The notes beneath the pieces were generated by a model. The model did not search any database and had not been told where the DNA came from. It saw only the letters and a program-made list of their open reading frames with translations. From positions 310,001 to 374,000 of the forward strand of contig JAHBVR010000003.1 in NCBI GenBank assembly GCA_019637395.1: a stretch of 64,000 nt of DNA, read 5' to 3'. How positions within the stretch are numbered: position 1 is the first letter of the stretch; each line of letters opens with the position of its first letter. The position numbers and the translations under genes were made by a program. The stretch is from Vulcanimicrobiota bacterium. Its GTDB lineage: Bacteria; Vulcanimicrobiota; Xenobia; Xenobiales; JADMJV01. Below are positions 1 to 64,000 of the stretch, piece by piece.

Positions 1-1
1 G

Positions 2-1063
2 GTGGAGCGGGCCGTTTGCGACGTCATGGCCCGGACCCAATACATCCTGGGTCCCGAAGTCGCCGCCTTCGAAAAAGAATTTGCCGAATGGAACGGAGCC
101 AGCCACGCTATCGGCTGCGCTTCCGGAACGGACGCGCTAGTGCTGGCCCTCAAAGCCGTCGGGGTCAAGCCTGGTGACGAAGTCATCGCCCCGCCCTTCA
201 CGTTCATGGCCACGGCCGGAGCCGTCAGTTCCATCGGAGCCCGACCGGTTTTTTGCGATGTGGAAGAGGGCAGTTTCAATCTCGACCCCGCTCAGCTCGA
301 AAAGCACATCACCCCGCTCACCAGGGCCATCGAGGTGGTGCATCTTTACGGCCATCCAGCCGACATGGACCCTATTTTGGAGATCGCTCGCAAGCACAAC
401 CTCAAGGTGGTCGAGGATTGCGCGCAGGCCACCGGCGCCCTTTATCATGGAAAAAAAGTCGGGACCATGGGGGATGCCGGCGCCTTCTCTTTTTTCCCCT
501 CAAAGAACCTGGGGGGGGCGGGCGACGGCGGCATGGTCTTGACCAACGACGCCGACATCGACGAACGAGTGCGCTGTCTGCGGGGTCACGGCAGCCGCCG
601 CAAGTATTTCCACGATGAACTTGGGACCAACAGCCGGTTGGATGAATTGCAGGCAGCCGTGCTGCGCGTCAAACTCCGCCACCTGGAGCGCTGGAACGAA
701 AAACGCCGAGCCGTGGCGGCCCGGTATACCGAGGCACTGCAGGGCTTCGTCACGCCGCCGCCGACCGCCGCCGGTTGCCAGCACGTCTATCATCAATACA
801 CGCTGCGCACCAGCCGGCGCGACCAGATGATGGCCTACCTGAATGAAAAAGGAGTGGGAGCCATCATCTACTATCCGCTCGCCCTTCATCTGCAACAGGT
901 CTACGCAACCATGGGCCATAAACTAGGGGACTTTCCGGTCACCGAGAAAGCCCAGGACGAAGTGCTCTCGCTACCGATGTATCCGGAGTTGTCCGCCGCG
1001 CAAATCGACCAGGTAGTGCAGACCGTCAAAGACTTCCATTCCCAGCCGGTTCAGGCCGGTTAA
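2..1063 (+). CDS. DegT/DnrJ/EryC1/StrS sugar aminotransferase (5' partial)
   Basis: PLP-dependent aminotransferase of the DegT/DnrJ/EryC1/StrS family, which transfers an amino group to nucleotide-linked keto-sugars used in surface polysaccharides. The visible 353 residues show the conserved GTDAL turn near residues 42-46, the VVEDCAQA segment with the PLP-ring aspartate near 139, and the FFPSKNLGG loop with the Schiff-base lysine near 168. Family members normally have about 20-25 more N-terminal residues before YILGPEV, so the true start lies outside the window and the first GTG is only the first in-frame codon available. It is followed after 3 bp by a heparinase-like gene, consistent with the end of a polysaccharide gene cluster. 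The exact sugar substrate cannot be deduced. Confidence 0.93.
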
Positions 1064-1066
1064 ATC

Positions 1067-3220
1067 GTGTTCCGCCGGCTTGGCCGACGCTTCCGCAACC
1101 TGCTGACCCGGGATTTTAACCTGGAAGAGCAGATGGCTCTGGCTCAGGAGCAGGAGACGACCTTCGGGCTGGAGCCCGAGCATTTTTATGACCAGTTGGA
1201 GCCGGCCACGGCCGCTCTGGAGGAAGCCAAAGCGGCCGCTCTGGGGCAGAACTGGAAGGAGGCCGCGCAGGCGCTGCTGGATCATTTCCACGACCGCCTG
1301 CGCCCTCAAGTCTTCTTGCATCCCAGCGATTTAGACCCGCTGGTGCAGTTGTTCAAAAGCCACCCGCAAGATTGCCGGCGCTGGGTCAAATCCGCCGAAC
1401 TCTCTCTGCAGCACCGCTTCGCCCCGCTCCAGGGAGAGGAGCAGCAGTTCCCCAACAGCATCGATTGGTATAGCGACTTCGCCGGCGGCTCCTGGATGAT
1501 GGCCTCGCAGCCCATGTTGCGCAATCACTTTCAGACCCAGCCTCTGCTGCCCGAGCAACAAGAGGGCCTGCTGCGTAGTTGGAGCTTCAATCAACTCGGG
1601 CATCTGATCGATCTGGTCCGCAGTCACTGGCTGACCGGCAACGAGGCCTATGCCAGCGAATGCATCGTCCAGGCGGTGGACTGGTCGGAACGCAACCCGG
1701 TCTTCATGGGAATGAGCTGGTACCATCCCAAAGTGGTGGCGGTGCGCAGCCTGCACTGGTATCTCCTGGTACAACACCTGCTCGTCTCCAATTTGATGCA
1801 AGGTGAATTGCTGGCTCGTTTTCTGAAGTGTCTGCTGCTGCACGCCGGCTACCTGGCTTTGCACCTGCGCAAGTCCTCCGAGCACCGGCTGGCGGCCGCC
1901 GCCAGTCTCTACTTGATCAGCGGCCATCTGCCCGAAATCATTCCCAGTAAAAAATGGCACGCGCTGGCTCGCCAGCATCTCCACATCGCCCTGCAGGAAG
2001 ACTTTTCCAGCGATGGTATGCACCGTTCCGGCAATGCCTCGCTGCATCGCGAGGCGCTGGATTGGATGTTGCTCTGCTATCTCTTTGACGTCATCAATTC
2101 ACGCCACCCGGACAACCTGCACCCGGCCTGCGAATCGGCCCTGGAAGCGCTCTGCTACATGAAGCCGGCGGCCGGCCAACAGGGCGAGTCCGGCCCCACT
2201 CTGAGCGAAGGCCTACTCGGTCGAGGAATTGGCCCCATCGAACATTCCAACCGTTTGCTGGCCCTGGGCGCCCTGCTCTTGCAGCGCGGCGACTGGATGC
2301 CGGCCGGCGAAGTTCCGGCCGAACTGCTCTGGTGGTTGGGTCTGCAGGCCCCATCACGAGCTCAACAGCTCGAGCGCGGGGAACCGCGCGGCATTCGACG
2401 TCTCTTCACCAATTCCCAGACCGCGGTGGTGCGCGACCATTGGGCGCCGCGCTCGAACTGGTGTCACTTCACTGGTTTTCGCCCGCGCTGGACACGCGAC
2501 CATGAGGGGCGCTATTGCGATCCCGATCCCATCGCCCTGCCCAGCCACGATGACGCCCTGAGCCTGGCCCTCAACGTGGAAGGCGAGCCCATTTTTCTGG
2601 AAGCCGGCGGCCCCATCGTGGGCGGCGAGCTGGGGCGCCTTTTCGGACGTCTGGGAGCGCATACCAGCGTGCGCATCGGACGCGAGCTGGAGCCGCTGGG
2701 AGTCGCTCCCGATCTGGAGGAAGCGCCCCTCAAGCTCAAGCTGGAGTCGTGTAAAGACGGTCATTACCTGTGCGCTCAACGGCCGGTCTGGTTCGATCTG
2801 GATCAGCCTTTCTGGTTGACCCGCGAAATTCTGTTCCTGCCCAAAAAGCAGCGGGTCGTCCTGCGCGATCATCTGGACGGCGAGGGCGAGGTGCACCTCG
2901 AGAGCAACCTGCTGCTTTCCCCCCATCTGGATGTGCTCATGCGCGGCGACATGGGCAGCCTGCTGCGCGGCCGCAAGGTGCAGGCAAGAATCTTACCCTT
3001 GTTTCCGGCCCGCTTCCGTTACGAAATGCTCAAAGGCCGCAGTCAAGGACTGCAGGGCTTCTTCTATTCCGAGACCGGTAAAGCCGTACCCACCAACTTG
3101 TTGCGTTACTACTCGCGAGTCCAGGCGCCTTGCACGGTCACCCTGTGGATCGCCTGGAACCCCGAAGACACCCTCACTCCCCGCGTCCAGGACGTCGAAC
3201 GGCTTTTCAAGTCGCGCTAA
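1067..3220 (+). CDS. Heparinase II/III family protein
   Basis: A 717-residue protein resembling the heparinase II/III (alginate lyase-like) family: an alpha-helical N-terminal half followed by a beta-rich C-terminal half. Supporting signs are SIDWYSDFAGGSW near residue 135, the helical-toroid segment with SSEHRLAAAASLYL near 270, and beta-strand repeats after residue 450. Relatives encoded in sugar-nucleotide and exopolysaccharide clusters cleave or modify acidic polysaccharides; the substrate is unknown here. It starts with GTG 3 bp after the aminotransferase stop and its end overlaps the convergent dacB end by 4 bp. No clear signal peptide is visible, which is unusual for a secreted lyase and suggests either a cytoplasmic or membrane-face role or an unrecognised export route. 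Confidence 0.75.
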   Translation: MFRRLGRRFRNLLTRDFNLEEQMALAQEQETTFGLEPEHFYDQLEPATAALEEAKAAALGQNWKEAAQALLDHFHDRLRPQVFLHPSDLDPLVQLFKSHPQDCRRWVKSAELSLQHRFAPLQGEEQQFPNSIDWYSDFAGGSWMMASQPMLRNHFQTQPLLPEQQEGLLRSWSFNQLGHLIDLVRSHWLTGNEAYASECIVQAVDWSERNPVFMGMSWYHPKVVAVRSLHWYLLVQHLLVSNLMQGELLARFLKCLLLHAGYLALHLRKSSEHRLAAAASLYLISGHLPEIIPSKKWHALARQHLHIALQEDFSSDGMHRSGNASLHREALDWMLLCYLFDVINSRHPDNLHPACESALEALCYMKPAAGQQGESGPTLSEGLLGRGIGPIEHSNRLLALGALLLQRGDWMPAGEVPAELLWWLGLQAPSRAQQLERGEPRGIRRLFTNSQTAVVRDHWAPRSNWCHFTGFRPRWTRDHEGRYCDPDPIALPSHDDALSLALNVEGEPIFLEAGGPIVGGELGRLFGRLGAHTSVRIGRELEPLGVAPDLEEAPLKLKLESCKDGHYLCAQRPVWFDLDQPFWLTREILFLPKKQRVVLRDHLDGEGEVHLESNLLLSPHLDVLMRGDMGSLLRGRKVQARILPLFPARFRYEMLKGRSQGLQGFFYSETGKAVPTNLLRYYSRVQAPCTVTLWIAWNPEDTLTPRVQDVERLFKSR

Positions 3221-4647
3221 AAAGGCTGGTCCCAGGCGGCCAGCGTGTGCAGGATCTTGTCTTCCAATTCGACGCCGGACCAGGTCTGGGGCACGTTGTT
3301 GACCAGGATGGAGAAGCCCAGGGTCTGGCCGTAAGCGCTGACCAGATAGCCGGTCAGGGCCGAGTGTTCGTCGAGGGTGCCGGTTTTAGCTCTCAAGGTC
3401 AACCCGCCCAGGCGCGAGGTGAGGGTGCCCTCGCCTCCGGTGGGCAGGCTGTCCACGTAGACCTGCCCGTGCCGGTGGCGCCACATAATTTCGACCACAC
3501 CCACCAGTTGGCGCGGAGTGATGCGATCGCTGGTGGAGAGTCCGCTGCCGTCCACCATGACCAGACCCTCGTCGCTGACATTGTGTTTGCGCAGGAAATC
3601 GCGCACGGCCGCCTCGCCGTTGGCGGCCGTTCCCTGGCCCCGGCTCTTGTAGCCCAGCGTTTTGAAAACGTGCTGAGCGAAGACATTGTCGCTCTCTTTG
3701 TTGACCTGGGCGATGATGTCTTTCAGGCGGGGCGACTGGTAGCGCGCGATCACAGGCGTGGAACCGGAGCGGGCCACCTCGCTCCCCAGGCTGATCAGCC
3801 GGGTCTTGCCGTTGATATTGATGTTGCTTGCCTTGAGGATGTGCATAAAGGAACCCAGGGTGAAGGTGCCGGGATTGCCGACCGTCACCGTCCGCTTGAT
3901 GACGCTGCCGGGTGAGACGGTGCCGCGCACCACCGTGACGTCGGAATTGCGGTCGCGAGTGATCCAGCATTCATCGTAACCGCCCGTCTTATACAGGCGC
4001 TGATACTGGAAGCCCGGACTGTTCGGCTCAGTCTTGACCGAATCGCTGGTAATGGTCAATTCGACCACGTTGCAGTTGAGCGACAGAGCCCCCACGGGAG
4101 CTGCGTAGGAATCGAGCAAATAGCGATCAAACCAGCCCTGGCCGATATACTCCCGGTCGAAGGCGCTGTCGTCGCCCACCAGATCCCCATCGACGGTGGT
4201 AATGCCCTTATCTTTGAGGTTCTTGGCGAAGAATCTCCAGGGCGAGGTCGGGTTGACGTAGGGCAAACACAGGGTCGGATCTCCGTGGCCTTTTAGATAC
4301 AGATTGCCACGCAGTACCCCGTGACCATCCGGAGGCCCGCCGCGCAGCTCGGTGAGGTAGCGATAATCTGGACCCAGCAAGTCGATGGCCGCGGCCGTGG
4401 TCACCACCTTGAGGTTGGAAGCGGGGATCATGGGCTTGAGGGCGTTCTCGCTGTAAACCACGCGGCCGGTCTTGAGCACCTGCACATAAACCCCCACCTG
4501 CCCGCTCTGGAAAGCCGAGGAGTTGCGGATCTGCTGATAGATTCTCATCTTCAATTCGTTGGCATTAGCCGGCTTAGGTGGGGGCGTGGCTGCGCCGGCT
4601 TGGTAAAGCGAGAGGCTCAGCAGACAGGCTTTAACGAGGGAACGCAT
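3217..4647 (-). CDS. dacB: D-alanyl-D-alanine carboxypeptidase/endopeptidase, PBP4 (DacB) family
   Basis: Penicillin-binding protein of the S13 family, which trims or cleaves peptidoglycan cross-links in the periplasm. All three active-site motifs are present: SxxK as PASNLK (Ser77, Lys80), SxN as SDN near 319, and KTG near 421-423. Residues 1-20 form a signal peptide. The length of 476 residues matches the family, and the long insert between SxxK and SxN (about 240 residues) is the domain II/III insertion typical of PBP4. The gene stands alone, convergent with the heparinase-like gene and divergent from the yihY-like gene 77 bp away. Confidence 0.95.
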   Translation of the reverse strand: MRSLVKACLLSLSLYQAGAATPPPKPANANELKMRIYQQIRNSSAFQSGQVGVYVQVLKTGRVVYSENALKPMIPASNLKVVTTAAAIDLLGPDYRYLTELRGGPPDGHGVLRGNLYLKGHGDPTLCLPYVNPTSPWRFFAKNLKDKGITTVDGDLVGDDSAFDREYIGQGWFDRYLLDSYAAPVGALSLNCNVVELTITSDSVKTEPNSPGFQYQRLYKTGGYDECWITRDRNSDVTVVRGTVSPGSVIKRTVTVGNPGTFTLGSFMHILKASNININGKTRLISLGSEVARSGSTPVIARYQSPRLKDIIAQVNKESDNVFAQHVFKTLGYKSRGQGTAANGEAAVRDFLRKHNVSDEGLVMVDGSGLSTSDRITPRQLVGVVEIMWRHRHGQVYVDSLPTGGEGTLTSRLGGLTLRAKTGTLDEHSALTGYLVSAYGQTLGFSILVNNVPQTWSGVELEDKILHTLAAWDQPF

Positions 4648-4724
4648 AGGCGTTGATTATTCTTCAATCCGGGATTTCCTCCGGCCCGGGAATTCAGGCC
4701 GTGTCAGGAGAAAACTAGGCCAGT

Positions 4725-5675
4725 GTGAGCATCTGGTCGCCGGTTAAGCGGTTCGTCAAGATCCTTCCTAAGGTCTATCAAGAATACGTGCGGGATGACG
4801 CCGGATTTTTGGCGGCCGGCATTGCTTTCTATGGGCTGCTGTCGCTTTTCCCCATGCTGCTGGTGGGCATCCTGATCCTGAGCTACATCGCGCCTGTGCA
4901 CGCTTCCGCCCAGGACTACAGCTGGCAAATGGCCTCGATTTACCTGCCTCCTTCGGCCCTCCGTTACGTCCAGACCAGCCTGCAAAGCATGCAGGGGCAC
5001 TCGGGCCGTATCGGGCTGTTCGGCCTGCTCGCATTGCTCTGGTCGGGCCGCCACCTCTTTCGAGCATTGGAACTGGGGCTCCACCGCGCCTGGGAGATCC
5101 CGGTGCGGCGTTCCTATATTCGCGGTAACCTGCTTTCCATTGCCATGATTTTGTTGTGCGCCCTGCTCACCTTGGCGGCTGGACTGGTGACCGCGGTCCT
5201 TAGCTGGGTGCAGGCCGTGCTCTCGCATCTGCCGCATCCGCAGTTCGCCGGCTTTACCCTGGATCAAGCCATTGTCTGGGGCTGGTTTCACACCTGGATT
5301 CTGCAGCCGCTGATCAGCACGCTGCTCTTTCTGATGCTCTACGTCATGCTCCCCTCACGCCAGGTGCCCTTCATGGCGGCCGTGCCCGGAGCGCTCTTCG
5401 CTTCCGTGGCCTGGCGCATTTCCAGTTACATCTATGTGCACTGGGCTTTGCGCCTGCTCGAGCTCAATCCGGTCTACGCCTCGGTGGGCAGCATCGCCGG
5501 CCTGTTACTCTGGCTCTATTTTGGAGCCATTGTTTTCATGATGGGAGCGGAACTGGTCTATTGCGTGCTCGAAGAGTATTATCCGGAACTACCCAAAGTG
5601 AAGGCGCGCCATGCCAAGAAAACCAAACCCCGGGCTAAAGTTTCCGGCAAACTGCCAGAGGCACCCGGCCGATAA
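4725..5675 (+). CDS. YihY/BrkB family inner-membrane protein
   Basis: Integral membrane protein of the YihY/virulence factor BrkB family (once mislabelled RNase BN). The 316 residues begin with the family hallmark DDAGFLAAGIAFYGLLSLFP, followed by about six hydrophobic segments, including long ones near 35-55, 140-165, 190-210, 225-250 and 255-280, and a basic C-terminal tail rich in Lys and Arg. The function of the family is not established; envelope or transport roles have been proposed. The start is GTG at 4725. The 3' end overlaps the end of the opposite-strand caspase-like gene by 41 bp, so the two are convergent. Confidence 0.88.
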   Translation: MSIWSPVKRFVKILPKVYQEYVRDDAGFLAAGIAFYGLLSLFPMLLVGILILSYIAPVHASAQDYSWQMASIYLPPSALRYVQTSLQSMQGHSGRIGLFGLLALLWSGRHLFRALELGLHRAWEIPVRRSYIRGNLLSIAMILLCALLTLAAGLVTAVLSWVQAVLSHLPHPQFAGFTLDQAIVWGWFHTWILQPLISTLLFLMLYVMLPSRQVPFMAAVPGALFASVAWRISSYIYVHWALRLLELNPVYASVGSIAGLLLWLYFGAIVFMMGAELVYCVLEEYYPELPKVKARHAKKTKPRAKVSGKLPEAPGR

Positions 5676-7452
5676 GCTCACCGCGCCGCAAGGGACTGTT
5701 GGTGGAAGGCGAGCTGACTCGCAAGGCTTGAAAGAGATAGCGATAGCTCTCATCCCACTCGACGAAACCATCTTTGTTGCCGTCGGCTGCTCCCGCGCAG
5801 CCTTCCAAAAAAGCGCTCAGCATGCGGCTGCCGGAGGAAATGTCGCGCTGTTCCGGCAGTCCGTCCACGCTCGAGAGAACCGCCCAACCCTGGCGGGAAA
5901 GCGATTCGGCAAACTCCTGAGAATCCAACCAGAGCAGATCGGAGACATTGTTCTGCAGGCGCGTCTGGCTGGTGTCGGCCACCAGGAGAATATCCTGTTG
6001 CTTGATTTCTCCCACCGCCTCCAGCAGGTCGCGGGGACTCAACGCACCTTCGTCAAAGCCTTTGGCGTCGTAAGGCAACAGGCCCTTGCCGCCAGACCCC
6101 CCTGAGGGAGCAGATAAACCGGCAAAGTAGACCAATACGGTTACGCGCTCATCCCCTTCCACCCGCGTGAGCGCCTTCAAGCTCTCGAGAATCTTGGCCC
6201 GGGTAGCTTGCTGATCGGCCAGCACCACCACCTGATCGATGGCGAAAGCACCGCCGTCCGGACGCTTGAGAAAGTCGGACAGGCGGCGCAGGTCGCCGGT
6301 GACGGCGGCCAGTCTGGGGAACTGGGCGGCTGCATATTGGCCCACTCCGATCAGCAAAGCGCGCCGCCGAGCCGGCACCACCGGGGAGCAGGCCGCTTCG
6401 CGAAAAAGCAACACTTCCCGCGAAAGAGTCCGGTGGTTCAGGTCGTTAACCTGGACCTGGGCACGATTCACCCCGGGCAACAGCGGCAGCAGGATGTCCA
6501 TGCGCAGGCGCTGCGTGTTGAGCCGCTCGGGAGTTTGCCAGAAGGGCCGTCCGTTGACCCGCAGCTTGGCGTTGAGCAAGCCCGACGGCGTCAGCAACTC
6601 GCCCTTCCAGGCCACCTTGTCCTTCAAAGTGTAAGCAAAGTCGCGGGGCTCGGTAATGCGAACCTGAGGTTCATTCTTGGGGTCGTCCCAACGCAGCAAC
6701 ACTTCCCGTTGCTCACTGGCCTTGCCCACCCAGAACTCTTCCACCGATTCACCTAGCGATAACTCCGCTACCACACGCAGCTTGTCCTTGCCCACCGCTT
6801 CCAGGCCGCTCACGTTAAGCAGCCGGGTCAATTGGACCTGCTCCCAGGGCTCGACACCCAGAGCGCGCATGGTGCTGCACGAGAACACGTTCAGGCAGGG
6901 GGAACTGGCCAGGATCTTGCCTCTCTTGCTGACCTGGATACGCCCATCGTAGGTGACGGAAACCGTCTCCATCTCCTGGTCACCATCCACGTCAAAAGAC
7001 TGCGACCTCAGCACATGCACGCCGTCTTTGGCCAACTCCCCCACGGGCGGGCTCTGCAGCACGACCTTGAGCCGGCCGCCTACTTCCTGCTGGGAAGTCA
7101 CTTCGCAGCGCATCAGCCAGTCGAGCAAAACCGGGTTGGGATGTTGCTCATCCAGGCGAAACGCGCGCGAGTCGAGCGGGGGGGTTTCGGGCAGCAGACC
7201 CTGTTGCTCGGCTCCTTGCCAGAACAGTTGATGATATCCATCCAGGACGGCGGCCTGATAGGCGTTCTGTTGAGCGGCAACCGGGTCGCCCAGGGGAATC
7301 TTTCCATAGCCCTCCACCGTCAGCCGGCGATCCAGCGATTGGACGGCGTTGGTGGGGGCGGGCTCGGGCTGTTCCGGAGCAGTTTGGGCCAGCGAACTCG
7401 ACAGCGCGAGCGCACAAAATCCGCAAGCCAGGGCAGCGGGCAGAAGTCGCAT
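5635..7452 (-). CDS. Secreted protein with a catalytically inactive caspase-like (C14) domain
   Basis: A 605-residue exported protein. Residues 1-23 form a signal peptide. Residues about 24-360 have no recognised domain and include a stretch with a calcium-loop-like DVDGDQEMETV segment. Residues about 363-560 match the caspase/metacaspase (C14) fold: RRALLIGVGQY opens the domain, and the order of strands and the LPYDAKG segment fit. The catalytic residues are missing: the usual FSGHG histidine site reads FAGLS, and the usual DACHSG cysteine site reads VADTSQT. A DGNKDGFVEWDE EF-hand-like loop lies near residues 556-567. It is therefore probably a non-proteolytic adaptor or scaffold. It is a single gene, convergent with yihY, upstream of which (in its own direction) lies the mazG-like operon end. 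Confidence 0.8.
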   Translation of the reverse strand: MRLLPAALACGFCALALSSSLAQTAPEQPEPAPTNAVQSLDRRLTVEGYGKIPLGDPVAAQQNAYQAAVLDGYHQLFWQGAEQQGLLPETPPLDSRAFRLDEQHPNPVLLDWLMRCEVTSQQEVGGRLKVVLQSPPVGELAKDGVHVLRSQSFDVDGDQEMETVSVTYDGRIQVSKRGKILASSPCLNVFSCSTMRALGVEPWEQVQLTRLLNVSGLEAVGKDKLRVVAELSLGESVEEFWVGKASEQREVLLRWDDPKNEPQVRITEPRDFAYTLKDKVAWKGELLTPSGLLNAKLRVNGRPFWQTPERLNTQRLRMDILLPLLPGVNRAQVQVNDLNHRTLSREVLLFREAACSPVVPARRRALLIGVGQYAAAQFPRLAAVTGDLRRLSDFLKRPDGGAFAIDQVVVLADQQATRAKILESLKALTRVEGDERVTVLVYFAGLSAPSGGSGGKGLLPYDAKGFDEGALSPRDLLEAVGEIKQQDILLVADTSQTRLQNNVSDLLWLDSQEFAESLSRQGWAVLSSVDGLPEQRDISSGSRMLSAFLEGCAGAADGNKDGFVEWDESYRYLFQALRVSSPSTNSPLRRGELIGRVPLAVCRKL

Positions 7453-7488
7453 GGCGCTGCCATTCCCTCCTACCCTTGGGCAGGCCTT

Positions 7489-7833
7489 CTAGAGCTCGGT
7501 ATACTTGAGGTTCTTGCCGCGGCAGCGCTCGACCGGGTACTTTTTCGCGTTCTCGGCCATCTTTTGCTGCAAGGCCTGCTTCATATCGATGCCGCAGTCG
7601 CTAGCCATAAGCAGGATGAAATAAAGACAGTCGGCCAGCTCGTGCCCCAGCGCCTTTTTCAGCTCGGGCAGTTCCGCGTCGATCTGGGCGGCCGACTTAA
7701 AGCGGAAGATTTCCAGCACCTCGGCCGCCTCGATGGAAAGAGCCACGGCCAGATCCTTGGGATGATGGTATTGGCGCCAGTCGCGTTCATCCCGGAAATT
7801 TTTGATGGCCTGAGTGAGTTCTTGCAATTCCAT
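7489..7833 (-). CDS. MazG-like nucleotide pyrophosphohydrolase (dCTPase/RS21-C6 type)
   Basis: A 114-residue all-alpha NTP pyrophosphohydrolase related to MazG and RS21-C6/dCTPase proteins, which hydrolyse (d)NTPs to monophosphates and clean the nucleotide pool. It shows the paired metal-binding motifs: SIEAAEVLEIF near residues 33-43 (ExxE-type) and GHELADCLYF near 64-73 (ExxD-type), followed by a KYPVERCRGK tail typical of this subfamily. It starts at ATG sharing one base with the TGA of the TPR gene (TGATG), so it is the last gene of the RNase Y-TPR operon. Substrate preference cannot be told from sequence. Confidence 0.9.
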   Translation of the reverse strand: MELQELTQAIKNFRDERDWRQYHHPKDLAVALSIEAAEVLEIFRFKSAAQIDAELPELKKALGHELADCLYFILLMASDCGIDMKQALQQKMAENAKKYPVERCRGKNLKYTEL

Positions 7834-8762
7834 CAGGTTTTCTTGAGACGGGCTATCGCCTGCTCCGCTTCTTTGACGTTAGGATCGGATTCCAGCGCCT
7901 GCTCATACATCTTCAGGGCCTCTTCGGGCTTTTTCAGGTGTTCGAGGGCTTCGCCTTTGAGCAACATGGCCTGCGTGTAATCGTCGTTCTGCGTCAAGGC
8001 CATGGTGGTGTATTGGAGCACTTTTTCCCACTGGTTGTCGAGCTTGGCCAGGTAGGCCGCCCCCACCGCGCCCACGTCAATTCTTTTGCCCGACAGCTTG
8101 TCGGCCCGGCGCAATTGCGCGCGGGCATTCTCGATCTGTTTGAGTTCGATCATGGCGGAGGCCAGGTTGACCAGGTAGGAGGGGTTCTCGGGATCCAGCT
8201 TGGAGGCCAGTTGAAATTCGCTCATGGCCTCCACGAACTTGCCTTCGGCGCTGCGCAGAACGCCCAGGTTGTTGTGGCTGCGGGCGTTTTTATTGTCCAG
8301 GCGAATGGCTTCTTTCCAGGACTTTTCGGCCATGGGCAGATTCTGCTGCTGATAGTAGACCACTCCCAGGCAATACTGAGCGGCTACACCCCCCCCGGGG
8401 ACTCCCGACATTTTTTGAAAGTGCGCTTTGGCCTGGTCATACTTCTTCTGGGCCATGTAAATCTGTCCCAAATACTGGTAAGCTTCCACGAACTGCGGGT
8501 CATAGCGTATCACTAACCCCAGTTGCTCTTCCGCCTTGGGGTAGTTTTTTTGCCCGAAGTAGCTGAGCCCCAAAATATAGAGGGCGTCCAGGTAATTGGG
8601 ATCTTCTTTGAGAGCCTCCTGCAGGTATTGCACCGCCTGGTTGTAGTCACCTTTGCTGAAGAAGCCGCGACCGATTTTGTATTTGTTGCGCGCCGAGACG
8701 GGCTGGGCGACGGCGGGCAGACATAAGGCCAAGCCCAAGAAGAGCGCCAGTAGCTTTTTCAC
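7833..8762 (-). CDS. Exported tetratricopeptide-repeat protein
   Basis: A 309-residue protein with an N-terminal signal peptide (MKKLLALFLGLALCLPAVAQ) and about seven TPR units filling residues 30-305; repeats such as YLDALYILGLSYFGQKNY and ARSHNNLGVLRSAEGKF show the TPR W/L-G-Y-A-P spacing. TPR arrays act as protein-binding scaffolds, here in the periplasm or outer envelope. It overlaps the upstream NuoC-like gene by 4 bp and the downstream mazG-like gene by 1 bp, so translation is probably coupled. Its partner is not evident. Confidence 0.88.
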   Translation of the reverse strand: MKKLLALFLGLALCLPAVAQPVSARNKYKIGRGFFSKGDYNQAVQYLQEALKEDPNYLDALYILGLSYFGQKNYPKAEEQLGLVIRYDPQFVEAYQYLGQIYMAQKKYDQAKAHFQKMSGVPGGGVAAQYCLGVVYYQQQNLPMAEKSWKEAIRLDNKNARSHNNLGVLRSAEGKFVEAMSEFQLASKLDPENPSYLVNLASAMIELKQIENARAQLRRADKLSGKRIDVGAVGAAYLAKLDNQWEKVLQYTTMALTQNDDYTQAMLLKGEALEHLKKPEEALKMYEQALESDPNVKEAEQAIARLKKT

Positions 8763-9007
8763 AAACCCTGCTCCAGATTAGGATTCCCCACGAATTTGAT
8801 GTGATAGCGCCGATGCAAGCTGCGTTCCATGTAGTCGGCGCTCCCATAAAGTTGGATGAGGGACTGCCAGTGACCGTCCGCCTGAGGATAGAAAAGACGC
8901 TCGCTTTTTCCGTCCAGCAAAAAATGGTAGGTGAGCGAAGTTTGCTCCCCCTCCACCAGAGCCTCAATAGCGGCCAGGCTGGCGCCACGGTCATGCAGCT
9001 CACGCAC
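8759..9007 (-). CDS. Small protein resembling the complex I 30-kDa (NuoC) domain
   Basis: The 82-residue product resembles the C-terminal signature of the respiratory-chain 30-kDa/NuoC domain: LTYHFLLDGK near residues 25-34 and ADYMERSLHRRYHIKFVGNPNLE near 57-79 mirror the NuoC pattern (LxYHF ... AxWxERExxDxxGIxFxGHPxL). No other complex I or hydrogenase gene is nearby. The first standard start is GTG at 9007, but an in-frame CTG at 9031-9029 sits 4 nt after a perfect AGGAGG and overlaps the upstream stop, giving an N-terminus LNSSFFQRV; that start may be the real one. The homology call is from motif memory and moderate; the gene is well supported by tight operon packing. Confidence 0.6.
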   Translation of the reverse strand: MRELHDRGASLAAIEALVEGEQTSLTYHFLLDGKSERLFYPQADGHWQSLIQLYGSADYMERSLHRRYHIKFVGNPNLEQGL

Positions 9008-9027
9008 CCGCTGAAAAAAGCTTGAGT

Positions 9028-9597
9028 TCAGTAGTCCTCCTGGCTGGAGTAGATCAAAACCCGCATATCATCCCGAAATCCGGTCAGAATAGCTTCCCCG
9101 GGCAGCGCCCTCACCCTTTCCAAACAGCGATGAATGACCTCGTCCTGCTGTTCGGGCTCGTCCTGGGGGGCCTCTTCGTTGAGGGCCAGAGTATCGTCGA
9201 AGAACTCGTTGATGAGCGCGACGATCAGGCGGAACTCCTCGAGAGTGATGGAGTTGAGGTCGCGCACGATGGAAAGAGTGCCGACTTCCACCCAGCCGTC
9301 CTCATCCAGCAGGAAAGGCAGATCCTGATATGGTGCCTGGCCGCGATGGATTTCATGCACTTCCGGGAAAAGTCGCTGCAGCTTGAAATAAACGCGCCAC
9401 GAGAGCATCAGGCGAGCAGAGAAGTCTTCCCATTCGTCATCCTGCAACTGGCGGTGCATGTAAAAGTCCAGACGCAGGCGGTGGCCGGCCTGGTAGAGCC
9501 GGGCCGAACCGATTTCGCGGTAGCGCACCAGCAGTGCTGTAAGAAAGGCGACTCCTTCGGGAGAGTCGGCCACGGTCGGAGTTTCTAAAATACTCAT
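9028..9597 (-). CDS. Conserved-looking protein of unknown function in the RNase Y operon
   Basis: A 189-residue acidic cytoplasmic protein that I do not recognise. It has no signal peptide or membrane segment. The middle contains aromatic-rich helices (YMHRQLQDDEWEDFSARLMLSWRVYFKLQRLF) and the C-terminal third has a run of Glu/Asp/Gln (EEAPQDEPEQQDE). It begins 4 bp inside the end of the RNase Y gene and is followed immediately by the NuoC-like mini-gene, so it is co-transcribed and probably translationally coupled. The context suggests a partner in RNA turnover or an envelope-linked complex, but nothing in the sequence proves either. Confidence 0.7.
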   Translation of the reverse strand: MSILETPTVADSPEGVAFLTALLVRYREIGSARLYQAGHRLRLDFYMHRQLQDDEWEDFSARLMLSWRVYFKLQRLFPEVHEIHRGQAPYQDLPFLLDEDGWVEVGTLSIVRDLNSITLEEFRLIVALINEFFDDTLALNEEAPQDEPEQQDEVIHRCLERVRALPGEAILTGFRDDMRVLIYSSQEDY

Positions 9598-10802
9598 TCT
9601 ACCTGTGCACTGGCCTGAAATTGGCGGAGCACGGTCACGCGCACCGGCCCGGGTCGGGTGACGGCGGCTCCGATGTCATCGGCCAACCGGCTGGCAAGTT
9701 TCATACATTCTTCATCATCGGCCGATTCGGGGCGAACAAAAACGCGAATCTCGCGCCCGGCCTGAATAACCTGGCAGTCGACCACCTGCGGAAGCTTGCG
9801 GGCCAGGCTTTCTAGTGTCTCCATGCGTTGCAGATAATCCTGGGTGTTTTCTCTTCTGGCACCGGGCCGGGCCGCGCTGATAGCGTCGGCCACCTGCACC
9901 AGAGTGGCCTCCAAGGTCGTCTGGGGGACGTCCTCGTGGTGGGCTTCGACGGCGTGGCAGACCTGGGAGGATTCGCCGAAGCGGCGGCAGAGGGCGGCGC
10001 CGGTGACGGCGTGAGGGCCGGGATCGGTGAGTCCTTTGCCAATGTCATGCAGCAGTCCGGCCCGTTTGGCGGTTTCGACGTCGCCACCCAGCTCGGCCGC
10101 CAGCTGCCCACACAGATGGGCCACTTCTTGGGAGTGCTCGAGCACGTTTTGCCGGTAGGAGGTGCGGAAGGCCAGGCGTCCGAGAGCTTCCGCGAGTTGA
10201 GGGTGCAGCTTTGTGAGTTTCAGGTTGCTGACCGCCTGGCGGCCCTTTTCCTGCAGCTGGCCAGTCATCTCGGATTTGGCCCGCTGCACGGCTTCTTCGA
10301 TGCGCTGGGGTTGAAAGCGGCCGTCCTGAATCAGGCGCTGCATGGCGATTTTGGCGATCTCGCGGCGAAAGGGGTCGAAACACGAGAGCGTCACCGAATT
10401 GGGCACGTCGTCGATGACGATGTCCACGCCGGTGAGCGACTCGAAGAGCCTGAGGTTGCGGCCTTCCTTGCCGATGATACGGCCCTTGTAGTCTTCACTG
10501 GGGAGGCTCAGGTTGCTGAGGGAGTGGTGGTTTACTTCGTGGACCACCACTCTTTGCATGGCCTGGGCGATCTGGCGGGCGGCCAGTTCTTCCCAGTCTT
10601 TGCGGGCCACTTGCTCGAGTGCCTCACGATTTTTGATCTTGATTTCCTGGATGAGTTCTTCCAGAATCTCGGGGGTGCGCGGATCTGGTGCTGGTTTTTG
10701 CGGGGGTTCTTCGGGGGGTTTCTGTCCCTTGGGACGTCCCAAGATCGCACCGGCGATGCCGCCGGCCAGTAACCATACCCAGGAATTTGACATCAACGGC
10801 AC
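9594..10802 (-). CDS. rny: Ribonuclease Y (short form)
   Basis: Membrane-anchored endoribonuclease that starts bulk mRNA decay. The 402 residues contain an N-terminal membrane segment (about 8-22), a short charged helix, a KH domain with YKGRIIGKEGRN near 105-115, and an HD domain with the metal-binding LLHDIGKG near 250-257 and AHHEDVPQ further on. Typical RNase Y is about 510-520 residues; the shortfall is mostly in the coiled coil between the anchor and the KH domain, which is reduced to about 70 residues. Start codons GTG 10802 and ATG 10793 are both possible. It heads the operon running down to the mazG-like gene and is divergent from the glutaminyl cyclase gene, with 48 bp between them. 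Confidence 0.93.
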   Translation of the reverse strand: MPLMSNSWVWLLAGGIAGAILGRPKGQKPPEEPPQKPAPDPRTPEILEELIQEIKIKNREALEQVARKDWEELAARQIAQAMQRVVVHEVNHHSLSNLSLPSEDYKGRIIGKEGRNLRLFESLTGVDIVIDDVPNSVTLSCFDPFRREIAKIAMQRLIQDGRFQPQRIEEAVQRAKSEMTGQLQEKGRQAVSNLKLTKLHPQLAEALGRLAFRTSYRQNVLEHSQEVAHLCGQLAAELGGDVETAKRAGLLHDIGKGLTDPGPHAVTGAALCRRFGESSQVCHAVEAHHEDVPQTTLEATLVQVADAISAARPGARRENTQDYLQRMETLESLARKLPQVVDCQVIQAGREIRVFVRPESADDEECMKLASRLADDIGAAVTRPGPVRVTVLRQFQASAQVE

Positions 10803-10850
10803 TTCCCGGCCGCCACAGGGGGCCCTGCCTCAGGGAGCGAACGGGCCCCG

Positions 10851-11672
10851 GTGTTGATGCGCTGGTTTTTCGCCCTGTGGTTGGCGGGTTGCGCCGCTCC
10901 CGCGACTCCGCCTGCCGCCGCTCCCCCTACGCTGCCGCCGGCTTCTCCGGTGGCGGTGGAAACGCCGGTGGCCGCGGCCCTTTGGAACTACGAGGTGGTC
11001 GAGCGCTATCCCCACGATCCTAAGGCCTATACGCAGGGGCTATGGATGGACCCGAAGGGCCAGATGTGGGAAACGACCGGTCTGCGCAAGGAGTCCACTC
11101 TTCGCCAGGTGGATTTGACGACGGGCAAGTTCAAGGTGGTAGCTCGTTTGTCCGACAAGGAGTTCGGGGAGGGACTGGCTTTTGCCGCCGGTCGATTCTT
11201 CTGGATTACCTGGGACACCCAGGTTTGCCATACTTTTGATGCCCATTTAAAACCGGCCGGGGATTTCAAGTATGAGGGCGAGGGCTGGGGCCTGACCACC
11301 GATCCTGCCGGTGATTTGTGGATGAGCAACGGCAGCGATAAACTGGTGCTGCGCGATCCCAAGACCTTTGCGGTGAAGCGGGAGATTTCCGTGAGCCGGG
11401 ACGGGCAGCCGCTGGGCTACTTGAACGAACTCGAATGGGTGGAAGGCCGCATCTACGCCAATGTCTACCGGGCTCCGTTCGTGGCCGTGATTCGGCCGGA
11501 GAATGGCCAGGTGGAGGCGGTCATCGACTTCACCGGGCTGCTGTCGGAGTCCGACGCCCAGGGAGCGGACGTGCTCAACGGCATCGCCTACGAGGCTGCC
11601 AGCAAGAAGCTGTGGGTCACCGGCAAACTCTGGCCCAAACTGTTCCAGGTGCGCGTGCGCCAGGGCCCCTGA
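10851..11672 (+). CDS. Glutaminyl-peptide cyclotransferase (glutamine cyclase) lipoprotein
   Basis: Beta-propeller glutaminyl cyclase of the plant/bacterial type, which converts N-terminal Gln of exported peptides to pyroglutamate. Family signs are HDPKAYTQGLWMD near residues 58-70, GEGWGLTTD near 145 and LGYLNELEWVEGRIYANVY near 190. The N-terminus is a lipoprotein signal (WLAGC lipobox followed by an Ala/Pro-rich linker), so the enzyme is anchored in the envelope. In-frame GTG, TTG and ATG occur within the first three codons; ATG at 10857 is likely. It is a single gene whose stop lies directly before the tandem hairpin array. Confidence 0.9.
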   Translation: MLMRWFFALWLAGCAAPATPPAAAPPTLPPASPVAVETPVAAALWNYEVVERYPHDPKAYTQGLWMDPKGQMWETTGLRKESTLRQVDLTTGKFKVVARLSDKEFGEGLAFAAGRFFWITWDTQVCHTFDAHLKPAGDFKYEGEGWGLTTDPAGDLWMSNGSDKLVLRDPKTFAVKREISVSRDGQPLGYLNELEWVEGRIYANVYRAPFVAVIRPENGQVEAVIDFTGLLSESDAQGADVLNGIAYEAASKKLWVTGKLWPKLFQVRVRQGP

Positions 11673-11674
11673 CG

Positions 11675-12330
11675 GGTTTTCCGGCAACTCTTGCCGGGGG
11701 GCGGGGCTTGCCGCTTTTTTGGCAACTTCCCCCGGGGGCGGCCGGGGCTTGCCGTTTTTTTAGCAACTCTTGCCAAATTTCCGGCAACTCCCCGGTGGCG
11801 GGCCAGGTTTGCCAGCTTTTTGGCAACTCGTGCCAAGTTTCCGGCAACTCCCGCCGGGCGGGGCTTGCCGTTTTTTGGCAACTCTTGCCAAATTTCCGGC
11901 AACTTTCGCCGGGGCGGGCCGGGCTTGCCGGTTTTTTGGGCAACTCTTGCCAAATTCCGGCAACTTTCGCCGGGGCGGGGCTTGCCGCTTTTTTGGCAAC
12001 TCTTGCCAAGTTTCCGGCAACTTTCGCCGGGGCGGGCCGGGCTTGCCGGTTTTTAGCAACTCTTGCCACATTTCCGGCAACTCCCGCCGGGGGCGGCCGG
12101 GGCTTGCCGGTTTTTGGCAACTCTTGCCACATTTCCGGCAACTCCCGCCGGGGGCGACCGGGGCTTGCCGCTTTTCTGGCAACTCTTGCCAAGTTTCCGG
12201 CAACCTTCGCCGGGGGGCGGGCCGGGCTTGCCGCTTTTTTGGCAACTCTTGCCAAATTTCCGGCATCTCCCGCCGGGGCGGGCCGGGCTTGCCGCCTTTT
12301 TGGCAACTCTTGCCAAAAACCGGCCACCCG
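11675..12330. repeat. Tandem array of about 12 hairpin units, terminator-like on the + strand
   Basis: About twelve degenerate direct repeats of 40-64 bp fill the gap between two convergent genes. A full unit has three parts in order: TTGGCAA-CTC-TTGCCAA (a 7-bp stem with a 3-nt loop), a G+C-rich stem that opens with CCGGCAA and closes with TTGCCGG, and a run of 4-7 T. The second part therefore looks like an intrinsic terminator read on the + strand, repeated many times. Within it, CCGGC...GCCGG offers an alternative short hairpin. The first two units are shortened and the last loses its second stem. All six frames are open because the unit contains no stop triplets, but unit lengths vary by non-multiples of three, so it is unlikely to be coding. 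Confidence 0.9.
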
Positions 12331-12341
12331 CCCGTCGCCGG

Positions 12342-13109
12342 TTAGCTAGCCACCGATGCCTGCGCGGGTTTTAGTCTTTGGCGCAGTAGTTCCGGGAAGT
12401 CTTGTTGCAGGATCTCGTGGTCGGTGAAGCGGATGGTCTCGGGAATGAGCCAGGAATCCCGAGTTTGGTCCCACGTTCTATCCTTGTGCGCGCCTCCATC
12501 GAACTCGAGCACCTTCCAATAGAGTCCGTTAAATGCCAGCGCGTCAACTCGGATGATCTGCCCGTTGACCAGCATATGCACCTGGGGGAAGATGAGCCAG
12601 CCTTCGAAGAAGAAGGCGGCGCGCCGGGCCATTGACATCGGCTTGCCCTGAGCGTCGACCAGCGGGTGATGGGGAAATCCCAGAGCGGCCAGGCTGACCA
12701 GAACAAACTCGGCGCCGCTTTCGGAAAGCCAGCAGTAGACACAACCCTCGAGCCTGGAGTCCATTCGCACCAGGCGCTTGAAGTCCAAGGGGATCGGGCG
12801 TTTCGGTTTTAAGCGGCGGTAAAACTGGTAGTAGCCGGGCGAATATTTGTCCCAGGTCGGTCCCGCCTCTACCTCCACAGCCCACTGATCCATCCGCGCA
12901 AACTGGCGGTGCCGGGCCCAGGTCCAGGCGCCCGCCCTCGAAACTTCGGGGGCCATCTTCAAACGTTCCAACACTTTGGGCAACAATGCGACAGGCCATT
13001 TTCGGCTGCCATTCTCGTAACGAGACCAGGCGGTCGGACAGACCTGGAATTCCTCGGCCAACTGTTTCTGAGTGAGGCCCATGGCCTGGCGTTTTTCCGG
13101 GATTGTCAT
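12342..13109 (-). CDS. XRE-type HTH protein fused to a DUF559/Vsr-like nuclease domain
   Basis: A 255-residue protein with an N-terminal XRE helix-turn-helix (MGLTQKQLAEEFQVCPTAWSRYENG, residues 10-34) and a C-terminal region resembling the PD-(D/E)XK nucleases of the DUF559/Vsr group: IRVDAL with Asp189, LEFDGGAH with Glu202, Asp204 and His208, then DQTRDSWL and IRFTDHEIL. The middle (60-180) is not recognised. DUF559 domains are often encoded near mobile elements and restriction systems. The gene converges with the glutaminyl cyclase gene across the hairpin array and ends 12 bp from it. Autorepression through its own HTH is plausible; whether the nuclease motif is active or acts on DNA is unknown. 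Confidence 0.78.
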   Translation of the reverse strand: MTIPEKRQAMGLTQKQLAEEFQVCPTAWSRYENGSRKWPVALLPKVLERLKMAPEVSRAGAWTWARHRQFARMDQWAVEVEAGPTWDKYSPGYYQFYRRLKPKRPIPLDFKRLVRMDSRLEGCVYCWLSESGAEFVLVSLAALGFPHHPLVDAQGKPMSMARRAAFFFEGWLIFPQVHMLVNGQIIRVDALAFNGLYWKVLEFDGGAHKDRTWDQTRDSWLIPETIRFTDHEILQQDFPELLRQRLKPAQASVAS

Positions 13110-13162
13110 AGGCCAACCCTATACGACCTTGGGGCCGGGGTGTTTAACTGGCCATGTCCAAT

Positions 13163-13839
13163 CTATGACATTTTAAATTGGTCCTGGACCAGTTTAATCA
13201 CCTGGTTGAGGCCGGGTCTTTTCTGGAAGTCGGCCACGGTGCGCTGTTCGCCGGTGGGGCGGCGCAGGTCCAGGAACCAGCGCGGAGGCCTGGCAGTGTC
13301 ATCGTACATGAGACTGAAGACCCCTTCGGTGTCGTTGCTATTGGGCCGGCTAAATTCGATGTCCCAGTAATGGTCCCGGTTTTGGGGGTCGAACTGGAAG
13401 CGTTCGAAGACCATGAAGTGGCGCAAACGGTGGTCGAACTGGCAGCGCACAAAGAACTTTTCGAGGCTAAGTTTGGCGTCTTTACCGCTCTTCCAGAGTC
13501 CCGCAATTCGGCGATCAACTGGTCCACCGCCGCCGTATTGTCGATGGCTTCCTGGGCCTGAATCAACTTGGCAAGGTCCTGATAGTCGTCCGGTTGCACC
13601 TCGCGATAACGGGTCCAGAACTGAATGGCCAGGCGCGGCTCGTTGTGGAAGAAAGCGGCCAGCCCGGCGTTGTAGAGCAGCAACGGATGCTTGGGCTCCA
13701 GGCCCAGGCCGGCTCGGTGTTCGTTGAGAGCGGCCGGGTAGTCGTGCTCCCGCAACCGGGCGTTGCCCCGCTCCCAGGTGGGATCGGCCTGAGGCCAGGA
13801 GAGGGTGTTCAGGAGCAGGACAACGAGGAAGGCTTTCAT
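13163..13839 (-). pseudogene. Exported TPR-like protein gene interrupted by a frameshift
   Basis: Two overlapping reading frames together form one sensible protein. The first part (from ATG 13839) has a signal peptide (MKAFLVVLLLNTLSWPQA) and TPR-like helices through LIAELRDSG; it then becomes low-complexity. The second frame, one base back, continues with LEKFFVRCQFDHRLRHFMVFERFQFD to a stop at 13163. The switch lies at about 13475-13500 and corresponds to one missing base. No slippery heptamer with a downstream pseudoknot is apparent, so either a real loss-of-function mutation or a sequencing error is more likely than programmed frameshifting. The second part holds a WDIEFSRPN...WFLDLRRP motif that I cannot assign. 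Confidence 0.7.
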
Positions 13840-13855
13840 TCAAGGGGGCTTTTCG

Positions 13856-14587
13856 CTATTCCGTGTCCGAGTCTTGCTCTAAGCTCAGGGTCAACATACG
13901 CACCCTTCCACCAGAGATCATGGCCCAGACGGGTCCGGGGCCGTCGCGCCAGAGTCGCAGAGCGCCAAGCATGCGCTCTGCGTCAGCCCAGGAGCTGCCT
14001 AACTCAAGGACATCATTTCCAGCTTTCAGGCGCTTTCCCAACAGCCCGAAAACTCGCCTGTCTTTCCACATCACCGAAGTGTCGCGATACATCCAGCATG
14101 CCTCTTTCCGAAAGGCGGGCGGACCGAGACGTTGCAATACTTCGGCCTCTCCCATGCCCAAGCGCAGGCCATCCAGGCTGAACTCCTCCAGGACGGGAAG
14201 TGAACCCGACAAAACCTTCTGCAGCGCCGTAAGCACTCGCGTGGTCGGAATTTCGGAAAACTCGACTCGTTCCAACAAACAATGCAAGAGCACCCCGGAG
14301 TAAGGATCGTTATCGTCGGCTGCACAGGCGGCTTGGAAAACCGACAGGAGCGCGGGCTCGAAGCTCATTTCGGAAACGGGCGCGGGTGTACCCCGTCTGG
14401 TCTTCAATCGGCGCCGCAAGCTCCGCACATCCACCGCCTGTTCGCGCAACACCCGGACGGTCACGCCTTGGAATTCACCGAGCAAGGCCAGCAGGAGATG
14501 ATTGGTGCCGACGATCTGGCTCCCCAAAAGTCGGACCTCCTCGCAAGCGGCCTTCATCCAGCGCAGTTTCTGGCCGGAAATGCGCAT
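13856..14587 (-). CDS. Protein with a Clp-N-like double-helical repeat domain
   Basis: A 243-residue protein whose N-terminal part resembles the Clp R/Clp-N repeat domain found at the front of ClpA/ClpC and in stand-alone adaptors: MRISGQKLRWMKAACEEVRLLGSQIVGTNHLLLALLGE, then RVLREQAVDVRSLRRRL. There is no AAA+ ATPase domain. A SmpA/BamE-like segment (RLGMGEAEVLQRLGPPAF ... AGNDVLELGSSWADAERMLG) follows. The start is taken as ATG 14587 because it lies 2 bp after the stop of the upstream gene and begins the domain; longer open frame upstream overlaps that gene. It is the last gene of the lspA operon. Confidence 0.68.
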   Translation of the reverse strand: MRISGQKLRWMKAACEEVRLLGSQIVGTNHLLLALLGEFQGVTVRVLREQAVDVRSLRRRLKTRRGTPAPVSEMSFEPALLSVFQAACAADDNDPYSGVLLHCLLERVEFSEIPTTRVLTALQKVLSGSLPVLEEFSLDGLRLGMGEAEVLQRLGPPAFRKEACWMYRDTSVMWKDRRVFGLLGKRLKAGNDVLELGSSWADAERMLGALRLWRDGPGPVWAMISGGRVRMLTLSLEQDSDTE

Positions 14588-14589
14588 AA

Positions 14590-15036
14590 TCAAATCGGGC
14601 TCCAAGAGATTGTGGCGCAATTGCCTTCGGCCACCCCCAAAGATTCCATCCAGGCGAACAGGCCGGACTCGCGCAGGCAGGCCTGGGCCAGCTGGCGCGT
14701 GTCGACCGGTCCATTGCCTCCTGTGCAATGATCCTTGCGATCAAAGCCGGCCAGCGGGCCCGGGCTAAACTCGAGAATTCGGTCCATAGCTGGCCACACC
14801 GCCCGCGCTGCCCGCAAATAGTGGCGCTCCAAAGCCTCTTCCAGGCCTTCTTCGAAAGCCAGGGCGTAAACGTCGCGGATGTCCACTTCGTGGTATTCGA
14901 CATCGCCGGCCGTGAAATGCGAGAGCGGAGGCCCCTGCCAATGGAGGCGGCCGGTGAGGAGAGCTTCGGCCACCCATTCGGCGATACAAATCGGCGAGTT
15001 CATGCGGCTGAGCATCTCAGCGCAACAACTCCGCAC
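14590..15036 (-). CDS. Protein of unknown function in the lspA operon
   Basis: A 148-residue acidic protein that I do not recognise. Its centre is a helix-rich segment (VDIRDVYALAFEEGLEEALERHYLRAARAVWPAMDRILEF) and the C-terminal part contains several Cys (CTGG, ACLRES, GNCATISW). GTG 15036 directly follows the TGA of the preceding 50-codon gene; ATG 15003 is an internal alternative that would begin MNSPICIAEWV. Its stop lies 2 bp before the Clp-N-like gene. The operon position beside lspA gives no firm functional clue. Confidence 0.6.
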   Translation of the reverse strand: MRSCCAEMLSRMNSPICIAEWVAEALLTGRLHWQGPPLSHFTAGDVEYHEVDIRDVYALAFEEGLEEALERHYLRAARAVWPAMDRILEFSPGPLAGFDRKDHCTGGNGPVDTRQLAQACLRESGLFAWMESLGVAEGNCATISWSPI

Positions 15037-15189
15037 TCACGCAGGGGCGCGCACTTGCTCTAAATCCAGATCCCAGGCTTCCAGTAAAGTGGCTCCATAC
15101 GATGACCCCAGAATTTCGCACCAGAGCGAATCGAGCCGGTCGGGCAGGGCGCGGTCGAGAACGGCCCGGGCCTGGGGACGGATTCTCAT
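15037..15189 (-). CDS. Small protein of 50 residues between lspA and an unknown gene
   Basis: A 50-codon open frame fits exactly in the gap between lspA and the next gene: its ATG lies 2 bp after the lspA stop (TAG-CA-ATG) and its TGA is immediately followed by the GTG of the downstream gene. The product begins MRIRPQARAVLDRALPDRLD and ends LEAWDLDLEQVRAPA; it is soluble, with a Cys in SLWCEILG. The perfect packing argues for a real gene; no family is recognised. Confidence 0.55.
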   Translation of the reverse strand: MRIRPQARAVLDRALPDRLDSLWCEILGSSYGATLLEAWDLDLEQVRAPA

Positions 15190-15191
15190 TG

Positions 15192-15680
15192 CTACTCTGA
15201 GGACTTACCCTTCAGATAGGGGCCGGCCAAAAGCAGGCCGATGCCCACCAGAATCGCCATATCGGCCACGTTGAAGATGTTGGTGCCGATGGGCCCGTAG
15301 CCCAGGTAGAGGAAATCCTGGACATATCCGAAGCGAGCGCGATCGATCAGGTTGCCGGCGCCGCCGGCCACCAGCATGCCGGCGCCGGCCAGTTCCCAAC
15401 GGTTGACCCTGGCGTTGGTGATGGTGTGCACCACCAGGCCGAGCAGAAAGAGTGAAGGCAGGACCAGGAAGAAAGCGCTGCGGGCCCAGGGACTCCAGTT
15501 TGCGCCCAGGCTGCCCCAACCGCCGTAGTTGCGCGAATAGGTCAGAGTGAATACCCCGGCGTAGGTTTGGGGAGGCTGGTTGGCCAGGTGAGCGGTGGCC
15601 CAGATCTTACTGGCCTGATCGATGCCCAGGGTAAGGAGCGCCAGCAGCAGCACAAAGATGAGGCGGCGCGACTTGTCCAT
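15192..15680 (-). CDS. lspA: Lipoprotein signal peptidase (signal peptidase II)
   Basis: Inner-membrane aspartyl protease that removes the signal peptide from prolipoproteins after lipid attachment. Four hydrophobic segments are present, plus the conserved DQASK (first periplasmic helix), NYGGWGSL, and the two catalytic-Asp motifs GNLIDRARFGYVQDF and FNVADMAI. ATG 15680 (MDKSRRLI) gives 162 residues, the usual length; an in-frame extension to 15731 has no family support. It heads an operon of four genes and is divergent from the response-regulator cyclase gene with 56 bp between them. Many lipoproteins in this window (glutaminyl cyclase, C11 peptidase, RND adaptor, rhodanese) would be its substrates. 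Confidence 0.95.
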   Translation of the reverse strand: MDKSRRLIFVLLLALLTLGIDQASKIWATAHLANQPPQTYAGVFTLTYSRNYGGWGSLGANWSPWARSAFFLVLPSLFLLGLVVHTITNARVNRWELAGAGMLVAGGAGNLIDRARFGYVQDFLYLGYGPIGTNIFNVADMAILVGIGLLLAGPYLKGKSSE

Positions 15681-15736
15681 GGGGCCGTGTTTCGACTCGA
15701 AGGCTCTACTCCTGTTTTGTAGAACCGCCACCCATC

Positions 15737-16729
15737 GTGAACCGAATTCTTTTAGTAGAGGACGAGCCGGTCAATATCCAGGCCGTTTCCGGAATTTTGA
15801 AGGATCAGGGCTATCAAGTCAGCGTGGCCACCAGCGGCGCCAAAGCCTTGGAAGTGCTGAGCCGGATCAAGCCCGACTTGATTTTGCTCGACGTGATGAT
15901 GCCGGAGATGGACGGTTTCGAGACCTGCCGGCGCATCAAGGCCAGCGGCGAACTGCGCGAAATCCCTCTTATCTTTCTGACCGCCAAAACGGACACCGAG
16001 GACATCGTCAAGGGCTTCGAAGTGGGCGCGGTCGACTATGTCTCCAAGCCCTTCAGCGGCCATGAGCTGCTGGCCCGCGTGCGCACGCATCTCTCCCTGG
16101 ATCGTCTGCACCGCGAAAACAAGCGCCTGCTCCTGAACGTCCTGCCCGAGCCGATCGCCGAAAAACTCAAGAGCCAGGAGGGGATTCTGGCCGAGCGTTT
16201 CGACGACGTATCCGTGCTCTTTACCGACATCGTCGGTTTTACCCCCCTATCGGCCCGCCTCTCCCCAACCGAATTGGTGGAACTGCTGAATCGGATCTTT
16301 TCGGAATTTGACGAACTGGCGGCGGCGCGCGGGCTGGAGAAGATCAAGACCATCGGTGACGCCTACATGGTCGCCGGTGGCTTGCCGGAACCCCACCACG
16401 ACCATTTGGCGGCCATGGCAGCGCTCTCTCTGCAGATGCACAAAGTCGTCAGCACCTCCTTTGGCGGACTCAGCCTGCGCGCCGGCCTGCACGTCGGCAG
16501 CGTGATCGCGGGCGTCATCGGCAAGCGCAAGTTCATCTATGATGTCTGGGGAGAAACCGTCAATACAGCCAGCCGCCTGGAGTCGCACGGCGCACCTGAT
16601 CGGGTGCACGTGAGTCACAGTGTGCAGGAACGGCTCCAGAACCGCTTTCACTTCGAAGCGCGCGGCTCCATCGAATTGAAGGGGCGCGACCCTATGGAAA
16701 CCTTCTTCCTACTGGAACCCATGGCATGA
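15737..16729 (+). CDS. Response regulator with class III adenylyl/guanylyl cyclase output domain
   Basis: A 330-residue soluble protein: a CheY-like receiver (residues 1-120, phospho-acceptor Asp52 in LLDVMMPEMDG, Lys104 in SKPF), a cyclase-linker helix (LLLNVLPEPIAEKLK, 131-145) and a class III nucleotide cyclase catalytic domain (about 155-330). The two metal-binding aspartates are present as VLFTDIVGFT (Asp164) and IKTIGDAYMVAGG (Asp208), with the transition-state Asn and Arg in WGETVNTASR (276, 280). Lys204 and Asp269 in the base-recognition positions favour ATP, so cAMP is the likelier product. Its stop overlaps the start of a cNMP-binding membrane protein (ATGA), an obvious effector. 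The cognate kinase is not in the window. Confidence 0.93.
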   Translation: MNRILLVEDEPVNIQAVSGILKDQGYQVSVATSGAKALEVLSRIKPDLILLDVMMPEMDGFETCRRIKASGELREIPLIFLTAKTDTEDIVKGFEVGAVDYVSKPFSGHELLARVRTHLSLDRLHRENKRLLLNVLPEPIAEKLKSQEGILAERFDDVSVLFTDIVGFTPLSARLSPTELVELLNRIFSEFDELAAARGLEKIKTIGDAYMVAGGLPEPHHDHLAAMAALSLQMHKVVSTSFGGLSLRAGLHVGSVIAGVIGKRKFIYDVWGETVNTASRLESHGAPDRVHVSHSVQERLQNRFHFEARGSIELKGRDPMETFFLLEPMA

Positions 16730-17547
16730 CGGTCGAGTCGCTGCGCTCCGTCCCCCTTTTCGCCTCGCTCGACGATCACGCCGCCCAGCAATTGCGCAAG
16801 TTGCTCAGTATGCAAAACTTTCAGGCCGGCGCCAAGCTCTTCGCCAAAGGCGAGCGCGGCGATTCCATGTATCTGATTCAAAGCGGTAAAGTGCGCATTT
16901 CCATTCACGATCAGGACGCCAACCTGGTGGTGCTGGCCGAACTGGGCGAAGGCGACTTTTTCGGCGAGATGGCTCTCATCGACGGACGCCAGCGTTCGGC
17001 CGACGCCATCGTTAGCGAAGACGCCAATCTGGCTGTCTTGCAGCGCGAAGCTTTTCGCACTTTCGTGCGCGACACACCGGATGTGGCCATGGAGATGCTG
17101 GCCGCCCTTTCCGATCGTTTACGCCGCACCGACGAGCTGCTGCGGGGGCGGGCCAGCCGCAACGTCAACGAGGAGGAAGCCGCCCGGGCCACTCTGGCGG
17201 ACCGAGCCGCCGATATGATCGCCAACTTCGGGGGCAGCTGGAAGTTCATTCTCGCTTTCGCCTGCCTGATTCTAGGCTGGATGATCTTGAATACCCTCAT
17301 CCTGAGGCAAGGTTTTGATCCGGTTCCCTTTAATTTCCTGAATCTCTGCCTGGCCATCGTGGCCGGCATGCAGGCGCCCTTCATTATGATGTCTCAGAAT
17401 CGTCAGGGACTGAAAGACCGCCTGCGAGCGGATCTAGATTACCAGGTCAATCTGAAAAACGAGCTGGCTCTAGCCGAAGTATTGCGCCGACTCGACATTT
17501 TAGAAAACGAGCGCATTCCCGAGCTGATCGAGAAAATTCACAGTTGA
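16726..17547 (+). CDS. Cyclic-nucleotide-binding membrane protein with DUF1003 domain
   Basis: A 273-residue protein with an N-terminal cyclic-nucleotide-binding domain (residues 8-125) and a C-terminal DUF1003 domain with two transmembrane segments. The phosphate-binding cassette GEGDFFGEMALIDGRQRSAD near 75-94 keeps the Gly, Glu and Arg that hold the cyclic phosphate. The DUF1003 part reads DRAADMIANFGGSWKF, a first helix (about 172-192), then FDPVPFNFLNLCLAIVAGMQAPFIMMSQNRQ with the second helix, followed by a charged cytosolic helix. It overlaps the cyclase by 4 bp. The inference is that cAMP made by the cyclase gates this membrane protein; DUF1003 function is not established. Confidence 0.9.
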   Translation: MTVESLRSVPLFASLDDHAAQQLRKLLSMQNFQAGAKLFAKGERGDSMYLIQSGKVRISIHDQDANLVVLAELGEGDFFGEMALIDGRQRSADAIVSEDANLAVLQREAFRTFVRDTPDVAMEMLAALSDRLRRTDELLRGRASRNVNEEEAARATLADRAADMIANFGGSWKFILAFACLILGWMILNTLILRQGFDPVPFNFLNLCLAIVAGMQAPFIMMSQNRQGLKDRLRADLDYQVNLKNELALAEVLRRLDILENERIPELIEKIHS

Positions 17548-17993
17548 TCCATGGACATATTGGTGAGACCGCGCAAGGTGAGCTTGCCGTCGAGGCTCAG
17601 ATCGAATTTGGCATAGCGGGCCTGGCGGAATTCCTCGGAGCGGCCTGGCGGCACGGACAGGGAAGTCCCCTCCAGAAGGACTTGCGAATTCCCCAGGCGA
17701 TAGCGAATCCGCTGGCCCGGCGGGGCGTGCGCGTCCGGCGCCCAGGCGTTGACCACTCGGCGCGAATCCAGATCCAGACGCAGAAAGCCCTGCTGGGGCC
17801 AACCGGGATCAAGGGGGCGCAGATTCAGATCGTAGGCCAGTTCAGCCCGGTCTCCGTAGAGGGTAACTCCTGAGGGAGCCAGGCGCAGGTAAACCACCAC
17901 GCTGCCCCGGCGCATATTTTCCTGATAAACGACCAGTCCGGCGGGCACCCCCAGGCAGAGCAGAAACCCCAGCCAAAACAAAATTCGCTTCAC
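17538..17993 (-). CDS. GDYXXLXY-type membrane-anchored protein
   Basis: A 151-residue protein with one N-terminal membrane helix (FWLGFLLCLGVPAGLVVYQ) and an extracytoplasmic domain. It carries LYGDRAELAYDLNL near residues 45-58, a variant of the GDYXXLXY motif that names the family, and conserved downstream positions (FLRLDLDSRRVV, YRLGNSQVLLEG). Family members are typically encoded next to DUF2157 and DUF4401 membrane proteins, as here: it overlaps the DUF4401 gene by 4 bp. The function is unknown; the conserved trio probably forms a membrane complex. Its end overlaps the convergent cNMP/DUF1003 gene by 10 bp. Confidence 0.78.
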   Translation of the reverse strand: MKRILFWLGFLLCLGVPAGLVVYQENMRRGSVVVYLRLAPSGVTLYGDRAELAYDLNLRPLDPGWPQQGFLRLDLDSRRVVNAWAPDAHAPPGQRIRYRLGNSQVLLEGTSLSVPPGRSEEFRQARYAKFDLSLDGKLTLRGLTNMSMDQL

Positions 17994-18967
17994 GGTTTGG
18001 CCACCAGAAAGCGGCGAATCGCCAGGAGCAGCCCCCCCAGCAAAAGCAGACTGAGGGCTTTGAAATTCAGAGAGACGTTCAATTCATAGTAATAGGCGGA
18101 GGTGAAGATCAGCAGATAGAGCCAGCCCACCACCGCCAGCCAGCCACTACGTGATTCGCGCGCCAGGAGTAAAACGGCGATACCTCCCAGAACTCCAGGC
18201 GTACTGAGAGTGAGCGCCCCGATCGCCAGCAACCCCAGCCAGACCACCAACGAAGGCTGCAGCGGCGCGCGCAGGCGCTGCAGAACCCGGCTGCTCAACC
18301 ACAGGCAGGCCAAAGTCAGAAGCCCCGTGCTGGCCGCGCCGGCCGGCATTCTGGTCCAGTCCCCAAAGGAAGTGCACAGCGCGAACAGCATGGTGAGCAC
18401 GGCCACCCCGGCGAAGCTGGCTGTGCGCCGGCCCCAGCCGCGCCACCAAAGCTGCGTTTGATTCAGGTAATGAAGGCCGGCCAGCAAAGCCAGCGGACCC
18501 ACCACTATGTCCATCGGCACCTCTTGGAGGCCCACCACCAGGGTGATTCCGCCGGCCAGTGCGGCCAGAAAGCGGCCCTGGCTCTCCGGATAGCCGGCGG
18601 CCAGGAACAGCAGCAGCATCCCGGCTCCCAACGCGTGCAGGTTGAACTGTTCGACGCAGGTTACCACCAGCAAACAAATTCCCGTCAACCAGAGAGAAAG
18701 CGCCGCTTGATTGAGCATCTCTGCGCGCCGCCTGGAAGCCAGCCAGGCCGCGGCCAGAGACTGGACCAGTCCGAAGAACAGACCCAGTGCGAAGCTCTGA
18801 GAAGCCATCAGGGCCCAAAAAAAGACCAGGAAAAGGGTGCTCAGCCAGGCGCCCAGAGCGGCCAGCACGCGCAAATACCAGGCCGGTGGACGAGCACTCT
18901 CGGGAATCTCGGAACTTTCCAGAAATTCTTCCTCGTGCAGGGTCGCGAGGATCTCCTCCAGCTTCAT
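17990..18967 (-). CDS. DUF4401 polytopic membrane protein
   Basis: A 325-residue protein with about 10-11 hydrophobic segments after a short cytosolic N-terminus (MKLEEILATLHEEEFLE, then PAWYLRVLAALGAWLSTLF). The layout and the neighbours match DUF4401 proteins. It overlaps both neighbours by 4 bp, sitting between the DUF2157 gene and the GDYXXLXY gene. No catalytic or substrate motif can be seen; the family function is unknown. Confidence 0.8.
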   Translation of the reverse strand: MKLEEILATLHEEEFLESSEIPESARPPAWYLRVLAALGAWLSTLFLVFFWALMASQSFALGLFFGLVQSLAAAWLASRRRAEMLNQAALSLWLTGICLLVVTCVEQFNLHALGAGMLLLFLAAGYPESQGRFLAALAGGITLVVGLQEVPMDIVVGPLALLAGLHYLNQTQLWWRGWGRRTASFAGVAVLTMLFALCTSFGDWTRMPAGAASTGLLTLACLWLSSRVLQRLRAPLQPSLVVWLGLLAIGALTLSTPGVLGGIAVLLLARESRSGWLAVVGWLYLLIFTSAYYYELNVSLNFKALSLLLLGGLLLAIRRFLVAKP

Positions 18968-19854
18968 TCGGGAAGCCTGCGCAGAGCGTAAATCAGCCCC
19001 GCGACCTGCACGCTCACGGCCACTCCCAGAATGAACAGCCAGTTCATGTCAGCCCACTCGGCGGTGCCGCGCAGCAAAGCGGCTGTCACCAATAAGATGA
19101 CGGAAAATCCCAGCGCCGCCAGCGTGCCTTTGTGGCGTCTTCGGTAGGCGTAGAAGGTGGTGGCGGCCACCCAGGCGATCCAGGCCACAAAAGCCGCCGG
19201 CTCGTGCTTGTCAAAGACGTTGAAAAGAGCCGCGCCGGTGAGGCTAAACCAGCACACCGTCAAGGGGATCTGGGTCCAGCCGAAGCGCGGCTGGTAGGCC
19301 GCCGCCAGGCCCCACCAGGCCAGATTGAGCATGCCGGTGAGTTGGGCGTCTTCCCAGGTAGCCGCCAGGGCCAGGTTGGCGACGCCCAGCCAGAGGGCCC
19401 AGGCCGGCTCAAAGCGCAGCAACAGAGTCCAGGGCAGGGTCAGTCCGGCCCAGATCCAGAACAGCAGATGGCCGTCGTCCTCGCCGGGGTAAGTTTGCTT
19501 GTAGAGGGCCAGCAGGGCGCCCACCAGGCCGCAGGCCACCGTCAGCGCCCAACGCGCTTTGAGCTGCTGCAGACCTGTACGCCAGGCCGAAAGCGCCAGT
19601 CCAACCAGGAGCAGTTCCAGCAGCAGAAACTTGCCGTAAGCTCCCAGCCAACTCCAGTTGGCGGCGACCAAAAAACTGGCTCCGGAAACAAAGGCCAGAG
19701 CCCCACCGGCCAGCAGATTCTGATCGAGAAACCGGGACCATTCCCCGGCGTCGGCGGGGCGGGTGGCCAGGGCATAGGCGCGCACGCGCGCGTCGTGTGA
19801 CCAGTTCTGGCGATCGGCGAAGTTGGCGACTTCCTCGATAGTAGCGTTACTCAC
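18964..19854 (-). CDS. DUF2157 polytopic membrane protein
   Basis: A 296-residue membrane protein with a soluble N-terminal segment of about 45 residues and 8-9 hydrophobic helices. The start of the membrane part, LLAGGALAFVSGASFLVAANWSWLG, is the usual DUF2157 signature. It overlaps the DUF4401 gene (4 bp) and the upstream two-helix membrane protein gene (8 bp), so the four genes form one operon. The function is unknown. Confidence 0.82.
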   Translation of the reverse strand: MSNATIEEVANFADRQNWSHDARVRAYALATRPADAGEWSRFLDQNLLAGGALAFVSGASFLVAANWSWLGAYGKFLLLELLLVGLALSAWRTGLQQLKARWALTVACGLVGALLALYKQTYPGEDDGHLLFWIWAGLTLPWTLLLRFEPAWALWLGVANLALAATWEDAQLTGMLNLAWWGLAAAYQPRFGWTQIPLTVCWFSLTGAALFNVFDKHEPAAFVAWIAWVAATTFYAYRRRHKGTLAALGFSVILLVTAALLRGTAEWADMNWLFILGVAVSVQVAGLIYALRRLPE

Positions 19855-20578
19855 CGGCGCCCGCCCGGTCTGCGCCCAGATTCTCGAGGATGGTGATCTT
19901 TTGCCAGATCTTACGAGAAAATCCGGTCGTCAATTCTTCCACCTCGTCCACTGCCGAAAGCAAAACCGAGTCCTGGAACTCTTGCACGTAGAGGGCGGCG
20001 ATCTTGCTGATCAGGGCCAGCGAGTCCCCGCAATAGTCCAGGTAACGGTTCAATTCGAACGGCGTCATCTGGCGCTTGGCCTCCGGATTGGGATTGAGTA
20101 TGCTCTCCGGGTCCTTGGTGAGTTGATGCATATCCACGATGTGGGCCATGGCTCGCAACTCGTGAATTGCCTCCAGAGCACGGTTGCGCTTGATGCGATT
20201 CTCCCAGCTGACCAGAAAGACGATGGCGGCGCCAATGAAGACCACCGAACTGATACTGGCCTCCACCGCCTGCACGGCCGAAGTAAAGTCATCGAAGTCG
20301 ACGCGATGTACGTGATTCAGCAGATTGAAAATCAGTAGAACGATACTGGCGCAAAGAATGCCGGCACCGACTCGAATCGGCACATGAGGACGTTGGATCC
20401 ACTCGGTTCGGGCGACCGTTTCGCGGGCCACCTGCAACAACTCGGCTACCACCCGGCCCAGGCCGGCCTCCGGGAAACGCGCCTGGATTCGCTGCTGCAG
20501 GAATTCTACGGTGGCCACGATGTGGTCCGCGTCCAGGCGGCGAAATTTTCTGTCTGGCTGACCCTGCCAATCCGTCAC
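19847..20578 (-). CDS. Two-helix membrane protein of unknown function
   Basis: A 243-residue protein with two adjacent transmembrane segments near residues 69-87 and 107-127 (GAGILCASIVLLIFNLL; ISSVVFIGAAIVFLVSW) flanked by cytosolic helical regions rich in charged residues. The first 60 residues and the last 110 look like helical bundles, as in sensory or chemotaxis-like scaffolds, but no named domain is recognised. It overlaps the DUF2157 gene by 8 bp and is the first gene of the four-gene membrane operon. The 100 bp upstream hold no clear feature. Confidence 0.72.
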   Translation of the reverse strand: MTDWQGQPDRKFRRLDADHIVATVEFLQQRIQARFPEAGLGRVVAELLQVARETVARTEWIQRPHVPIRVGAGILCASIVLLIFNLLNHVHRVDFDDFTSAVQAVEASISSVVFIGAAIVFLVSWENRIKRNRALEAIHELRAMAHIVDMHQLTKDPESILNPNPEAKRQMTPFELNRYLDYCGDSLALISKIAALYVQEFQDSVLLSAVDEVEELTTGFSRKIWQKITILENLGADRAGAGE

Positions 20579-20680
20579 CCGTCTACCTTGGTGGTTGCTC
20601 GCCGGGATCCTGGCGCAGGCGCTCGACCGCCATCCCGGCGCGATTTTGAATGCCGCCGGGGGGAATATCTGGCCGAGAAA

Positions 20681-21060
20681 TCAGCACGCTAATAGATTTT
20701 CTACTCTTTCTTGGATTCGCTCGTAGGGCAGGTGGTCGGCCAGCAGGGATAACGCCGGGCCGTCAATGCCTCCGGATTTAACCACTCAGAAGGCGACTTC
20801 GGCGGCCACGTGGGCAGGTTTGGTCTTGCAGGGTAAGGCGAAGAGCTCGATTTCTTGGGCGCTGAAAAGCTGGGGAAGGAGGACGTAGTCGACTTCGCGC
20901 TGGAGTTGCAAGCCGGACTGGCGCAAGTGGTCCGCCTGGCTTTTGCCGACGATCCAGCCCCCCGGTCAAAGTCAACCAGCGCCAGCATCCGCAACGGCGA
21001 ATAGGCACGCAAGGCCGTCAGCGAGGGCTTGCCGGCGAGGCTCTGCCGCGGGAGGCCGCT
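20681..21060 (-). pseudogene. Decayed fragment of a Toprim-like (DxD) protein
   Basis: Reading the minus strand across two frames restores a plausible protein tail: TALRAYSPLRMLALVDFD, then (after a one-base shift in the six-G run at 20958-20963) GWIVGKSQADHLRQSGLQ and VDYVLLPQLFSAQEIELFALPCKTKPAHVAAEVAF, an in-frame TGA at 20786-20788, and KSGGIDGPALSLLADHLPYERI to the stop at 20681. The LALVDFDRGGW segment resembles the DxD motif of Toprim domains (topoisomerase/primase-like). Two lesions and no upstream domain indicate a dead remnant. It occupies most of the otherwise gene-free 570 bp before grpE. The Toprim assignment is tentative; the decay is clear. Confidence 0.45.
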
Positions 21061-21103
21061 AACACAATTCTAACAGTAGACATACTCACCTTAGAATTTG
21101 CCT

Positions 21104-21114
21104 TGGTATAGTCG
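21104..21114 (+). promoter_or_regulatory. Candidate extended -10 promoter of the grpE-dnaK operon
   Basis: TGGTATAGTCG lies 34 bp before the grpE start. It fits an extended -10 (TGnTATAGT) and the same 11 bases recur at 48578. No convincing -35 and no CIRCE inverted repeat (TTAGCACTC-N9-GAGTGCTAA) are present, so HrcA control is not supported. Confidence 0.35.
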
Positions 21115-21147
21115 GAGCCAAAGGTCAATGATAGGGAGCCAGCAGGA

Positions 21148-21696
21148 ATGGAACAGGAAGAACAGGTCGCCGAGGAGGCCGACACGGAGGTGCTCGACGA
21201 GCCCGAAGTGGTGGACGAGGCAGATGCTTTACGCCTGGAACTCGAAGCCGCCCAAACCCAGGTCAAGGAAATGAAAGAACACGTTCTCACCATTTCGGCG
21301 GAGTTTGAAAACTTTCGCCGTCGTCAGCAAGAAGAGCAGAAGCGCCGCCAGGTGCTGATGAAGGAAGAACTCTTCCGCGAACTGCTGCCACTGGTGGACA
21401 ACCTGGACCGCAGTCTGGACGCGGCTCGCGCCAATCCGTCGGTGGAATCCCTACTGAAAGGGGTGGAGTTGATTCGGCGCGGTTTCGACCGGCTGTTGGA
21501 AAACAACGAAGTCACCTTAATCGGCACCACGGGGGTGGAGTTTGACCCGGCTTTGCACGAGGCGATGATGGTCGAGGAACGCGACGATGTGCCCGACCAG
21601 TCCATCGTGCAGGAGCTACAAAAAGGCTACAAGATCGGCGACCGCGTGCTGCGGCCCAGTATGGTCAAAGTGGCCCGCAACACGGTAAAGAATTGA
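21148..21696 (+). CDS. grpE: Nucleotide exchange factor GrpE
   Basis: Co-chaperone that drives ADP release from DnaK. The 182 residues contain an acidic N-terminus, a long coiled-coil helix (ELEAAQTQVKEMKEHVLTISAEFENFRRR) and the C-terminal beta domain with the family signature LQKGYKIGDRVLRPSMVKVA near 160-179. It is 24 bp upstream of dnaK with a good ribosome-binding site between, so grpE-dnaK form one operon. Length and domain order are normal. Confidence 0.96.
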   Translation: MEQEEQVAEEADTEVLDEPEVVDEADALRLELEAAQTQVKEMKEHVLTISAEFENFRRRQQEEQKRRQVLMKEELFRELLPLVDNLDRSLDAARANPSVESLLKGVELIRRGFDRLLENNEVTLIGTTGVEFDPALHEAMMVEERDDVPDQSIVQELQKGYKIGDRVLRPSMVKVARNTVKN

Positions 21697-21720
21697 AGAA
21701 GACCAAAGGAGGCCCTCAAA

Positions 21721-23544
21721 ATGTCAAAAGTAGTGGGTATTGATCTCGGCACCACCAACTCGGTGATCGCCATTCTCGAAGGTGGCAAACCCACCGTTAT
21801 CGCCAATGCCGAAGGCACGCGCACCACGCCGTCCGTCGTCGGCTTCTCCAAATCCGACGAGCGCCTCGTTGGTGAACTGGCCAAGCGCCAGGCCGTCAGC
21901 GCCCCCGATCGTACCATCAAGTCGATCAAGCGCCATATGGGTACCGACCACCGCGTCACCGTCGACGGCAAGAAGTTCTCCCCCGAGGAAATCTCGGCGA
22001 TGATTCTACAGAAGTTGAAGACCGACGCCGAGGCCTACCTGGGTGAGAAAGTCACTCAGGCGGTCATCACCGTGCCGGCTTACTTCAACGACTCGGAGCG
22101 CCAGGCCACCAAGAACGCCGGCACCATCGCCGGCCTCGAAGTGCTGCGCATCATCAACGAACCGACCGCGGCCGCTCTGGCCTACGGCCTGGACAAGCAG
22201 CATGACAACATGACCGTCATCGTCTTCGACCTCGGCGGCGGCACGTTCGACGTGTCCGTGCTCGAGATCGGCGACGGCGTTTTCGAAGTCAAAGCCACCG
22301 CCGGCGATACGCACCTGGGCGGTGACGACTGGGACGAGCGCATCGTGAAATATGTGGCCGAGGAGTTCAAGAAGGAGAACGGCATCGATTTGACGGCCGA
22401 CAAGATGGCCTTGCAGCGCTTGCGCGACGCCGCCGAGAAAGCCAAGATCGAACTGTCTCAAAAGTTCAACACCAATATCAACCTGCCGTTCGTCACCGCC
22501 GACGCCAGCGGACCGAAGCACCTGGATGTGGACCTTTCACGGGCCAAGTTCGAGGAGCTGACCGCCGACTTGCTCAAGCGCTGCGAAGGCCCGTGCCGCC
22601 GCGCCATCGACGACTCCAAGCTGAAGTTGAGCGATATCGACCGCGTGCTGCTGGTCGGTGGTTCGACTCGTATGCCGGCCGTTACCGAGCTGGTCAAGCG
22701 CCTCTTCGAAAAGGAGCCGTCCAAGGACGTCAATCCGGACGAGTGCGTGGCTCTGGGCGCGGCCGTTCAAGGCGCCGTCCTCTCGGGCGAAGTCAAGAAC
22801 GTGGTGCTGGTGGACGTTACCCCGCTGACGCTGGGAATCGAGACCCTGGGCGGGGTGATGACCAAGCTCATCACCCGCAACACAGCCATCCCGGCCAAGC
22901 GCAAGGAAACCTTTACCACCGCCGCCGACATGCAGACCAGCGTGGAAGTGCACGTGCTCCAAGGTGAGCGCGAATTCGCCAAAGACAACAAGTCTCTGGG
23001 AACGTTCGTGCTGCGCGACCTGCCCCCGGCTCCCCGCGGCGTGCCGCAGATCGAGGTTGAATTCAACCTCGACTCCAACGGCATCCTCAACGTGGAAGCC
23101 AAGGACAAGGCCAGCGGCAAGGCCCAGCGCATCACCATTACGGCCAGCACTAACCTGAGTAAGTCCGACGTGGAAAACATGGTGAAAGATGCCGAATCTT
23201 TCGCGGCCGAGGACAAGAAGCGCCGCGACCGGGTGGAGCTCAAGAACCAGGCCGACAGCCTCGTTTACCAGTCGGAAAAGACGGTCAAGGAGTTCGGCGA
23301 CAAGATTGCCGGTGACGCCAAGGCTACCATCGAAGGGGCTCAAGAGAAGCTGCGCAAGCTGATCGAGAACGAAGACTTCAGCACCGACGAAGTCAAGGCC
23401 GCCATCGAAGAGTTACAGCAGGCCGTGATGGCCGCCAGTTCGGCGATGTATGGCCAGGATGAGGGAGCTGAAGGCGGCCAAGGCGCCCAGCAGGGCCCCG
23501 TCGACGGCGAAGTGGTCGACGCTGAATTCGAAGTCAAGGATTAA
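21721..23544 (+). CDS. dnaK: Molecular chaperone DnaK (Hsp70)
   Basis: ATP-dependent chaperone of 607 residues. The ATPase domain begins [19 protein letters not shown] and includes [19 protein letters not shown] near 162-180 and [13 protein letters not shown] near 308-320; the substrate-binding domain and an acidic, Gly/Gln-rich tail ([13 protein letters not shown]...) follow. A strong Shine-Dalgarno (AAAGGAGG) precedes the ATG. The tail ends AEFEVKD rather than the proteobacterial EEVKD form. An intrinsic terminator follows, which separates it from dnaJ. Confidence 0.98.
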
Positions 23545-23565
23545 CTCTTGGCTATGGAGTGAAAG

Positions 23566-23594
23566 AGCCCGCCCTGTGATAGGGCGGGCTTTTT
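23566..23594 (+). terminator. Intrinsic terminator between dnaK and dnaJ
   Basis: Perfect 9-bp stem AGCCCGCCC / GGGCGGGCT with a 7-nt loop, followed by TTTT. It starts 22 bp after the dnaK stop and ends about 20 bp before the dnaJ start, so dnaJ expression would need read-through or its own promoter. Confidence 0.9.
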
Positions 23595-23615
23595 CGCGAC
23601 TTGGAGGGACGTTAA

Positions 23616-24578
23616 GTGATGGATTTTAAGGACTATTACAAAACACTCGGTGTCTCCAAAACGGCCACCGAAAAAGAAATCAAGTCGGCTTACCGCAAGT
23701 TGGCTCGGGAGAACCATCCTGACGTAAACTCCGGCGACAAGGGCGCCGAGAAACGGTTTCAGGAGATCAACGAAGCCTACGAGGTCTTGTCCGACGCTGA
23801 CAACCGTAAGAAATACGACCAGTTGGGCTCGCAGTGGCGCAATGCCGGCTCGCGGCGCGGCCCGGGATCGGGAGGCAGCGGGGGCGTGGAGTTTGACTTC
23901 TCGGACCTCTTTGGCGGCGCCGGCGGCCACCAGGAGGCGGCCGGAGGATTCTCCAGCTTCTTCGAGCGCTTCTTTGGGGGCGCCGGTCGGCAGACCCGCG
24001 GCGGCCCTCAGCCTCAGCCGGAACAGCCGGCCTCGGTGGAGGTCGAGGTCTCGCTGGCCGAAGCTTACTCGGGCACGACCCGCCAGTTGGAGATCGCCTC
24101 ACCCCAGGTTTGCCCGCAGTGCCGCGGAGCCGGTGTGATCGGCAACGGTATCTGTCCGATCTGCCGGGGAGCGGGGCGCCAGCAGGGCACGCGCCGCCTG
24201 GAGGTGCGCATACCCGCCGGCGTCACCCAGGGGAGCAAGGTCAAGGCCCAGGGCGTCACCATGGTGATCAACATCCGGCCGGACCCTGACTATGAGATCA
24301 AAGGCCGCGACGTCATTCGCAAGACGGCCGTGGACCTGTATGGAGCGGTGCTGGGCACGGAGGTGTCGTTTCGCACGCCTTCGGGCAAGGAAGTGAGCTT
24401 GAAGGTTCCGCCCGAATCGCAGAATGGACGTAGTTTCCGCTTGAGCGGCCAGGGCTTGCCCGCGGCCGCCGGCAAGCAGGCCGGCGATCTCTACGTGAAG
24501 CTTGAGGTTTCCTTGCCTACCAGGCTGACCGCTCGGGAAAAGGAATTGTTTGAGGAACTGGCTCGCTTGCGCGCCTGA
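23616..24578 (+). CDS. dnaJ: DnaJ/CbpA-type co-chaperone with a half zinc-finger
   Basis: A 320-residue Hsp40. The J domain (residues 4-70) contains the HPD motif at 34-36; a long Gly/Phe-rich linker (SRRGPGSGGSGG ... FDFSDLFGG) leads to the C-terminal substrate-binding domains. Canonical DnaJ has four CxxCxGxG repeats; only two are present (CPQCRGAG and CPICRGAG), enough for one zinc site. It is therefore intermediate between DnaJ (type A) and CbpA (type B). It lies after the dnaK terminator and is the likely DnaK partner. The start is ATG 23619 or 23616 (MMDF). Confidence 0.92.
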   Translation: MMDFKDYYKTLGVSKTATEKEIKSAYRKLARENHPDVNSGDKGAEKRFQEINEAYEVLSDADNRKKYDQLGSQWRNAGSRRGPGSGGSGGVEFDFSDLFGGAGGHQEAAGGFSSFFERFFGGAGRQTRGGPQPQPEQPASVEVEVSLAEAYSGTTRQLEIASPQVCPQCRGAGVIGNGICPICRGAGRQQGTRRLEVRIPAGVTQGSKVKAQGVTMVINIRPDPDYEIKGRDVIRKTAVDLYGAVLGTEVSFRTPSGKEVSLKVPPESQNGRSFRLSGQGLPAAAGKQAGDLYVKLEVSLPTRLTAREKELFEELARLRA

Positions 24579-24594
24579 GGGTAGCGTGAATCAG

Positions 24595-24667
24595 GTGTTA
24601 AACACAACTTAAATCTTTAAGAAAATGGTCACGAGCTGTTAAGAAACCTTCGCTAAACTGTTAACAG
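24595..24667 (+). promoter_or_regulatory. TTAA direct repeats in 11/22-bp register before the subtilase-like gene
   Basis: TTAA occurs at 24598, 24609, 24617, 24639 and 24661. The best pair is CTGTTAAG at 24636 and CTGTTAAC at 24658, 22 bp apart; the last copy is part of the palindrome CTGTTAACAG. Spacings of 11 and 22 bp resemble sites for OmpR/PhoB-family winged-helix regulators such as Bacillus PhoP. The region is A+T-rich compared with its surroundings and ends at a good ribosome-binding site (GAAGGAGAG). Confidence 0.4.
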
Positions 24668-24695
24668 ACCGACAGAGAGCGAAGGAGAGCCGCTA

Positions 24696-25349
24696 ATGTA
24701 CGCAGTCAGTTCTAACTTCCAGGGTGCCCAACCAGTTCAGGGGAACTTCACCACGGCGGTTGCTCAGGCCCCTCGCCAAATCCAGGGCCCTGCTTCCTTC
24801 GATCCCTGCCACGCCCAGCAAGTTTCCGCCGGCGGCCTGCAGGGCGCTCAGCAACTCGGCCAGCAATTCAACGGAATCGTCAATGGACAGCCCAGCGTAG
24901 CCGTAGTGGACGACTTCAGCAGCGGTAGCGGTCACGGCCAGCGCATTGCCGGAACCATTCAACAGGGGAGCGGAGCCGGCGTGGCCGGCTTCGACATCAA
25001 CAATAACGGTGGGGTCTCGCGCGCTCTCGACCAGGTCATTGCCGCCGCTCAAAACGGCCAGCACTTCGACGCCGTCAATCTGTCTCAGCAAAACTTCCAG
25101 GCCTCCCAGGAAACGGCCGCCGTTCAGCAGCGCATCCAGGTGCTGCAGTCGATGGGCATCCCGGTGGTGGTGGCCGCCGGCAACGCCGGGCCCAACAACA
25201 CCAATCAGTACGCCCAGGGAGCCGCCTTCGTGGCGGCCGCCAACACCGCCGACTCCGGCCGGGGCAACGTCGTGGGCGCTGGCCCGACGACCAGCGATGC
25301 GGCTGCCAACGTGACCGCCGCCCTGGTCCGCTCTAAATTCGGTCGTTAA
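24696..25349 (+). CDS. Miniature subtilisin-like (S8) protein
   Basis: A 217-residue protein that matches the S8 fold in its landmarks but is far shorter than usual (270+): SVAVVDDFSSGSGHGQRIAG supplies the Asp (72 or 73) and His80 in GHG, MGIPVVVAAGNAGP supplies the oxyanion Asn163, and GPTTSDAAANVTAAL supplies Ser200. The catalytic Ser context (TTSDAA) is weaker than the standard GTSxAxP. The first 60 residues are Gln/Gly/Ala-rich and there is no clear signal peptide. It is a single gene preceded by a regulatory-looking region of TTAA repeats, and converges with mtnD. It may be an active mini-protease or a subtilase-fold binding protein. Confidence 0.75.
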   Translation: MYAVSSNFQGAQPVQGNFTTAVAQAPRQIQGPASFDPCHAQQVSAGGLQGAQQLGQQFNGIVNGQPSVAVVDDFSSGSGHGQRIAGTIQQGSGAGVAGFDINNNGGVSRALDQVIAAAQNGQHFDAVNLSQQNFQASQETAAVQQRIQVLQSMGIPVVVAAGNAGPNNTNQYAQGAAFVAAANTADSGRGNVVGAGPTTSDAAANVTAALVRSKFGR

Positions 25350-25421
25350 AAATTGGCCCAGCCAGCGTGGGAGGGACCCCGCAGGGGAGGCCCTCACATA
25401 CCACCTCCCGCGTGCTGTTAG
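25346..25421. repeat. Palindromic repeat between the subtilase-like gene and mtnD
   Basis: The gap between two convergent genes begins with TTAAAAATTGGCC, includes a CCCC-GCA-GGGG hairpin nested between GGGAGG and CCTCCC, and ends with CCTCCCGCGTGCTGTTAG. The first and last pieces recur in the 34.3-kb element: 12 bases match its right end in inverse orientation, and the last 18 match it 16/18 as the reverse complement. It is not T-rich enough to be an obvious terminator. Confidence 0.6.
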
Positions 25422-25456
25422 ACGGTGAGCGGCTATCCGCTTCTCGCGGGACTAGC

Positions 25457-26026
25457 CTAGAGTTGCTGCAACTGCGGGGGAATGAAATCCAGACCCAGGC
25501 ACAGCGGCAGATAGCCAGCGTCCTTACCGCTCTCCGTATAGTGAGGCGTCCAGCCGCTCGGGTCCTGGAAGAGGCGAATGGCACGAATGCGCCGCTCGCT
25601 GCACAAATCGAACCAGTGCCAGGTGCCGGCCGGAACGCGAGCCAGGTCTCCTTCCTCTACTTGCAAGGCGACCACCGGTGATCCGTCCTTCGGCCGGATG
25701 TGGAAGACCCCGCGGCCGGCGGTGATAAAGCGAATCTCATCTTCGTCGTGCCAGTGTTCCTTGCTGAAACGCGCCAACATGGGCTCCAGATCAGGGGTGT
25801 CGGGAAAAATGTTGATGACGTCCGCGGCCTGGTAGCCGCCCTGCTGTTTGAGCGCCTCGATTTCGCCGGCAAAGGCTTCCAGAATCTGCTCATTGCTGGA
25901 GTCCCGGTCGATCTCGAGGGAAGGCTTCCAGACTTCGTAGCCGATGCCGATGCCGGCCAGATATTCTTTGATCTCCGAGAATTCGCTCAAGCGGCGGTTC
26001 TCGTCGGGTATATGTAAAACAGCCAT
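25457..26026 (-). CDS. mtnD: Acireductone dioxygenase (methionine salvage)
   Basis: Metal-dependent cupin enzyme that oxidises acireductone to the 2-oxo precursor of methionine (Fe form) in the 5'-methylthioadenosine salvage pathway. The 189 residues include the metal-ligand set EHWHDEDEIRFI near 89-100 (two His and a Glu) and PAGTWHWFDLC near 132-142 (the last His). Length and order match MtnD. No other methionine-salvage genes lie nearby, so it is isolated here. It is divergent from the rhodanese gene with about 75 bp between them; no SAM riboswitch is seen. Confidence 0.96.
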   Translation of the reverse strand: MAVLHIPDENRRLSEFSEIKEYLAGIGIGYEVWKPSLEIDRDSSNEQILEAFAGEIEALKQQGGYQAADVINIFPDTPDLEPMLARFSKEHWHDEDEIRFITAGRGVFHIRPKDGSPVVALQVEEGDLARVPAGTWHWFDLCSERRIRAIRLFQDPSGWTPHYTESGKDAGYLPLCLGLDFIPPQLQQL

Positions 26027-26101
26027 ATTTCATCTATTTTGGATCGACGACCGCATGCCTGCCGGGCGAGGAGGGCAAAGATCACTGGCAAGTGAGTGGC
26101 C

Positions 26102-27007
26102 ATGAAACGTAGACAATTCTTACAAACGTTCTCGGCCGCCAGTCTGGTGCTCTGCGGTTGCGGCTCCGAGCCGGTAAATTCCGGTTCATTCCAGAGGCCC
26201 AGCCACAATGACGTGAGCTCGCCTCTCATCGTCAGCCCGCAGCAAGCGGCCTCCCTCAACGGTTTGCGTCTGGCCGCCGCATCCACCGTAGAATCCCAAC
26301 CCGTCCCGCTGCTAGGCGGCGCCCTCAAAGTGGACGTGGATGCTCTCACAACCCTGACGGAAACCTCCGGGGCCTTGTTGGCTCTGACCTCCCTGCAAAA
26401 CTTCTGGGCGGCTCTGGGAGTGCAGCGCGACCAGCCCGTCATCGTTTATGACGATGGCGAAATGAAGTTTGGCGCCCGAGTGCGCTTTCTCCTCGGTTAC
26501 TGCGGCGTGCTCCAGCCGGTGCTGGTCGATGGTGGGGCACCCGGCCTGGCCGGTTTGCTGCCGCTCCAAGCAGGCAGCGCCATTCCCTCGGCTTTCCAGG
26601 CCGACGCCACCTCCCAACCCATAGCTCTGGTCTTCCAGCAAGAGGCCTTGCGGGCCATTCAAAACAAGAGCGGGGCGAAGCTGATCGACGTGCGCACGCC
26701 GGCCGAGTTCAACGGCCAACTGTTGCTTCCCGGCGACGCTCGTCCCGGCCACATCCCCGGCGCCCAGAACCTGCCCGAAGGGGATTTTCTCGAGGGGCCG
26801 CGCCTGCGCACTCCGCCAGAAGTAACCAGTCTGTTCACCATGGCGGGTCTGAGCCCGGACGACAACATCGTGGTCTATTGCCACGACGGCGCCAAATCGT
26901 CTCTGATCGCCACCCTCTTAGTGGAAAACGGCTTCCCAGCGACCTCTCTCTACTACCTGAGCTACCGGGATTGGTCACAAAATCAAAACCTGCCAGTCGA
27001 GCTTTAA
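26102..27007 (+). CDS. Exported tandem-rhodanese sulfurtransferase lipoprotein
   Basis: About 301 residues with a twin-arginine-like and lipoprotein start (MKRRQFLQTFSAASLVLCGC), so it is an envelope protein. Two rhodanese-fold domains follow. In the first (about 60-160) the active-site loop reads VIVYDDGEMKFGARV with no Cys, so it is inactive. The second (about 180-300) keeps the catalytic loop VVYCHDGAKSS. This division of labour is usual in tandem rhodaneses. ATG 26102 is chosen over GTG 26096 because it starts the MKRRQF signal. It is a single gene divergent from mtnD. Confidence 0.85.
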   Translation: MKRRQFLQTFSAASLVLCGCGSEPVNSGSFQRPSHNDVSSPLIVSPQQAASLNGLRLAAASTVESQPVPLLGGALKVDVDALTTLTETSGALLALTSLQNFWAALGVQRDQPVIVYDDGEMKFGARVRFLLGYCGVLQPVLVDGGAPGLAGLLPLQAGSAIPSAFQADATSQPIALVFQQEALRAIQNKSGAKLIDVRTPAEFNGQLLLPGDARPGHIPGAQNLPEGDFLEGPRLRTPPEVTSLFTMAGLSPDDNIVVYCHDGAKSSLIATLLVENGFPATSLYYLSYRDWSQNQNLPVEL

Positions 27008-27031
27008 TTGGTTTTTCCGCGAGGCATATAG

Positions 27032-27038
27032 GGAACTT
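27032..27038 (+). promoter_or_regulatory. GGAACTT motif upstream of htrA
   Basis: GGAACTT, 60 bp before the HtrA start, equals the -35 box of extracytoplasmic-stress (sigma-E-type) promoters, which control degP in enterobacteria. A matching -10 at 16-17 bp is not evident (TTTTAT instead), so this is only suggestive. Confidence 0.2.
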
Positions 27039-27097
27039 TAAGGGAGTAGGACGGTTTTATTTTCCTGTCTCAACTGTGCTTTGTGTGTGGAGGAATT

Positions 27098-28543
27098 GTG
27101 AATCATTCAAGATCAGGTCAAATTCAAATCCGTACGCTCGCCCTCGGCACCCTCACCGGTGCGCTGCTGGTGGGCCTCATTCAGACGGGCATCCAGCTCC
27201 CCGCGCCTCATCCCACGCCGGCTCGGGCCGACTCCGGTCAGCAAATTCGCCAGGAGATGGGCACCTTCGCCAAGCTGGCTAAGGATCTGAAGCCTTCCGT
27301 CGTCAACATCGCGGTGGAAAAGGTGGTTGCAGACCAGCAAGATTTCACCAGCATGTTCTCCTTTCCGTTTCAAATGCCCCAACCATCTCAACCCTACAAA
27401 CGCCGCTCGCATGGCCAGGGCTCGGGCGCCATCATCTCGCCGGACGGCTATATCATCACCAACAATCACGTGGTGGAAGGCGTCAAGAGCTGCCGCGTGA
27501 CCCTTTCCGACGGTTCGGAATTGGCCGGCAAGGTCGTCGGCACGGACCCCAAGACGGACCTGGCCCTGGTCAAGGTCACCTCACCCACACCCTTGCCGGC
27601 CGCCCAACTGGGCGACTCGGAAGCGCTTCAGGTGGGCGATTGGGTGATGGCCATCGGCAACCCCTTCGGTCTTGAGGCGACGGTCACGGTTGGCGTGCTC
27701 AGCGGCAAGGGCCGCGTCATCGGCGCCGGCATGTATGACGACTTCCTGCAGACCGATGCCTCCATCAATCCCGGGAACAGCGGTGGACCGCTATTCAACA
27801 CTTCGGGTCAAATCGTGGGCATCAACACCGCCATTATCCCCAACGCGCAAGGCATCGGTTTCTCGATCCCGGTCAATATGGCACGGGACATCGTGGCCCA
27901 GCTCAAGGACAAGGGCCACGTCACGCGCGGCTTCCTGGGCGTGGGCGTGCAACCGATGACCAATAAGCTGAAGACCGCTCTAGGCATCCCCCTGGATGTG
28001 CACGGCGGCCTGGTGTCGAGTCTGGTGGACGGCGGGCCGGCCAGCAAGGCCGGCCTGCAGGTGCAGGACGTAGTGACCGCCGTCAATGGCAAGCTCATCC
28101 GTTCCGACCGTGAGTTGCTGGCCGAAGTGGCGCGCGCTCCGGTGGGCAAGCCGGCCGATCTGGAAATCTGGAGAGGTGGCAGCAAGCGACACCTCAGCGT
28201 GACCGTGGTGGAGCGTCCGGACGATCAACAGGTGAGCAAGGTCCAAGATCTGCCCGCCGACGATACCAAGACTCTGGGAGTGAGTATCCGGCCGCTGACG
28301 CCCGAGATTGCCAGCCAGTTGTCATCCACTTCCCATGACGGCGTCGTCATCATCGATGTCGCCCGTAACAGTCCGGCCGCTCGCGCTGGCCTGCAAAGAG
28401 GCGATATCATCCGCAAAATCAATACCACCGAGGTGCACAGCCCCGAGCAATTCGTGAATGCGCTCAAGACCCAGTCGGGAGATTCCTTCGCCCTGCTGGT
28501 GGAACGCCAGGGAAGTACCACCTTCTTGACCATAGAAAGCTAA
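27098..28543 (+). CDS. Periplasmic serine protease, HtrA/DegP family
   Basis: Trypsin-like protease with two PDZ domains that degrades misfolded envelope proteins. The N-terminus has a membrane segment (LALGTLTGALLVGLIQTGI). The catalytic triad is visible as ITNNHVVEG (His), KTDLALVKV (Asp) and INPGNSGGPLF (Ser). PDZ1 starts at GFLGVGVQPMT near 285 and PDZ2 near 390 (LGVSIRPLTPEIA). GTG 27098 is preferred over GTG 27083 because GGAGGA sits 4 nt before it. The length (481 residues) is normal for the Do family. Confidence 0.95.
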   Translation: MNHSRSGQIQIRTLALGTLTGALLVGLIQTGIQLPAPHPTPARADSGQQIRQEMGTFAKLAKDLKPSVVNIAVEKVVADQQDFTSMFSFPFQMPQPSQPYKRRSHGQGSGAIISPDGYIITNNHVVEGVKSCRVTLSDGSELAGKVVGTDPKTDLALVKVTSPTPLPAAQLGDSEALQVGDWVMAIGNPFGLEATVTVGVLSGKGRVIGAGMYDDFLQTDASINPGNSGGPLFNTSGQIVGINTAIIPNAQGIGFSIPVNMARDIVAQLKDKGHVTRGFLGVGVQPMTNKLKTALGIPLDVHGGLVSSLVDGGPASKAGLQVQDVVTAVNGKLIRSDRELLAEVARAPVGKPADLEIWRGGSKRHLSVTVVERPDDQQVSKVQDLPADDTKTLGVSIRPLTPEIASQLSSTSHDGVVIIDVARNSPAARAGLQRGDIIRKINTTEVHSPEQFVNALKTQSGDSFALLVERQGSTTFLTIES

Positions 28544-28576
28544 CCAGAATCAGGTAGTATACTTTAACCGCAGGAA

Positions 28577-28609
28577 CCCATTCCGGTTGAGATAATTTTC
28601 CGGAATGGG
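28577..28609 (+). promoter_or_regulatory. Hairpin that encloses the start codon of the 28.6-kb gene
   Basis: CCCATTCCGG (28577-28586) and CCGGAATGGG (28600-28609) form a perfect 10-bp stem with a 13-nt A+T-rich loop. The ATG of the downstream gene (28605-28607) lies inside the right arm. A -10-like TATACT at 28558-28563 would start transcription just before the hairpin. No T-run follows, so it is not a typical terminator of htrA. It could be a translational switch or a dimeric operator. Confidence 0.65.
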
Positions 28610-29138
28610 CTCTGTGGCAGGCGTGGAAAAGTTTTTCTACCTCGGATTGGCCGTAGTCGGCGTGGTCGTGCTGGCCGCGTCGGCCTACGGCCTGATTGTT
28701 TTGAAACGAATGGGCGTGGCGGTCCTGCAAAGCGGACCGAAAAAACCCAAAGCCTTGCCCAAGCATAAGGTCGATTCGTCTACCGTGGATAGCCGCTGGC
28801 CGAACGAAGAAGCCTACAATCGTATGCTATCCCGTCTGCATCAGGAACTTCAACAGGCCGTCCATCAGCAGGACAAGGAAACCATCGAGACCATCGCCCA
28901 GGGCCCGGCTCTGCGTCTCTTCCTGGCCCGGCTGGGTCAAATGGACATGGCCGTGGATCAGCGCGAAGCCCTGCAAGGCAGCATCCGCCAATCCTGGGAT
29001 GCCAGCAGCAGCAAACTGGTGGTCGTTCTGGCCGTGTCGCGCTGGAACAAGGGATGGCGCCGCTACTACGAGGAGTGGACCCTGCAGCGTCAGGGTAACG
29101 CCTATTTTGTGGTCGATGCCAGGCCCACCAGGTTATAG
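28605..29138 (+). CDS. Single-pass membrane protein of unknown function
   Basis: A 177-residue protein with one N-terminal transmembrane helix (FFYLGLAVVGVVVLAASAYGLIVL), a basic Lys/Pro linker (GPKKPKALPKHK) and a soluble C-terminal domain of about 110 residues ending WRRYYEEWTLQRQGNAYFVVDARPT. The C-terminal pattern vaguely recalls Tim44-like/NTF2-type domains but I would not assign it. ATG 28605 lies inside a 10-bp hairpin; GTG 28614 and 28623 are alternative starts. It sits between htrA and the Rpn-type nuclease gene. Confidence 0.65.
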   Translation: MGSVAGVEKFFYLGLAVVGVVVLAASAYGLIVLKRMGVAVLQSGPKKPKALPKHKVDSSTVDSRWPNEEAYNRMLSRLHQELQQAVHQQDKETIETIAQGPALRLFLARLGQMDMAVDQREALQGSIRQSWDASSSKLVVVLAVSRWNKGWRRYYEEWTLQRQGNAYFVVDARPTRL

Positions 29139-29224
29139 GGACTTTGCCGTTCTTTGTCCATTCTTGGAGAGTTTCCGCACCTTTGGTAGTACTTTGGTAG
29201 AAACCAAGCAGCCAGAATGGGCTC

Positions 29225-30190
29225 ATGCAAGACAACTTCGACTCACCCTGGAAAGAGGCCATCGGCCGCCATTTCCGCTGCTTTCTGCAATTCTTCTTCC
29301 CGGAGTTGGAGGTGGACATCGACTGGGCACAGGGATACCAGCTCCTGGACAGCGAGTTGCAGGCGGTGGTACGCGCAGCGGAGCACGGTAGAAGACACGC
29401 GGATTCCTTAATTCGGGTCCAACGACTGTCGGGAGAAAGCCAGTTGGTCCTGATCCATATTGAGGTTCAGTCGCAGTATGACAGCCGGTTCAGCCGAAGA
29501 ATGTTGCTTTATCATACACGCCTTCGGGACCGTTTCGATCAGCCCGTCTGTAGCCTGGCGCTTCTGGGCGACGGCCGACGGAGTTGGCGGCCAGACCACT
29601 ATGTCGAGGCTCTTTGGGGTTGTCAGTTGGCACTGCGCTTTCCTATCCGCAAACTGCTGGACTATCCCGATTGGGCGAGCGAAACCGTGAATCCCTTTGC
29701 CTGGCTGACGGCAGCCCATTTGCAGGCGCAGGCGACGCGAAATCATCCTGCTCTGCGGGCCGAGATCAAATTTCGCTTGATTCGCGGGCTCTACTCTTGT
29801 GGGTTGACCCGGGCTCAATTGCTGGAACTGTTTCGACTGCTGGATTGGGTTCTGGCCCTGCCGCCCAAAATGGAGTATGATTTTAAGCGCGATTTGGCCC
29901 GATTTGAGGAGGAACATCAGATGGTATACGTGAGCAGCGTGGAGCGAATCGCTCGCAAAGAAGGCCTCGAGGCGGGCCGGGCCGAGGGTCTTGCAAAGGC
30001 TCAACGGGAGGCGTGCGAGGCGATCCGCCAGTCCATTCAAGAACGGCTGGAGCAGCGCTGGGGTCCTGTGGAGACGAAGTTCAGGAGCCAGTTGGCTGGG
30101 GTCAAAGATTTCCAGCGGCTGCTGGGGCTCCATGTGCTGGCAGCCACAGCGGCGAGTATGCAAGAATGGGCGGCTGAGCTGAAGGCCTGA
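29225..30190 (+). CDS. Rpn-family recombination-promoting nuclease / putative transposase
   Basis: A 321-residue protein like the RpnA-E group: a PD-(D/E)XK endonuclease core near residues 50-95 (HADSLIRV with Asp60, LVLIHIEVQSQYDSRFSRRM with Glu79 and Gln81), followed by LLYHTRLRDRF and a helical C-terminal half with EGLEAGRAEGLAKAQREACEAI, the typical tail. Such genes are widespread, spread horizontally, and in E. coli promote RecA-independent recombination. There are no terminal inverted repeats or target duplications in the flanks, so this is a stand-alone gene rather than an insertion sequence. Confidence 0.85.
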   Translation: MQDNFDSPWKEAIGRHFRCFLQFFFPELEVDIDWAQGYQLLDSELQAVVRAAEHGRRHADSLIRVQRLSGESQLVLIHIEVQSQYDSRFSRRMLLYHTRLRDRFDQPVCSLALLGDGRRSWRPDHYVEALWGCQLALRFPIRKLLDYPDWASETVNPFAWLTAAHLQAQATRNHPALRAEIKFRLIRGLYSCGLTRAQLLELFRLLDWVLALPPKMEYDFKRDLARFEEEHQMVYVSSVERIARKEGLEAGRAEGLAKAQREACEAIRQSIQERLEQRWGPVETKFRSQLAGVKDFQRLLGLHVLAATAASMQEWAAELKA

Positions 30191-30234
30191 CCCGGGGGAA
30201 CATGCCTGCATTGCCATAGCAGGTGGAAGTTGCT

Positions 30235-32382
30235 ATGGTAGGTCAGGATTGCAATCTCACCTTGAACCGTAAAAAACGATTTCAGATCTATTCGCCCGCG
30301 CGCCAGCGGCTGCGCAAACTCCTTGGATTGTGCCTGCTGTTTGCGTCGACTTTGACTGTACTGGTCGGGTTGCTATCCTTCGGCACCCTGCCCAGCGCGG
30401 TCAGCTTCAAGCTGAACCAAGTCAGCCCCCGCACGGTCAAGGCCGACCGCACCGTGGAAGTGGTCAACCAGCAGGCCACCGAGGAAGAAAGGCGCAAAGC
30501 CGCCGAGGCCGTCCCCAAGGTTTTCGTCTTTGATCCCGAGGCCAGCCGGGTCAGTGAGGACAAGCTATCCTCCACCTTCCGCCTGCTCCAGGAGGTGGCC
30601 AACCAGCGCCGCGGACCCAATCCCAACTCAGACAGCACCCGCCAGTTGATCTATCAGTTGCCCATCTCTTTGTCGCCCACCGCGCTGGAGGCTCTCACTC
30701 ATTCCACTCCCGAGAAACTCCGCGACCTAGAGAGCCGCGCTCACGACCTGCTCTGGAAAGTGCTGGAAAACGGAGTGCGCACCGATCAAATCCAGGAAGC
30801 CCAGCGCGACATCAAACAGGAAGCCGAGTCCAAGTTTTCCGCCATGTCGCCCAATACGCGCCAGGCCATCGTCGAGGTCGCCAGCGAATGCGTGGTGCCC
30901 AACCGGAACTATGACGCCGACGCCACCACCGGCGCGGCCGAGGCCGCTATGGCTGAAGTTAAACCGGTTACCAGCGTCGTTCCTGAGGGAATGGTGGTCG
31001 TCCGCGAAGGGGAAGTGGTCAGCGCCGAGCGCATGCGGCAGCTGGATGCTCTCGGGGTCAATCAGATACACTTCAACTATCCGCGCCTGGTGGGACATAC
31101 CATGATGGTAGCCCTGATGATGCTGGTCATCGTCGGCTATCTCAACCAGGAGCGGCGCAACGTCTTTCGCCGAACCAAGAACCTGGCTCTGATTGCTGTG
31201 ATCGCCATGCTGACTGGTTTCGTCTGCCGCAGCCTGAGCGGACAGTCGCCCTTCCTCGCCCCGGTGGCCATGGCCTCGATTCTCTCCTCGGTGCTCTTGG
31301 AGAACCGGCTCTCTTTCTTGCTTACCTCATTTTGCGCGCTCTACGTGGGCGCGCTGACGCAAAACCTCTCAGTGGCCTGTGTCGGGCTGCTCTCGGGAGT
31401 GGTGGGCATTCTGGCGTTGGGCCGAGCCGACCGCCGTTCTGACCTGATTGCCGCCATGTTAGCCGTGTCCTTCACCAATGCCCTGGGTGCCTTCACTTTC
31501 GCTCTGGTGGATATGAAAGATTGGCAGCACGCCATTCAGGATGTGCTTTTCGGCAGTCTCAACGGGGTGCTGGCGGTGGCCCTGGCGGTGGGCGTGCTGC
31601 CCGTTCTCGAGAATCTTTTTGGAGTCACCACTCACTTTCGTCTGCTGGATATCTCCAATCCGGGCGAACCATTGCTGCAAAAGCTGCTACGCGAAGCGCC
31701 CGGCACCTATCAGCACTCAATCATGGTGGCTAACCTGGCCGAGGCGGCTGCGCAAGCGGTGGGAGCCAACGCCCTGCGCTGTAAGGTTGGCGCCTACTAT
31801 CACGACATCGGCAAGATGAAGCGCCCGCGCTTCTTCGTGGAAAACCAGATGGGTGGCGAGAATCCTCACGAAAAGCTGACACCCACGCTGTCTACTATGA
31901 TTATTCACTCCCACGTCAAAGACGGGCTGGAAATGGCCAAACAGCACCGTCTGCCCGATATGATTACGGATTTCATCGCCCAGCATCACGGCACCAGCCT
32001 GGTCTCCTATTTCTATCACCAGGCTTGCAACCGCTGCGCCGAGGGTGGCACCGTGTTCGAAGAAGATTTCCGCTATCCCGGACCCAAGCCCCAGAGCCGC
32101 GAAACCGGCATCGTGCTGCTCTGTGACGGCATCGAGGCGGCCGCGCGCACCCTGAGCAGCCCCACCCCTGAAAAGATCACCGAACTGGTCCATAAAATGG
32201 TGCGCCATCACCTGGAGGACGGCCAGTTGGACGAATGTGGCCTGTCTCTGCAAGATCTGCAATTGATAAGAGAATCTTTAATTCGCTCGCTGCAGGGCAT
32301 TTATCACAACCGATTGGAATACCCCGAGCCCGCGCAGCTGGCCGGTCGAAGGAAAGTAACCAACCTTCGCAAAAAAGCCTGA
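30235..32382 (+). CDS. 7TM-HD (PgpH-type) cyclic dinucleotide phosphodiesterase
   Basis: A 715-residue inner-membrane protein: an N-terminal helix (LLGLCLLFASTLTVLVGLL), an extracytoplasmic 7TMR-HDED-type domain (about 50-280), a block of seven membrane helices (about 290-480) and a cytosolic HD domain with VGAYYHDIGKMKRPRFF and IAQHHGTSLVSYFY. PgpH proteins hydrolyse c-di-AMP. ATG 30235 is preferred over GTG 30223 because AGGTGGA lies about 8 nt before it. It is followed 1 bp later by ybeY, an arrangement found in many Terrabacteria (yqfF-ybeY). Confidence 0.92.
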   Translation: MVGQDCNLTLNRKKRFQIYSPARQRLRKLLGLCLLFASTLTVLVGLLSFGTLPSAVSFKLNQVSPRTVKADRTVEVVNQQATEEERRKAAEAVPKVFVFDPEASRVSEDKLSSTFRLLQEVANQRRGPNPNSDSTRQLIYQLPISLSPTALEALTHSTPEKLRDLESRAHDLLWKVLENGVRTDQIQEAQRDIKQEAESKFSAMSPNTRQAIVEVASECVVPNRNYDADATTGAAEAAMAEVKPVTSVVPEGMVVVREGEVVSAERMRQLDALGVNQIHFNYPRLVGHTMMVALMMLVIVGYLNQERRNVFRRTKNLALIAVIAMLTGFVCRSLSGQSPFLAPVAMASILSSVLLENRLSFLLTSFCALYVGALTQNLSVACVGLLSGVVGILALGRADRRSDLIAAMLAVSFTNALGAFTFALVDMKDWQHAIQDVLFGSLNGVLAVALAVGVLPVLENLFGVTTHFRLLDISNPGEPLLQKLLREAPGTYQHSIMVANLAEAAAQAVGANALRCKVGAYYHDIGKMKRPRFFVENQMGGENPHEKLTPTLSTMIIHSHVKDGLEMAKQHRLPDMITDFIAQHHGTSLVSYFYHQACNRCAEGGTVFEEDFRYPGPKPQSRETGIVLLCDGIEAAARTLSSPTPEKITELVHKMVRHHLEDGQLDECGLSLQDLQLIRESLIRSLQGIYHNRLEYPEPAQLAGRRKVTNLRKKA

Positions 32383-32383
32383 G

Positions 32384-32902
32384 GTGGACCCTTCCCATTC
32401 GGTAACGGTGCGCCAGAGCGAAATCGCCCCAGAGCGACGCCGGCCACTGTCCTTTTTGCGCAAAGTGGCGCTGACCACCTTGAAGCTCGCTCCCTGTCGG
32501 GAAAACGCCGAGCTGTGTCTGACCCTCACCAACGACGCCGGTATTCAGCGGCTGAACGCGCACTATCGCGGGCAGGACAAGCCGACCGACGTGCTTTCCT
32601 TTCGGCTCGAAGATGAGCAAGAAAGCGGCTTCTGGCTGCCCGAGGGAATGGCTCGTCCCCTGGGGGACGTGATCGTCTCGCTGGATACGGTGGAAAATCA
32701 GGCCGCCGCCAGCCAAAACTCGGTGGAATCGGAACTGGCCTGGGTTATCTGCCACGGCACTCTCCACCTACTGGGCTTTGATCACCAAAATGACGGGCAA
32801 CTTCAAGCTATGCGCGAGCGCGAACGCACGGTTTTGAGCGCCCTGGGTATACCCAGAAGCTGGCCTGAACTCTGGAGCGGGGCGCGTGAGCGTCTTCGCT
32901 GA
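32384..32902 (+). CDS. ybeY: rRNA maturation endoribonuclease YbeY
   Basis: Zinc-dependent single-strand endoribonuclease needed for 16S rRNA 3' maturation and ribosome quality control. The metal site ICHGTLHLLGFDHQND near residues 125-140 carries the three His of the H3xH5xH family pattern. The upstream PTDVLSFRLED strand is also conserved. It starts with GTG one base after the PgpH stop and overlaps the CorC-like gene by 17 bp. The length (172) is normal. Confidence 0.95.
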   Translation: MDPSHSVTVRQSEIAPERRRPLSFLRKVALTTLKLAPCRENAELCLTLTNDAGIQRLNAHYRGQDKPTDVLSFRLEDEQESGFWLPEGMARPLGDVIVSLDTVENQAAASQNSVESELAWVICHGTLHLLGFDHQNDGQLQAMRERERTVLSALGIPRSWPELWSGARERLR

Positions 32903-34226
32903 TTTAAGTTGGGCCGAAGACGGCTCCAACTGGGTGATCCTGGCCTGCGTGGTGGCCCTGGGCCTGGTCGCCTTCGCGGCCGCTTCCGAGACAGCCCTCC
33001 ATCAAACCGGCGTCTTCCGTCTGCGCAAGCTGGTCAGCACCGGTCAGACCAAGGGCAATGTAGACAGTCCCTGGGACGAACAGAACCACACCCGCTTGCT
33101 GCTCACCGTACAGACTCTGCATATCGTCATGCTCTTGAACCTGGGCGGGCTCCTGTTGGGACTGATCATGCCCTACGTCACTCAACTGTGGGAACTGCTG
33201 GCGGGGCTATCGGCGGCGGTGGTCTCGGTATTGGCCGTGGAGATCGCCGCGCGCAGCTATGCGCGCGCTTATCCCGCCTGGATGGCGCGCGTCCTGCTGC
33301 CGGCCGGCATGGCGCTGACCCGCCTGAGCCATCCCTTCTTCTGGATCCTGCTGGGCCTGTTGCGGCCGTTCACACCGAAAAAAGGTTCCACCAGCGCTAC
33401 CCTGGCCGACGACCTGGAAGAACTCTCCGAAGACATCCGCCAACTGCAGCACCAGGGCCTGCTGGAACAGGACCAGGGGCAGATTCTCCAGTCGGTCTTC
33501 CAGTTCGGCGAAACCATTGCCAAAGAAGTCATGATCCCGCGTGTGGACATGGTCTGCGTGGAAGTGGGGAGCGCGCTCCATCAGGTGCTCGACCTGATGA
33601 TCCAATGCGGCTACACCCGCTTGCCCGTCTACGAAGAGAGCGTCGATAACATCCAGGGCCTGGTCCACGCCAAGGACCTGTTGCGCAAACTGGGAGCGCC
33701 CGACTCCACCAAGGTTCGCCAGGAGCTCATCACCCAAAATGACCTGCGCGAGATCCTGGTGGTTCCGGGCACCAAGAAAATCGCCAAGACGCTGCGCGAA
33801 TTGCAACAGAAGCAAATCACCATGGCCATCGTGGTCGACGAATACGGCGGCACCGATGGTCTGTTGACTTTAGAGGACATCGTCGAAGAAATCGTCGGCG
33901 AAATCACCGACGAATACGACCAGGCCCATGAGGGGATTCAAATGCTCAAAGACGGCTCTTCGATAGTGGACGCCAGGATTGTCATCGAGGACGTCAACGA
34001 ATTCCTGCGCCTGGACCTTCCCTTTGACGAACACGAGACGCTGGGCGGCTACGTCTACGGCCTGTTCGGGCGCGTGCCCCAGGAAGGCGAGAAAGTCCAG
34101 GTGCAAAACCTGGTATTCACGGCCAGTTCCGTGCACAAACAGCGCATCAAGCGGGTGCACATCGCCAGGGTGGAAGCCCCCTTGGAGAACGCCAACGACG
34201 AGAATGCGGTCGCGCTCAACTCATGA
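32886..34226 (+). CDS. CNNM/CorC-type transporter with CBS domains (hemolysin family)
   Basis: A 446-residue protein with an N-terminal CNNM (DUF21) membrane domain of about four helices (residues 15-165; FAAASETALHQTGVFRLRKLV is the signature), a paired CBS domain (about 205-330; TIAKEVMIPRVDMVCVE, DEYGGTDGLLTLEDIVEEIVGEI) and a C-terminal CorC_HlyC domain (about 345-425). Such proteins are linked to Mg2+/Co2+ efflux. It starts at GTG inside the ybeY end, so the pgpH-ybeY-corC genes are coupled. Confidence 0.93.
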   Translation: MSVFADLSWAEDGSNWVILACVVALGLVAFAAASETALHQTGVFRLRKLVSTGQTKGNVDSPWDEQNHTRLLLTVQTLHIVMLLNLGGLLLGLIMPYVTQLWELLAGLSAAVVSVLAVEIAARSYARAYPAWMARVLLPAGMALTRLSHPFFWILLGLLRPFTPKKGSTSATLADDLEELSEDIRQLQHQGLLEQDQGQILQSVFQFGETIAKEVMIPRVDMVCVEVGSALHQVLDLMIQCGYTRLPVYEESVDNIQGLVHAKDLLRKLGAPDSTKVRQELITQNDLREILVVPGTKKIAKTLRELQQKQITMAIVVDEYGGTDGLLTLEDIVEEIVGEITDEYDQAHEGIQMLKDGSSIVDARIVIEDVNEFLRLDLPFDEHETLGGYVYGLFGRVPQEGEKVQVQNLVFTASSVHKQRIKRVHIARVEAPLENANDENAVALNS

Positions 34227-35359
34227 AACGCGTTTGGATAGCTCTACTGCTGCTGCTCAGCCGGTGGGCCCTGGCCGAGCCCGGCCAGGCCAGGCCCGCG
34301 CAGCGGGATGGCCGCCCACCTGGTTGTGCTGAAAATTGGCCTGCTAACAGCAGGCGGGAGTGGAGCTCGCTTGCGAGCGACCGACCGCATGATTGGGGCC
34401 AATTTTTAGCTCAGCCCTGGCCTTACTGGGACAAAGTCTTTCAGCGCACCCATGGCTGGAACGGAGCCGATGGGGCCTACAGCGTAGGCCTTGACGGCGG
34501 CTGGACGGGCTGGCTCTTCTCCGATACTTTCGTGGGCAAGGTGGCCGCCGACGGCAGTCGCCACGCCAGCCAATTTATCCACAACTCCTGGGCGCGCATT
34601 CACGGCTCTCGCCCCTCCATCCATTTCTTCGGGACCGAGGAAGTGGCTCATGGAAGCTCGGAAAGCTGGTTCTGGGTCTACCAGCCCGTGCTCGACTCCG
34701 GCCAGCAGGGCTGGTTGTTCCTGGGCGAGTTTGCCACTTCTCCCGACGGGCCCGAAGGTCTGAACTTTCAGCAGGTCGGCAGCTGGCTGGCGCCCCTGGA
34801 CTGGACCGGCCACGCCCCGAAGTTGGGCACAAAACTGCGCGTTCCTCATTTCGAAACGAAGCCGGCCCTCAATTTCGGCGCGGCCGTGCTGGCCGATCCC
34901 GACTACTTCTGGGTCTACGGCACTCGCGATTTCGGGGACCACAAAGAGGTCGTGCTGGCCCGCGTCCCCGGCGGTGAATTGGACCACTTCGGCAGTTGGG
35001 AGTTCTGGCCGAAATGGGATCACGACCTGAAGTCGGCGCGGCCTCTGCTGGCGGAAGCCTCCAACGAGTTGACGGTCTTTCGCCACCGCCAGGAAGTGCG
35101 GCTGCTCACCCAGGTGGGTTCGGAAGTGCGCCTTTACCGCGGCCAGACACCCGATAACTTCAAGGAGTTCGTGGTGCTGGCGCGCTTACCCGAAGAAGAC
35201 GGGGTCACCACCTACAACGCCAAAGCCCATCCGGAACTGGGTTGGCCCTTGTTGATCACCTACAATCGCAACGCCTTTCCGCCCGAGCGGGTCATGCAAA
35301 AAGCCGACCGCTATCGTCCCCGCTGCCTGTGCCTGGCCCGGGATCCTTGGCTACCCTGA
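34223..35359 (+). CDS. Secreted DUF5005-like protein carrying an in-frame palindromic insert
   Basis: A 378-residue exported protein with a signal peptide (MKRVWIALLLLLSRWALA). From about residue 55 it resembles DUF5005-type five-bladed propeller proteins: HGWNGADGAYSVGLDGGWTGWLFSDTFVGK and later FWVYGTRDFGDHKEVVLARV and TYNAKAHPELGWPLLITYNRN. The N-terminal stretch after the signal (about residues 35-63) is encoded by an 83-bp palindromic repeat, which kept the frame open and probably added about 28 foreign residues. It overlaps the CorC gene by 4 bp. The likely role is carbohydrate binding or hydrolysis, which is inferred from the fold resemblance only. Confidence 0.72.
   Translation: MKRVWIALLLLLSRWALAEPGQARPAQRDGRPPGCAENWPANSRREWSSLASDRPHDWGQFLAQPWPYWDKVFQRTHGWNGADGAYSVGLDGGWTGWLFSDTFVGKVAADGSRHASQFIHNSWARIHGSRPSIHFFGTEEVAHGSSESWFWVYQPVLDSGQQGWLFLGEFATSPDGPEGLNFQQVGSWLAPLDWTGHAPKLGTKLRVPHFETKPALNFGAAVLADPDYFWVYGTRDFGDHKEVVLARVPGGELDHFGSWEFWPKWDHDLKSARPLLAEASNELTVFRHRQEVRLLTQVGSEVRLYRGQTPDNFKEFVVLARLPEEDGVTTYNAKAHPELGWPLLITYNRNAFPPERVMQKADRYRPRCLCLARDPWLP
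34328..34410. repeat. 83-bp palindromic element inside a coding sequence
   Basis: Outer arms GCTGAAAATTGGCC (34328) and GGCCAATTTTTAGC (34397) are inverted repeats matching 13/14. Inside are two more hairpins: CCTGCT-AAC-AGCAGG (34340-34354) and GCTCGC-TT-GCGAGC (34365-34378). Pieces of the element recur at 25346-25421. It sits just after the signal peptide region of the DUF5005-like gene, in frame and without stops. Confidence 0.75.
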
Positions 35360-36282
35360 AACGTATAGCCCTGGTTCGTCTGGATGCTCTGGGAGACACG
35401 CTGCTGACCACGCCGGCTGTGGCCATGCTGCGCCGCCACCTGCCGGAAGCCGAGATTTTAGTCCTCACCCATCCGGCCGGCTCGGCCGTGATGCGCCCAC
35501 TCTGCCAGGTGGCAGAAGTTACTCCTGAGTGCGGTTGGCGCGAACTAGGCCGAAAACTGCGCGATTTTGGGGCCGAAGCGGTGCTGGGTTGTTGTGAAAA
35601 ACGCCGGGCCGCCCTGGCCACCTGGGCTTCCGGCGCCCGCCTGCGCATCGGGTTTGAGCCGAACTGGACGCAGCCCGTCAAAAAGCTGGCTTCCCAGGTA
35701 TTCTTCAATGCTTCGGTGGCCGGTCGGGGCCTGCACGAAGCCGAGCGCTATGCGCAACTGGTCGAGAAGCTCATGCAGCGCACCGGCCTGGAGGTCCCCC
35801 CCCTCCAGTTAGAGCCGCGGCCCGAACACTATCGAGCGGCGGCTGCCTGGAAGTCCTCTCTCGGCCTTCAATTGACGCCCAAATGGTGCCGTTTCGGCTA
35901 TACCGTGCAGCACCTGCGCCAATGGCTGACGGCCCTCCCCGAAAAGCCCTTGGGGCTGGTGGGTCCGGCCGAGGAGTCGTGGGCTCGCCAGCATTTTCCC
36001 GATCTGCGGCTGTACTGCAGTCACGACTTGTTCGAATATGCAGCCGTGCTCGAGGGTCTGCGGGTCTTCGTCACCATCGATACCGGCGCGGCCCACGTGG
36101 CGGCGGCCCGGCGGGTGCCCACCGTGGACGTCTTTCCGGCCGAGAATGCCGACTTTTGCGTGCCGCGCTGGCGACCCTGGCAGTGCCCCCACGAAATCGT
36201 GCTGCAGCCGCCGGGTTCGGCCCACTCCGTAGGGGTGGCGCTGGGGGAGGCGGTGGGTCGCTTGTGGAACGCAGCCGGGTGA
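35347..36282 (+). CDS. Glycosyltransferase family 9 (heptosyltransferase-like)
   Basis: ADP-heptose:LPS transferase-like GT-B enzyme. The N-terminal motif KRIALVRLDALGDTLLTTPAVAMLRRHLPEAEI and the C-terminal nucleotide-sugar motif VFVTIDTGAAHVAAARRVPTVDVF are both present. The start is taken as TTG 35347 (MATLKRIALV), which gives 311 residues; the frame stays open upstream to 35242 but that part overlaps the previous gene by 118 bp. It is followed by a GT2 gene (GTGA overlap) and a second GT9 gene, making a three-gene lipopolysaccharide or glycan assembly cluster. Confidence 0.88.
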   Translation: MATLKRIALVRLDALGDTLLTTPAVAMLRRHLPEAEILVLTHPAGSAVMRPLCQVAEVTPECGWRELGRKLRDFGAEAVLGCCEKRRAALATWASGARLRIGFEPNWTQPVKKLASQVFFNASVAGRGLHEAERYAQLVEKLMQRTGLEVPPLQLEPRPEHYRAAAAWKSSLGLQLTPKWCRFGYTVQHLRQWLTALPEKPLGLVGPAEESWARQHFPDLRLYCSHDLFEYAAVLEGLRVFVTIDTGAAHVAAARRVPTVDVFPAENADFCVPRWRPWQCPHEIVLQPPGSAHSVGVALGEAVGRLWNAAG

Positions 36283-37151
36283 AAATCAGCATCGTCATCC
36301 CCACCTTCAACCGGCTTGACAGCCTCAAAGTGGTGCTGCCGAGCCTGCTGAATCAAAGCTATGCCCCCGAGCACTATGAAATCTTGCTGTGCGACGCCGG
36401 CAGCAGTGACGGCACGGCCGAGTGGGTGGCTTCTCTGCGGGCCCCCAACCTGCGCTTTTTGCCCGGGGCGGACAGCGGCCGGGCGGGAGCGCGCAATCGC
36501 GGCCTGGAAAACGCGCGCGGCGAAGTCATCCTCTTCACCGACGCCGACATTATCGCCGACCCCAGGCTCCTGGAGAGCCATGCTCTGCGGCACCAACGTG
36601 GAGGTCCCAAAGCGGTGGTGGGCTGCGAGATCCAGGTGAAAAGCCTGGAAGAATACGAACAATTTCGCCAGAATCCGCAGGCCCACGCGCGCCACAAGGC
36701 GACCCGCGCCCGCTTGCCCTGGCATTATTTCCTGACCGGCAACGCCTCGGCCCCGCGCCAGCGGTTGATCGAGGTGGGGGGCTTTGACCAGGCTTTCCAG
36801 GGCTACGGGCATGAGGATCTGGAGTTGGGCTATCGGCTGGCCAAACAGTTGCCGATCGAATACGCCCCCGAGGCCATCAATTATCACTGGCATCCGGTGC
36901 CCTTTCCCGAGCAGTGCTCGAAAATGTATCTGGCCGGGCGCTCCACCGTGACCTTTTACCGCAAGCACAAAGACTGGCGCATCCGCCTGCAGATGGGCTG
37001 GAATCCTCTGGCCATGCTCTGGTACCGGCTGATTCCCAAAGACGGGTTTTTATATCGCTATTTTGAGGGGCGGCTGGGGCATAGCCGCTTCGCTCGCGAA
37101 CTGATCCTGCAGCATCACTATCTCAGCGGCATCCGTAGCGCCATACAGTGA
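36279..37151 (+). CDS. Glycosyltransferase family 2
   Basis: A 290-residue GT-A enzyme: N-terminal VKISIVIPTFNRLDSLKVVLPSLL, the metal-binding DxD as LFTDADIIAD near residues 85-94, and the C-terminal acceptor-side segment GGFDQAFQGYGHEDLELGYRL with the catalytic ED near 180. It probably adds a sugar to a surface glycan. GTG 36279 overlaps the GT9 stop (GTGA); the longer upstream open frame lies inside the GT9 gene and is spurious. It overlaps the second GT9 gene by 4 bp. Confidence 0.93.
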   Translation: MKISIVIPTFNRLDSLKVVLPSLLNQSYAPEHYEILLCDAGSSDGTAEWVASLRAPNLRFLPGADSGRAGARNRGLENARGEVILFTDADIIADPRLLESHALRHQRGGPKAVVGCEIQVKSLEEYEQFRQNPQAHARHKATRARLPWHYFLTGNASAPRQRLIEVGGFDQAFQGYGHEDLELGYRLAKQLPIEYAPEAINYHWHPVPFPEQCSKMYLAGRSTVTFYRKHKDWRIRLQMGWNPLAMLWYRLIPKDGFLYRYFEGRLGHSRFARELILQHHYLSGIRSAIQ

Positions 37152-38044
37152 AAAAGGTGCCCTGGGCCGAGGTGCGCCGGTTGCTGGTGACGCGCACCGA
37201 TCACCTGGGCGATCTGGTGGTCTCCACCCCGGGCCTGAAGGCCTTGCGCCGCCATCTGCCGCAGGCCGAGATCTGGTGCCTGGTGGCCCAACCCTTCACT
37301 TCCCTGGTGCAAAACTGGGCCGATCAGGTGCTGACCCCCGCCGACCCCCTCCCCGGCCGGCTGGACGCGGCCCTGGGCCTGAGCCCACGATCGGCCACCT
37401 ACAAGGTTCTGCGCCAGAGCCGCGCCCGCTACCGCATCGGTTATAGCTACTCCGAAAGGCCGCTGGCACGCTTGAACTGCATGTTGATGCTGACCCACAG
37501 CTGGACCACCTCGCTGGTCAAAAAACCGCGGCACGAAGCCCAGGTGGTGGCCGAATTTCTGGAGTCCACCGGTCTGGGTCCGGTGGACATCAAGCCCGAG
37601 TTTCCTTTGAGCCCGGCCCTGGAGCAGTGGGGCAAGGATAAGGTGCGGGGGCGCGTGGTGGTGCATTTCGCTCCCCGCTGGCTGGAGGCCGGCCGGGACA
37701 AGTTCCTGGCCATGGTGCGGGGATTAGCGCCGGTGCTGGTGACCTATGGCGAAGCCGAGTCCAAACTGATGTCCTTCCCCGACGTGGACGGGGTGGAATG
37801 GCTGGGCGGTCTCTCCTTACCGCAGTGGGGGGCGGTGCTGGGAGGGGGGTCGGCGCTCGTATCCACCGATACCGGCGCCGTGCATGTGGCCGCCGCCCGA
37901 GGCGTGCCCGTGGTGGTCGCGCATCTTCCCCGCCACTACGCGGCCTGCGTGAAACAATGGTATCCCTGGGGAGTGCCGGCCCGGCACGTCATTTTAAAAG
38001 AAAACTGGCCGGCCGAAGTGGCCTCCGCCCTGCAACAGCTCTAA
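37148..38044 (+). CDS. Glycosyltransferase family 9 (heptosyltransferase-like)
   Basis: A 298-residue GT-B enzyme related to the one two genes upstream: RRLLVTRTDHLGDLVVSTPGLKALRRHLPQAEIWCLV at the N-terminus and ALVSTDTGAVHVAAARGVPVVVAHLP at the C-terminus. It starts at GTG in a GTGA overlap with the GT2 gene. The segment between residues 160 and 200 is shorter than in WaaC/WaaF. Two GT9 genes plus a GT2 suggest stepwise building of a core oligosaccharide. Confidence 0.9.
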   Translation: MKKVPWAEVRRLLVTRTDHLGDLVVSTPGLKALRRHLPQAEIWCLVAQPFTSLVQNWADQVLTPADPLPGRLDAALGLSPRSATYKVLRQSRARYRIGYSYSERPLARLNCMLMLTHSWTTSLVKKPRHEAQVVAEFLESTGLGPVDIKPEFPLSPALEQWGKDKVRGRVVVHFAPRWLEAGRDKFLAMVRGLAPVLVTYGEAESKLMSFPDVDGVEWLGGLSLPQWGAVLGGGSALVSTDTGAVHVAAARGVPVVVAHLPRHYAACVKQWYPWGVPARHVILKENWPAEVASALQQL

Positions 38045-38082
38045 AGGATCCCGGCGCGAGACCCGGAAAAGGGTCGCTTCCC

Positions 38083-39402
38083 GTGCGCTGGCATATCCTT
38101 ACCATCCTATGGCTGACAAATTTACCGGTACTTGCTCAACCGCTGCTGACCGTGGATCAGGCCATTGATCTGGCCATCAAACAAAACCCCCGCTACGCCT
38201 CAGCACGCCACGATATCGAGGCGGCCGATGCCCAGGTGGGGGTGGCGGCGGCCGGCTACTATCCGACCATCAACCTGTTGGCCAACGGCAATTCCTCTTC
38301 TAACCGCACTAACAATGCCAACAATCTGCTCCTCGGCGCCAACAATGTCGGCGGCGTCGGAGGCGGCGGCGGGCTGACCCAACTGTCGGTCAACGTGCAG
38401 CAGATCTTGCTGGACTTCGGCAAACGCGCCGAAGGGCTGCGGGCCAGCCAGAAGCTGGCCGAAGCAGCCGAGCACCAGTCTGAGATCGTCCGTCAGGACC
38501 TGGTGCTGGAGGTGCGCACGCGCTACTACCAGACCCATACCGACCAGGAGACCGTGCGCATCCAGCAAGGTGTGGTGCAAAATCAGGAACGCCACGTGCG
38601 CGAATCGGAGGGCTTTTTCAAGGCGGGACTGCAGGCTCGCAACGAGGTCACCAAAGCCCAGGCCGACCTGGCCCAGGCCCGGCTGGACCTGGTGCTGGCC
38701 CAAAATTCGCTGGAGCAAGACTGGGTCAACCTCAACCAGAGCATGGGCATTCCGCAGACCAGCCCTTATTCGCTGCAGGTCGATCCACCCCGGACCGGCT
38801 TTGATCCCCCGCTGGCCCGGGTGGTTGAGATCTCTTACCAGCACCGCCCCGAGGCGCGCAATCTGGCCGCCCAGATCGAGGCGGCCACGGCCCGTATGGA
38901 GCAGGCTTACCGCAATCGCTATCCCACCCTCTCGGCCGTGGGTCAGACCGGCTATCGCGGTCTCGACCCCGGATCGCTCAGCGACTACTGGCAGGTGGGC
39001 CTGAATTTGAACTTTGTCTTCTTCAACGGCTTTGTGGATCGCTTTCAAGCCGAGGGCTTCCGCGCCCAGGCGGCTTCGCTGGCCGACCTTTTAGAATCGA
39101 CCCGCCAGCAAGTCTACCGCGATGCCGCCGCCGCCCTGATCAACCTGCGCAACGCCCGTGCCGCCATCGAGACGGCCGAAGTCAACGTGCGTTCCTCCCT
39201 GGAAAACTTTACCTTAGCCCGCAAGCGCTACGAAACCGGACTGGGCTCCAATCTGGAATACCAGGACGCCCAGTTGCTGCTGGCCCGGGCCCAGATCGGA
39301 CAGATTCAAGCCCTGAATCGCTATCGCACGGCCGTAGCCGCTCTGTTGCGGGCCACCGGCATCGAAAAAATGGACGAATTCCAGAAACTGGTGGAACCAT
39401 GA
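38083..39402 (+). CDS. TolC-family outer-membrane efflux protein
   Basis: Outer-membrane channel subunit of a tripartite pump, 439 residues. It has a signal peptide (VRWHILTILWLTNLPVLAQ), then the TolC pattern: LTVDQAIDLAIKQNPRYASARHDIEAADAQVG, long helical hairpins, a GLQARNEVTKAQADLAQARLDL coiled coil, and the duplicated second half ending YETGLGSNLEYQDAQLLLARAQ. GTG 38083 is chosen because it starts the signal peptide; the open frame further upstream runs into the GT9 gene. The adaptor gene overlaps by 4 bp (ATGA) and the RND permease follows. Confidence 0.94.
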   Translation: MRWHILTILWLTNLPVLAQPLLTVDQAIDLAIKQNPRYASARHDIEAADAQVGVAAAGYYPTINLLANGNSSSNRTNNANNLLLGANNVGGVGGGGGLTQLSVNVQQILLDFGKRAEGLRASQKLAEAAEHQSEIVRQDLVLEVRTRYYQTHTDQETVRIQQGVVQNQERHVRESEGFFKAGLQARNEVTKAQADLAQARLDLVLAQNSLEQDWVNLNQSMGIPQTSPYSLQVDPPRTGFDPPLARVVEISYQHRPEARNLAAQIEAATARMEQAYRNRYPTLSAVGQTGYRGLDPGSLSDYWQVGLNLNFVFFNGFVDRFQAEGFRAQAASLADLLESTRQQVYRDAAAALINLRNARAAIETAEVNVRSSLENFTLARKRYETGLGSNLEYQDAQLLLARAQIGQIQALNRYRTAVAALLRATGIEKMDEFQKLVEP

Positions 39403-40724
39403 AGATCTATCTGGCCATCGGCCTGCTGCTGGTGGGCTGCGGCGTCGGTCCGCGACCCGAGAAAAAGAAAGAAGCGCGCGTGCCGGTGGTGGCGGTGGCT
39501 TTTCCCAAGCTCCAAAAACGCGGCGAATCCCGCGAATATACCGGGACCGTTGAGTCGCTTACCCAGGTGGCGGTGGTGCCGCAGGTGGCCGGCCAGTTGG
39601 AGGCCGTCTACGTCTCGGTGGGCGACCCGGTGCACCGCGACCAGCTACTGGCTACGGTCGACGACAGTCAGTTGGAAGCTCAGGTGCAGCAGGCGCAGGC
39701 CCAGGCTTCGGCGGCCCAGGCCGGCACCATGTCGGCTCTGGCCAACCTGGCCGCCGCTCGCGACCAGACCCGGCAACTGCAGCAGGCGGTCGATCAAGCC
39801 CGCTCCCAGGTGCTGCAAGCGGAGGCCCAGTTAGCCAAAGCCCAGACTCAGACCAACCTGGCCAGGCGCAACCTCGAGCGCGTGCGCGAAGTGGCCGCCC
39901 AGGACTTGATCGCCAGGCAAGTGGTGGACCAGACCGAGGCCGCCTTTGAGTCGGCCCAGGCCGACGAACGCTCCTCACGCGCCCAGCTCAACTCGACGCA
40001 TCGCCAGTTGGACCAGGCGCGTTTGCGGGCTTCCGGCTCCTTGGAACAAGAACAATCGGCTCAAGCCCAGGTGGCCTCGGCCCAGGCTCAGGCGCAGAGT
40101 CTGCAGTCGGCTCTGCGGGCGGTGGAAGTGCGCCGCAACTACTGCAAAGTGCGCTCCCCGATCGACGGAGTGGTGATTGCCCGCAGCCTCGACCCGGGCG
40201 CCTACGTCACTCCCGGCGGCTCCACCTCGGTGGTGCTGGTGGCCTCGCTCAAGCAATTGCGGGTGGCCTTTCAGTTGAGCGAGGCGGACCTGCAATTGAT
40301 CCGCGCCGGACAAAAGGTGAAGATCAGCCTGGACGCCCTGGCCGGTGTCCCCCAGAAGGGGGAGGTCCAGCGTTTGTCCGGGGGTCTGGACCCGACCACG
40401 CGCACGCTGCGCGTCGAGGTAAAACTCATTCAACCGGATGAACGGCTGCGCCCCGGCATGCTGGCCCGCTTGCGCGTGCAGGGAACCGCCAGTGAAGCGC
40501 TGACCCTGCCCATCCAGGGAGTGGTCACCAAGGGGGATAAGCAATTTGCCTATGTGGTCGGCGAGGACAACGTCATTTCGCGCCGGGCCTTGCAGATCGG
40601 CTCGCTGGAAGGCGATATTGCCGTCATCGACGGGGGGCTGACGGTCAAGGACAAGGTGGTGGTGCGCGGCGTTGACCTGGTCCAGGAAGGTAAACCGGTG
40701 CGACCCGTGCCGCTTTCTCAGTGA
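39399..40724 (+). CDS. RND efflux periplasmic adaptor (membrane fusion lipoprotein)
   Basis: A 441-residue membrane fusion protein. The N-terminus is a lipoprotein signal (LAIGLLLVGCG). The biotinyl-lipoyl half motifs flank a long alpha-hairpin: GTVESLTQVAVVPQVAGQLEAVYVSVGDPV before it and CKVRSPIDGVVIARSLDPGAYV after it. The hairpin (about 95-225) is very rich in Gln/Ala (QQAQAQASAAQAG...) and unusually long, so the coiled coil that meets TolC may be extended. It is coupled to the tolC-like and RND genes. Confidence 0.95.
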   Translation: MKIYLAIGLLLVGCGVGPRPEKKKEARVPVVAVAFPKLQKRGESREYTGTVESLTQVAVVPQVAGQLEAVYVSVGDPVHRDQLLATVDDSQLEAQVQQAQAQASAAQAGTMSALANLAAARDQTRQLQQAVDQARSQVLQAEAQLAKAQTQTNLARRNLERVREVAAQDLIARQVVDQTEAAFESAQADERSSRAQLNSTHRQLDQARLRASGSLEQEQSAQAQVASAQAQAQSLQSALRAVEVRRNYCKVRSPIDGVVIARSLDPGAYVTPGGSTSVVLVASLKQLRVAFQLSEADLQLIRAGQKVKISLDALAGVPQKGEVQRLSGGLDPTTRTLRVEVKLIQPDERLRPGMLARLRVQGTASEALTLPIQGVVTKGDKQFAYVVGEDNVISRRALQIGSLEGDIAVIDGGLTVKDKVVVRGVDLVQEGKPVRPVPLSQ

Positions 40725-40725
40725 T

Positions 40726-43700
40726 ATGTGGCTGACCCGACTGGCTATTCGCAATCCGATCGCCGTGCTCATGGTGAGTCTGGCGGTGGCGGTGCTAGCC
40801 GTGCTCTCGGTGAGCCGGCTGCCCATCGACATGTTCCCGGCCCTGAACATCCCCTGTATTCAGATCAATACCAATTACAGCGGCGCCTCGCCCGAAGAAG
40901 TGGAACGCTCCATCACCTACCCGTTGGAACAGGCCGTCTCGCGCGTGGCCGGTATCGTGCGCGTGCAGTCCACCTCCTCAGTGGGCAAGAGCCAGATTCA
41001 AGTCTGGTTCAACTGGGGAGTCAGCCTGGATTCCTCGCTGGTGCAGGTGATCTCCAACGTGCAGCGCTCCATGGGCTCCCTGCCCTTGGGCATTGACCCC
41101 CCGGCTATTTCGCAGTTTGATGTCTCCAACTTTCCGGTGGTGCAGATCGCCGTGGACGCGCCCACCCTCTCTCCTCAGGAAACCTCGCAACTGGCCGAGT
41201 ATGTGATTTCGCCCCAGTTGGAGCGCATTTCCGGCGTTTCCGACGTGGAGGTGCGCGGCGCCATTATTCGCCAGATCAACGTCAATGTGGACCCGCAGAA
41301 GCTGCAGGCGCGCGGCATTTCGCTGCAGGATGTGCAACAGGCTCTGCGCCAGAACAACCAGTTGGTCCCCAGCGGAGTCTTACGCAACAATCGCCTGGAC
41401 TACCAGTTGGAAGTGCCCACTTTGCTGGAAAGCGTGGAAGACATCTCCCAGGTGGTGGTGACCACCCGCAATGGCGTGCCCATCAAGGTGCGCGATGTGG
41501 CCCGGGTGGAGGACGGCAGCGCCCCGCGCACCGAGATCTACCGGGTCAACGGCCAGGACACCGTATCCTTGTGGGTGCTCATGCAACCACAGGCCAATCT
41601 GGTAGCCCTCTCGGACGATGTTCAGCGGACCCTTCCGCGCATCGCCGGCCTACCCGACGGCGTGGAACTCAAAGTCATCTTCGACCAATCCAACTATATC
41701 CGCACCGCCGTGCGCGGCCTGGAGCACGAAGGACTCACCGGTGCCTTGCTGGTGGCCTTCGTGGTGCTGGTCTTCCTGCGCAACTGGACCAGCGTGGTCA
41801 TCATCTGCGTGGGCATTCCGCTGGCCGTGGCGGCCGCCCTGGTGTGTCTCTATTTTGGTGGCCAGACGTTGAACATTTTCACGTTGGGCGGGCTGACGCT
41901 GGCGCTGGGACGGCTGGTGGATGATGCCATCGTGGTGCGCGAGAACATCACCAGGCATTTGGAAGAAGAAGATTTGAGCGTATCCGAGGCGGTGTTGCGA
42001 GCCACCGGTGAGGTGGGCATGCCGGTGCTGGCTTCCACCCTTACCACGGTGGCCGTCTTTTTCCCGGTCGTCTTCCTGGAGGGGGTTTCGCAAAAGCTCT
42101 TCGTGCCGCTGTCGTTGACCATCATTTTTTCCATGATGGCCTCCTATGTGGTTTCCATGACCATCGATCCGGTGCTTTCCATCGCCTGGACACGGCGTTC
42201 TTCAGGCCCTCCAGGGCGGATCTCGCGCTGGCTGGAAAGCGTGCTGGTGTGGATGGAGGACACCTACGAGCGTTTCCTGCGCCAGGTGTTGCGGCGGGGT
42301 TGGGTGGTGGTGCTGGTGCTGGTGCTCTCACTGGGCTCAGCCCTCATGCTTTCTCCACGGGTCAAGACGGAGTTTTTTCCCGAAAGCGACGAAGGCGTGA
42401 TTACCGTCAACGTGCAGGCTCAGTTGGGCACGGGAGTTCCCACCACCGCCGAGCTTTGCCGGCGCGTGGATCAGATCGTGACTGAGGTGGTCCGTCCCGA
42501 CGAAATCCTGGCCGTGCTCACTTCGGCGGGCAATCCCACCAGCAATCAGGCCCGCATGTTTTTGCGCCTGCGGCCGGCCTTTGAACGCAAACGCGGCGTG
42601 CCGCAGATCTCCGCGGCGCTGCGCAAAGCTCTGGCCGACAAAATTCCGGGCGTGCGTTTATCGGTCAACCCGGGCGGCCTGGCGCGGCGCATTCTGAACT
42701 TCGGCGCGGCCGCCCCCATCGACGTGCAAATCCTGGGTTATGACCAGGACATCGGGGCGCGTCTGGCCTCCGAAATCGAGCGCAAATTGCGTAGCGTTCC
42801 CGGCGCCACCGACATCACGGTGGTTCCTCAGGGTCAGGTTCCTTCGTTTCACGTGAAAATCGATCGGGAGAGGTCCGCCCTGCTGGGGTTGAATCCGACC
42901 CAGGTGGCCAACACCCTGAACACCGCTCTTTCCGGCGGCGTGACGGGCGCCAATCGCTTCGTGGAGCCGAAAAGCGGCAACGAATTTGACCTGGTCACGC
43001 AACTAGAAGAGAATTATCGGACCCATCCAGAGGATTTAGGCGCCGTGCCGGTGGCGGCCCTTTTTTCCGGCGTGGTGGGGCGCGGTTCCCAGGCCACTCC
43101 ACTGGCCCTGCGCAACGTAGCCACTATCACGCTAGGTTCCGCCCCCCTGCAGATTCAGCGCAAAAATCAGGTGCGCGTTATCGATGTGACGGCCAACAAC
43201 AGCCTGCCCCTCGGCGAGGTCTCGGACAATGTCACCAAGATGCTCAAACAGGTGGAAATGCCCGAGGGCTTCACCTGGTATCTGGCCGGCCAGACCGAAC
43301 AGCAGGCGGGCGCTTTCGCGAGCATGATGCTGACGGCGGGACTGGCCCTGATGCTGATTTATATGATCATGGCCTCGCAATTCGGCACTCTTTGGGAGCC
43401 CCTGGTGATCATGCTGACCGTTCCCCTGGGTCTGGTCGGGGTCTGCTGGGCTCAATTGCTGACCGGCACGGCTTTCTCAGTGATGTCGTTCATGGGAGTG
43501 ATCATGATGACCGGCATCGTGGTCAGCAACGGCATTCTGCTGGTGGAATTCTCCAAGACGTTACAGGAGCGCGGCCTGGAACCGCTGGCGGCGGTGGTCA
43601 TGGCCGGGCGCACGCGGTTGCGCCCGATCGTAATGACGGCGCTGGCCACCATCGTGGGAATGATTCCCATGGCCACGGGTTGGGGCGGCGGCTCCGACAC

Positions 43701-43866
43701 CAATCAGCCGCTGGCCCGGGCCGTCATCGGCGGACTGACCGTGTCCACGGTGTTGACACTTCTCGTGATTCCGCTGTTTTATCTATGGATCGGGCGGCTG
43801 GTTGCGCGGAAGGAACGCGTTTCTGTAGCTGAGAAGGAGGCCGGCCGCACAAGTGGGGGGTCCTAG
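40726..43866 (+). CDS. RND (AcrB/HAE1-type) efflux permease
   Basis: Proton-driven inner-membrane multidrug or hydrophobic-compound exporter of 1046 residues with 12 transmembrane helices and two large periplasmic loops. It starts MWLTRLAIRNPIAVLMVSLA. Helix 4 carries the proton-relay pair in LGGLTLALGRLVDDAIVVREN, and the loop after TM9/10 has MSFMGVIMMTGIVVSNGILLVEF. ATG 40726 is 1 bp after the adaptor stop; an upstream in-frame start lies inside the adaptor gene. The last seven residues (GRTSGGS) are encoded by the palindromic repeat array that follows. Confidence 0.96.
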   Translation: MWLTRLAIRNPIAVLMVSLAVAVLAVLSVSRLPIDMFPALNIPCIQINTNYSGASPEEVERSITYPLEQAVSRVAGIVRVQSTSSVGKSQIQVWFNWGVSLDSSLVQVISNVQRSMGSLPLGIDPPAISQFDVSNFPVVQIAVDAPTLSPQETSQLAEYVISPQLERISGVSDVEVRGAIIRQINVNVDPQKLQARGISLQDVQQALRQNNQLVPSGVLRNNRLDYQLEVPTLLESVEDISQVVVTTRNGVPIKVRDVARVEDGSAPRTEIYRVNGQDTVSLWVLMQPQANLVALSDDVQRTLPRIAGLPDGVELKVIFDQSNYIRTAVRGLEHEGLTGALLVAFVVLVFLRNWTSVVIICVGIPLAVAAALVCLYFGGQTLNIFTLGGLTLALGRLVDDAIVVRENITRHLEEEDLSVSEAVLRATGEVGMPVLASTLTTVAVFFPVVFLEGVSQKLFVPLSLTIIFSMMASYVVSMTIDPVLSIAWTRRSSGPPGRISRWLESVLVWMEDTYERFLRQVLRRGWVVVLVLVLSLGSALMLSPRVKTEFFPESDEGVITVNVQAQLGTGVPTTAELCRRVDQIVTEVVRPDEILAVLTSAGNPTSNQARMFLRLRPAFERKRGVPQISAALRKALADKIPGVRLSVNPGGLARRILNFGAAAPIDVQILGYDQDIGARLASEIERKLRSVPGATDITVVPQGQVPSFHVKIDRERSALLGLNPTQVANTLNTALSGGVTGANRFVEPKSGNEFDLVTQLEENYRTHPEDLGAVPVAALFSGVVGRGSQATPLALRNVATITLGSAPLQIQRKNQVRVIDVTANNSLPLGEVSDNVTKMLKQVEMPEGFTWYLAGQTEQQAGAFASMMLTAGLALMLIYMIMASQFGTLWEPLVIMLTVPLGLVGVCWAQLLTGTAFSVMSFMGVIMMTGIVVSNGILLVEFSKTLQERGLEPLAAVVMAGRTRLRPIVMTALATIVGMIPMATGWGGGSDTNQPLARAVIGGLTVSTVLTLLVIPLFYLWIGRLVARKERVSVAEKEAGRTSGGS

Positions 43867-44045
43867 GGGGGGTGCGTTAACCCCCACTAGAACACAAGTG
43901 GGAGGCGCGTTAGCCTCCCTTAGAACACAAAGTGGGGGTCCTAGGGGGAGGCGCGTTAGCCCCCCTTAGAACACAGAGTGGGGGGTCCTAGGGGGGGTGC
44001 GTTAACCCCCACTAGAACACAAGTGGGAGGCGCGTTAGCCTCCCT
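43850..44045. repeat. Compound palindromic repeat array between the RND gene and aspS
   Basis: Five units share the frame CACA(A/G)AGTGGG ... TAGAA. Two are short, with the hairpin GGGAGGC-GCGTTA-GCCTCCC; three are long, with TCCTAGGGGG then a second stem such as GGGGGTGCGTTAACCCCC. The long-plus-short pair of 69 bp occurs twice identically (from 43852 and from 43977) around one intermediate unit, so the array grew by duplication. There are no T-runs, so it is not a terminator set. It lies 20-215 bp before the aspS start. Confidence 0.9.
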
Positions 44046-44066
44046 GGAAATTGGAGCAAGCCGTCT

Positions 44067-45845
44067 ATGCAGGTGCAGCAGTCCATTCAGGTAGAGCCGC
44101 TCGGCAACCTTCGCCGCACTCACACATGCAACCAGATCCGTCCCGAAAATGTAGGGCAACCGGTGACCTTGATGGGTTGGGTGCATCGCCGCCGTGACCT
44201 GGGCGGATTGATCTTCCTGGATCTGCGCGACCGCTACGGTATTACCCAGTGCGTCATCGATCCCGACGCCGGCGAAGCCTTCGGCAAGGCCGAAAGAGTG
44301 CGCAGCGAGTTCGTGCTGGCCGTGACCGGCAAAGTGGCCGCGCGCACCGAAAAGACGGTCAATAAGAACTTGGACACCGGTGGAGTGGAGCTGGTGGTCG
44401 AGTCCCTGCTGATTCTCAATACCTCCAAACCGCTGCCCATTCCCGTGGCCGAAGATACCCAGGTGGATGAATCGCTGCGCATGCAGTATCGCTACCTGGA
44501 TCTGCGCCGCCCGCTCATGTCCAAACACGTATTGTTGCGCCATAAGCTGGCCAAGGCCGTGCGCGATTACATGGACGCCCAGTCGTTCATGGAAATCGAG
44601 ACGCCCATGTTGATGAGTTCCACGCCCGAGGGTGCTCGCGACTACCTGGTGCCCTCGCGTGTCAACAAGGGCAAGTTCTACGCCCTGCCCCAGTCGCCGC
44701 AGATTTTCAAGCAACTGCTGATGGTCAGCGGTCAGGACCGCTATTTTCAGATCGCCCGTTGCTTCCGCGATGAGGACCTGCGCGCCGACCGCCAGCCGGA
44801 GTTCACGCAAATCGACATCGAGATGTCTTTTGTGGGTCAGGAAGATGTCTTCGCCATGGTGGAGGGCCTGGTCCGCCATATGTGGTCCAGCGTCATGAAG
44901 GTGGAGTTGCCGGCCAGGTTTCGCCGCATGCCCTACAGCGAGGCCATTGAGCGCTATGGCAGCGACAAGCCCGACCTGCGCTTCGAACTGGATTTTCACG
45001 AGCTGGAACTGAGTGGCGGCCCGGTTAGCGGCATCGTCAAAGGTTTTCGGGTGGCCGGCAAAGGCGGCCAATCGCGCAAAGAAGGGGACGCCTGGGTAGA
45101 GATGGCCAAAGGATCCGGTCTGGGCGGACTATTTTTTGCCACCGTGGCCGAGGGTGAAGTCAAATCCTCCATCTCCAAGCATGTGGGAGAAGACGCGTTG
45201 AAAGCGGTGGCCGCCAAAGTGGGCGCCCAGAATGGCGATCTGATCGTGATCGGCGCCCATGCCGACCGTAAGAAGCTGAACGCCGCCCTGGGCAAGATCC
45301 GCCTGGAGATGGGCAAAAAATTTGAACTCATGGCCCGGGACCGCTACGAGTTCAGTTGGGTGGTCGATTTCCCGCTTTACGCTCTCAATGAAGAGACGGG
45401 CCAGCTGGAGCCGGAACACCATCCCTTCACCTCGTGCCATCCCGACGATTTTGACAAACTCCGCAACAATCCGGTGGAAGCGCGCGCCGCCGCCTATGAC
45501 CTGGTGCTCAACGGTAACGAGCTGGCCTCCGGGTCGATCCGTATCCACAACCGGGACATGCAGGTGGAAGTATTGTCCAAGACCGGCCTGACCTACGAGG
45601 AGATTCACGCCAAGTTCGGCTTCCTGCTGGACGCCTTCGAATATGGCGCGCCGCCCCACGGTGGCATCGCTCTGGGCCTGGACCGTCTGGTCACCATCTG
45701 CGCCGGTGTCGAATCCATCCGTGAGGTGATCGCCTTCCCGAAAAACCAGCAGGCCCAGTGCCTGCTGACCAATGCTCCGGTCGATCCGACCCAGGAGCAA
45801 CTGGACATTCTCGCCCTGAAAATCGATCAGAGCAAATTGAGTTGA
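44067..45845 (+). CDS. aspS: Aspartyl-tRNA synthetase
   Basis: Class II aminoacyl-tRNA synthetase of bacterial type, 592 residues. The anticodon-binding OB fold comes first (VTLMGWVHRRRDLGGLIFLDLRDRYGITQCV), followed by motif 1 in the FMEIETPMLMSSTPEGARDYLVPSR region, motif 2 (FRDEDLRADRQPEFTQIDIEM), a GAD insertion domain and motif 3 (GGIALGLDRLVTIC). Length and domain order are normal. ATG 44067 has GGAGCAAG upstream; the compound hairpin array precedes it. It is coupled to the cytidine deaminase gene by a TTGA overlap. Confidence 0.97.
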   Translation: MQVQQSIQVEPLGNLRRTHTCNQIRPENVGQPVTLMGWVHRRRDLGGLIFLDLRDRYGITQCVIDPDAGEAFGKAERVRSEFVLAVTGKVAARTEKTVNKNLDTGGVELVVESLLILNTSKPLPIPVAEDTQVDESLRMQYRYLDLRRPLMSKHVLLRHKLAKAVRDYMDAQSFMEIETPMLMSSTPEGARDYLVPSRVNKGKFYALPQSPQIFKQLLMVSGQDRYFQIARCFRDEDLRADRQPEFTQIDIEMSFVGQEDVFAMVEGLVRHMWSSVMKVELPARFRRMPYSEAIERYGSDKPDLRFELDFHELELSGGPVSGIVKGFRVAGKGGQSRKEGDAWVEMAKGSGLGGLFFATVAEGEVKSSISKHVGEDALKAVAAKVGAQNGDLIVIGAHADRKKLNAALGKIRLEMGKKFELMARDRYEFSWVVDFPLYALNEETGQLEPEHHPFTSCHPDDFDKLRNNPVEARAAAYDLVLNGNELASGSIRIHNRDMQVEVLSKTGLTYEEIHAKFGFLLDAFEYGAPPHGGIALGLDRLVTICAGVESIREVIAFPKNQQAQCLLTNAPVDPTQEQLDILALKIDQSKLS

Positions 45846-46495
45846 TCGAGCAAGCCCGCCAACTGGCCGTCGCCCCCATCTCGAACTTCCTGGTGGGGGC
45901 GGTGGGCCGCGGTGCTTCGGGCCGCCAGTATGCGGGCTTCAACATGGAGTGGAAAGGCCTGGGCCTGCAGCATACGGTGCATGCCGAACAGGCGGTGCTG
46001 GCCCTGGCCCACGCCGCCGGCGAAACGGCTCTGCTGGAAATCGAGATCACCCATGCCCCGTGCGGGCACTGCCGCCAGTTTTTACGCGAACTGGCGGCCC
46101 CGCTCAGCATCGTGCTGCCCAACGGCCGCTATACTCTTGAGGATCTTCTACCCTATAGCTTTGGACCTGATGATCTCGGTGTATCGGGCGGGATGCTCTC
46201 GAATGCCGGCCGCCTGCAAGGCGAAGGCGCGGATTTAGCGCGCGCGGCCGCCGAAAAAAGCTGGTCCCCTTACAGCCAGATGCGCGCGGGGGTGGCCGTG
46301 CGCTGCGGCCAGCAGTGGTTCGGCGGTTCCTACTTGGAAAACGCCGCTTTCAATCCGTCGCTGAATCCGGCCCAGTACGCGCTCATTCTGGCCCGAGCCG
46401 CCGGTTTCACCGAAGTAGATGAGTCGCTGTTTTATGGCGACGAAGGGCTCTACGGAGCCAGCCTGGCCGTGTTGCCGGGCATCCGCCGGGCGTAA
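45842..46495 (+). CDS. cdd: Two-domain cytidine deaminase
   Basis: Pyrimidine-salvage enzyme of the larger, dimeric (E. coli-type) class: a catalytic domain with TVHAEQAVLA and APCGHCRQFL (the zinc ligands and catalytic Glu), then a second deaminase-fold domain without zinc ligands (SYLENAAFNPSLNPAQYALIL). TTG 45842 overlaps the aspS stop (TTGA) and gives 217 residues, shorter than the E. coli enzyme (294) because most of the N-terminal helical region is missing. The 3' end overlaps the convergent nuclease-like gene by 46 bp. Confidence 0.9.
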   Translation: MIEQARQLAVAPISNFLVGAVGRGASGRQYAGFNMEWKGLGLQHTVHAEQAVLALAHAAGETALLEIEITHAPCGHCRQFLRELAAPLSIVLPNGRYTLEDLLPYSFGPDDLGVSGGMLSNAGRLQGEGADLARAAAEKSWSPYSQMRAGVAVRCGQQWFGGSYLENAAFNPSLNPAQYALILARAAGFTEVDESLFYGDEGLYGASLAVLPGIRRA

Positions 46496-47055
46496 ATATG
46501 GGTGTTGCCCTGCTTACCCACCAATTCGACGATTTCCAGGGCGCGGGCACAATAGAGAAAACACTCGACCGTCCATTTTTGGGCCTTCATTTGCGCCACC
46601 AGTTGCTTGAGGGTGAACTGCTCCAAAGCGGCCGGCAGAAACCGGGCCACACACTCGGCCGAGGTAAAACGCTGGACTTCCACGACCTCCAGAAGATGGC
46701 GTTGCTGCTGACGTTTTTCCTCGCGCACGAAGACCACGTCCAGGCTCAAATTGGGGTGAGTGATCAGCGTCGGGAAAGAGACCAGCTTTTCAAAGATATT
46801 GAGTAACTTGCGCGGGGTGCGCCGTTTCTTGATAGCCACCGGGTGGACGATACGCATCGGATGGTAGTCCAGCAAGCGCTCCAGCTTGGCCCGCAAAGGC
46901 TTGAAAGCGCCGGTCTGGATCTCGACCAGTTCCCCGTCGGCCTGGACCAGGTCGATGATGTAGCCCTCCAGCAGCACCTCGAAGCGGGCGCCCGGCCGGG
47001 CATAATGGAGCTTGAGGGCCGCGTGCAGCGGGCTCTCATGCAGGGTCCCAATCAC
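46450..47055 (-). CDS. Protein with an EIQTG nuclease-like core
   Basis: A 201-residue basic protein. Its N-terminal part fits a PD-(D/E)XK-like core: GYIIDLVQADGELVEIQTGAFKPLRAKLERLL, with Asp near 35 and Glu-x-Gln near 45-47, preceded by a His-containing helix. I recall similar conserved proteins of unknown function but cannot name the family. The C-terminal half is basic and helical (VREEKRQQQRHLLEVVEVQRF). It starts at GTG in a GTGA overlap with the cupin gene, so the two form an operon read away from the CGCGAAA region. Confidence 0.65.
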   Translation of the reverse strand: MIGTLHESPLHAALKLHYARPGARFEVLLEGYIIDLVQADGELVEIQTGAFKPLRAKLERLLDYHPMRIVHPVAIKKRRTPRKLLNIFEKLVSFPTLITHPNLSLDVVFVREEKRQQQRHLLEVVEVQRFTSAECVARFLPAALEQFTLKQLVAQMKAQKWTVECFLYCARALEIVELVGKQGNTHIYARRMPGNTARLAP

Positions 47056-47495
47056 TCGCAGATGGGACAGAAAGCCATGTTGGCCAGGCGGGGGCGGTCA
47101 CGCTCGGCGTTGACGATGCACAGGAACCCGAACGGCTCCGTGCCCTCATTCTTGAACTGGTGAGGATCGTCGGGACTCACATAGAGCACGTCGCCGAAGC
47201 CCATTTCGAACTCCTTGCAGCCGACCACGGCCGTGCCGGTGCCGCGCATGACCGTGACCACGTGCTCGTGCATGTGTTGCTCCAGAGTGGTGTAGCCGCC
47301 CGGCTCCACTTCGAAGTAACGCAGATGAAACTTGGGAGATTCTCCCGTTTCGCCCACGAACACCCGGCGCGAAACGCCCTTCCAGGTGTCGTCGCCGGGC
47401 TTGTAATCGGCCGGAGTGATGTGATTCCACTCGAAATTGCCGTGGTGGCGGAAGTATTTGCTGACGTTCTGTGTGCGCAGGTCCATGCTGCTCAT
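47052..47495 (-). CDS. Single-domain cupin protein
   Basis: A 147-residue beta-barrel protein. The cupin motifs are visible: motif 1 as PGGYTTLEQHMHEHVVTVMRG near 74-94 (His and Glu metal ligands) and motif 2 as FGDVLYVSPDDPHQFKNEG near 106-124 (His). The C-terminal FCPICE resembles half a metal site. ATG 47495 or 47486 are possible starts; the upstream frame extension is spurious. It is divergent from the ATP-grasp gene across a region of CGCGAAA repeats and is followed by the EIQTG gene. The ligand is unknown. Confidence 0.85.
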   Translation of the reverse strand: MSSMDLRTQNVSKYFRHHGNFEWNHITPADYKPGDDTWKGVSRRVFVGETGESPKFHLRYFEVEPGGYTTLEQHMHEHVVTVMRGTGTAVVGCKEFEMGFGDVLYVSPDDPHQFKNEGTEPFGFLCIVNAERDRPRLANMAFCPICE

Positions 47496-47497
47496 AT

Positions 47498-47540
47498 TTC
47501 GCGCGAAAAGGTGGCGCGAAACCTGTTTGCTTCGCGAAAT
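47498..47540. promoter_or_regulatory. Triplicated CGCGAAA motif between divergent cupin and ATP-grasp genes
   Basis: CGCGAAA occurs at 47502, 47515 and 47533 on the + strand; the first is part of the palindrome TTTCGCGCGAAA (47498-47509) and the third of TTCGCGAA. The spacings (13 and 18 bp) and the position in a 93-bp divergent intergenic region suggest an operator shared by both genes. No regulator gene is nearby. Confidence 0.5.
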
Positions 47541-47588
47541 CATGGGGAAAGAGCGGCGGGTAGTTAAATTGTGGGAGGAACCAGTCAA

Positions 47589-48521
47589 ATGTATCGTATC
47601 GGCATCATGCGGGGTCGCGAGGAGTCGTTCCCCGAGGCGGTGATGGCCTACATCAACTCGAAAAAGGGATTCAAATGCGAATGGGTCCAGGTGGGCGGAA
47701 CCACCATGGGCGAAACCAATCCCTTTCACGTCATCATGGACCGCATTTCGCACGAAGTGCCCTACTATCAGGTCTATCTGAAGCAGGCTTCCATGCGCGG
47801 CACCTATGTGGTCAACAATCCTTTCTGGATGAATGCCGACGACAAGTTCTTCGGCTACAGCCTGGCCCAATCCATGGGTATCCCGGTCCCCAAGACCGTC
47901 GTTCTTCCCAACCGCCAGTATATTGATGACATCAACGAAAAGTCGCTGCGCAATCTGTGGCCTATCGACTGGAAGGCCCGCCTGGAAGAAGTGGGCCTGC
48001 CCTGTATCATGAAGCCGGCTTTCGGCGGTGGCTGGAAGAGCGTCCACAAAATTGAGACCATCGAGGACGCCATCGAAAAGTGGAACGAATCCGGCCAGTT
48101 GACCATGATGCTGCAGGAGTTCATCGAGTGGGATGACTACATCCGTTGCCTGACCATCGGCTGGAAGCACACCCGCCCCATCCGCTACATTCCGCGTCCC
48201 ATGGGCATGGGTGAATACGTCCAGGATCTTTCGGTGCTCAAGCCCGAGCACGCGCGCAAGGCCGCCGAATACAGCATTCGCTTCAACGAAGTCATCGGCT
48301 ACGACATGAACGCCCTCGAGTATGCCGTCAAGGACGACGTGGTGTATGCCATCGACATCACCAACTACGTCTGCGACATGGACTACAAGAGCCTCAAGGA
48401 CGCCCACTTCGGTTGGGCCGTCGAGCACATGGGCAACCACTGCATGGAACTGGCCAAAAAAGGTGCAAAGAATCTGCCCACCGCCCACTGGGGCAGCCTG
48501 CGCGAGCTGGTCGCCCGCTAA
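47589..48521 (+). CDS. ATP-grasp family ligase-like protein
   Basis: A 310-residue protein with the ATP-grasp layout: a pre-domain (MYRIGIMRGREESFPEAVMAYIN), an ATP-binding centre with LPCIMKPAFGGGWKSVHKIE near 137-156 and MLQEFIEWDDYIRCLTIG near 175, and a metal-binding C-terminal stretch NALEYAVKDDVVYAIDITN. This is the RimK/glutathione-synthetase superfamily, which joins a carboxylate to an amine. ATG 47589 has GGGAGGAA about 7 nt before it. It is a single gene divergent from the cupin gene and is followed by a bidirectional terminator. The substrate is unknown. Confidence 0.88.
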   Translation: MYRIGIMRGREESFPEAVMAYINSKKGFKCEWVQVGGTTMGETNPFHVIMDRISHEVPYYQVYLKQASMRGTYVVNNPFWMNADDKFFGYSLAQSMGIPVPKTVVLPNRQYIDDINEKSLRNLWPIDWKARLEEVGLPCIMKPAFGGGWKSVHKIETIEDAIEKWNESGQLTMMLQEFIEWDDYIRCLTIGWKHTRPIRYIPRPMGMGEYVQDLSVLKPEHARKAAEYSIRFNEVIGYDMNALEYAVKDDVVYAIDITNYVCDMDYKSLKDAHFGWAVEHMGNHCMELAKKGAKNLPTAHWGSLRELVAR

Positions 48522-48577
48522 AAGTCCGGCCGAAAACCCCCAGTTCCGTCGCCGGCAAGCCGCTCCTCCACTGGATA

Positions 48578-48588
48578 TGGTATAGTCG
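48578..48588 (+). promoter_or_regulatory. Orphan extended -10 promoter after the ATP-grasp gene
   Basis: TGGTATAGTCG, identical to the grpE candidate promoter, lies in the 145-bp gap with no downstream gene on the + strand before the terminator at 48637. It would drive a transcript of about 75 nt. Confidence 0.3.
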
Positions 48589-48636
48589 CCGGATTCTAGC
48601 ACAACCCGTTGGGCGTCGCTAACTGATTCACACGGG

Positions 48637-48669
48637 AAAAAAAGCCCTCGGTCTCCGGGGGCTTTTTTA
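48637..48669. terminator. Bidirectional intrinsic terminator
   Basis: A run of A (48637-48643) precedes the G+C stem AGCCC-TCGG / CCG-GGGGCT, followed by TTTTTT (48663-48668). It serves the + strand (ATP-grasp gene or the short orphan transcript) and, in reverse, the end of the TauE gene, whose stop codon lies within it. Confidence 0.9.
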
Positions 48670-49410
48670 TTTCAGAAACAGATAGACCGATACCACCAGA
48701 CCGTAGGCCACGATGGCCCAGCGCAGAGCGCCATCGTTAATACGGCTGGCCAGGCGCGCGCCCCAATAGCCGCCCAACAGCGTGGCCGGAGCTGCCACCC
48801 AGGCGGCCGGCCAGTAGACGGGCCCGAAAAGAGCGAAGACAATCAGGCTGACCGTTCCATTCACCAGCGACAAGGCCGCCTTCAAGGCGTTCAAACGGCG
48901 CAAACTATCGGCAAGACCCAAGGCCAGCGTGCCCAATAAAATGACCCCCAGGGCGCCGCCGAAATAGCCGCCGTAAACGGCCGCCGCCAAGACCCCGACC
49001 ACCAGAAAGCGCCAGCGCTCTCCTCCAGCGCTGCCGGCCCATTTTTTGAGACGCGGTTGGAGAGCCAGCATCAGGCTGGAGAAAAAGACCAGCACCGGCA
49101 CGATCAGATCAAAGGCCGAGGCCGGCAGCCGCAGCAACAGAGCGCAGCCCAGCGACGAGCCGATCAGGGTGATCAAGGTCAGGCGGCGCCAGCGCACTCC
49201 CTGGTCAGCCAGATCGTGGCGGAAGCCATAGACTCCCCCTATATATCCGGGCCAGTTGGCCATGGAATTGGTGACGTTGGCTTCCAGCGGCTGCAGACCG
49301 CAGGCCAGTAAAGCGGGAAAGAGCACCAGCGAGCCTCCCCCCGCCACTGCGTTGATAAAGCCGGAGAAGAGCCCGGCCGTGGCCGCCAGCGCCAGCTGAG
49401 AAGCATCCAT
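48667..49410 (-). CDS. TauE/SafE family sulfite/anion exporter
   Basis: A 247-residue polytopic membrane protein with about eight helices, starting LALAATAGLFSGFINAVAGGGSLVLFPALLACG, the usual TauE/SafE beginning, with the matching second repeat VLAAAVYGGYFGGALGVILLGTLALGL. The family exports sulfonates or sulfite, or takes up similar anions; substrate not assignable. Its stop lies inside the bidirectional terminator. It is divergent from the RluA-like gene with 50 bp between them. Confidence 0.92.
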   Translation of the reverse strand: MDASQLALAATAGLFSGFINAVAGGGSLVLFPALLACGLQPLEANVTNSMANWPGYIGGVYGFRHDLADQGVRWRRLTLITLIGSSLGCALLLRLPASAFDLIVPVLVFFSSLMLALQPRLKKWAGSAGGERWRFLVVGVLAAAVYGGYFGGALGVILLGTLALGLADSLRRLNALKAALSLVNGTVSLIVFALFGPVYWPAAWVAAPATLLGGYWGARLASRINDGALRWAIVAYGLVVSVYLFLK

Positions 49411-49460
49411 GGCTGCGCCTTCGCGAGGGATGGGCCGTCATCTGCCGGAAGAGCAAGAAA

Positions 49461-50048
49461 ATGCGTAACATCGTCGACACGGTGCTCTACAAAGACGGAA
49501 TGATGCTGGTTATCGACAAACCCGCCGGTTGGTCGTGCACGCCCACCGGCCCCGGCGTGTACCTGACCAATTACCTGCAGGCACTGACTTTCGGCAAAAC
49601 CACTCTACCCCAGGTAGCTCATCGGCTGGACCGGGAGACCACCGGTTGTCTGCTGCTGGGACGCCACCCTCGGGCTTTGCGCGAACTCGGCCGGCTCTTT
49701 CAAGAGCGGAAAATCAGCAAGACTTACTGGGCCCTGGTGCGCGGTCGCTGGCCCGAAAATTTGGACCGCCTCGAAGCACCCATCCAAAACCAGGAAGCCA
49801 TCACCCTCGTCAAGTTGCTTCAGACCGACCCGGAACGAAGCTGGCTCGAGCTAAAACCCCTGACAGGGCGGACCCATCAACTACGTATCCACTGCTCTCA
49901 AGCCGGTTTCCCCATCCTGGGCGACAGCAAATATGGAGGAGGCGAGGGTCCGATGAAACTCCACGCCCGGCGCCTCGAGGTGCCTCTCTACCCGAAGAGA
50001 GCTGCGGTGGTGGTGGAAGCTCCACAACCGGCGGACTGGGTCCTCTAG
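49461..50048 (+). CDS. RluA-family RNA pseudouridine synthase (short)
   Basis: A 195-residue tRNA/rRNA pseudouridine synthase. It has the catalytic motif HRLDRETTGCLLLGR near residues 52-66 (catalytic Asp), KISKTYWALVRGRW, LKPLTGRTHQLRIHCSQAGFPILGDSKYGG. There is no N-terminal S4 domain, as in RluA and TruC-type enzymes, and it is somewhat shorter than those. The modified site is not predictable. It is a single gene convergent with the C11 peptidase gene. Confidence 0.93.
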   Translation: MRNIVDTVLYKDGMMLVIDKPAGWSCTPTGPGVYLTNYLQALTFGKTTLPQVAHRLDRETTGCLLLGRHPRALRELGRLFQERKISKTYWALVRGRWPENLDRLEAPIQNQEAITLVKLLQTDPERSWLELKPLTGRTHQLRIHCSQAGFPILGDSKYGGGEGPMKLHARRLEVPLYPKRAAVVVEAPQPADWVL

Positions 50049-50071
50049 CCAGTAGCCCCTTGGGCACCCGC

Positions 50072-51952
50072 CTATTTACCCCAGAGCAGTGGGCGAGTCT
50101 GCCAGTGGCTGCGGCCCTGTACGTCCAGAACCAAAAAGCCCAGCTCATAGTCACCGGCCGGCACGCGGGCCAGGGAAAGCTGTAGAGTCTCCGGATGACT
50201 GAGGCGCAGGCTCTTGCCGCGGTCCTGGTGGCCGCCGGGACGCAGGTCGCGCTCTAAAAAGGACAGCTGGTCACCGGGCTTTAGTTGCACTTCGGTCATG
50301 CCCAGGCCGCCGCTCCGGCTGACTCCCAGCAGGGGAGCCGAATGAGTCAAATCTTCCGGCTGCAGTGGAAAGTAAAGCTGCACCGGTTGGGGCGCGCCGC
50401 CCCCGGCCCGGGTTAATTGACAGGAAAGCCGGGCCAAAGCGCTGCCGCCCGACATTTCCACCGAATCCAGTTGAGCCATCAGTGTCTGTCCGCGGGCGCC
50501 CTCGCGGAGAGCCAGCCACTTACCGTCAAAGTAATCGCTGAGTAAATTTTCGCCCGGCTCCACAGCGCAGGTCATCTGTCCCACCACCCGATGATCCTTG
50601 ACCAGAATAGTATAGCTGGCCACCACTTCATCCGGCCGTCCCAAACGGGCCTGCAGATCCATACGGTCGCCGCCCCCGCTCAAAGTCACGGGAGAAAGCG
50701 AGGATGAGACCTTGACCTGGCGTTCGGCAGCCGTGTAGGCGCGGAGGAAATCCGCCCATTCCGGCAACAGACTCTCGGCCAGGGTGCGATACTCCTGGCT
50801 CAAATTCTCGGCCAGAGCGGGGAAACACACGCTCAGACCGCTACAACTCTGGCGAAACTGGCCGCGAACCTGTTCCACGACCACTCTCTCCAGTTGCTCC
50901 TCGACCCGCACCGTCAGCGACGAAAGCGCCGGAACCCGACGGCGGATTTGCTGAAGAAGCTGGCCCATATCCTCGACTTCGCCACCTACCCCTACCCCTT
51001 CGATCTGAAAGGACTGAGCGGCGGCCCGGGCCTTGGCCAGTGCCAGCCACTCCTTTTTCGCCAGCGGTTTCAGGGCCTCGCTGAGCTTCTTCCAGGCAGC
51101 GGCCAGATCCGCATAGTTGCGGCCGTCGAGCAGAGCAAGCTGAAGGCGGGCCGATTCCTGCTCGTCGTTTTTCAGGCTGCTGCGGTGAGCCTCCAAGAAC
51201 CAACGGCCCAACTGCAGGCCGTCACTCTTGGGCTTACCCTGCAGTTGCCGAATCGCCTCCAAATAATTCAGTCCCTCACCCGGCAGCGAGTCCTGCGAGG
51301 CCACCATGGAGTGAGCGTAGGGCGCACAGGCCAGATAGATTTCCAGACTGCTCATCAGACAGGCATCCAGGCCCAACAAATCCACAGGAGACTTTAACGT
51401 CTTCAGAGCGGTTTGCAGTTCACCCGGGTCCAGAGCATCGTGAGCGCGCGGGGCTCCGTCGTCGCCGCAAATACCCTGCCAGCCCTGGCCGTGATCCACC
51501 AGAAAGAGCCCGTAGCGGTTGGCCGGATAGCGTTCTTGAGCCACCGTGAGCAGCCGGCGCAACGTTTGCGGATCGGCCATGTTGAGGCGTCCCCAGTCAT
51601 CCAGTTCGGTCAGCTTATCGTGCTGCACGTCCAGCAGCTTGGCATGGCTCCAGTTGGCCAGATTGGCCACGGCCCGGTTGCTGTAACCTTCGTTGTCTTC
51701 GCCCAGCGGACTGCGGTCAACCAGGGCCAAAATATGCACCTGGGGGTGGTCAGCCAGCCGGGTCAGCTCCTCCAAATCGTTTAACTCCACCTCCTCCAAA
51801 TCGTTGTCGGCGGCGAAATAGAAGATTAAGGTCCATTCCCCGGGAGCCTTGGAAGGGATCTTCGTGGGCGAGACGGTCACCAACGGAGGAGTAGGTGGCG
51901 GACCGGTCACGCAGCCCACCAACAGCAGGGCCAGGCAGAGAAGGCGCTTCAC
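50072..51952 (-). CDS. Clostripain-family (C11) cysteine peptidase lipoprotein
   Basis: A 626-residue exported peptidase. LVGC at residues 11-14 is a lipobox followed by a Pro/Thr linker. The caspase-like C11 core (about 40-400) begins WTLIFYFAADNDLEEVELNDLEEL and has both catalytic residues: His154 in LFLVDHGQGWQG and Cys198 in LLGLDACLMSSLEIY. The remaining 220 residues form a beta-rich C-terminal domain. Unlike the caspase-fold protein at 5.6 kb, this one keeps its dyad. It is the last gene of the PEGA-polA operon and overlaps the preceding gene by 4 bp. Confidence 0.93.
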   Translation of the reverse strand: MKRLLCLALLLVGCVTGPPPTPPLVTVSPTKIPSKAPGEWTLIFYFAADNDLEEVELNDLEELTRLADHPQVHILALVDRSPLGEDNEGYSNRAVANLANWSHAKLLDVQHDKLTELDDWGRLNMADPQTLRRLLTVAQERYPANRYGLFLVDHGQGWQGICGDDGAPRAHDALDPGELQTALKTLKSPVDLLGLDACLMSSLEIYLACAPYAHSMVASQDSLPGEGLNYLEAIRQLQGKPKSDGLQLGRWFLEAHRSSLKNDEQESARLQLALLDGRNYADLAAAWKKLSEALKPLAKKEWLALAKARAAAQSFQIEGVGVGGEVEDMGQLLQQIRRRVPALSSLTVRVEEQLERVVVEQVRGQFRQSCSGLSVCFPALAENLSQEYRTLAESLLPEWADFLRAYTAAERQVKVSSSLSPVTLSGGGDRMDLQARLGRPDEVVASYTILVKDHRVVGQMTCAVEPGENLLSDYFDGKWLALREGARGQTLMAQLDSVEMSGGSALARLSCQLTRAGGGAPQPVQLYFPLQPEDLTHSAPLLGVSRSGGLGMTEVQLKPGDQLSFLERDLRPGGHQDRGKSLRLSHPETLQLSLARVPAGDYELGFLVLDVQGRSHWQTRPLLWGK

Positions 51953-52668
51953 CCTTCGAACACCCCCGGTTCAGAGATGTGACGGTGCAACTGTAAACTC
52001 GTCTCGCGTAACGGTCCGACCAACCCGGCCTGCGCGGCCGACGGACCCACCAGCCAGACTTCGTGCCAGGCACGCGGGAGCACGGAATCGGCCGGCACGC
52101 GACCGAGCACCAACGGACGCCCCTTCCAGCGCTCGCGCAAAGCCTGGTACTGGCGAAACTGCGAAACTCCCCGGGGGGACTTGTTGTAGAGATAGACTAC
52201 GATGTCGCGGTCGTGACTGGCCTCCAGCAGCAAATCGTTCCACTCCAGCCAGCGCTCGAAAAAATCGTAAGGGTCAAACAGCAGCAAATCGCACGGTTTC
52301 AAGTCCAGGGCCGTCTCTCGATCGCTCAGATGGGATTCGAGCTGTAAGCCCAGCGAGCGGGCATGACGGGCCACCAACGAAGCGCTGGACAGGCCCAGAT
52401 AGCCGGCATAGCGCCGCGCCGGCGAGTTTAACACGCGCCGACGGGTTGACTCGGTGACGGGATATTCCGGCCAACCACAAAAAGGGTCCTGGTAGCGCAA
52501 TTGGCGGCCACCACCGGACAGCTTCCATTCCAACCACTGACATAACCACTCGCCTTTGAGGATATCACCCCAATTGCCCGGCTCGTAGCGCAACAGAGCG
52601 CCTCGGCCTGGATCTTTCCAGCGCCACTCCGGCAAGCTAATGAGCCTCAGCCCAACTCTGGCCGACAC
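51949..52668 (-). CDS. RlmJ-like protein of unknown function downstream of polA
   Basis: A 239-residue protein that recalls the RlmJ (23S rRNA A2030 methyltransferase) pattern without matching it closely: YEPGNWGDILKGEWLCQWLEW, RYQDPFCGWPEYP, YLGLSSASLVARHA and LLLFDPYDFFERW stand where RlmJ has GNxxDxLK, a DxxxG, a substrate loop and IDPPYE. The DPPY catalytic motif is replaced by DPYD, so activity is uncertain. GTG 52668 overlaps polA by 32 bp; TTG 52635 is an alternative start with GAGG upstream. It overlaps the C11 gene by 4 bp. Confidence 0.6.
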   Translation of the reverse strand: MSARVGLRLISLPEWRWKDPGRGALLRYEPGNWGDILKGEWLCQWLEWKLSGGGRQLRYQDPFCGWPEYPVTESTRRRVLNSPARRYAGYLGLSSASLVARHARSLGLQLESHLSDRETALDLKPCDLLLFDPYDFFERWLEWNDLLLEASHDRDIVVYLYNKSPRGVSQFRQYQALRERWKGRPLVLGRVPADSVLPRAWHEVWLVGPSAAQAGLVGPLRETSLQLHRHISEPGVFEG

Positions 52669-55189
52669 CCAGGTTAACCTTCAGAGGGACGCTTAATTGG
52701 GCGACCTGCTGCATCTGTTCGGCGATGAGAGACGAGGCGGCGGACACGTGAGCCGCCGTGCACTCAAAAACCAGCTCGTCATGAATTTGCATGAGCATCC
52801 GGCAGTTCACCCCATTCTGAACAATGGCTCGTGATATGTTGAGCATGGCCAGCTTGCACAAGTCGGCGGCAGTGCCTTGAATGGGAGTATTGGCGGCGAT
52901 TCGTTCGCCCGCCTGGCGCTCCATCACGTTGCGGCTGGAGAGTTCGGGAATCCAGCGGCGCCGCCCCAGGTAAGTGGACACGTAGCCGTCCCGATGACCC
53001 TCCTCGATGGTTCGGTCCAACCAGACGCGCACGCCGGCATAAGTCAAGAAATACTGGTCGATATATTCCTGAGCGGTTTTGCGTGGCACGCGAATAATTT
53101 GAGCCAGAGCGGTGGCGCCCTGGCCGTAGATGGTGGCGAAGTTGACGGTTTTGGCCACCTCGCGCTGGGGAGGGGTGACTTCCGCCTCGGAGCAATGAAA
53201 CAGTTGCGCGGCTGTACGCCGGTGAATGTCGTGGTCGTTCTGGAAAGCATCCAGGAGCAACGGGTCTTGACTCATGTGAGCCAAAACGCGCAATTCGATC
53301 TGGCTCCAGTCGGCCGAAATCAGCTTGTGGCCGGGCGAGGCCAGAAAGGTCCGGCGAATACGCACTCCCTCAGGAGTGCGTATGGGAGTGCGCTGTAAAT
53401 CAGGATCGGTGCTGATGAGACGTCCCGTAGCCGAATTGGTCTGCTGCAAACTGGCATGAATGCGACCTGTGCTGGGGTCCAGGGCGTTGGCCAGCACATC
53501 GGTATAGGTGTTGATAAGCTTGGCCAACTTGCGGTGCTCCAACAACTGATCAGCGATGGGGTGTTTGGAAGCCAGCTTCTCCAAAACTTCGGCGTCGGTT
53601 GAATAGCCGGTCTTGGTTTTCTTCACCACCGGCAATTGCAGCTCTTCAAAGAGCACCGTGGCCAGTTGTTTCGGACTGCCCAGGTTAAAAGAATGGCCCG
53701 CCAACTCATAGACTTTCTGCTCGATTTCCTCCAGGCGTTGGCGGAACTCTTTGCCCAGTTGCTCGAGATCGATGGGGTCGACCAGCACTCCGTCACTCTG
53801 CATGCGAGCCAAGACTTTGGACAGCGGCAAATCCAGGCTATGATAGGTATCCCATAGGCCCAGATGCTGCAGACGTTCCCTTAGAATCGGATAGATCAGG
53901 CCGACAAAGTCGGCCTGCTGGCAGACCACACGCTCGGCGTCGTCTTTGGAAAGCGTACGCTGCAGGTATTCCCGGACCACTCCGCCCAGCTCATGAGGCA
54001 TGACTTTGGTGGGCTCGCACAGGTAGGACATCAGCTTGGTGTCCTCAGCGCCGTGAAGATCGTAGCCGTGGCGCCAGAGCACCACCAGTTGGGTACGCAA
54101 ATCGTGAATGTACTTCAGGTGCTCGGGGTTGCGCAACCAGCCGTCCAAGCGGGGCAATTGCTGGGGAGAGACCCAGCGTGCCTGCTTCTCCCGCCAGGAA
54201 GCGGCCATCCCCAGCAACTCCGCTTGATGAGCCAGCCCCTTCCAGCGGAACTGAATGGCCACAGGAAGCTGGCTGGGGAAAGGACTACCATCCCAGTCCT
54301 GATAATCGGCGCCTCCCTCGCGCTCTTCCTCCGCCTGCGCATCGGCCGAACGCGCCCCGTCCTTCAGCAGTGAATAAAACTCTAAACTGCGATGAAGTTC
54401 ATTCAATATTGAAGGGTCTGGGGGGAGTAAGCGCAGCTCTTCCAGTTCGACGGCCAATGGGACATTGGTCTGAATGGTGGCCAGGCGCTGGGACAGCAAG
54501 GCCTGCTCCTTATGTTCCTTAAGGAGTTTGCCGGTTTTACCCGGTACATCCGCCTCAAGCATGGCCTGCAGCGAGCCGAACTGGTCCAGCAGTTGCTGGG
54601 CCCCCTTGGCACCGATCCCCGGCACACCGGGAATATTGTCCACCTTGTCGCCCAGCAAGGCGAGGTAATCCACGAACTTCTCGGGGTAGACCCCCCATTT
54701 CTTCTGCACCAGTTCACGATCGTAGACGACATCTCGGATGGTTTCCCACATCTTGACCTGCTCGCCAATCAACTGGGCAAAGTCCTTATCGCTGGAAATA
54801 ATCAAGACTTCGTGACCGGCGGCCCGGCCGCGCTCGGCCAGAGTGCCGATGACGTCATCGGCCTCAAAACCGGGCACCCGCAGAATAGGAAACCGATAGG
54901 CCTCCACCACCTTGTCGATCCAGGGTAGCTGCTCGATTAGATCGTCCGGCGCCTTGTCGCGCTGAGCCTTGTATTGGCTGTATTCCTGCTGGCGAAAACT
55001 GCCGCCGGGCGGATCAAAAATCACCGCCCCAAACTCGACGGTGCGCCGCTGCAGCAGTTTGTTGAACATAGTGGAAAAACCCAGAATGGCGTTGGTATGC
55101 AGACCCTCTTTGGTGGCCAGATTGCTGGGCAGGGCGAAGTAGGCGCGATAAATCAGGCCGGTGCCGTCCACCAGCACCAAACGTTTCAT
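52637..55189 (-). CDS. polA: DNA polymerase I
   Basis: An 850-residue family A polymerase. The 5' nuclease domain (about 1-290) begins MKRLVLVDGTGLIYRAYFALP with VPGFEADDVIGTLAE and SSDKDFAQLI. The middle domain has lost the proofreading motifs: no DxE, HDLRTQL and QQADFVG where exonuclease residues are expected. The polymerase domain is intact: SADWSQIELRVLAHMS (motif A), REVAKTVNFATIYGQGATAL (O helix) and MQIHDELVFE (motif C). The vestigial 3'-5' exonuclease is the situation known from Taq and Bacillus enzymes. It lies 3 bp after the PEGA-TPR gene. Confidence 0.97.
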   Translation of the reverse strand: MKRLVLVDGTGLIYRAYFALPSNLATKEGLHTNAILGFSTMFNKLLQRRTVEFGAVIFDPPGGSFRQQEYSQYKAQRDKAPDDLIEQLPWIDKVVEAYRFPILRVPGFEADDVIGTLAERGRAAGHEVLIISSDKDFAQLIGEQVKMWETIRDVVYDRELVQKKWGVYPEKFVDYLALLGDKVDNIPGVPGIGAKGAQQLLDQFGSLQAMLEADVPGKTGKLLKEHKEQALLSQRLATIQTNVPLAVELEELRLLPPDPSILNELHRSLEFYSLLKDGARSADAQAEEEREGGADYQDWDGSPFPSQLPVAIQFRWKGLAHQAELLGMAASWREKQARWVSPQQLPRLDGWLRNPEHLKYIHDLRTQLVVLWRHGYDLHGAEDTKLMSYLCEPTKVMPHELGGVVREYLQRTLSKDDAERVVCQQADFVGLIYPILRERLQHLGLWDTYHSLDLPLSKVLARMQSDGVLVDPIDLEQLGKEFRQRLEEIEQKVYELAGHSFNLGSPKQLATVLFEELQLPVVKKTKTGYSTDAEVLEKLASKHPIADQLLEHRKLAKLINTYTDVLANALDPSTGRIHASLQQTNSATGRLISTDPDLQRTPIRTPEGVRIRRTFLASPGHKLISADWSQIELRVLAHMSQDPLLLDAFQNDHDIHRRTAAQLFHCSEAEVTPPQREVAKTVNFATIYGQGATALAQIIRVPRKTAQEYIDQYFLTYAGVRVWLDRTIEEGHRDGYVSTYLGRRRWIPELSSRNVMERQAGERIAANTPIQGTAADLCKLAMLNISRAIVQNGVNCRMLMQIHDELVFECTAAHVSAASSLIAEQMQQVAQLSVPLKVNLGVGQSWAEAH

Positions 55190-55192
55190 GTC

Positions 55193-56002
55193 CTATGGCT
55201 CCTGATCTTCCGGGGGAGCCACTTCGATGGGCGGCGCCACCGGCAGCGGCGGCTCCCAACGTAGCCAGTCCTGCTTGGTGAACTCATCCTTGAGCAGGGG
55301 ACGCACCAGGTCGCAGGCAGGCTTCATCTGCCCCTTCAGCATGAGCAGTTGAGCCAAAGCCAACCGATCGGAGGGAGCGCGACTGGTCCGCAGCATGGCG
55401 ATATTGCCGTCGGTGGCGGCAAGCTTGACGTCCAGCCCACGGGCCAGCTCTGGCTGCAACAAGGCGGCCGTCTTGTAAGCGGTGAACGCCGGCCCAAACT
55501 GGTTCAGCTTCTCGTTGAGCTGCCCCAGGATCCAGTGAAGCTGGCCCACCTTGGGCATATACTGAGCGTAGGTGCGAAAGCACTGCAGGGCAATTTTGGG
55601 ATGCCCGGCCCGCCACTGGGCCACACCTTCCCACCAGGCCGCCGGCACCGGCCGGGCCGGCGCTGCTTGCTGAAAGCACTGAATCGCCTCGTTCCAATCC
55701 GACTGCTGTAGCGCTTGGCGGCCCAGGCGCAGCCACTTGGCCGCTCCCGGCTTCAGATCAATGGTAATGCGCCGGGGACTGGACTCCAGCTTGACGTTCA
55801 TCTGCTGAGTTTCCCAGTCTTCGCCCGCGGACACGCGCAGCAGATGCTGGCCGGGCCCCAGATCGGTCACTTGCGCGCTGCCTTTGCCGCGCAGCACGCG
55901 ATCGACAAAGATGAGCGCCTCAGGGGGTCTGGCTTCGACCGTAAGTACCGGTTGGGCCCAACAAGGAAGCGTCAGCAGGCCCAGCATTAGAAAGGTTTTC
56001 AT
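55193..56002 (-). CDS. Exported PEGA-domain and TPR protein
   Basis: A 269-residue protein with a signal peptide (MKTFLMLGLLTLPCWAQ), a PEGA-like beta domain (residues 22-85; ARPPEALIFVDRVLRGKGSAQVTDLGPGQHLLRVSAG) and TPR-like helices (about 90-240), then a Pro-rich tail (PPLPVAPPIEVAPP). PEGA domains are surface-display or binding modules, often next to TPRs. It is the first gene of an operon with polA, an RlmJ-like gene and the C11 peptidase; the link to DNA polymerase I is only transcriptional. Confidence 0.82.
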   Translation of the reverse strand: MKTFLMLGLLTLPCWAQPVLTVEARPPEALIFVDRVLRGKGSAQVTDLGPGQHLLRVSAGEDWETQQMNVKLESSPRRITIDLKPGAAKWLRLGRQALQQSDWNEAIQCFQQAAPARPVPAAWWEGVAQWRAGHPKIALQCFRTYAQYMPKVGQLHWILGQLNEKLNQFGPAFTAYKTAALLQPELARGLDVKLAATDGNIAMLRTSRAPSDRLALAQLLMLKGQMKPACDLVRPLLKDEFTKQDWLRWEPPLPVAPPIEVAPPEDQEP

Positions 56003-56078
56003 GGGTCCGGCTTCTCAATCAGCCAAGAAATTCCCGCCCCCCACCAGGAAACGAGCAGCCGAGAGGGTAGCGAACCAG

Positions 56079-56618
56079 ATGAAATTTCTTCCCCCTACCC
56101 TGCTGGCCCTGGCCCTACTCGGATGCCAGAGTGCGCCGCCGCCCGCGGCCACCACCCCCACTCCCACGGCCGTGGTGGCCCCGGCCGACCAGGGATGGTT
56201 CACTTACTTCGCCCCCGACGGGAAATATTCTCTGCAGTTTCCCAAGGCCCCCGAAACCAAGGCGGCCACCCCGGTCATCCTCATGCTGGTCTATCCCCTG
56301 GACAAAATGGGGAGCAGCCTGGGCTTCATTTCTTCCAAGATTGAAAACAAAGAGTTCACCCTGAAGCAGTTGGTCGAAAAAACCAGGGGCCAATTTGGCA
56401 AAGACATCAAGGTGATCAAAAGCGAGGAAGCCAGTTGGGGCGAGCACAAAGGCATCAAGGTCGAGATGGAAATGAAGGGAAATCGCGCCTGGATCCACCT
56501 GATCGTGGCCAAACCCTATCTCTACCAGCTGCTGGCCGTCCAGTCCAAGGCTTCGACCCAGGACTTTCCCCAGGAGCGTGACCAGTACTTCTCCTCTTTT
56601 CAGTTTACCAAACAGTAA
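56079..56618 (+). CDS. Lipoprotein of unknown function
   Basis: A 179-residue lipoprotein: MKFLPPTLLALALLGCQS is a signal peptide with an LLGC lipobox, followed by a Pro/Thr/Ala linker (PPPAATTPTPTAVV) and a compact alpha/beta domain starting WFTYFAPDGKYSLQFPKAPE. That opening (a short beta element with FPKAP) is common in small bacterial envelope proteins such as PsbP-like folds, but no family is firmly recognised. ATG 56079 begins the signal; upstream in-frame codons overlap the divergent PEGA gene. It is divergent from that gene and upstream of the TPR-cyclase-like gene. Confidence 0.75.
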   Translation: MKFLPPTLLALALLGCQSAPPPAATTPTPTAVVAPADQGWFTYFAPDGKYSLQFPKAPETKAATPVILMLVYPLDKMGSSLGFISSKIENKEFTLKQLVEKTRGQFGKDIKVIKSEEASWGEHKGIKVEMEMKGNRAWIHLIVAKPYLYQLLAVQSKASTQDFPQERDQYFSSFQFTKQ

Positions 56619-56656
56619 AGCAGGACCCGCGCGCATACTAGACAACTTTTAGACAA

Positions 56657-58810
56657 ATGTCTGGAAAGGTCGACTTAAAGCGTCCACTTCTGACCCTTTC
56701 CGGCTACCTGATCGATGCGGAAGACCCTGAGCTTCGCACTTTGGAACTGGCCCAGCGCTACTTTGAGCGCCGCGTGGGCCAACCAGGAGCGACCGAAGAG
56801 GAAATCTGCACGACGCTGATCTGGTTGGCGGGGGCACGAGTCTGGCTACACAACGCCAAGGGGGCTATGCACACGATAGCTCACTTGCGCGCGCGTTCGC
56901 GCGGTCGTTTTAAGGAAATTGAAACGCTGGCCAGCATGCTGGAAATTCTCCTCCACCTGGAAATGCGCGAAATTCGCCAGGGCCACACCAAACTCGAAGT
57001 CCTCCAGATCGACAGCGATGACACTCGCAACAAAGTGCGCCTGCAGGCCTGTGCTGAACAACTGAAGGGTCGTTTCCTCTCTGCTCAAGGGCAAATCGAA
57101 GAAGCCATGCGCTGCTTCGACACGGCCGCTCAGGAACTCAAGGGCGGGGGAGCCGCTCAACTGGAAGATCTGGCCATCACCGCCGAGATCTACAACGATC
57201 AGGCCCACGCCTACCAGCGCGAGGGCAAAGCCGAAGACAGCCTCAAACTTTACGTGCAGGCCGAAACCGTGTGCCGGCATATCGTTTTCCCGCTCGGCCT
57301 GGCGCGCAGTCTGCGCGGCCGCGGCACACTGTATTCCGATCGCAAAGAGTTTTCCGAGGCCATCAAGTATTTTAAGGATGCAGTCGACATTTACCAGCGG
57401 CATGATTCGCCCCATGGCATCCTGCGCTGCAGCATTCTGTTGGGCCGGGCCTACTATGGCATTCATGATCTACGCGAAGCCCTGTTCTACTTCGAGGAAG
57501 CCCGCCTGCAGTGCGGCAAAGGCCGCTACCCTAACGACGAGGCCGAAGTCAACGCCCGCATCGGCGACATCATGCTCAGTGAAGGCCAGTACGAGAAGGC
57601 TGCCGAGTACTACGAGCAGGATCTGCAGCTCTCCCAGGTGCACGGCGATGAGCGCACTCAATCGCATGCCTTCCGCAACACCGGCCGTATCCAGCGCTTG
57701 CTGGGCAACTTTCCGCGCGCCGAGCAATGCCTGCTCATGTCCGGCCAACTGTTGACCAAGCTCGGCGACCAACAAGGCATGGTGGCCACCTTGCAGCAAA
57801 TGGTGCAGCTCTATCTGGAGCAGAACAAGACCGCCCAGGCCCGCTCCTCGCTGAACCACCTCAAAGATCGCAGCGAACGCCTGGGCCGCTCCCACGAAAA
57901 AGCCGTGTGCCGGCTGTTTGAAGGCATCGTGCTGCGCCACGAGGGCCAGAGCACCCAGGCTCTGCCCATTCTCAAAGACAGCCTGTTCGCACTCTCGCGC
58001 GAGCCCGGCTTTTTTACCGTTTTAGCCCAAATGGAACTGGCCCAGGCCTGTTTCGAGATGAACTTCAAGGACGAGTCGGTGGCCAAGTTCACCGAAGCCA
58101 TCAACATGGCCCGCCAGCTCAAGCACCACGACATCGAGAAACGTGCCCTGGATATGCTTTCCAAGGTGGATCGCACCGAGTGGGCCAAAGCCCTGCGCAG
58201 CGCTGGCGGCCCCACCGCCGAGCGCAACACCACCCGGGCTATCCTCTCGCTGGTCTGTTGCGAGCTACGCAACACCGGCTGGCTGTGGGAACAGGACGTG
58301 GACCGCATCACCGCCATGCTCGACGGCTACTACGAGGCCATGGCTCAGTCGATCAGCAAACAGCGGGGTATCGTCATTCAGATCGTGGGCAGCCGCGTGA
58401 TCGCCGTCTTCGGCCTGGAGGCCAGTTGCGATCCGGTGCAGGGCCTGCGTTGCGCCGAAACCTGCCAGGAAGCTTTCTTTAAACTTCAAGGCGAGAACAA
58501 CCAGTATCTCAATCTGGGAATGGCCTGCAGCATCGCCACCGGCCACTGCCTGCACGGTCTGATGGGGGCCACCGACCATAAGGGTTATCGGATCGTGGGT
58601 GAGCCCTGGGAATTGATCGACCGTCTGCTCGACCAGGCCATTTCGGGAGAAATCTGGGTCTGTCAGGACACCCATCGCGGCATTCGCCACCTCGACAACA
58701 ACTTTACCCCCCGCGACGTGGCCGATCGAGGCGGCGAGGGCAAGCTGGTGGCCTACACGGCCTCCTCCAGCCGCCAGGTAGCCAAGAAGCCGGCGAAAGC
58801 TCGGGTCTAG
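56657..58810 (+). CDS. TPR protein with a degenerate class III cyclase-like domain
   Basis: A 717-residue soluble protein. Residues about 130-520 are TPR-like helical repeats (EAMRCFDTAAQEL, SEAIKYFKDAVDIYQRHDSPHG, YEKAAEYYEQDL and so on). Residues about 526-700 resemble a class III nucleotide cyclase catalytic fold, but key residues are altered: the first metal-binding Asp (FTDI in active enzymes) is Glu in LVCCELRN, and the second (GD) is Ser in IVGSRVIAVFG; the later strand YRIVGEPWELIDRLL replaces the VN-A-R helix. It is therefore a pseudo-cyclase, probably a binding or scaffold module. It stands alone, convergent with the GspC-like gene. Confidence 0.8.
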   Translation: MSGKVDLKRPLLTLSGYLIDAEDPELRTLELAQRYFERRVGQPGATEEEICTTLIWLAGARVWLHNAKGAMHTIAHLRARSRGRFKEIETLASMLEILLHLEMREIRQGHTKLEVLQIDSDDTRNKVRLQACAEQLKGRFLSAQGQIEEAMRCFDTAAQELKGGGAAQLEDLAITAEIYNDQAHAYQREGKAEDSLKLYVQAETVCRHIVFPLGLARSLRGRGTLYSDRKEFSEAIKYFKDAVDIYQRHDSPHGILRCSILLGRAYYGIHDLREALFYFEEARLQCGKGRYPNDEAEVNARIGDIMLSEGQYEKAAEYYEQDLQLSQVHGDERTQSHAFRNTGRIQRLLGNFPRAEQCLLMSGQLLTKLGDQQGMVATLQQMVQLYLEQNKTAQARSSLNHLKDRSERLGRSHEKAVCRLFEGIVLRHEGQSTQALPILKDSLFALSREPGFFTVLAQMELAQACFEMNFKDESVAKFTEAINMARQLKHHDIEKRALDMLSKVDRTEWAKALRSAGGPTAERNTTRAILSLVCCELRNTGWLWEQDVDRITAMLDGYYEAMAQSISKQRGIVIQIVGSRVIAVFGLEASCDPVQGLRCAETCQEAFFKLQGENNQYLNLGMACSIATGHCLHGLMGATDHKGYRIVGEPWELIDRLLDQAISGEIWVCQDTHRGIRHLDNNFTPRDVADRGGEGKLVAYTASSSRQVAKKPAKARV

Positions 58811-58815
58811 AAGAC

Positions 58816-59709
58816 TTACTGTTCGAGGTTAACCGTCAACGGCGAGGGTTGGCCGTTGCGCTCCAGATTGAAGTTCAGCGACTGCGCGTTGCGCAATTCC
58901 ATGAGAATCTCGGGCAGATTCTCGACCGCCTTGGCCGGCTTGTTGTTTAGAGAAAGCACCACATCGCCGGATTGGATACCCAGCCGCGAGAAGGGGTTTT
59001 CGCCACCTTTATAGTTGATCTGCACGCCGATGCTCTCGCCGTTGCGCAGCACCGGCTTGACCAGGATGTTGCCGATCCACTGGCCTTTATTGTCGATATC
59101 CTCGCGCAGCTCTCGACTGGTTTTATAAGGGCCTTTCTGAGGCTCGACGGGAGGCGGAACCGGCTGGAAAGTGCCCGTCACGTTGACCGAAACCGGCGGT
59201 GGGGGCGGGCTGGTGTTGTTGGCCACCGACATCGAAATCGTGTATTCCAGATTGCGCGCGTCGCGCAAACGGGCCTGAAAAGCGCCGACTTCGATCACCT
59301 TAAATCCTTGAAAATCTTCGCCCAGAGCCACCACGGCCGTGTCCTGACTGCCTGGGGCCTGCAGTACCGCCAGAGCCTGTCCCTGGCCCTCCAGAGTGCC
59401 TACCAGGGTGGGTAGAGCGGTGGCATTCACGGCTGCAGGCGGGTTGGTGCCATTGCCTGTGGTCAGGCCGGTCAGGGGGCCGGCGCCGCCAGGCGTGGGC
59501 GAAGCTTGCGGATGGGCGCTCAAAAGCGCCATCAACTCGCCGGGATTGGTGGGACCGGGGGGAGCGATAGGCACACCGCCGCCGGTTTGCTGACGCTGGG
59601 GGCGGTTGCTGAACTGCCGTTCCATCACCGCGCAAACGACATCGCCGCAGAGATAGGCCAGCAGGGCCACGCTCAGCAGCGGTAGAGCGGGGTGTTGGGG
59701 CAATTTCAT
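58816..59709 (-). CDS. GspC-like type II secretion protein with PDZ domain
   Basis: A 297-residue protein: a single N-terminal membrane segment (PLLSVALLAYLCGDVVCAVM), a Pro/Gly/Thr-rich linker, a homology region (LPTLVGTLEGQGQALAVLQ ... VALGEDFQGFKVIEVG) typical of GspC/PulC, and a C-terminal PDZ domain (INYKGGENPFSRLGIQSGDVVLSLNNKPAKAVENLPEIL). GspC links the inner-membrane platform of the type II secretion machine to the outer-membrane secretin. ATG 59709 starts the protein; an upstream open extension is unlikely. It overlaps the upstream unknown gene by 4 bp. Confidence 0.8.
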   Translation of the reverse strand: MKLPQHPALPLLSVALLAYLCGDVVCAVMERQFSNRPQRQQTGGGVPIAPPGPTNPGELMALLSAHPQASPTPGGAGPLTGLTTGNGTNPPAAVNATALPTLVGTLEGQGQALAVLQAPGSQDTAVVALGEDFQGFKVIEVGAFQARLRDARNLEYTISMSVANNTSPPPPPVSVNVTGTFQPVPPPVEPQKGPYKTSRELREDIDNKGQWIGNILVKPVLRNGESIGVQINYKGGENPFSRLGIQSGDVVLSLNNKPAKAVENLPEILMELRNAQSLNFNLERNGQPSPLTVNLEQ

Positions 59710-60884
59710 CGAGAATAATGCTCCATAGCTAGAATGAAAGCGTCTTCGCCGGTCAGGTCTAACTGCAACCTGGCCGGGATTTGTTCCCAAGTCAGACCCT
59801 GAGATCGGTATTGCATGATCTGGGCCAGGTCCAACTGGCTCATGCGGGCGATCTGCAGTGCGATCGCCTGCTCGGCCAGCAGCCAGTTGGTTTTGGAGAG
59901 CATCAGGTCCTCGCTGGGGGTGGCCTTATAGGCGCGTAGCATGAGGGGCCGGATGGCCACCTTCTCGTCCACCGTCAGGCGGAAGTGCTCGTAGCGCAAC
60001 GGCATTTCCACCGGGAACTTCTTGCGCTTGCGGGCGCACAGCACGGTGCCTTTGGTGTAACCGGTCAGCAAAGGATAAACCCCGGTAAGCGGCCCGCGGG
60101 TCAAAACATCCGGGCGCATTCCAAAGGCCAGGCAAATCTCCGACCAGGAAAGCTGCTGGCCGCCGCGGGCAGCCAGGATGGAGTCCATGGTGAGCGGCCG
60201 ATGGTGGGCCAGCACACCGGCCAACACCCAATCGCCGACCACCAGCGCGCCTTTGCCGGCGGTGTCGGTCAGAATCTCCTCAGGACAGCCGAAGGGATCG
60301 TCCAGAGCGCGCCGGATACGCTTGATCTCGTCATCATCGAGCTTGAAGCGGATGACCTGAGTCTGAGTGGGAACCGTAGGAGGAAAAGCATTGATGGTCA
60401 GATCCCGCTTGAGGCCCGAGTAAACATCGGGAAGATAATGCAAAAGCTTGGGCTTATAGAAAGTGACTCCCAGTTGCAACAAATTGCGCACCGGAATGGG
60501 CAGCGTCATAGGATCGATTTCCACCCGCTCGGCCACCTCCAACCAGCGCATTTGGCGGCGCAATTCTAAAAGTTCATTCAGGCTGGCGCCTTTATGCATG
60601 AGCGCCAGGGCGATAATGGCGTCGGAGTAGCTGTAACCGGACAAAAACATTTCCTGCGGCACGCGGGCTGGAATCTCGTAGCTGTCAGCCAGCCATTCGC
60701 AGGCGAAGCGCATGTCCACCATCGCGCGCACTGAAGGTACCTGGGGTAAGGGGGCCACCACTTCCACCGAATCGCTGGCCGTAACCGCCGCATCCTCCGG
60801 AGCTGCCGAATCCGGCTGAGCCCCCGCCAGAGGAGCTGCGCACAAGAGTCCCAGAAGAACGAATGGAAAAATCTGCAACTTCAT
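59706..60884 (-). CDS. Exported protein of unknown function linked to the secretion cluster
   Basis: A 392-residue protein with a signal peptide (MKLQIFPFVLLGLLCAAPLAGA). The rest is helical with repeated motif-like segments: SYSDAIIALALMHKGASLNELLELRRQM near 80-107 and LDLAQIMQYRSQGLTWEQIPARLQLDLTGEDAFILAM at the end, i.e. the same 'helix - LxxGxSxxEL/TWEQI' pattern. I do not recognise a family. ATG 60884 begins the signal; the open frame further upstream is a shadow. It is divergent from the prepilin genes and overlaps the GspC-like gene by 4 bp, so it is probably a component of the same secretion or pilus system. Confidence 0.65.
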   Translation of the reverse strand: MKLQIFPFVLLGLLCAAPLAGAQPDSAAPEDAAVTASDSVEVVAPLPQVPSVRAMVDMRFACEWLADSYEIPARVPQEMFLSGYSYSDAIIALALMHKGASLNELLELRRQMRWLEVAERVEIDPMTLPIPVRNLLQLGVTFYKPKLLHYLPDVYSGLKRDLTINAFPPTVPTQTQVIRFKLDDDEIKRIRRALDDPFGCPEEILTDTAGKGALVVGDWVLAGVLAHHRPLTMDSILAARGGQQLSWSEICLAFGMRPDVLTRGPLTGVYPLLTGYTKGTVLCARKRKKFPVEMPLRYEHFRLTVDEKVAIRPLMLRAYKATPSEDLMLSKTNWLLAEQAIALQIARMSQLDLAQIMQYRSQGLTWEQIPARLQLDLTGEDAFILAMEHYSR

Positions 60885-60902
60885 AGGGGGGAACGTTATT
60901 CT

Positions 60903-61376
60903 TTGGGGAACAAAGCACCTGCGTTGAAAAGAAAAGCATTTACCCTGACGGAAGTCCTCATTGGACTGGCTCTGGCCAGCATTGTGCTGGGCGTGGTCTT
61001 GCAGAGCGCCACTCGCGACGTGGTCAGCGTGGCCCGCACTCCGGACCGCTATCAAGCGCTGCTGCGAGCCAGCCAGGTGCTCGAGTATCGCATGGAGGAA
61101 GACCGTCAGGGTGACGATCCACGCGGCAGCGCCGGCGAAAAATTTCCCTACGACATCAGCAACCGGCCGGTAGTCACCGACCCGCGCGTGGAACAGGTGG
61201 AAGTGGCGGTGGGAGCCGGAGCCGGGTTGCGCGAGTCGGTCTCCGCCTACCGGCTGCGCGTTCGGCGTCAGGCCAAGAATGCCGATCCGACGCCCAGCCC
61301 CAGTGCCAGCCCGGACGCCAGCGCCGCCAACGCGACCGCTCCAACCAGCACCAGCAGCAACGGCAGCACTCAGTGA
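60903..61376 (+). CDS. Type IV prepilin-like protein (GspI/GspH type)
   Basis: A 157-residue minor pseudopilin. It has the N-terminal methylation/cleavage motif: a short basic leader (LKRKA), then FTLTEVLIGLALASIVLGVVL, with Glu at +5 after the expected cleavage site, although the residue before Phe is Ala rather than Gly. The C-terminal 40 residues are a low-complexity Ser/Thr/Ala/Pro tail (PSPSASPDASAANAT). TTG 60903 or TTG 60924 is the likely start. It is coupled to the next prepilin gene by a GTGA overlap. Confidence 0.8.
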   Translation: MGNKAPALKRKAFTLTEVLIGLALASIVLGVVLQSATRDVVSVARTPDRYQALLRASQVLEYRMEEDRQGDDPRGSAGEKFPYDISNRPVVTDPRVEQVEVAVGAGAGLRESVSAYRLRVRRQAKNADPTPSPSASPDASAANATAPTSTSSNGSTQ

Positions 61377-62017
61377 AAAGAGGCTTTACGCTTTTTGAGG
61401 TGCTGATGACCCTGGGGTTGGTGGCCATCCTCACTTCCATTCTACTGCTGGTGGTGGTGCGCATCGCCCGTATGACGCGGGTTACCACCCAGGCGTCGCT
61501 GCGCCGCAAGCACTGGATCGATGCCACCGAGGTGATCCGTTGGGAACTGCGCAATTTGTTCGTTCCTCCTCAAGGAGAAGCCCCGACCAATGCCATTGCC
61601 ATCGGCCTGGTGGGAACTCCTGACACTCCCTTATGGGGTGAGCCGGGTTCTACCGAGGGTCGTGACTCACTCACTTTCTTGACTACTCAGCCGCGCAAGC
61701 AAAAGGGAATCTGCGAAGTCGGTTTCCGCGTGCAACCGCGTAGCGGCGGGGACGGACTCGACCTGGCCTATCGGGAATTCCCGTTGCGCAATCGCGCCGG
61801 ATTGCACGGTCCGTTGGACGCTCAGGAAGCGCCCTGGAATATTCTACTCGACGACGTTGTCCATCTCTCGCTGGACTACTCCGAGGACGGCTGGTTATGG
61901 AAACGAGACTGGACGCAAACGGCCGCCCCCAAGCGCGTGCGCGTCCATCTGGAGGCCAAGCGACTGCCGACCATCGACTTTCAGGTAACTCCCGGCATGG
62001 GGGGGGGCCGATGGTAA
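61373..62017 (+). CDS. GspJ-like pseudopilin
   Basis: A 214-residue prepilin-type protein: KRGFTLFEVLMTLGLVAILTSILLLVVV contains the canonical G|FTLxE cleavage and methylation motif, followed by a globular domain (about 60-205) with many aromatic and charged residues. The position between a GspI-like and a GspK-like gene supports GspJ, one of the minor pseudopilins that cap the secretion pseudopilus. GTG 61373 overlaps the upstream stop. A run of eight G after ATG near 62000 lies at its 3' end, where the next gene begins. Confidence 0.83.
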   Translation: MKRGFTLFEVLMTLGLVAILTSILLLVVVRIARMTRVTTQASLRRKHWIDATEVIRWELRNLFVPPQGEAPTNAIAIGLVGTPDTPLWGEPGSTEGRDSLTFLTTQPRKQKGICEVGFRVQPRSGGDGLDLAYREFPLRNRAGLHGPLDAQEAPWNILLDDVVHLSLDYSEDGWLWKRDWTQTAAPKRVRVHLEAKRLPTIDFQVTPGMGGGRW

Positions 62018-62988
62018 TTTTGATGGTGCTGGCCATGCTGCTTCTGCTGGTGGTATTCGGATTTCAACTGAGCGACTCGGCCGGGGCCCTGCACAAACTG
62101 GAAGACCGGGTGCGCCAAAGGGAGCAGAACTACCAGGTGGCCCGTTCCGCCGTCGAGTTGGCCATTGATCTCTTGAAAGTCGACGAAATGGACGTTGACT
62201 CGGCCCGCGACAGCTGGGCGCTGGGCAGCCAACGCCTGCGCTGGGAAGGACGCGACCTTTATTTGGAAATCCGCGACGAAGAGAGTCGCTTTCCCATCAG
62301 CCAACTGCCCGTTCCCGGCAAAGACGAGCCGGATCGAGTGCTTTATGCCCAGGCCCTGGAGCGGCTGCTGAACAAATCCGGCCTGGCCGGAGCCACCGCT
62401 CTGGCCAGTCTGCAAGACTGGACCGACCTGGACGACGACGTGCGCAGCAACGGCGCCGAACAAGGAAGCTACCCCCAATTGACGGTCAAAAACGGGCCGC
62501 TGGATAGCGTGGATGAATTGGAGCGCCTCAAGGGCTGGGGCCCCCCCCAGGTGCCGCCGCCCGCCCCTCTGGATCCCTCCAGTACCCGGCTGGATGAATT
62601 CAAAAGCATGTTCCAGAGCGAAGGTGGCAAAACGGGAGCCGCCAATTGGGGGGACTTCCTCTCCGCCTACGCGCAGGGCAAGATCAACGTGAACACCGCG
62701 CCCAAAGAGGTTTTAGGCAGCCTGGATGAGGCAATGAGCGATAGCATTGTCACCGAACTCATCGCATTTCGGTCGCGAAATGTTCTCCGGAACCAGGAGG
62801 ACTTGAAGAAAATTCCAGGCATAGACAATGACCTTGCCTTTCGATTGAACAAGGTGATGGGCTATGCCAGCCAGGTGTTTCGCGTGCGGGTCATCGTGAC
62901 CAGCCGAGAAATTCCGCTGGAATTGGAAGCCATGTTAGAACGAAAAAGCCAGAGGGAAATTGTGGTCCGCTATTGGAGGGCGCGCTGA
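62011..62988 (+). CDS. GspK-like minor pseudopilin
   Basis: A 325-residue protein beginning MVILMVLAMLLLLVVFGFQLSD and containing the GspK domain pattern: long helical region, LPVPGKDEPDRVLYAQALERLLNKSGL, DWTDLDDDVRSNGAEQG, INVNTAPKEVLGSLDEAMSDSIVTELIAFR and a helix-hairpin-helix-like segment (LKKIPGIDNDLAFRLNKVMGY). This protein caps the pseudopilus. ATG 62011 is the start, but it lacks the usual basic leader and cleavage site; with one more G in the run at 62000-62007 the ATG at 61997 would instead give MGGGPMVIL, a better prepilin start. Confidence 0.8.
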   Translation: MVILMVLAMLLLLVVFGFQLSDSAGALHKLEDRVRQREQNYQVARSAVELAIDLLKVDEMDVDSARDSWALGSQRLRWEGRDLYLEIRDEESRFPISQLPVPGKDEPDRVLYAQALERLLNKSGLAGATALASLQDWTDLDDDVRSNGAEQGSYPQLTVKNGPLDSVDELERLKGWGPPQVPPPAPLDPSSTRLDEFKSMFQSEGGKTGAANWGDFLSAYAQGKINVNTAPKEVLGSLDEAMSDSIVTELIAFRSRNVLRNQEDLKKIPGIDNDLAFRLNKVMGYASQVFRVRVIVTSREIPLELEAMLERKSQREIVVRYWRAR

Positions 62989-64000
62989 GTTTTTACAGCG
63001 TAGGCAAAGATTTCGGGAGCACCGGCACACGCGCGGTATCTCTGGGTCTTATCGGGGGTTCTGTTATTCCCCTGGACAAGGGTGGGCGGCCCGTAGCGGT
63101 CGCCCCCAGCCACTGCTTTACCTATCGCAAAGTGCGTCTACCCCAGGCCGGCGCCAAGGCCTGCCGCCGCATCGTTCAGGAAGAATTGACCTTCGGGCTA
63201 CCGCTCCCCCTGCACCAGTGCGTCTGGGACTATTACCTGCAGCCCGGTCCGGAAGCTTTCGCGGTAGTGGCGCAGCTCAGCAAATGGCAAGAGCTGAGCG
63301 GCCGCTGGGGAGCGATCCAGGGAGCGGATCCGGAGCCGCTTTGCTACCTGCGGGTAGCGCTCCACATGAACATCAGCGACGCCCTGATCGTGGACTTCGG
63401 CGCCTCCCACACCACCTGGGTTTCGATTGCCGGGGGCAAAATCGATTGGGTACGCACCATGATGCGCGGCGGTCAGGCGATGTCGCAACACCTGGCCGAC
63501 CAGGCGCGGGTGAGTCTGGGTGAAGCCGAGGACCTGAAACGCCGGCGCGGGGCCGAACTGCCTGAAGTGAAGGCTTTTCTGGGCGAACTACTGGAAGAGG
63601 CCCTGCTGCCCCGTCCGCTAACCCAGCGGCGCGTGTTGCTCTGCGGTGGGGGCGCCAACATGCCGGGTTTGCGCGCCTTTTTGCATGGCCAGCTGGGTAT
63701 CGAACCCGAGCCATTCCCTATGCCACCGCTGCTCAGCCCTCACGAACACGTCTCCGCCCTGGGGGCGGCCCTGAGCGCCCGCTTTGGCCAGCAACGTCTG
63801 AACCTGCAGTCGAGCACCCCCATGAGCAACGAAAGTAACCTGAATGCCGTGCTGGCGGTCGGCTTTGCCTGCCTGGGTCTGTGGATCGTCGGGCTGGAAA
63901 TTCGTTACCAGGGCCTGACCCGGGAGCAAGCCGGTCTGCGCGGCCAGTTCCGCAAGTCGGCGGCGGCCATGGGCGTGAATCTTCCGGCCAACCTGGATAG
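62973..64000 (+). CDS. GspL/PilM-like actin-fold protein (3' partial)
   Basis: At least 342 residues, running past the window end. The actin-like fold is evident: YSVGKDFGSTGTRAVSLGL (phosphate 1), DALIVDFGASHTTWVSIAGGKIDWVRTMMRGG (phosphate 2), and LLCGGGANMPGLRAFLHGQLG (adenosine), as in PilM/GspL; a membrane helix follows (VLAVGFACLGLWIVGLEI). The last visible part is a GspL-type periplasmic or coiled-coil segment. It probably links the cytoplasmic ATPase to the inner-membrane platform. TTG 62973 is the first plausible start, overlapping gspK by 16 bp; CTG 62985 is another. No stop codon occurs before the end. Confidence 0.85.
   Translation, partial: MEGALSFYSVGKDFGSTGTRAVSLGLIGGSVIPLDKGGRPVAVAPSHCFTYRKVRLPQAGAKACRRIVQEELTFGLPLPLHQCVWDYYLQPGPEAFAVVAQLSKWQELSGRWGAIQGADPEPLCYLRVALHMNISDALIVDFGASHTTWVSIAGGKIDWVRTMMRGGQAMSQHLADQARVSLGEAEDLKRRRGAELPEVKAFLGELLEEALLPRPLTQRRVLLCGGGANMPGLRAFLHGQLGIEPEPFPMPPLLSPHEHVSALGAALSARFGQQRLNLQSSTPMSNESNLNAVLAVGFACLGLWIVGLEIRYQGLTREQAGLRGQFRKSAAAMGVNLPANLD

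Follow-up and report, generated by a model that had tools for sequence, protein, structure and literature searches.

The window, meaning the whole stretch of 64,000 nucleotides that was analysed, contains a tandem array of palindromic units at 11680-12318. The array fills the gap of a convergent gene pair, as had been described in the initial annotation. On the + strand, a glutamine cyclotransferase gene (10851-11672; PF05096, 7e-80) has its stop codon 8 bp before the array. On the - strand, a gene with an N-terminal HTH (XRE-domain) (12342-13109; PF13560/PF01381, both slightly under the curated cut-off) has its stop codon 24 bp beyond the array. The flanking genes were predicted with a simple codon-score script and their starts are therefore approximate.

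About ten units of about 61 bp each are arranged head-to-tail, with the T-runs on the + strand. Tandem Repeats Finder (TRF) reported the array at 11721-12317 with a period of 61, 9.9 copies and 84% matches, and reading of the sequence extended the limits to 11680-12318, where the first units are degenerate. These occupy 11680-11759 (+ strand) and consist of CCGGCAACTCTTGCCGG and of a unit in which the central palindrome is lacking. Ten core palindromes, TTGGCAANNNTTGCCAA, follow at 11760-12316 (+ strand), starting at positions 11760, 11820, 11875, 11937, 11993, 12053, 12114, 12176, 12239 and 12300. The spacings between these recognisable TTGGCAA-NNN-TTGCCAA palindromes are 60, 55, 62, 56, 60, 61, 62, 63 and 61 bp. 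The initial annotation had counted about twelve units of 40-64 bp; the repeat array itself was confirmed, but with about ten units at a spacing of 55-63 bp. The unit of the window array reads TTGGCAA-CTC-TTGCCAA-ATTT-CCGGCAA-(variable, ~21 nt)-TTGCCGG-TTTTT. Derivation from a coding sequence was dismissed on reasoning: 61 is not divisible by 3, so open frames through the array rotate.

A second and unrelated set of tandem hairpins was seen in the window at 43860-44045 (TRF period 46, 2.8 copies), where the hairpins GGGAGGCGCGTTAGCCTCCC / GGGGGTGCGTTAACCCCC are spaced by TTAGAACACAAAGT. Judged from their translations, the open reading frame directly before this set presumably encodes an RND-type transporter and the one directly after it what we take to be an aspartyl-tRNA synthetase.

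Distribution and turnover of the repeat family

The host genome (G000, Eremiobacterota) comprises 7.66 Mb in 36 contigs, and its relatives named here are Candidatus Eremiobacterota MAGs, with G002 as the sister species. The initial annotation had proposed a search of the genome and its relatives, and the unit was indeed found at ten sites in G000 (48 units) and at eight sites in G002 (46 units). Beyond the window, G000 has arrays of 5, 8, 7, 9 and 5 units and four single copies; one additional relic lies on C24. The family unit is TTGGCAA-NNN-TTGCCAA-ATTTCyGGCAA-(~21 nt variable, G+C-rich)-TTGMCG-TTTT. Together, the two genomes hold 94 units with a spacing of 60.8 +/- 1.3 bp, and 69 of 75 unit spacings fall at 60-62 bp. 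The core is most strongly conserved at CTTGCC (columns 9-14), where each column reaches at least 91% and mostly 100%, and the flanks vary.

Absence from other genomes was judged by DNA and pattern searches. When 149 genomes of the phylum were surveyed with a 19-base core pattern allowing one mismatch, the family was present in two and none was found in the other 147. A pattern scan of viral contigs gave no match. A stricter exact pattern had no match in the genome contig collection, which is weak evidence for absence since this pattern would miss even G002.

The gene context could be assigned at 16 sites with our own gene calls. The recurrence at convergent junctions that the initial annotation had suggested looking for was seen at six of them, but six others are divergent and four lie between genes of the same direction. 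At three of the latter four, both neighbours are antisense to the strand with the T-runs. An association with one particular neighbour gene was rejected because no gene is shared between the array sites. One single-copy unit has, at a distance of about 600 bp, an open reading frame (L055 3657-4385) that by reading is presumably a tyrosine recombinase/integrase; such a neighbour was observed beside no other array among those examined.

Within an array the variable segments share 80% identity; between arrays this falls to 59%, not far from the 53% obtained after shuffling, and the arrays are thus homogenised locally. Two arrays are orthologous in G000 and G002, with flanks that are 82-84% identical. 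Their copy numbers differ: the window array has 10 units and its G002 counterpart (L058) 14, and the array at L053 has 9 units compared to 3 at L057. The independent occurrence of an orthologous array in another MAG shows that the window array is not an assembly artefact.

Other sites were found empty in relatives. The nine-unit array C23a (L053 3030-3600, about 555 bp) splits a convergent gene pair that has no array in G001, G003 and G004; in G001 (L198) and G004 the two stop codons meet or overlap, and G003 has a 43-bp gap between the genes. The array C12b, about 490 bp long, lies about 80 bp upstream of the conserved start codon of an acyl-CoA oxidase gene, and the site is otherwise aligned but without an array in G001, G002 and G003. 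The C162 array of G002 is missing from G001, which has a gap of 30 bp, and G000 carries a different gene at this position. The C162 flanks of G002 are 85-87% identical to G000 and 80-82% to G001. As G002 is thus nearer to G000 here, the family plausibly arose in the common ancestor of these two. The initial annotation had regarded absence of the array from close relatives as speaking against a function. G001 does lack the window array, but there the neighbouring gene has gone as well.

The G000 counterpart of the C162 site (L185, about 2390-3550) is an intergenic insertion hotspot, and the inserted gene presumably encodes an AAA/DUF4143-type ATPase, as read from its sequence. No consistent target-site duplication was seen at the array sites. 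CTAG is found on both edges of C23a, but each copy is a required stop codon and the other sites show no duplication, and it is not claimed as one.

A second palindromic family in G001 and G003

At the orthologue of the window junction, G003 has a different palindromic tandem repeat, the CCCCG family, with a period of 61 and 2.5 copies (L188 3468-3617). A further array of this family was found in G003 at L192 1500-1682 (period 72), together with single units, and two arrays of period 60 in G001 at L191 1440-1698 and L193 1437-1560 (4.3 and 2.1 copies). The units of G001 and G003 are clearly related to each other, and the family is absent from G000, G002, G004, G005 and G006. One array in G003 (C69) comes after a tRNA gene and the terminator-like hairpin of that gene, and one in G001 (C30) precedes an ordinary terminator-like hairpin.

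The two families resemble each other in that both form intergenic palindromic tandem arrays with a period of 60-61 bp (in the CCCCG family also 72), once at orthologous junctions. They differ in sequence: the similarity between them is not above that of shuffles, and homology was rejected. Either palindromic repeats have a hotspot at the window junction, or the architecture and the period are under selection; a single junction in common gives the latter little support. We regard it as quite unlikely that a class of intergenic palindromic satellites of about 60-61 bp persists in spite of a change of sequence from one species to the next, with a co-evolving protein or process that would need the architecture and not the letters. 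If true, sequence replacement under a kept architecture would extend even to one shared junction within a genus. That sister species have two families of near-equal period but without detectable similarity, in one case at a shared junction, raises the question of what fixes about 61 bp.

Terminator-like sites and rival explanations

A terminator scan of 10800-13200 found 15 sites, compared to 4.8 +/- 2.5 in shuffled sequences. Twelve of them lie in the array (11700-12301), all on the + strand and at the unit junctions, and each consists of a G+C stem ending in TTGCC and a T-run. The chain of terminator look-alikes on the + strand that had been noticed initially was therefore real. On either strand, the predicted fold of the whole array was more stable than that of shuffles (z -7.3 and -7.6), so its directionality, which had been claimed in general, holds for the T-runs but not for the hairpins. 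The G+C-rich stem would be accounted for by the arrangement, since the junction of tandem palindromes is an extra dyad centre. From the sequence, the resemblance to terminators appears to be mostly a by-product of the head-to-tail repetition of a palindrome, and some units of the window array might still stop + strand transcripts.

The array could have evolved as a directional chain of terminators that halts + strand transcription ahead of the convergent gene. It begins 8 bp past the stop of the + gene, and the excess of sites on one strand fits this explanation. However, at the same junction in G002, none of the 14 units has 5 or more T and a single terminator-like site was found where shuffles gave 2.7. 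A G+C-rich hairpin with a T-run is present in the window array and lacking in most sister arrays: C12a, C12b and C6 have no such site and C23a has 2, with 1.9, 1.6, 0.9 and 2.9 in the respective shuffles. Arrays also occur in divergent and antisense positions. After each of the G002 arrays C53 and C162 comes a separate ordinary hairpin with a T-run, which would itself suffice as a terminator. In addition, the convergent pair at C23a does without an array in the relatives, even where the stop codons overlap. The extreme transcription blocking that had been offered in the initial annotation was not upheld as the function of the repeat, and evolution for termination is quite unlikely. A transcribed RNA element, acting as a sponge, as processed small RNAs or as a stabiliser of mRNA 3' ends, would agree with the strong predicted folding, but both strands fold equally. 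Over 26 units, the central arms are 93% paired and the two-arm stem shows no covariation (0.082, shuffled 0.083), which also speaks against selected terminators; the hairpin is conserved as sequence and not visibly as compensating structure. At the tested pairs, an ungapped count gave 174 G-U and 177 A-C deviations, which are balanced, and no Rfam covariance model scored above its gathering score in the array, with only tRNAs detected in the flanks. An RNA function, including the sponge suggested initially, is very improbable.

Protein binding would explain other features. Every unit offers a 17-bp dyad flanked by GGCAA/TTGMC half-sites. With such sites clustered at regular spacing, a DNA-binding protein might insulate parts of the chromosome or organise them. 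The TTGCC of the core carries nearly 2 bits per column, the ~21-nt spacer diverges at constant length, the sites are independent of gene direction and the large clusters are few per genome. On the other hand, no candidate protein was found and most orthologous sites examined do not keep the array. With 10.5 bp per helical turn, 61 bp make 5.8 turns, so that the cores would face different sides of the helix. Units that are degenerate or occur singly are common. We consider a binding array, which had also been offered initially, rather unlikely.

Probable amplification of a dispersed palindrome and known repeats

The window array is probably one of several places occupied by a REP/SMAG/BOX-like extragenic palindrome that is dispersed and lineage-specific and that has been amplified and homogenised in place. 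The palindromic unit is dispersed, it forms tandem arrays with a fixed period of about 61 bp that are self-similar and vary in copy number, and gains were observed against empty orthologous sites. Among the options listed initially, a repeat that merely expanded was therefore the best supported. The units would arrive at intergenic sites through some copying step, slippage or unequal recombination would then expand and homogenise them, and the arrays would be tolerated wherever no gene is broken. The second G+C-rich stem, composed of the variable segment and the CCGGCAA/TTGCCGG arms, would arise automatically, since in a row of palindromes every junction is a centre of dyad symmetry. The T-run belongs to the unit; in the window array the T-runs are by chance of sufficient length, and any termination that some units may cause on the + strand would be a side effect. 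Against mere expansion stands the period, which is constant over 14 multi-unit arrays and more regular than passive expansion needs. The asymmetric conservation of the CTTGCC columns hints at sequence recognition, and one array (L063) exceeds its shuffles in terminator-like sites (5 compared to 1.4).

No mobilising enzyme was identified for the repeat. An association with RAYT was rejected, as Y1_Tnp/RAYT (PF01797) was found as a single frame-broken copy in G000 and not in the fragmented, 82% complete assembly of G002. The arrays constitute a previously undescribed family of interspersed palindromic repeats, from a phylum with hardly any cultured members, and the family stands out by its unusually fixed period and the missing REP tag and RAYT. 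A chain of terminator look-alikes that arises as a geometric by-product of tandem palindromes is also a trap for terminator prediction.

Several known kinds of repeats were compared. A CRISPR array was rejected because there are no unique spacers and the segment between the cores is homogenised, and an integron attC reading was dropped on general knowledge. With the REP, BIME and REPIN elements of the RAYT type, the family shares that it consists of dispersed, orientation-independent and lineage-specific extragenic palindromes (PMC3733652, PMC3116915). In contrast to these, the window array has neither a GTAG nor a CGTC tag on either strand, an intact RAYT was not found, and the arrays are head-to-tail where REPs are mainly inverted dimers (PMC3733652, PMC3116915). 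Among the 94 units, GTAG occurs in 3 and 1 on the two strands; 37 units have CGTC on the minus strand, as part of the paired TTGACG arm. With both the tag and RAYT failing, the family was not classed as REP. In the pneumococcal BOX element the number of tandem boxB modules varies, and the interspersed SPRITE repeat resembles a Rho-independent terminator (PMC3049150); the arrays share the tandem modules with the former and the terminator-like look with the latter (PMC3049150). They differ from both in phylum and sequence, and from BOX in having no recognised boxA/boxC-like ends; by reading, no end module common to the arrays was seen in the flanks.

The SMAG elements of Stenotrophomonas maltophilia are GTAG-type REPs in tandem loci (PMC2613905). 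They have a GTAG end tag and a unit size that depends on the locus, whereas the present units have no tag and measure about 61 bp everywhere; their number in G000 is only in the tens, and RAYT was not found in intact form. Like the present family, SMAG elements are short G+C-rich palindromes that occur singly or head-to-tail at several loci, and their copy number varies between strains (PMC2613905). At one SMAG locus, one palindrome family is swapped for another (PMC2613905), as between G003 and G000.

Follow-up and report, generated by a model that had tools for sequence, protein, structure and literature searches.

A palindromic array in front of aspS as a probable, locally expanded site of a dispersed repeat family in a Vulcanimicrobiota bacterium

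Introduction

MITEs such as ERIC, BOX and RUP are non-autonomous small repeats with hairpins. In the portion of PMC10969869 drawn on here, ERIC, BOX and RUP are named among the MITEs, and the Rickettsia palindromic elements (RPEs) are presented as short palindromic repeats of about 150 bp, which are found both between genes and in frame in unrelated protein genes. REPs, as far as they are treated in the relevant part of PMC3733652, are located mostly in unidirectional or convergent gaps, beside the 3′ ends of genes, and form head-to-head dimers; the CGTC families of REPs are listed there as having no dedicated transposase. The repeat TM_ECO is characterized, in an excerpt of PMC4666352, by a C-G-G order of its runs, stems of 9 nt and no strand bias.

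Here, we describe an array of G-rich palindromic units that is found immediately before the gene for a housekeeping enzyme, aspS, in a Vulcanimicrobiota bacterium. The stretch of DNA that was analyzed, referred to as the window, is 64,000 nucleotides (64 kb) long and belongs to a genome of 7.66 Mb (G000). It was compared to four other genomes of the same genus (G001−G004, where G003 is the isolate SZAS-1, record EREM-KAN-1) and, in wider searches, to a set of 38 genomes. Our best reading is that the units form a 5′-leader-biased relative of the known selfish palindromic repeats (of the REP/RPE/MITE kind), and that this family is itself new.

Structure of the array and its flanking genes

The array spans positions 43850−44049 and is composed of five units arranged head to tail. 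The original prediction had placed it at 43850−44045, of which the start is correct, but the array extends to 44049. Similarly, the strict alternation of long and short hairpins that had been proposed is replaced by the order long-short-long-long-short, while the exact 69-bp duplication was verified (43852−43920 is identical to 43977−44045). The features of the region are as follows, with coordinates given in the window:

40726..43866, + strand: RND permease gene (ACR_tran, E 5e-252, domain to residue 1022 of 1046)
43752..43849, + strand: 3′ end of the RND gene, with 84% identity to the aspS leader of G001 and TTGACA in both
43850..43896, + strand: unit 1, long (47 nt), composed of the G-run AAGTGGGGGG, the stem base TCCTAG, a G-run, a loop, a C-run and CTAGAACACA
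43864−43866, + strand: stop codon TAG of the RND gene, also contained in unit 1
43897..43929, + strand: unit 2, short, without the GGGGGTCCTAG block; hairpin GGGAGGC-GCGTTA-GCCTCCC
43929..43975, + strand: unit 3, long (47 nt)
43976..44021, + strand: unit 4, long (46 nt), in which the second 69-bp copy (43977−44045) begins
44022..44049, + strand: unit 5, short, with a divergent tail from CTGGAAATTGGAGC
44067..45845, + strand: aspS, a class II tRNA synthetase with an OB fold and a GAD domain

The motif GCGTTARCC occurs five times in the window, each time within the array, while the mean in shuffled sequences is 0.75 and none of 100 shuffles reached five occurrences. The short unit, with up to three mismatches allowed, is found three times in the window, where none is expected. 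Furthermore, none of 200 shuffles of the array folded equally well on either strand (z −2.88 for the + strand and −3.13 for the − strand). These motif counts and the shuffled folding exclude chance as the origin of the array, i.e., the five related palindromic units are present far above what is seen in shuffles.

As had been noted, the array is located directly upstream of aspS, the ATG of which is found at 44067. At the other end, the RND open reading frame (ORF) terminates at 43866 within unit 1 (TCC-TAG). The C-terminus of the permease is indeed encoded by the array, but the seven residues originally assigned to it are reduced to about the last 4−5 because the alignment with the G001 leader puts the start of the array near 43849/43850. 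Judged from its sequence, the segment 43752..43849 is a possible aspS promoter region, for which a strict promoter scan reported no promoter; if this segment does hold the promoter, the array would reside within the aspS 5′ leader.

The permease gene is the last of an efflux cluster (outer membrane factor, membrane-fusion protein and RND permease; 38083−43866 in the window), which is located between a 298-aa ORF, without a Pfam match at 1e-8, and aspS. The RND cluster is not adjacent to aspS in G001−G004. The 298-aa ORF directly precedes aspS in G001−G003 (identified by eye on the sequence in G001 and G003, and from the position of the gene call in G002), and in G004 a different ORF is found directly before aspS.

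The aspS site in related genomes

An array at aspS is missing in all four congeners, i.e., G001, G002, G003 and G004. The aspS leader of G001 displays the common sequence up to GCCGGCCGCA, followed by 13 nt and then TTGGAGCAAGC, and it is at that spot that the array is found in G000. Because all four congeners lack the array at this site, it is, as judged from these alignments, a lineage-specific insertion rather than a conserved regulator of aspS, and the latter candidate was rejected. A dedicated control of aspS, which had been suggested, is also contradicted by the observations that the unit precedes many other genes and resides inside proteins, and that other species run aspS without the array. 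An incidental influence on the expression of aspS is possible; probably, the array forms a leader rich in hairpins that is tolerated and whose effect is mild at the most. On the other hand, the proposal that the array expanded recently agrees with its absence at aspS in the four congeners, with the exact 69-bp duplication and with the whole-unit differences observed elsewhere. The copy number at the locus differs between relatives, and an identical count in distant relatives, which would speak against a recent expansion, did not appear.

Extent of the repeat family

A blastn search with a 77-nt query gave matches at 43 places in G000 at E ≤ 10, of which 23 were found at E ≤ 0.01. At the latter threshold 4 of the 38 genomes match, which are G000 itself and three of the four congeners. 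A covariance model built from 28 units, for which no more than 150 candidates were scored in each genome, identified no fewer than 108 units in G000 (E ≤ 1), which answers the question raised earlier whether the unit is present elsewhere in the genome, as well as at least 125 units in G002, 24 in G001, 15 in G003 and 21 in G004. When applied to the 38 genomes at E ≤ 0.001, seven of these match: all five of the genus, G011 (one match) and G017 (21 matches), where G017 is a genome from another taxonomic family of the same class. In a control with reversed sequences, 168 matches at E < 1e-3 were compared to 0 with the reversed ones. A second covariance model (R2) was set aside on account of its poor structure.

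No Rfam family was found at the gathering score in the 64-kb window, and neither the array nor a strict unit pattern was matched in collections of viral, phage and plasmid sequences; for the strict pattern, the negative result is weak evidence because the pattern skips TCCAGGGG-type units. Searches of the literature on the organism and on 5′-located repeat families retrieved nothing about this palindromic repeat. The array is probably one site of a dispersed, non-coding palindromic family, which was locally expanded after a recent insertion.

Architecture of the unit

One unit of about 45−47 nt is composed of a G-run, a hairpin and a short linker, and the spacing of units within arrays displays a peak at 45−47 nt. 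In an alignment of 51 units the first G-run is nearly invariant, and the units end in AAGTGGGG and GAACACA/GATC. At the stem base 86 of 102 positions are Watson-Crick paired, compared to a mean of 54.4 and a maximum of 68 in 5000 shuffles, in a set that was gathered with a model holding part of the stem and that consequently favors paired units. The dinucleotides at the stem base are found in four complementary forms (TA/TA in 16, CA/TG in 10, AA/TT in 7 and CT/AG in 4 of the 51 units), i.e., the two arms co-vary. Strand-specific RNA folding of single units favors the + strand; this preference was set aside, and not used as evidence, because a G-rich sequence alone would give it. At L175:5884−5950 and L182:5044−5110, the inner palindrome of the loop is enlarged, so that these units look as though one hairpin had entered another.

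The succession of runs is also that of an intrastrand triplex (PIT/TM-like), in which the first G-run would fold onto the G-C hairpin, stall replication and thereby drive instability. Such a structure is compatible with insertion and local expansion of the repeat, and it would accommodate the nearly invariant first G-run and the unstable copy number, as well as the order G-run/loop/G-run/loop/C-run with at least five triads in 41 of the 51 aligned units. However, the spacer that is needed as the loop of the triplex is itself base-paired within the hairpin stem, six triads can be formed in only 10 of the 51 units, and the inner loops measure 8−13 nt; the units fall outside the ITxF limits quoted in the excerpt of PMC4666352 (stems of 6−15 nt and loops of 1−6 nt). 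A triplex is a tentative, rather unlikely addition to the explanation.

Copy number and local expansion

Orthologous sites were compared for the subset for which sequence was available from both species, i.e., not as a full census. Here, L163 holds one unit in G000 and none at the G002 counterpart (L265), L204 holds two units versus none (L216, G002), L175 two versus one (L263) and L173 one versus two (L252). At L166 there are two units in each species (L254), both of which display one and the same A-T/T-A swap in each of their arms, and the sites L169 and L181 are common to G000 and G001. The mean identity is 91% within arrays (57 pairs, 34 arrays), compared to 73% between arrays (561 pairs, where the maximum of 1.0 is due to some loci that overlap). 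In addition, 19 of the 84 arrays have a partial copy of the G-run after their last unit, a number that exceeds the 99th percentile of the random expectation, while none of the 84 has one before the first unit.

The homogeneity within arrays, the regular spacing, the covariation, the unit-wise change in copy number and the terminal partial G-runs all agree with local slippage between direct G-run repeats that flank a hairpin, which is likely to be the step by which the arrays expand. At the locus studied here, a unit would have landed in the leader between the RND gene and aspS and then multiplied by slipped-strand replication, or by recombination between the direct G-run repeats, assisted by the hairpin. 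The short units could be long units from which slippage between the two G-runs has removed a segment, and the complementarity of the arms may be maintained either by hairpin-templated correction or by selection on the hairpin. New sites may be reached through an enzyme that acts in trans, or else by template switching within G-rich sequence.

Genomic location and orientation

The locations are based on gene calls from the author's codon-usage caller rather than a standard annotation and, for G000, on a sample of about 877 kb that was mostly chosen around units. The 53 sites in G000 are distributed over divergent (22) and tandem (20) gaps, gene interiors (9) and ambiguous contexts (2), with none in convergent gaps; the corresponding numbers for the 35 sites in G002 are 13, 13, 3 and 5, with one convergent site. 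The ambiguous sites (2/53 and 5/35, respectively) were dropped from the location counts, and 20 sites at loci of G001, G003 and G004 were excluded because several of these loci overlap. Convergent gaps, which make up 22% (G000) and 16% (G002) of the intergenic bases, hold 0 of 42 and 1 of 27 intergenic sites, respectively (chance P 3e-5 and 0.06, or 2e-4 and 0.04 by junction count). The same picture was obtained in an earlier pass with a narrower model (47 sites in G000, none convergent).

The units also display a polarity. A start codon is found within 25 nt ahead, in the orientation of the unit, at 17 of 42 sites in G000 and, within that distance, behind at 3 (sign P 0.003); the corresponding numbers for the 27 sites in G002 are 8 and 1 (P 0.04). 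Random placement in the present gaps gives a close start codon in 7%. This closeness is partly expected because tandem gaps are short, and when divergent gaps are considered separately the polarity is less pronounced (the closer of the two start codons is ahead at 14 of 21 sites in G000). The array at aspS falls outside the 25-nt cut, with its called end 46 nt from the start codon, because the short last unit scored below the cut-off. Among the 21 related units of G017, several are located at the 3′ ends of genes or close beside them, one pair occupies a convergent gap and 7 reside in a called gene; because these units behave differently, the 5′ bias is a feature of the genus studied here. Units are seen directly before genes that read by eye as ribosomal protein L7/L12 (L115, G004) and rho (L178, G000).

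For the units inside genes of G000 whose translations were inspected, the reading frame is open through the unit. In a Dcp-like M3 peptidase of G000 (L201:5001−5040) and a copper P-type ATPase of G017 (L230:1501−1548), the in-frame unit peptide corresponds to a gap relative to PDB 1y79 and 3j09, respectively. An Hsp20 protein of G002 (L265:1570−1609) also contains a unit peptide, with 115 residues over 101 model positions, and one unit is located in an Fe-S protein (L239). In other words, a palindromic repeat is found in frame inside unrelated protein genes, some of which encode conserved proteins; RPEs display the same trait.

Alternative explanations

The main functional rival is a retained leader function, where the units would be functional 5′-leader RNA with a hairpin beside the Shine-Dalgarno sequence that stabilizes the mRNA or tunes translation, and that is kept where useful. 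The excess of start codons ahead of the units, the compensatory arm changes in the stem and the sites common to two species (L166, L169, L173 and L181) would all follow from such a role. However, the array at aspS is confined to one of five genomes of the genus, the counterparts of L163 and L204 in G002 hold no units, the neighboring genes appear unrelated by eye, units are found in frame inside proteins, and the related units of G017 are often located at gene 3′ ends. We consider this function improbable as an explanation of the family. A combination of mobility and function is similarly improbable: if a mobile palindromic element that lacks a RAYT (REP-associated tyrosine transposase) were directed to ribosome-binding regions, its units could act as leader hairpins that are adjustable and through which expression diversifies among species. 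Here, the G-run would resemble a Shine-Dalgarno stretch, such that units settle pointing at start codons and multiply there as whole hairpin units. In the comparison of L163 with L265 of G002, the empty site already had a GGGGGTC stretch before the ATG, which is what an insertion guided by the G-run would need.

A REP/BIME family mobilized by a RAYT would explain short palindromes that are present in tens to hundreds of copies per genome, mostly between genes and in part within them. Yet a PF01797 search, in which E. coli was positive as a control, identified no intact RAYT-type transposase in G000 and none in G001, G002 or G003. In G000, Y1_Tnp matches only a broken IS200-like fragment, and G002, which is richest in units, is without a Y1_Tnp match (this genome is 82% complete). 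Inspection by eye of the 51-unit alignment revealed no GTAG/CGTC tag at the unit ends, and the location is the reverse of that given for REPs in the part of PMC3733652 referred to above. A RAYT-driven origin is accordingly very unlikely. Apart from the broken copy in G000, Y1 transposase matches in the genus are confined to G004, which has two (L289 and L290). Mobility of the units is inferred, because no mobilizing enzyme was identified. That the array ends the RND mRNA, as originally suggested, or is a general terminator hairpin, would fit the strong hairpins on both strands but is barely tenable, as the + strand has no T-run and the terminator scan at the array gave no + strand site (the absence of T-runs noted earlier holds for this strand, while the − strand has two weak terminator-like sites), and as units avoid convergent gaps, where terminators are expected.

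Comparison with known repeat systems

From the above discussion, the preferred reading is that of a dispersed palindromic repeat with local expansion, which adds a palindromic repeat family from a largely uncultured bacterial group. Because species share or lack single sites, and the copy number shifts by whole units, insertion, expansion and leader effects may be studied in one system. For annotators, the locus is a reminder that a striking array ahead of a housekeeping gene may be a genome-wide repeat.

Within the REP/RPE/MITE kind, the family is set apart from REPs because the defining REP features were looked for and not found. As far as the cited parts of the literature describe them, REP/BIME elements (GTAG, CGTC) are also hairpins (20−40 bp) present in many copies, unevenly distributed among related species and in some cases intragenic, but the units of this genus avoid convergent gaps, are arranged head to tail, and have no tag that we could see and no RAYT. 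PIT/TM_ECO elements, to the extent that they are covered in the source, likewise combine a G-run, a G-run and a C-run in an intergenic hairpin that is unstable between strains; here, the units differ in their G-G-C order, shorter length, co-varying stem base and orientation bias. MITEs are small hairpin repeats as well, but the units lack known insertion-sequence terminal inverted repeats, and no target duplication was seen.

By analogy, the RPEs appear similar in that units are found both between genes and in frame in unrelated proteins. In a comparison by description, from the portion of the source consulted, they differ in length (about 150 bp, compared to 45−47 nt) and in the G-richness, head-to-tail arrays and start-codon bias of the units in this genus. 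With the reservation that the published descriptions were drawn on in part, a location bias opposite to that of published REPs is combined here, in one repeat family, with Rickettsia-like insertions in protein-coding sequence.
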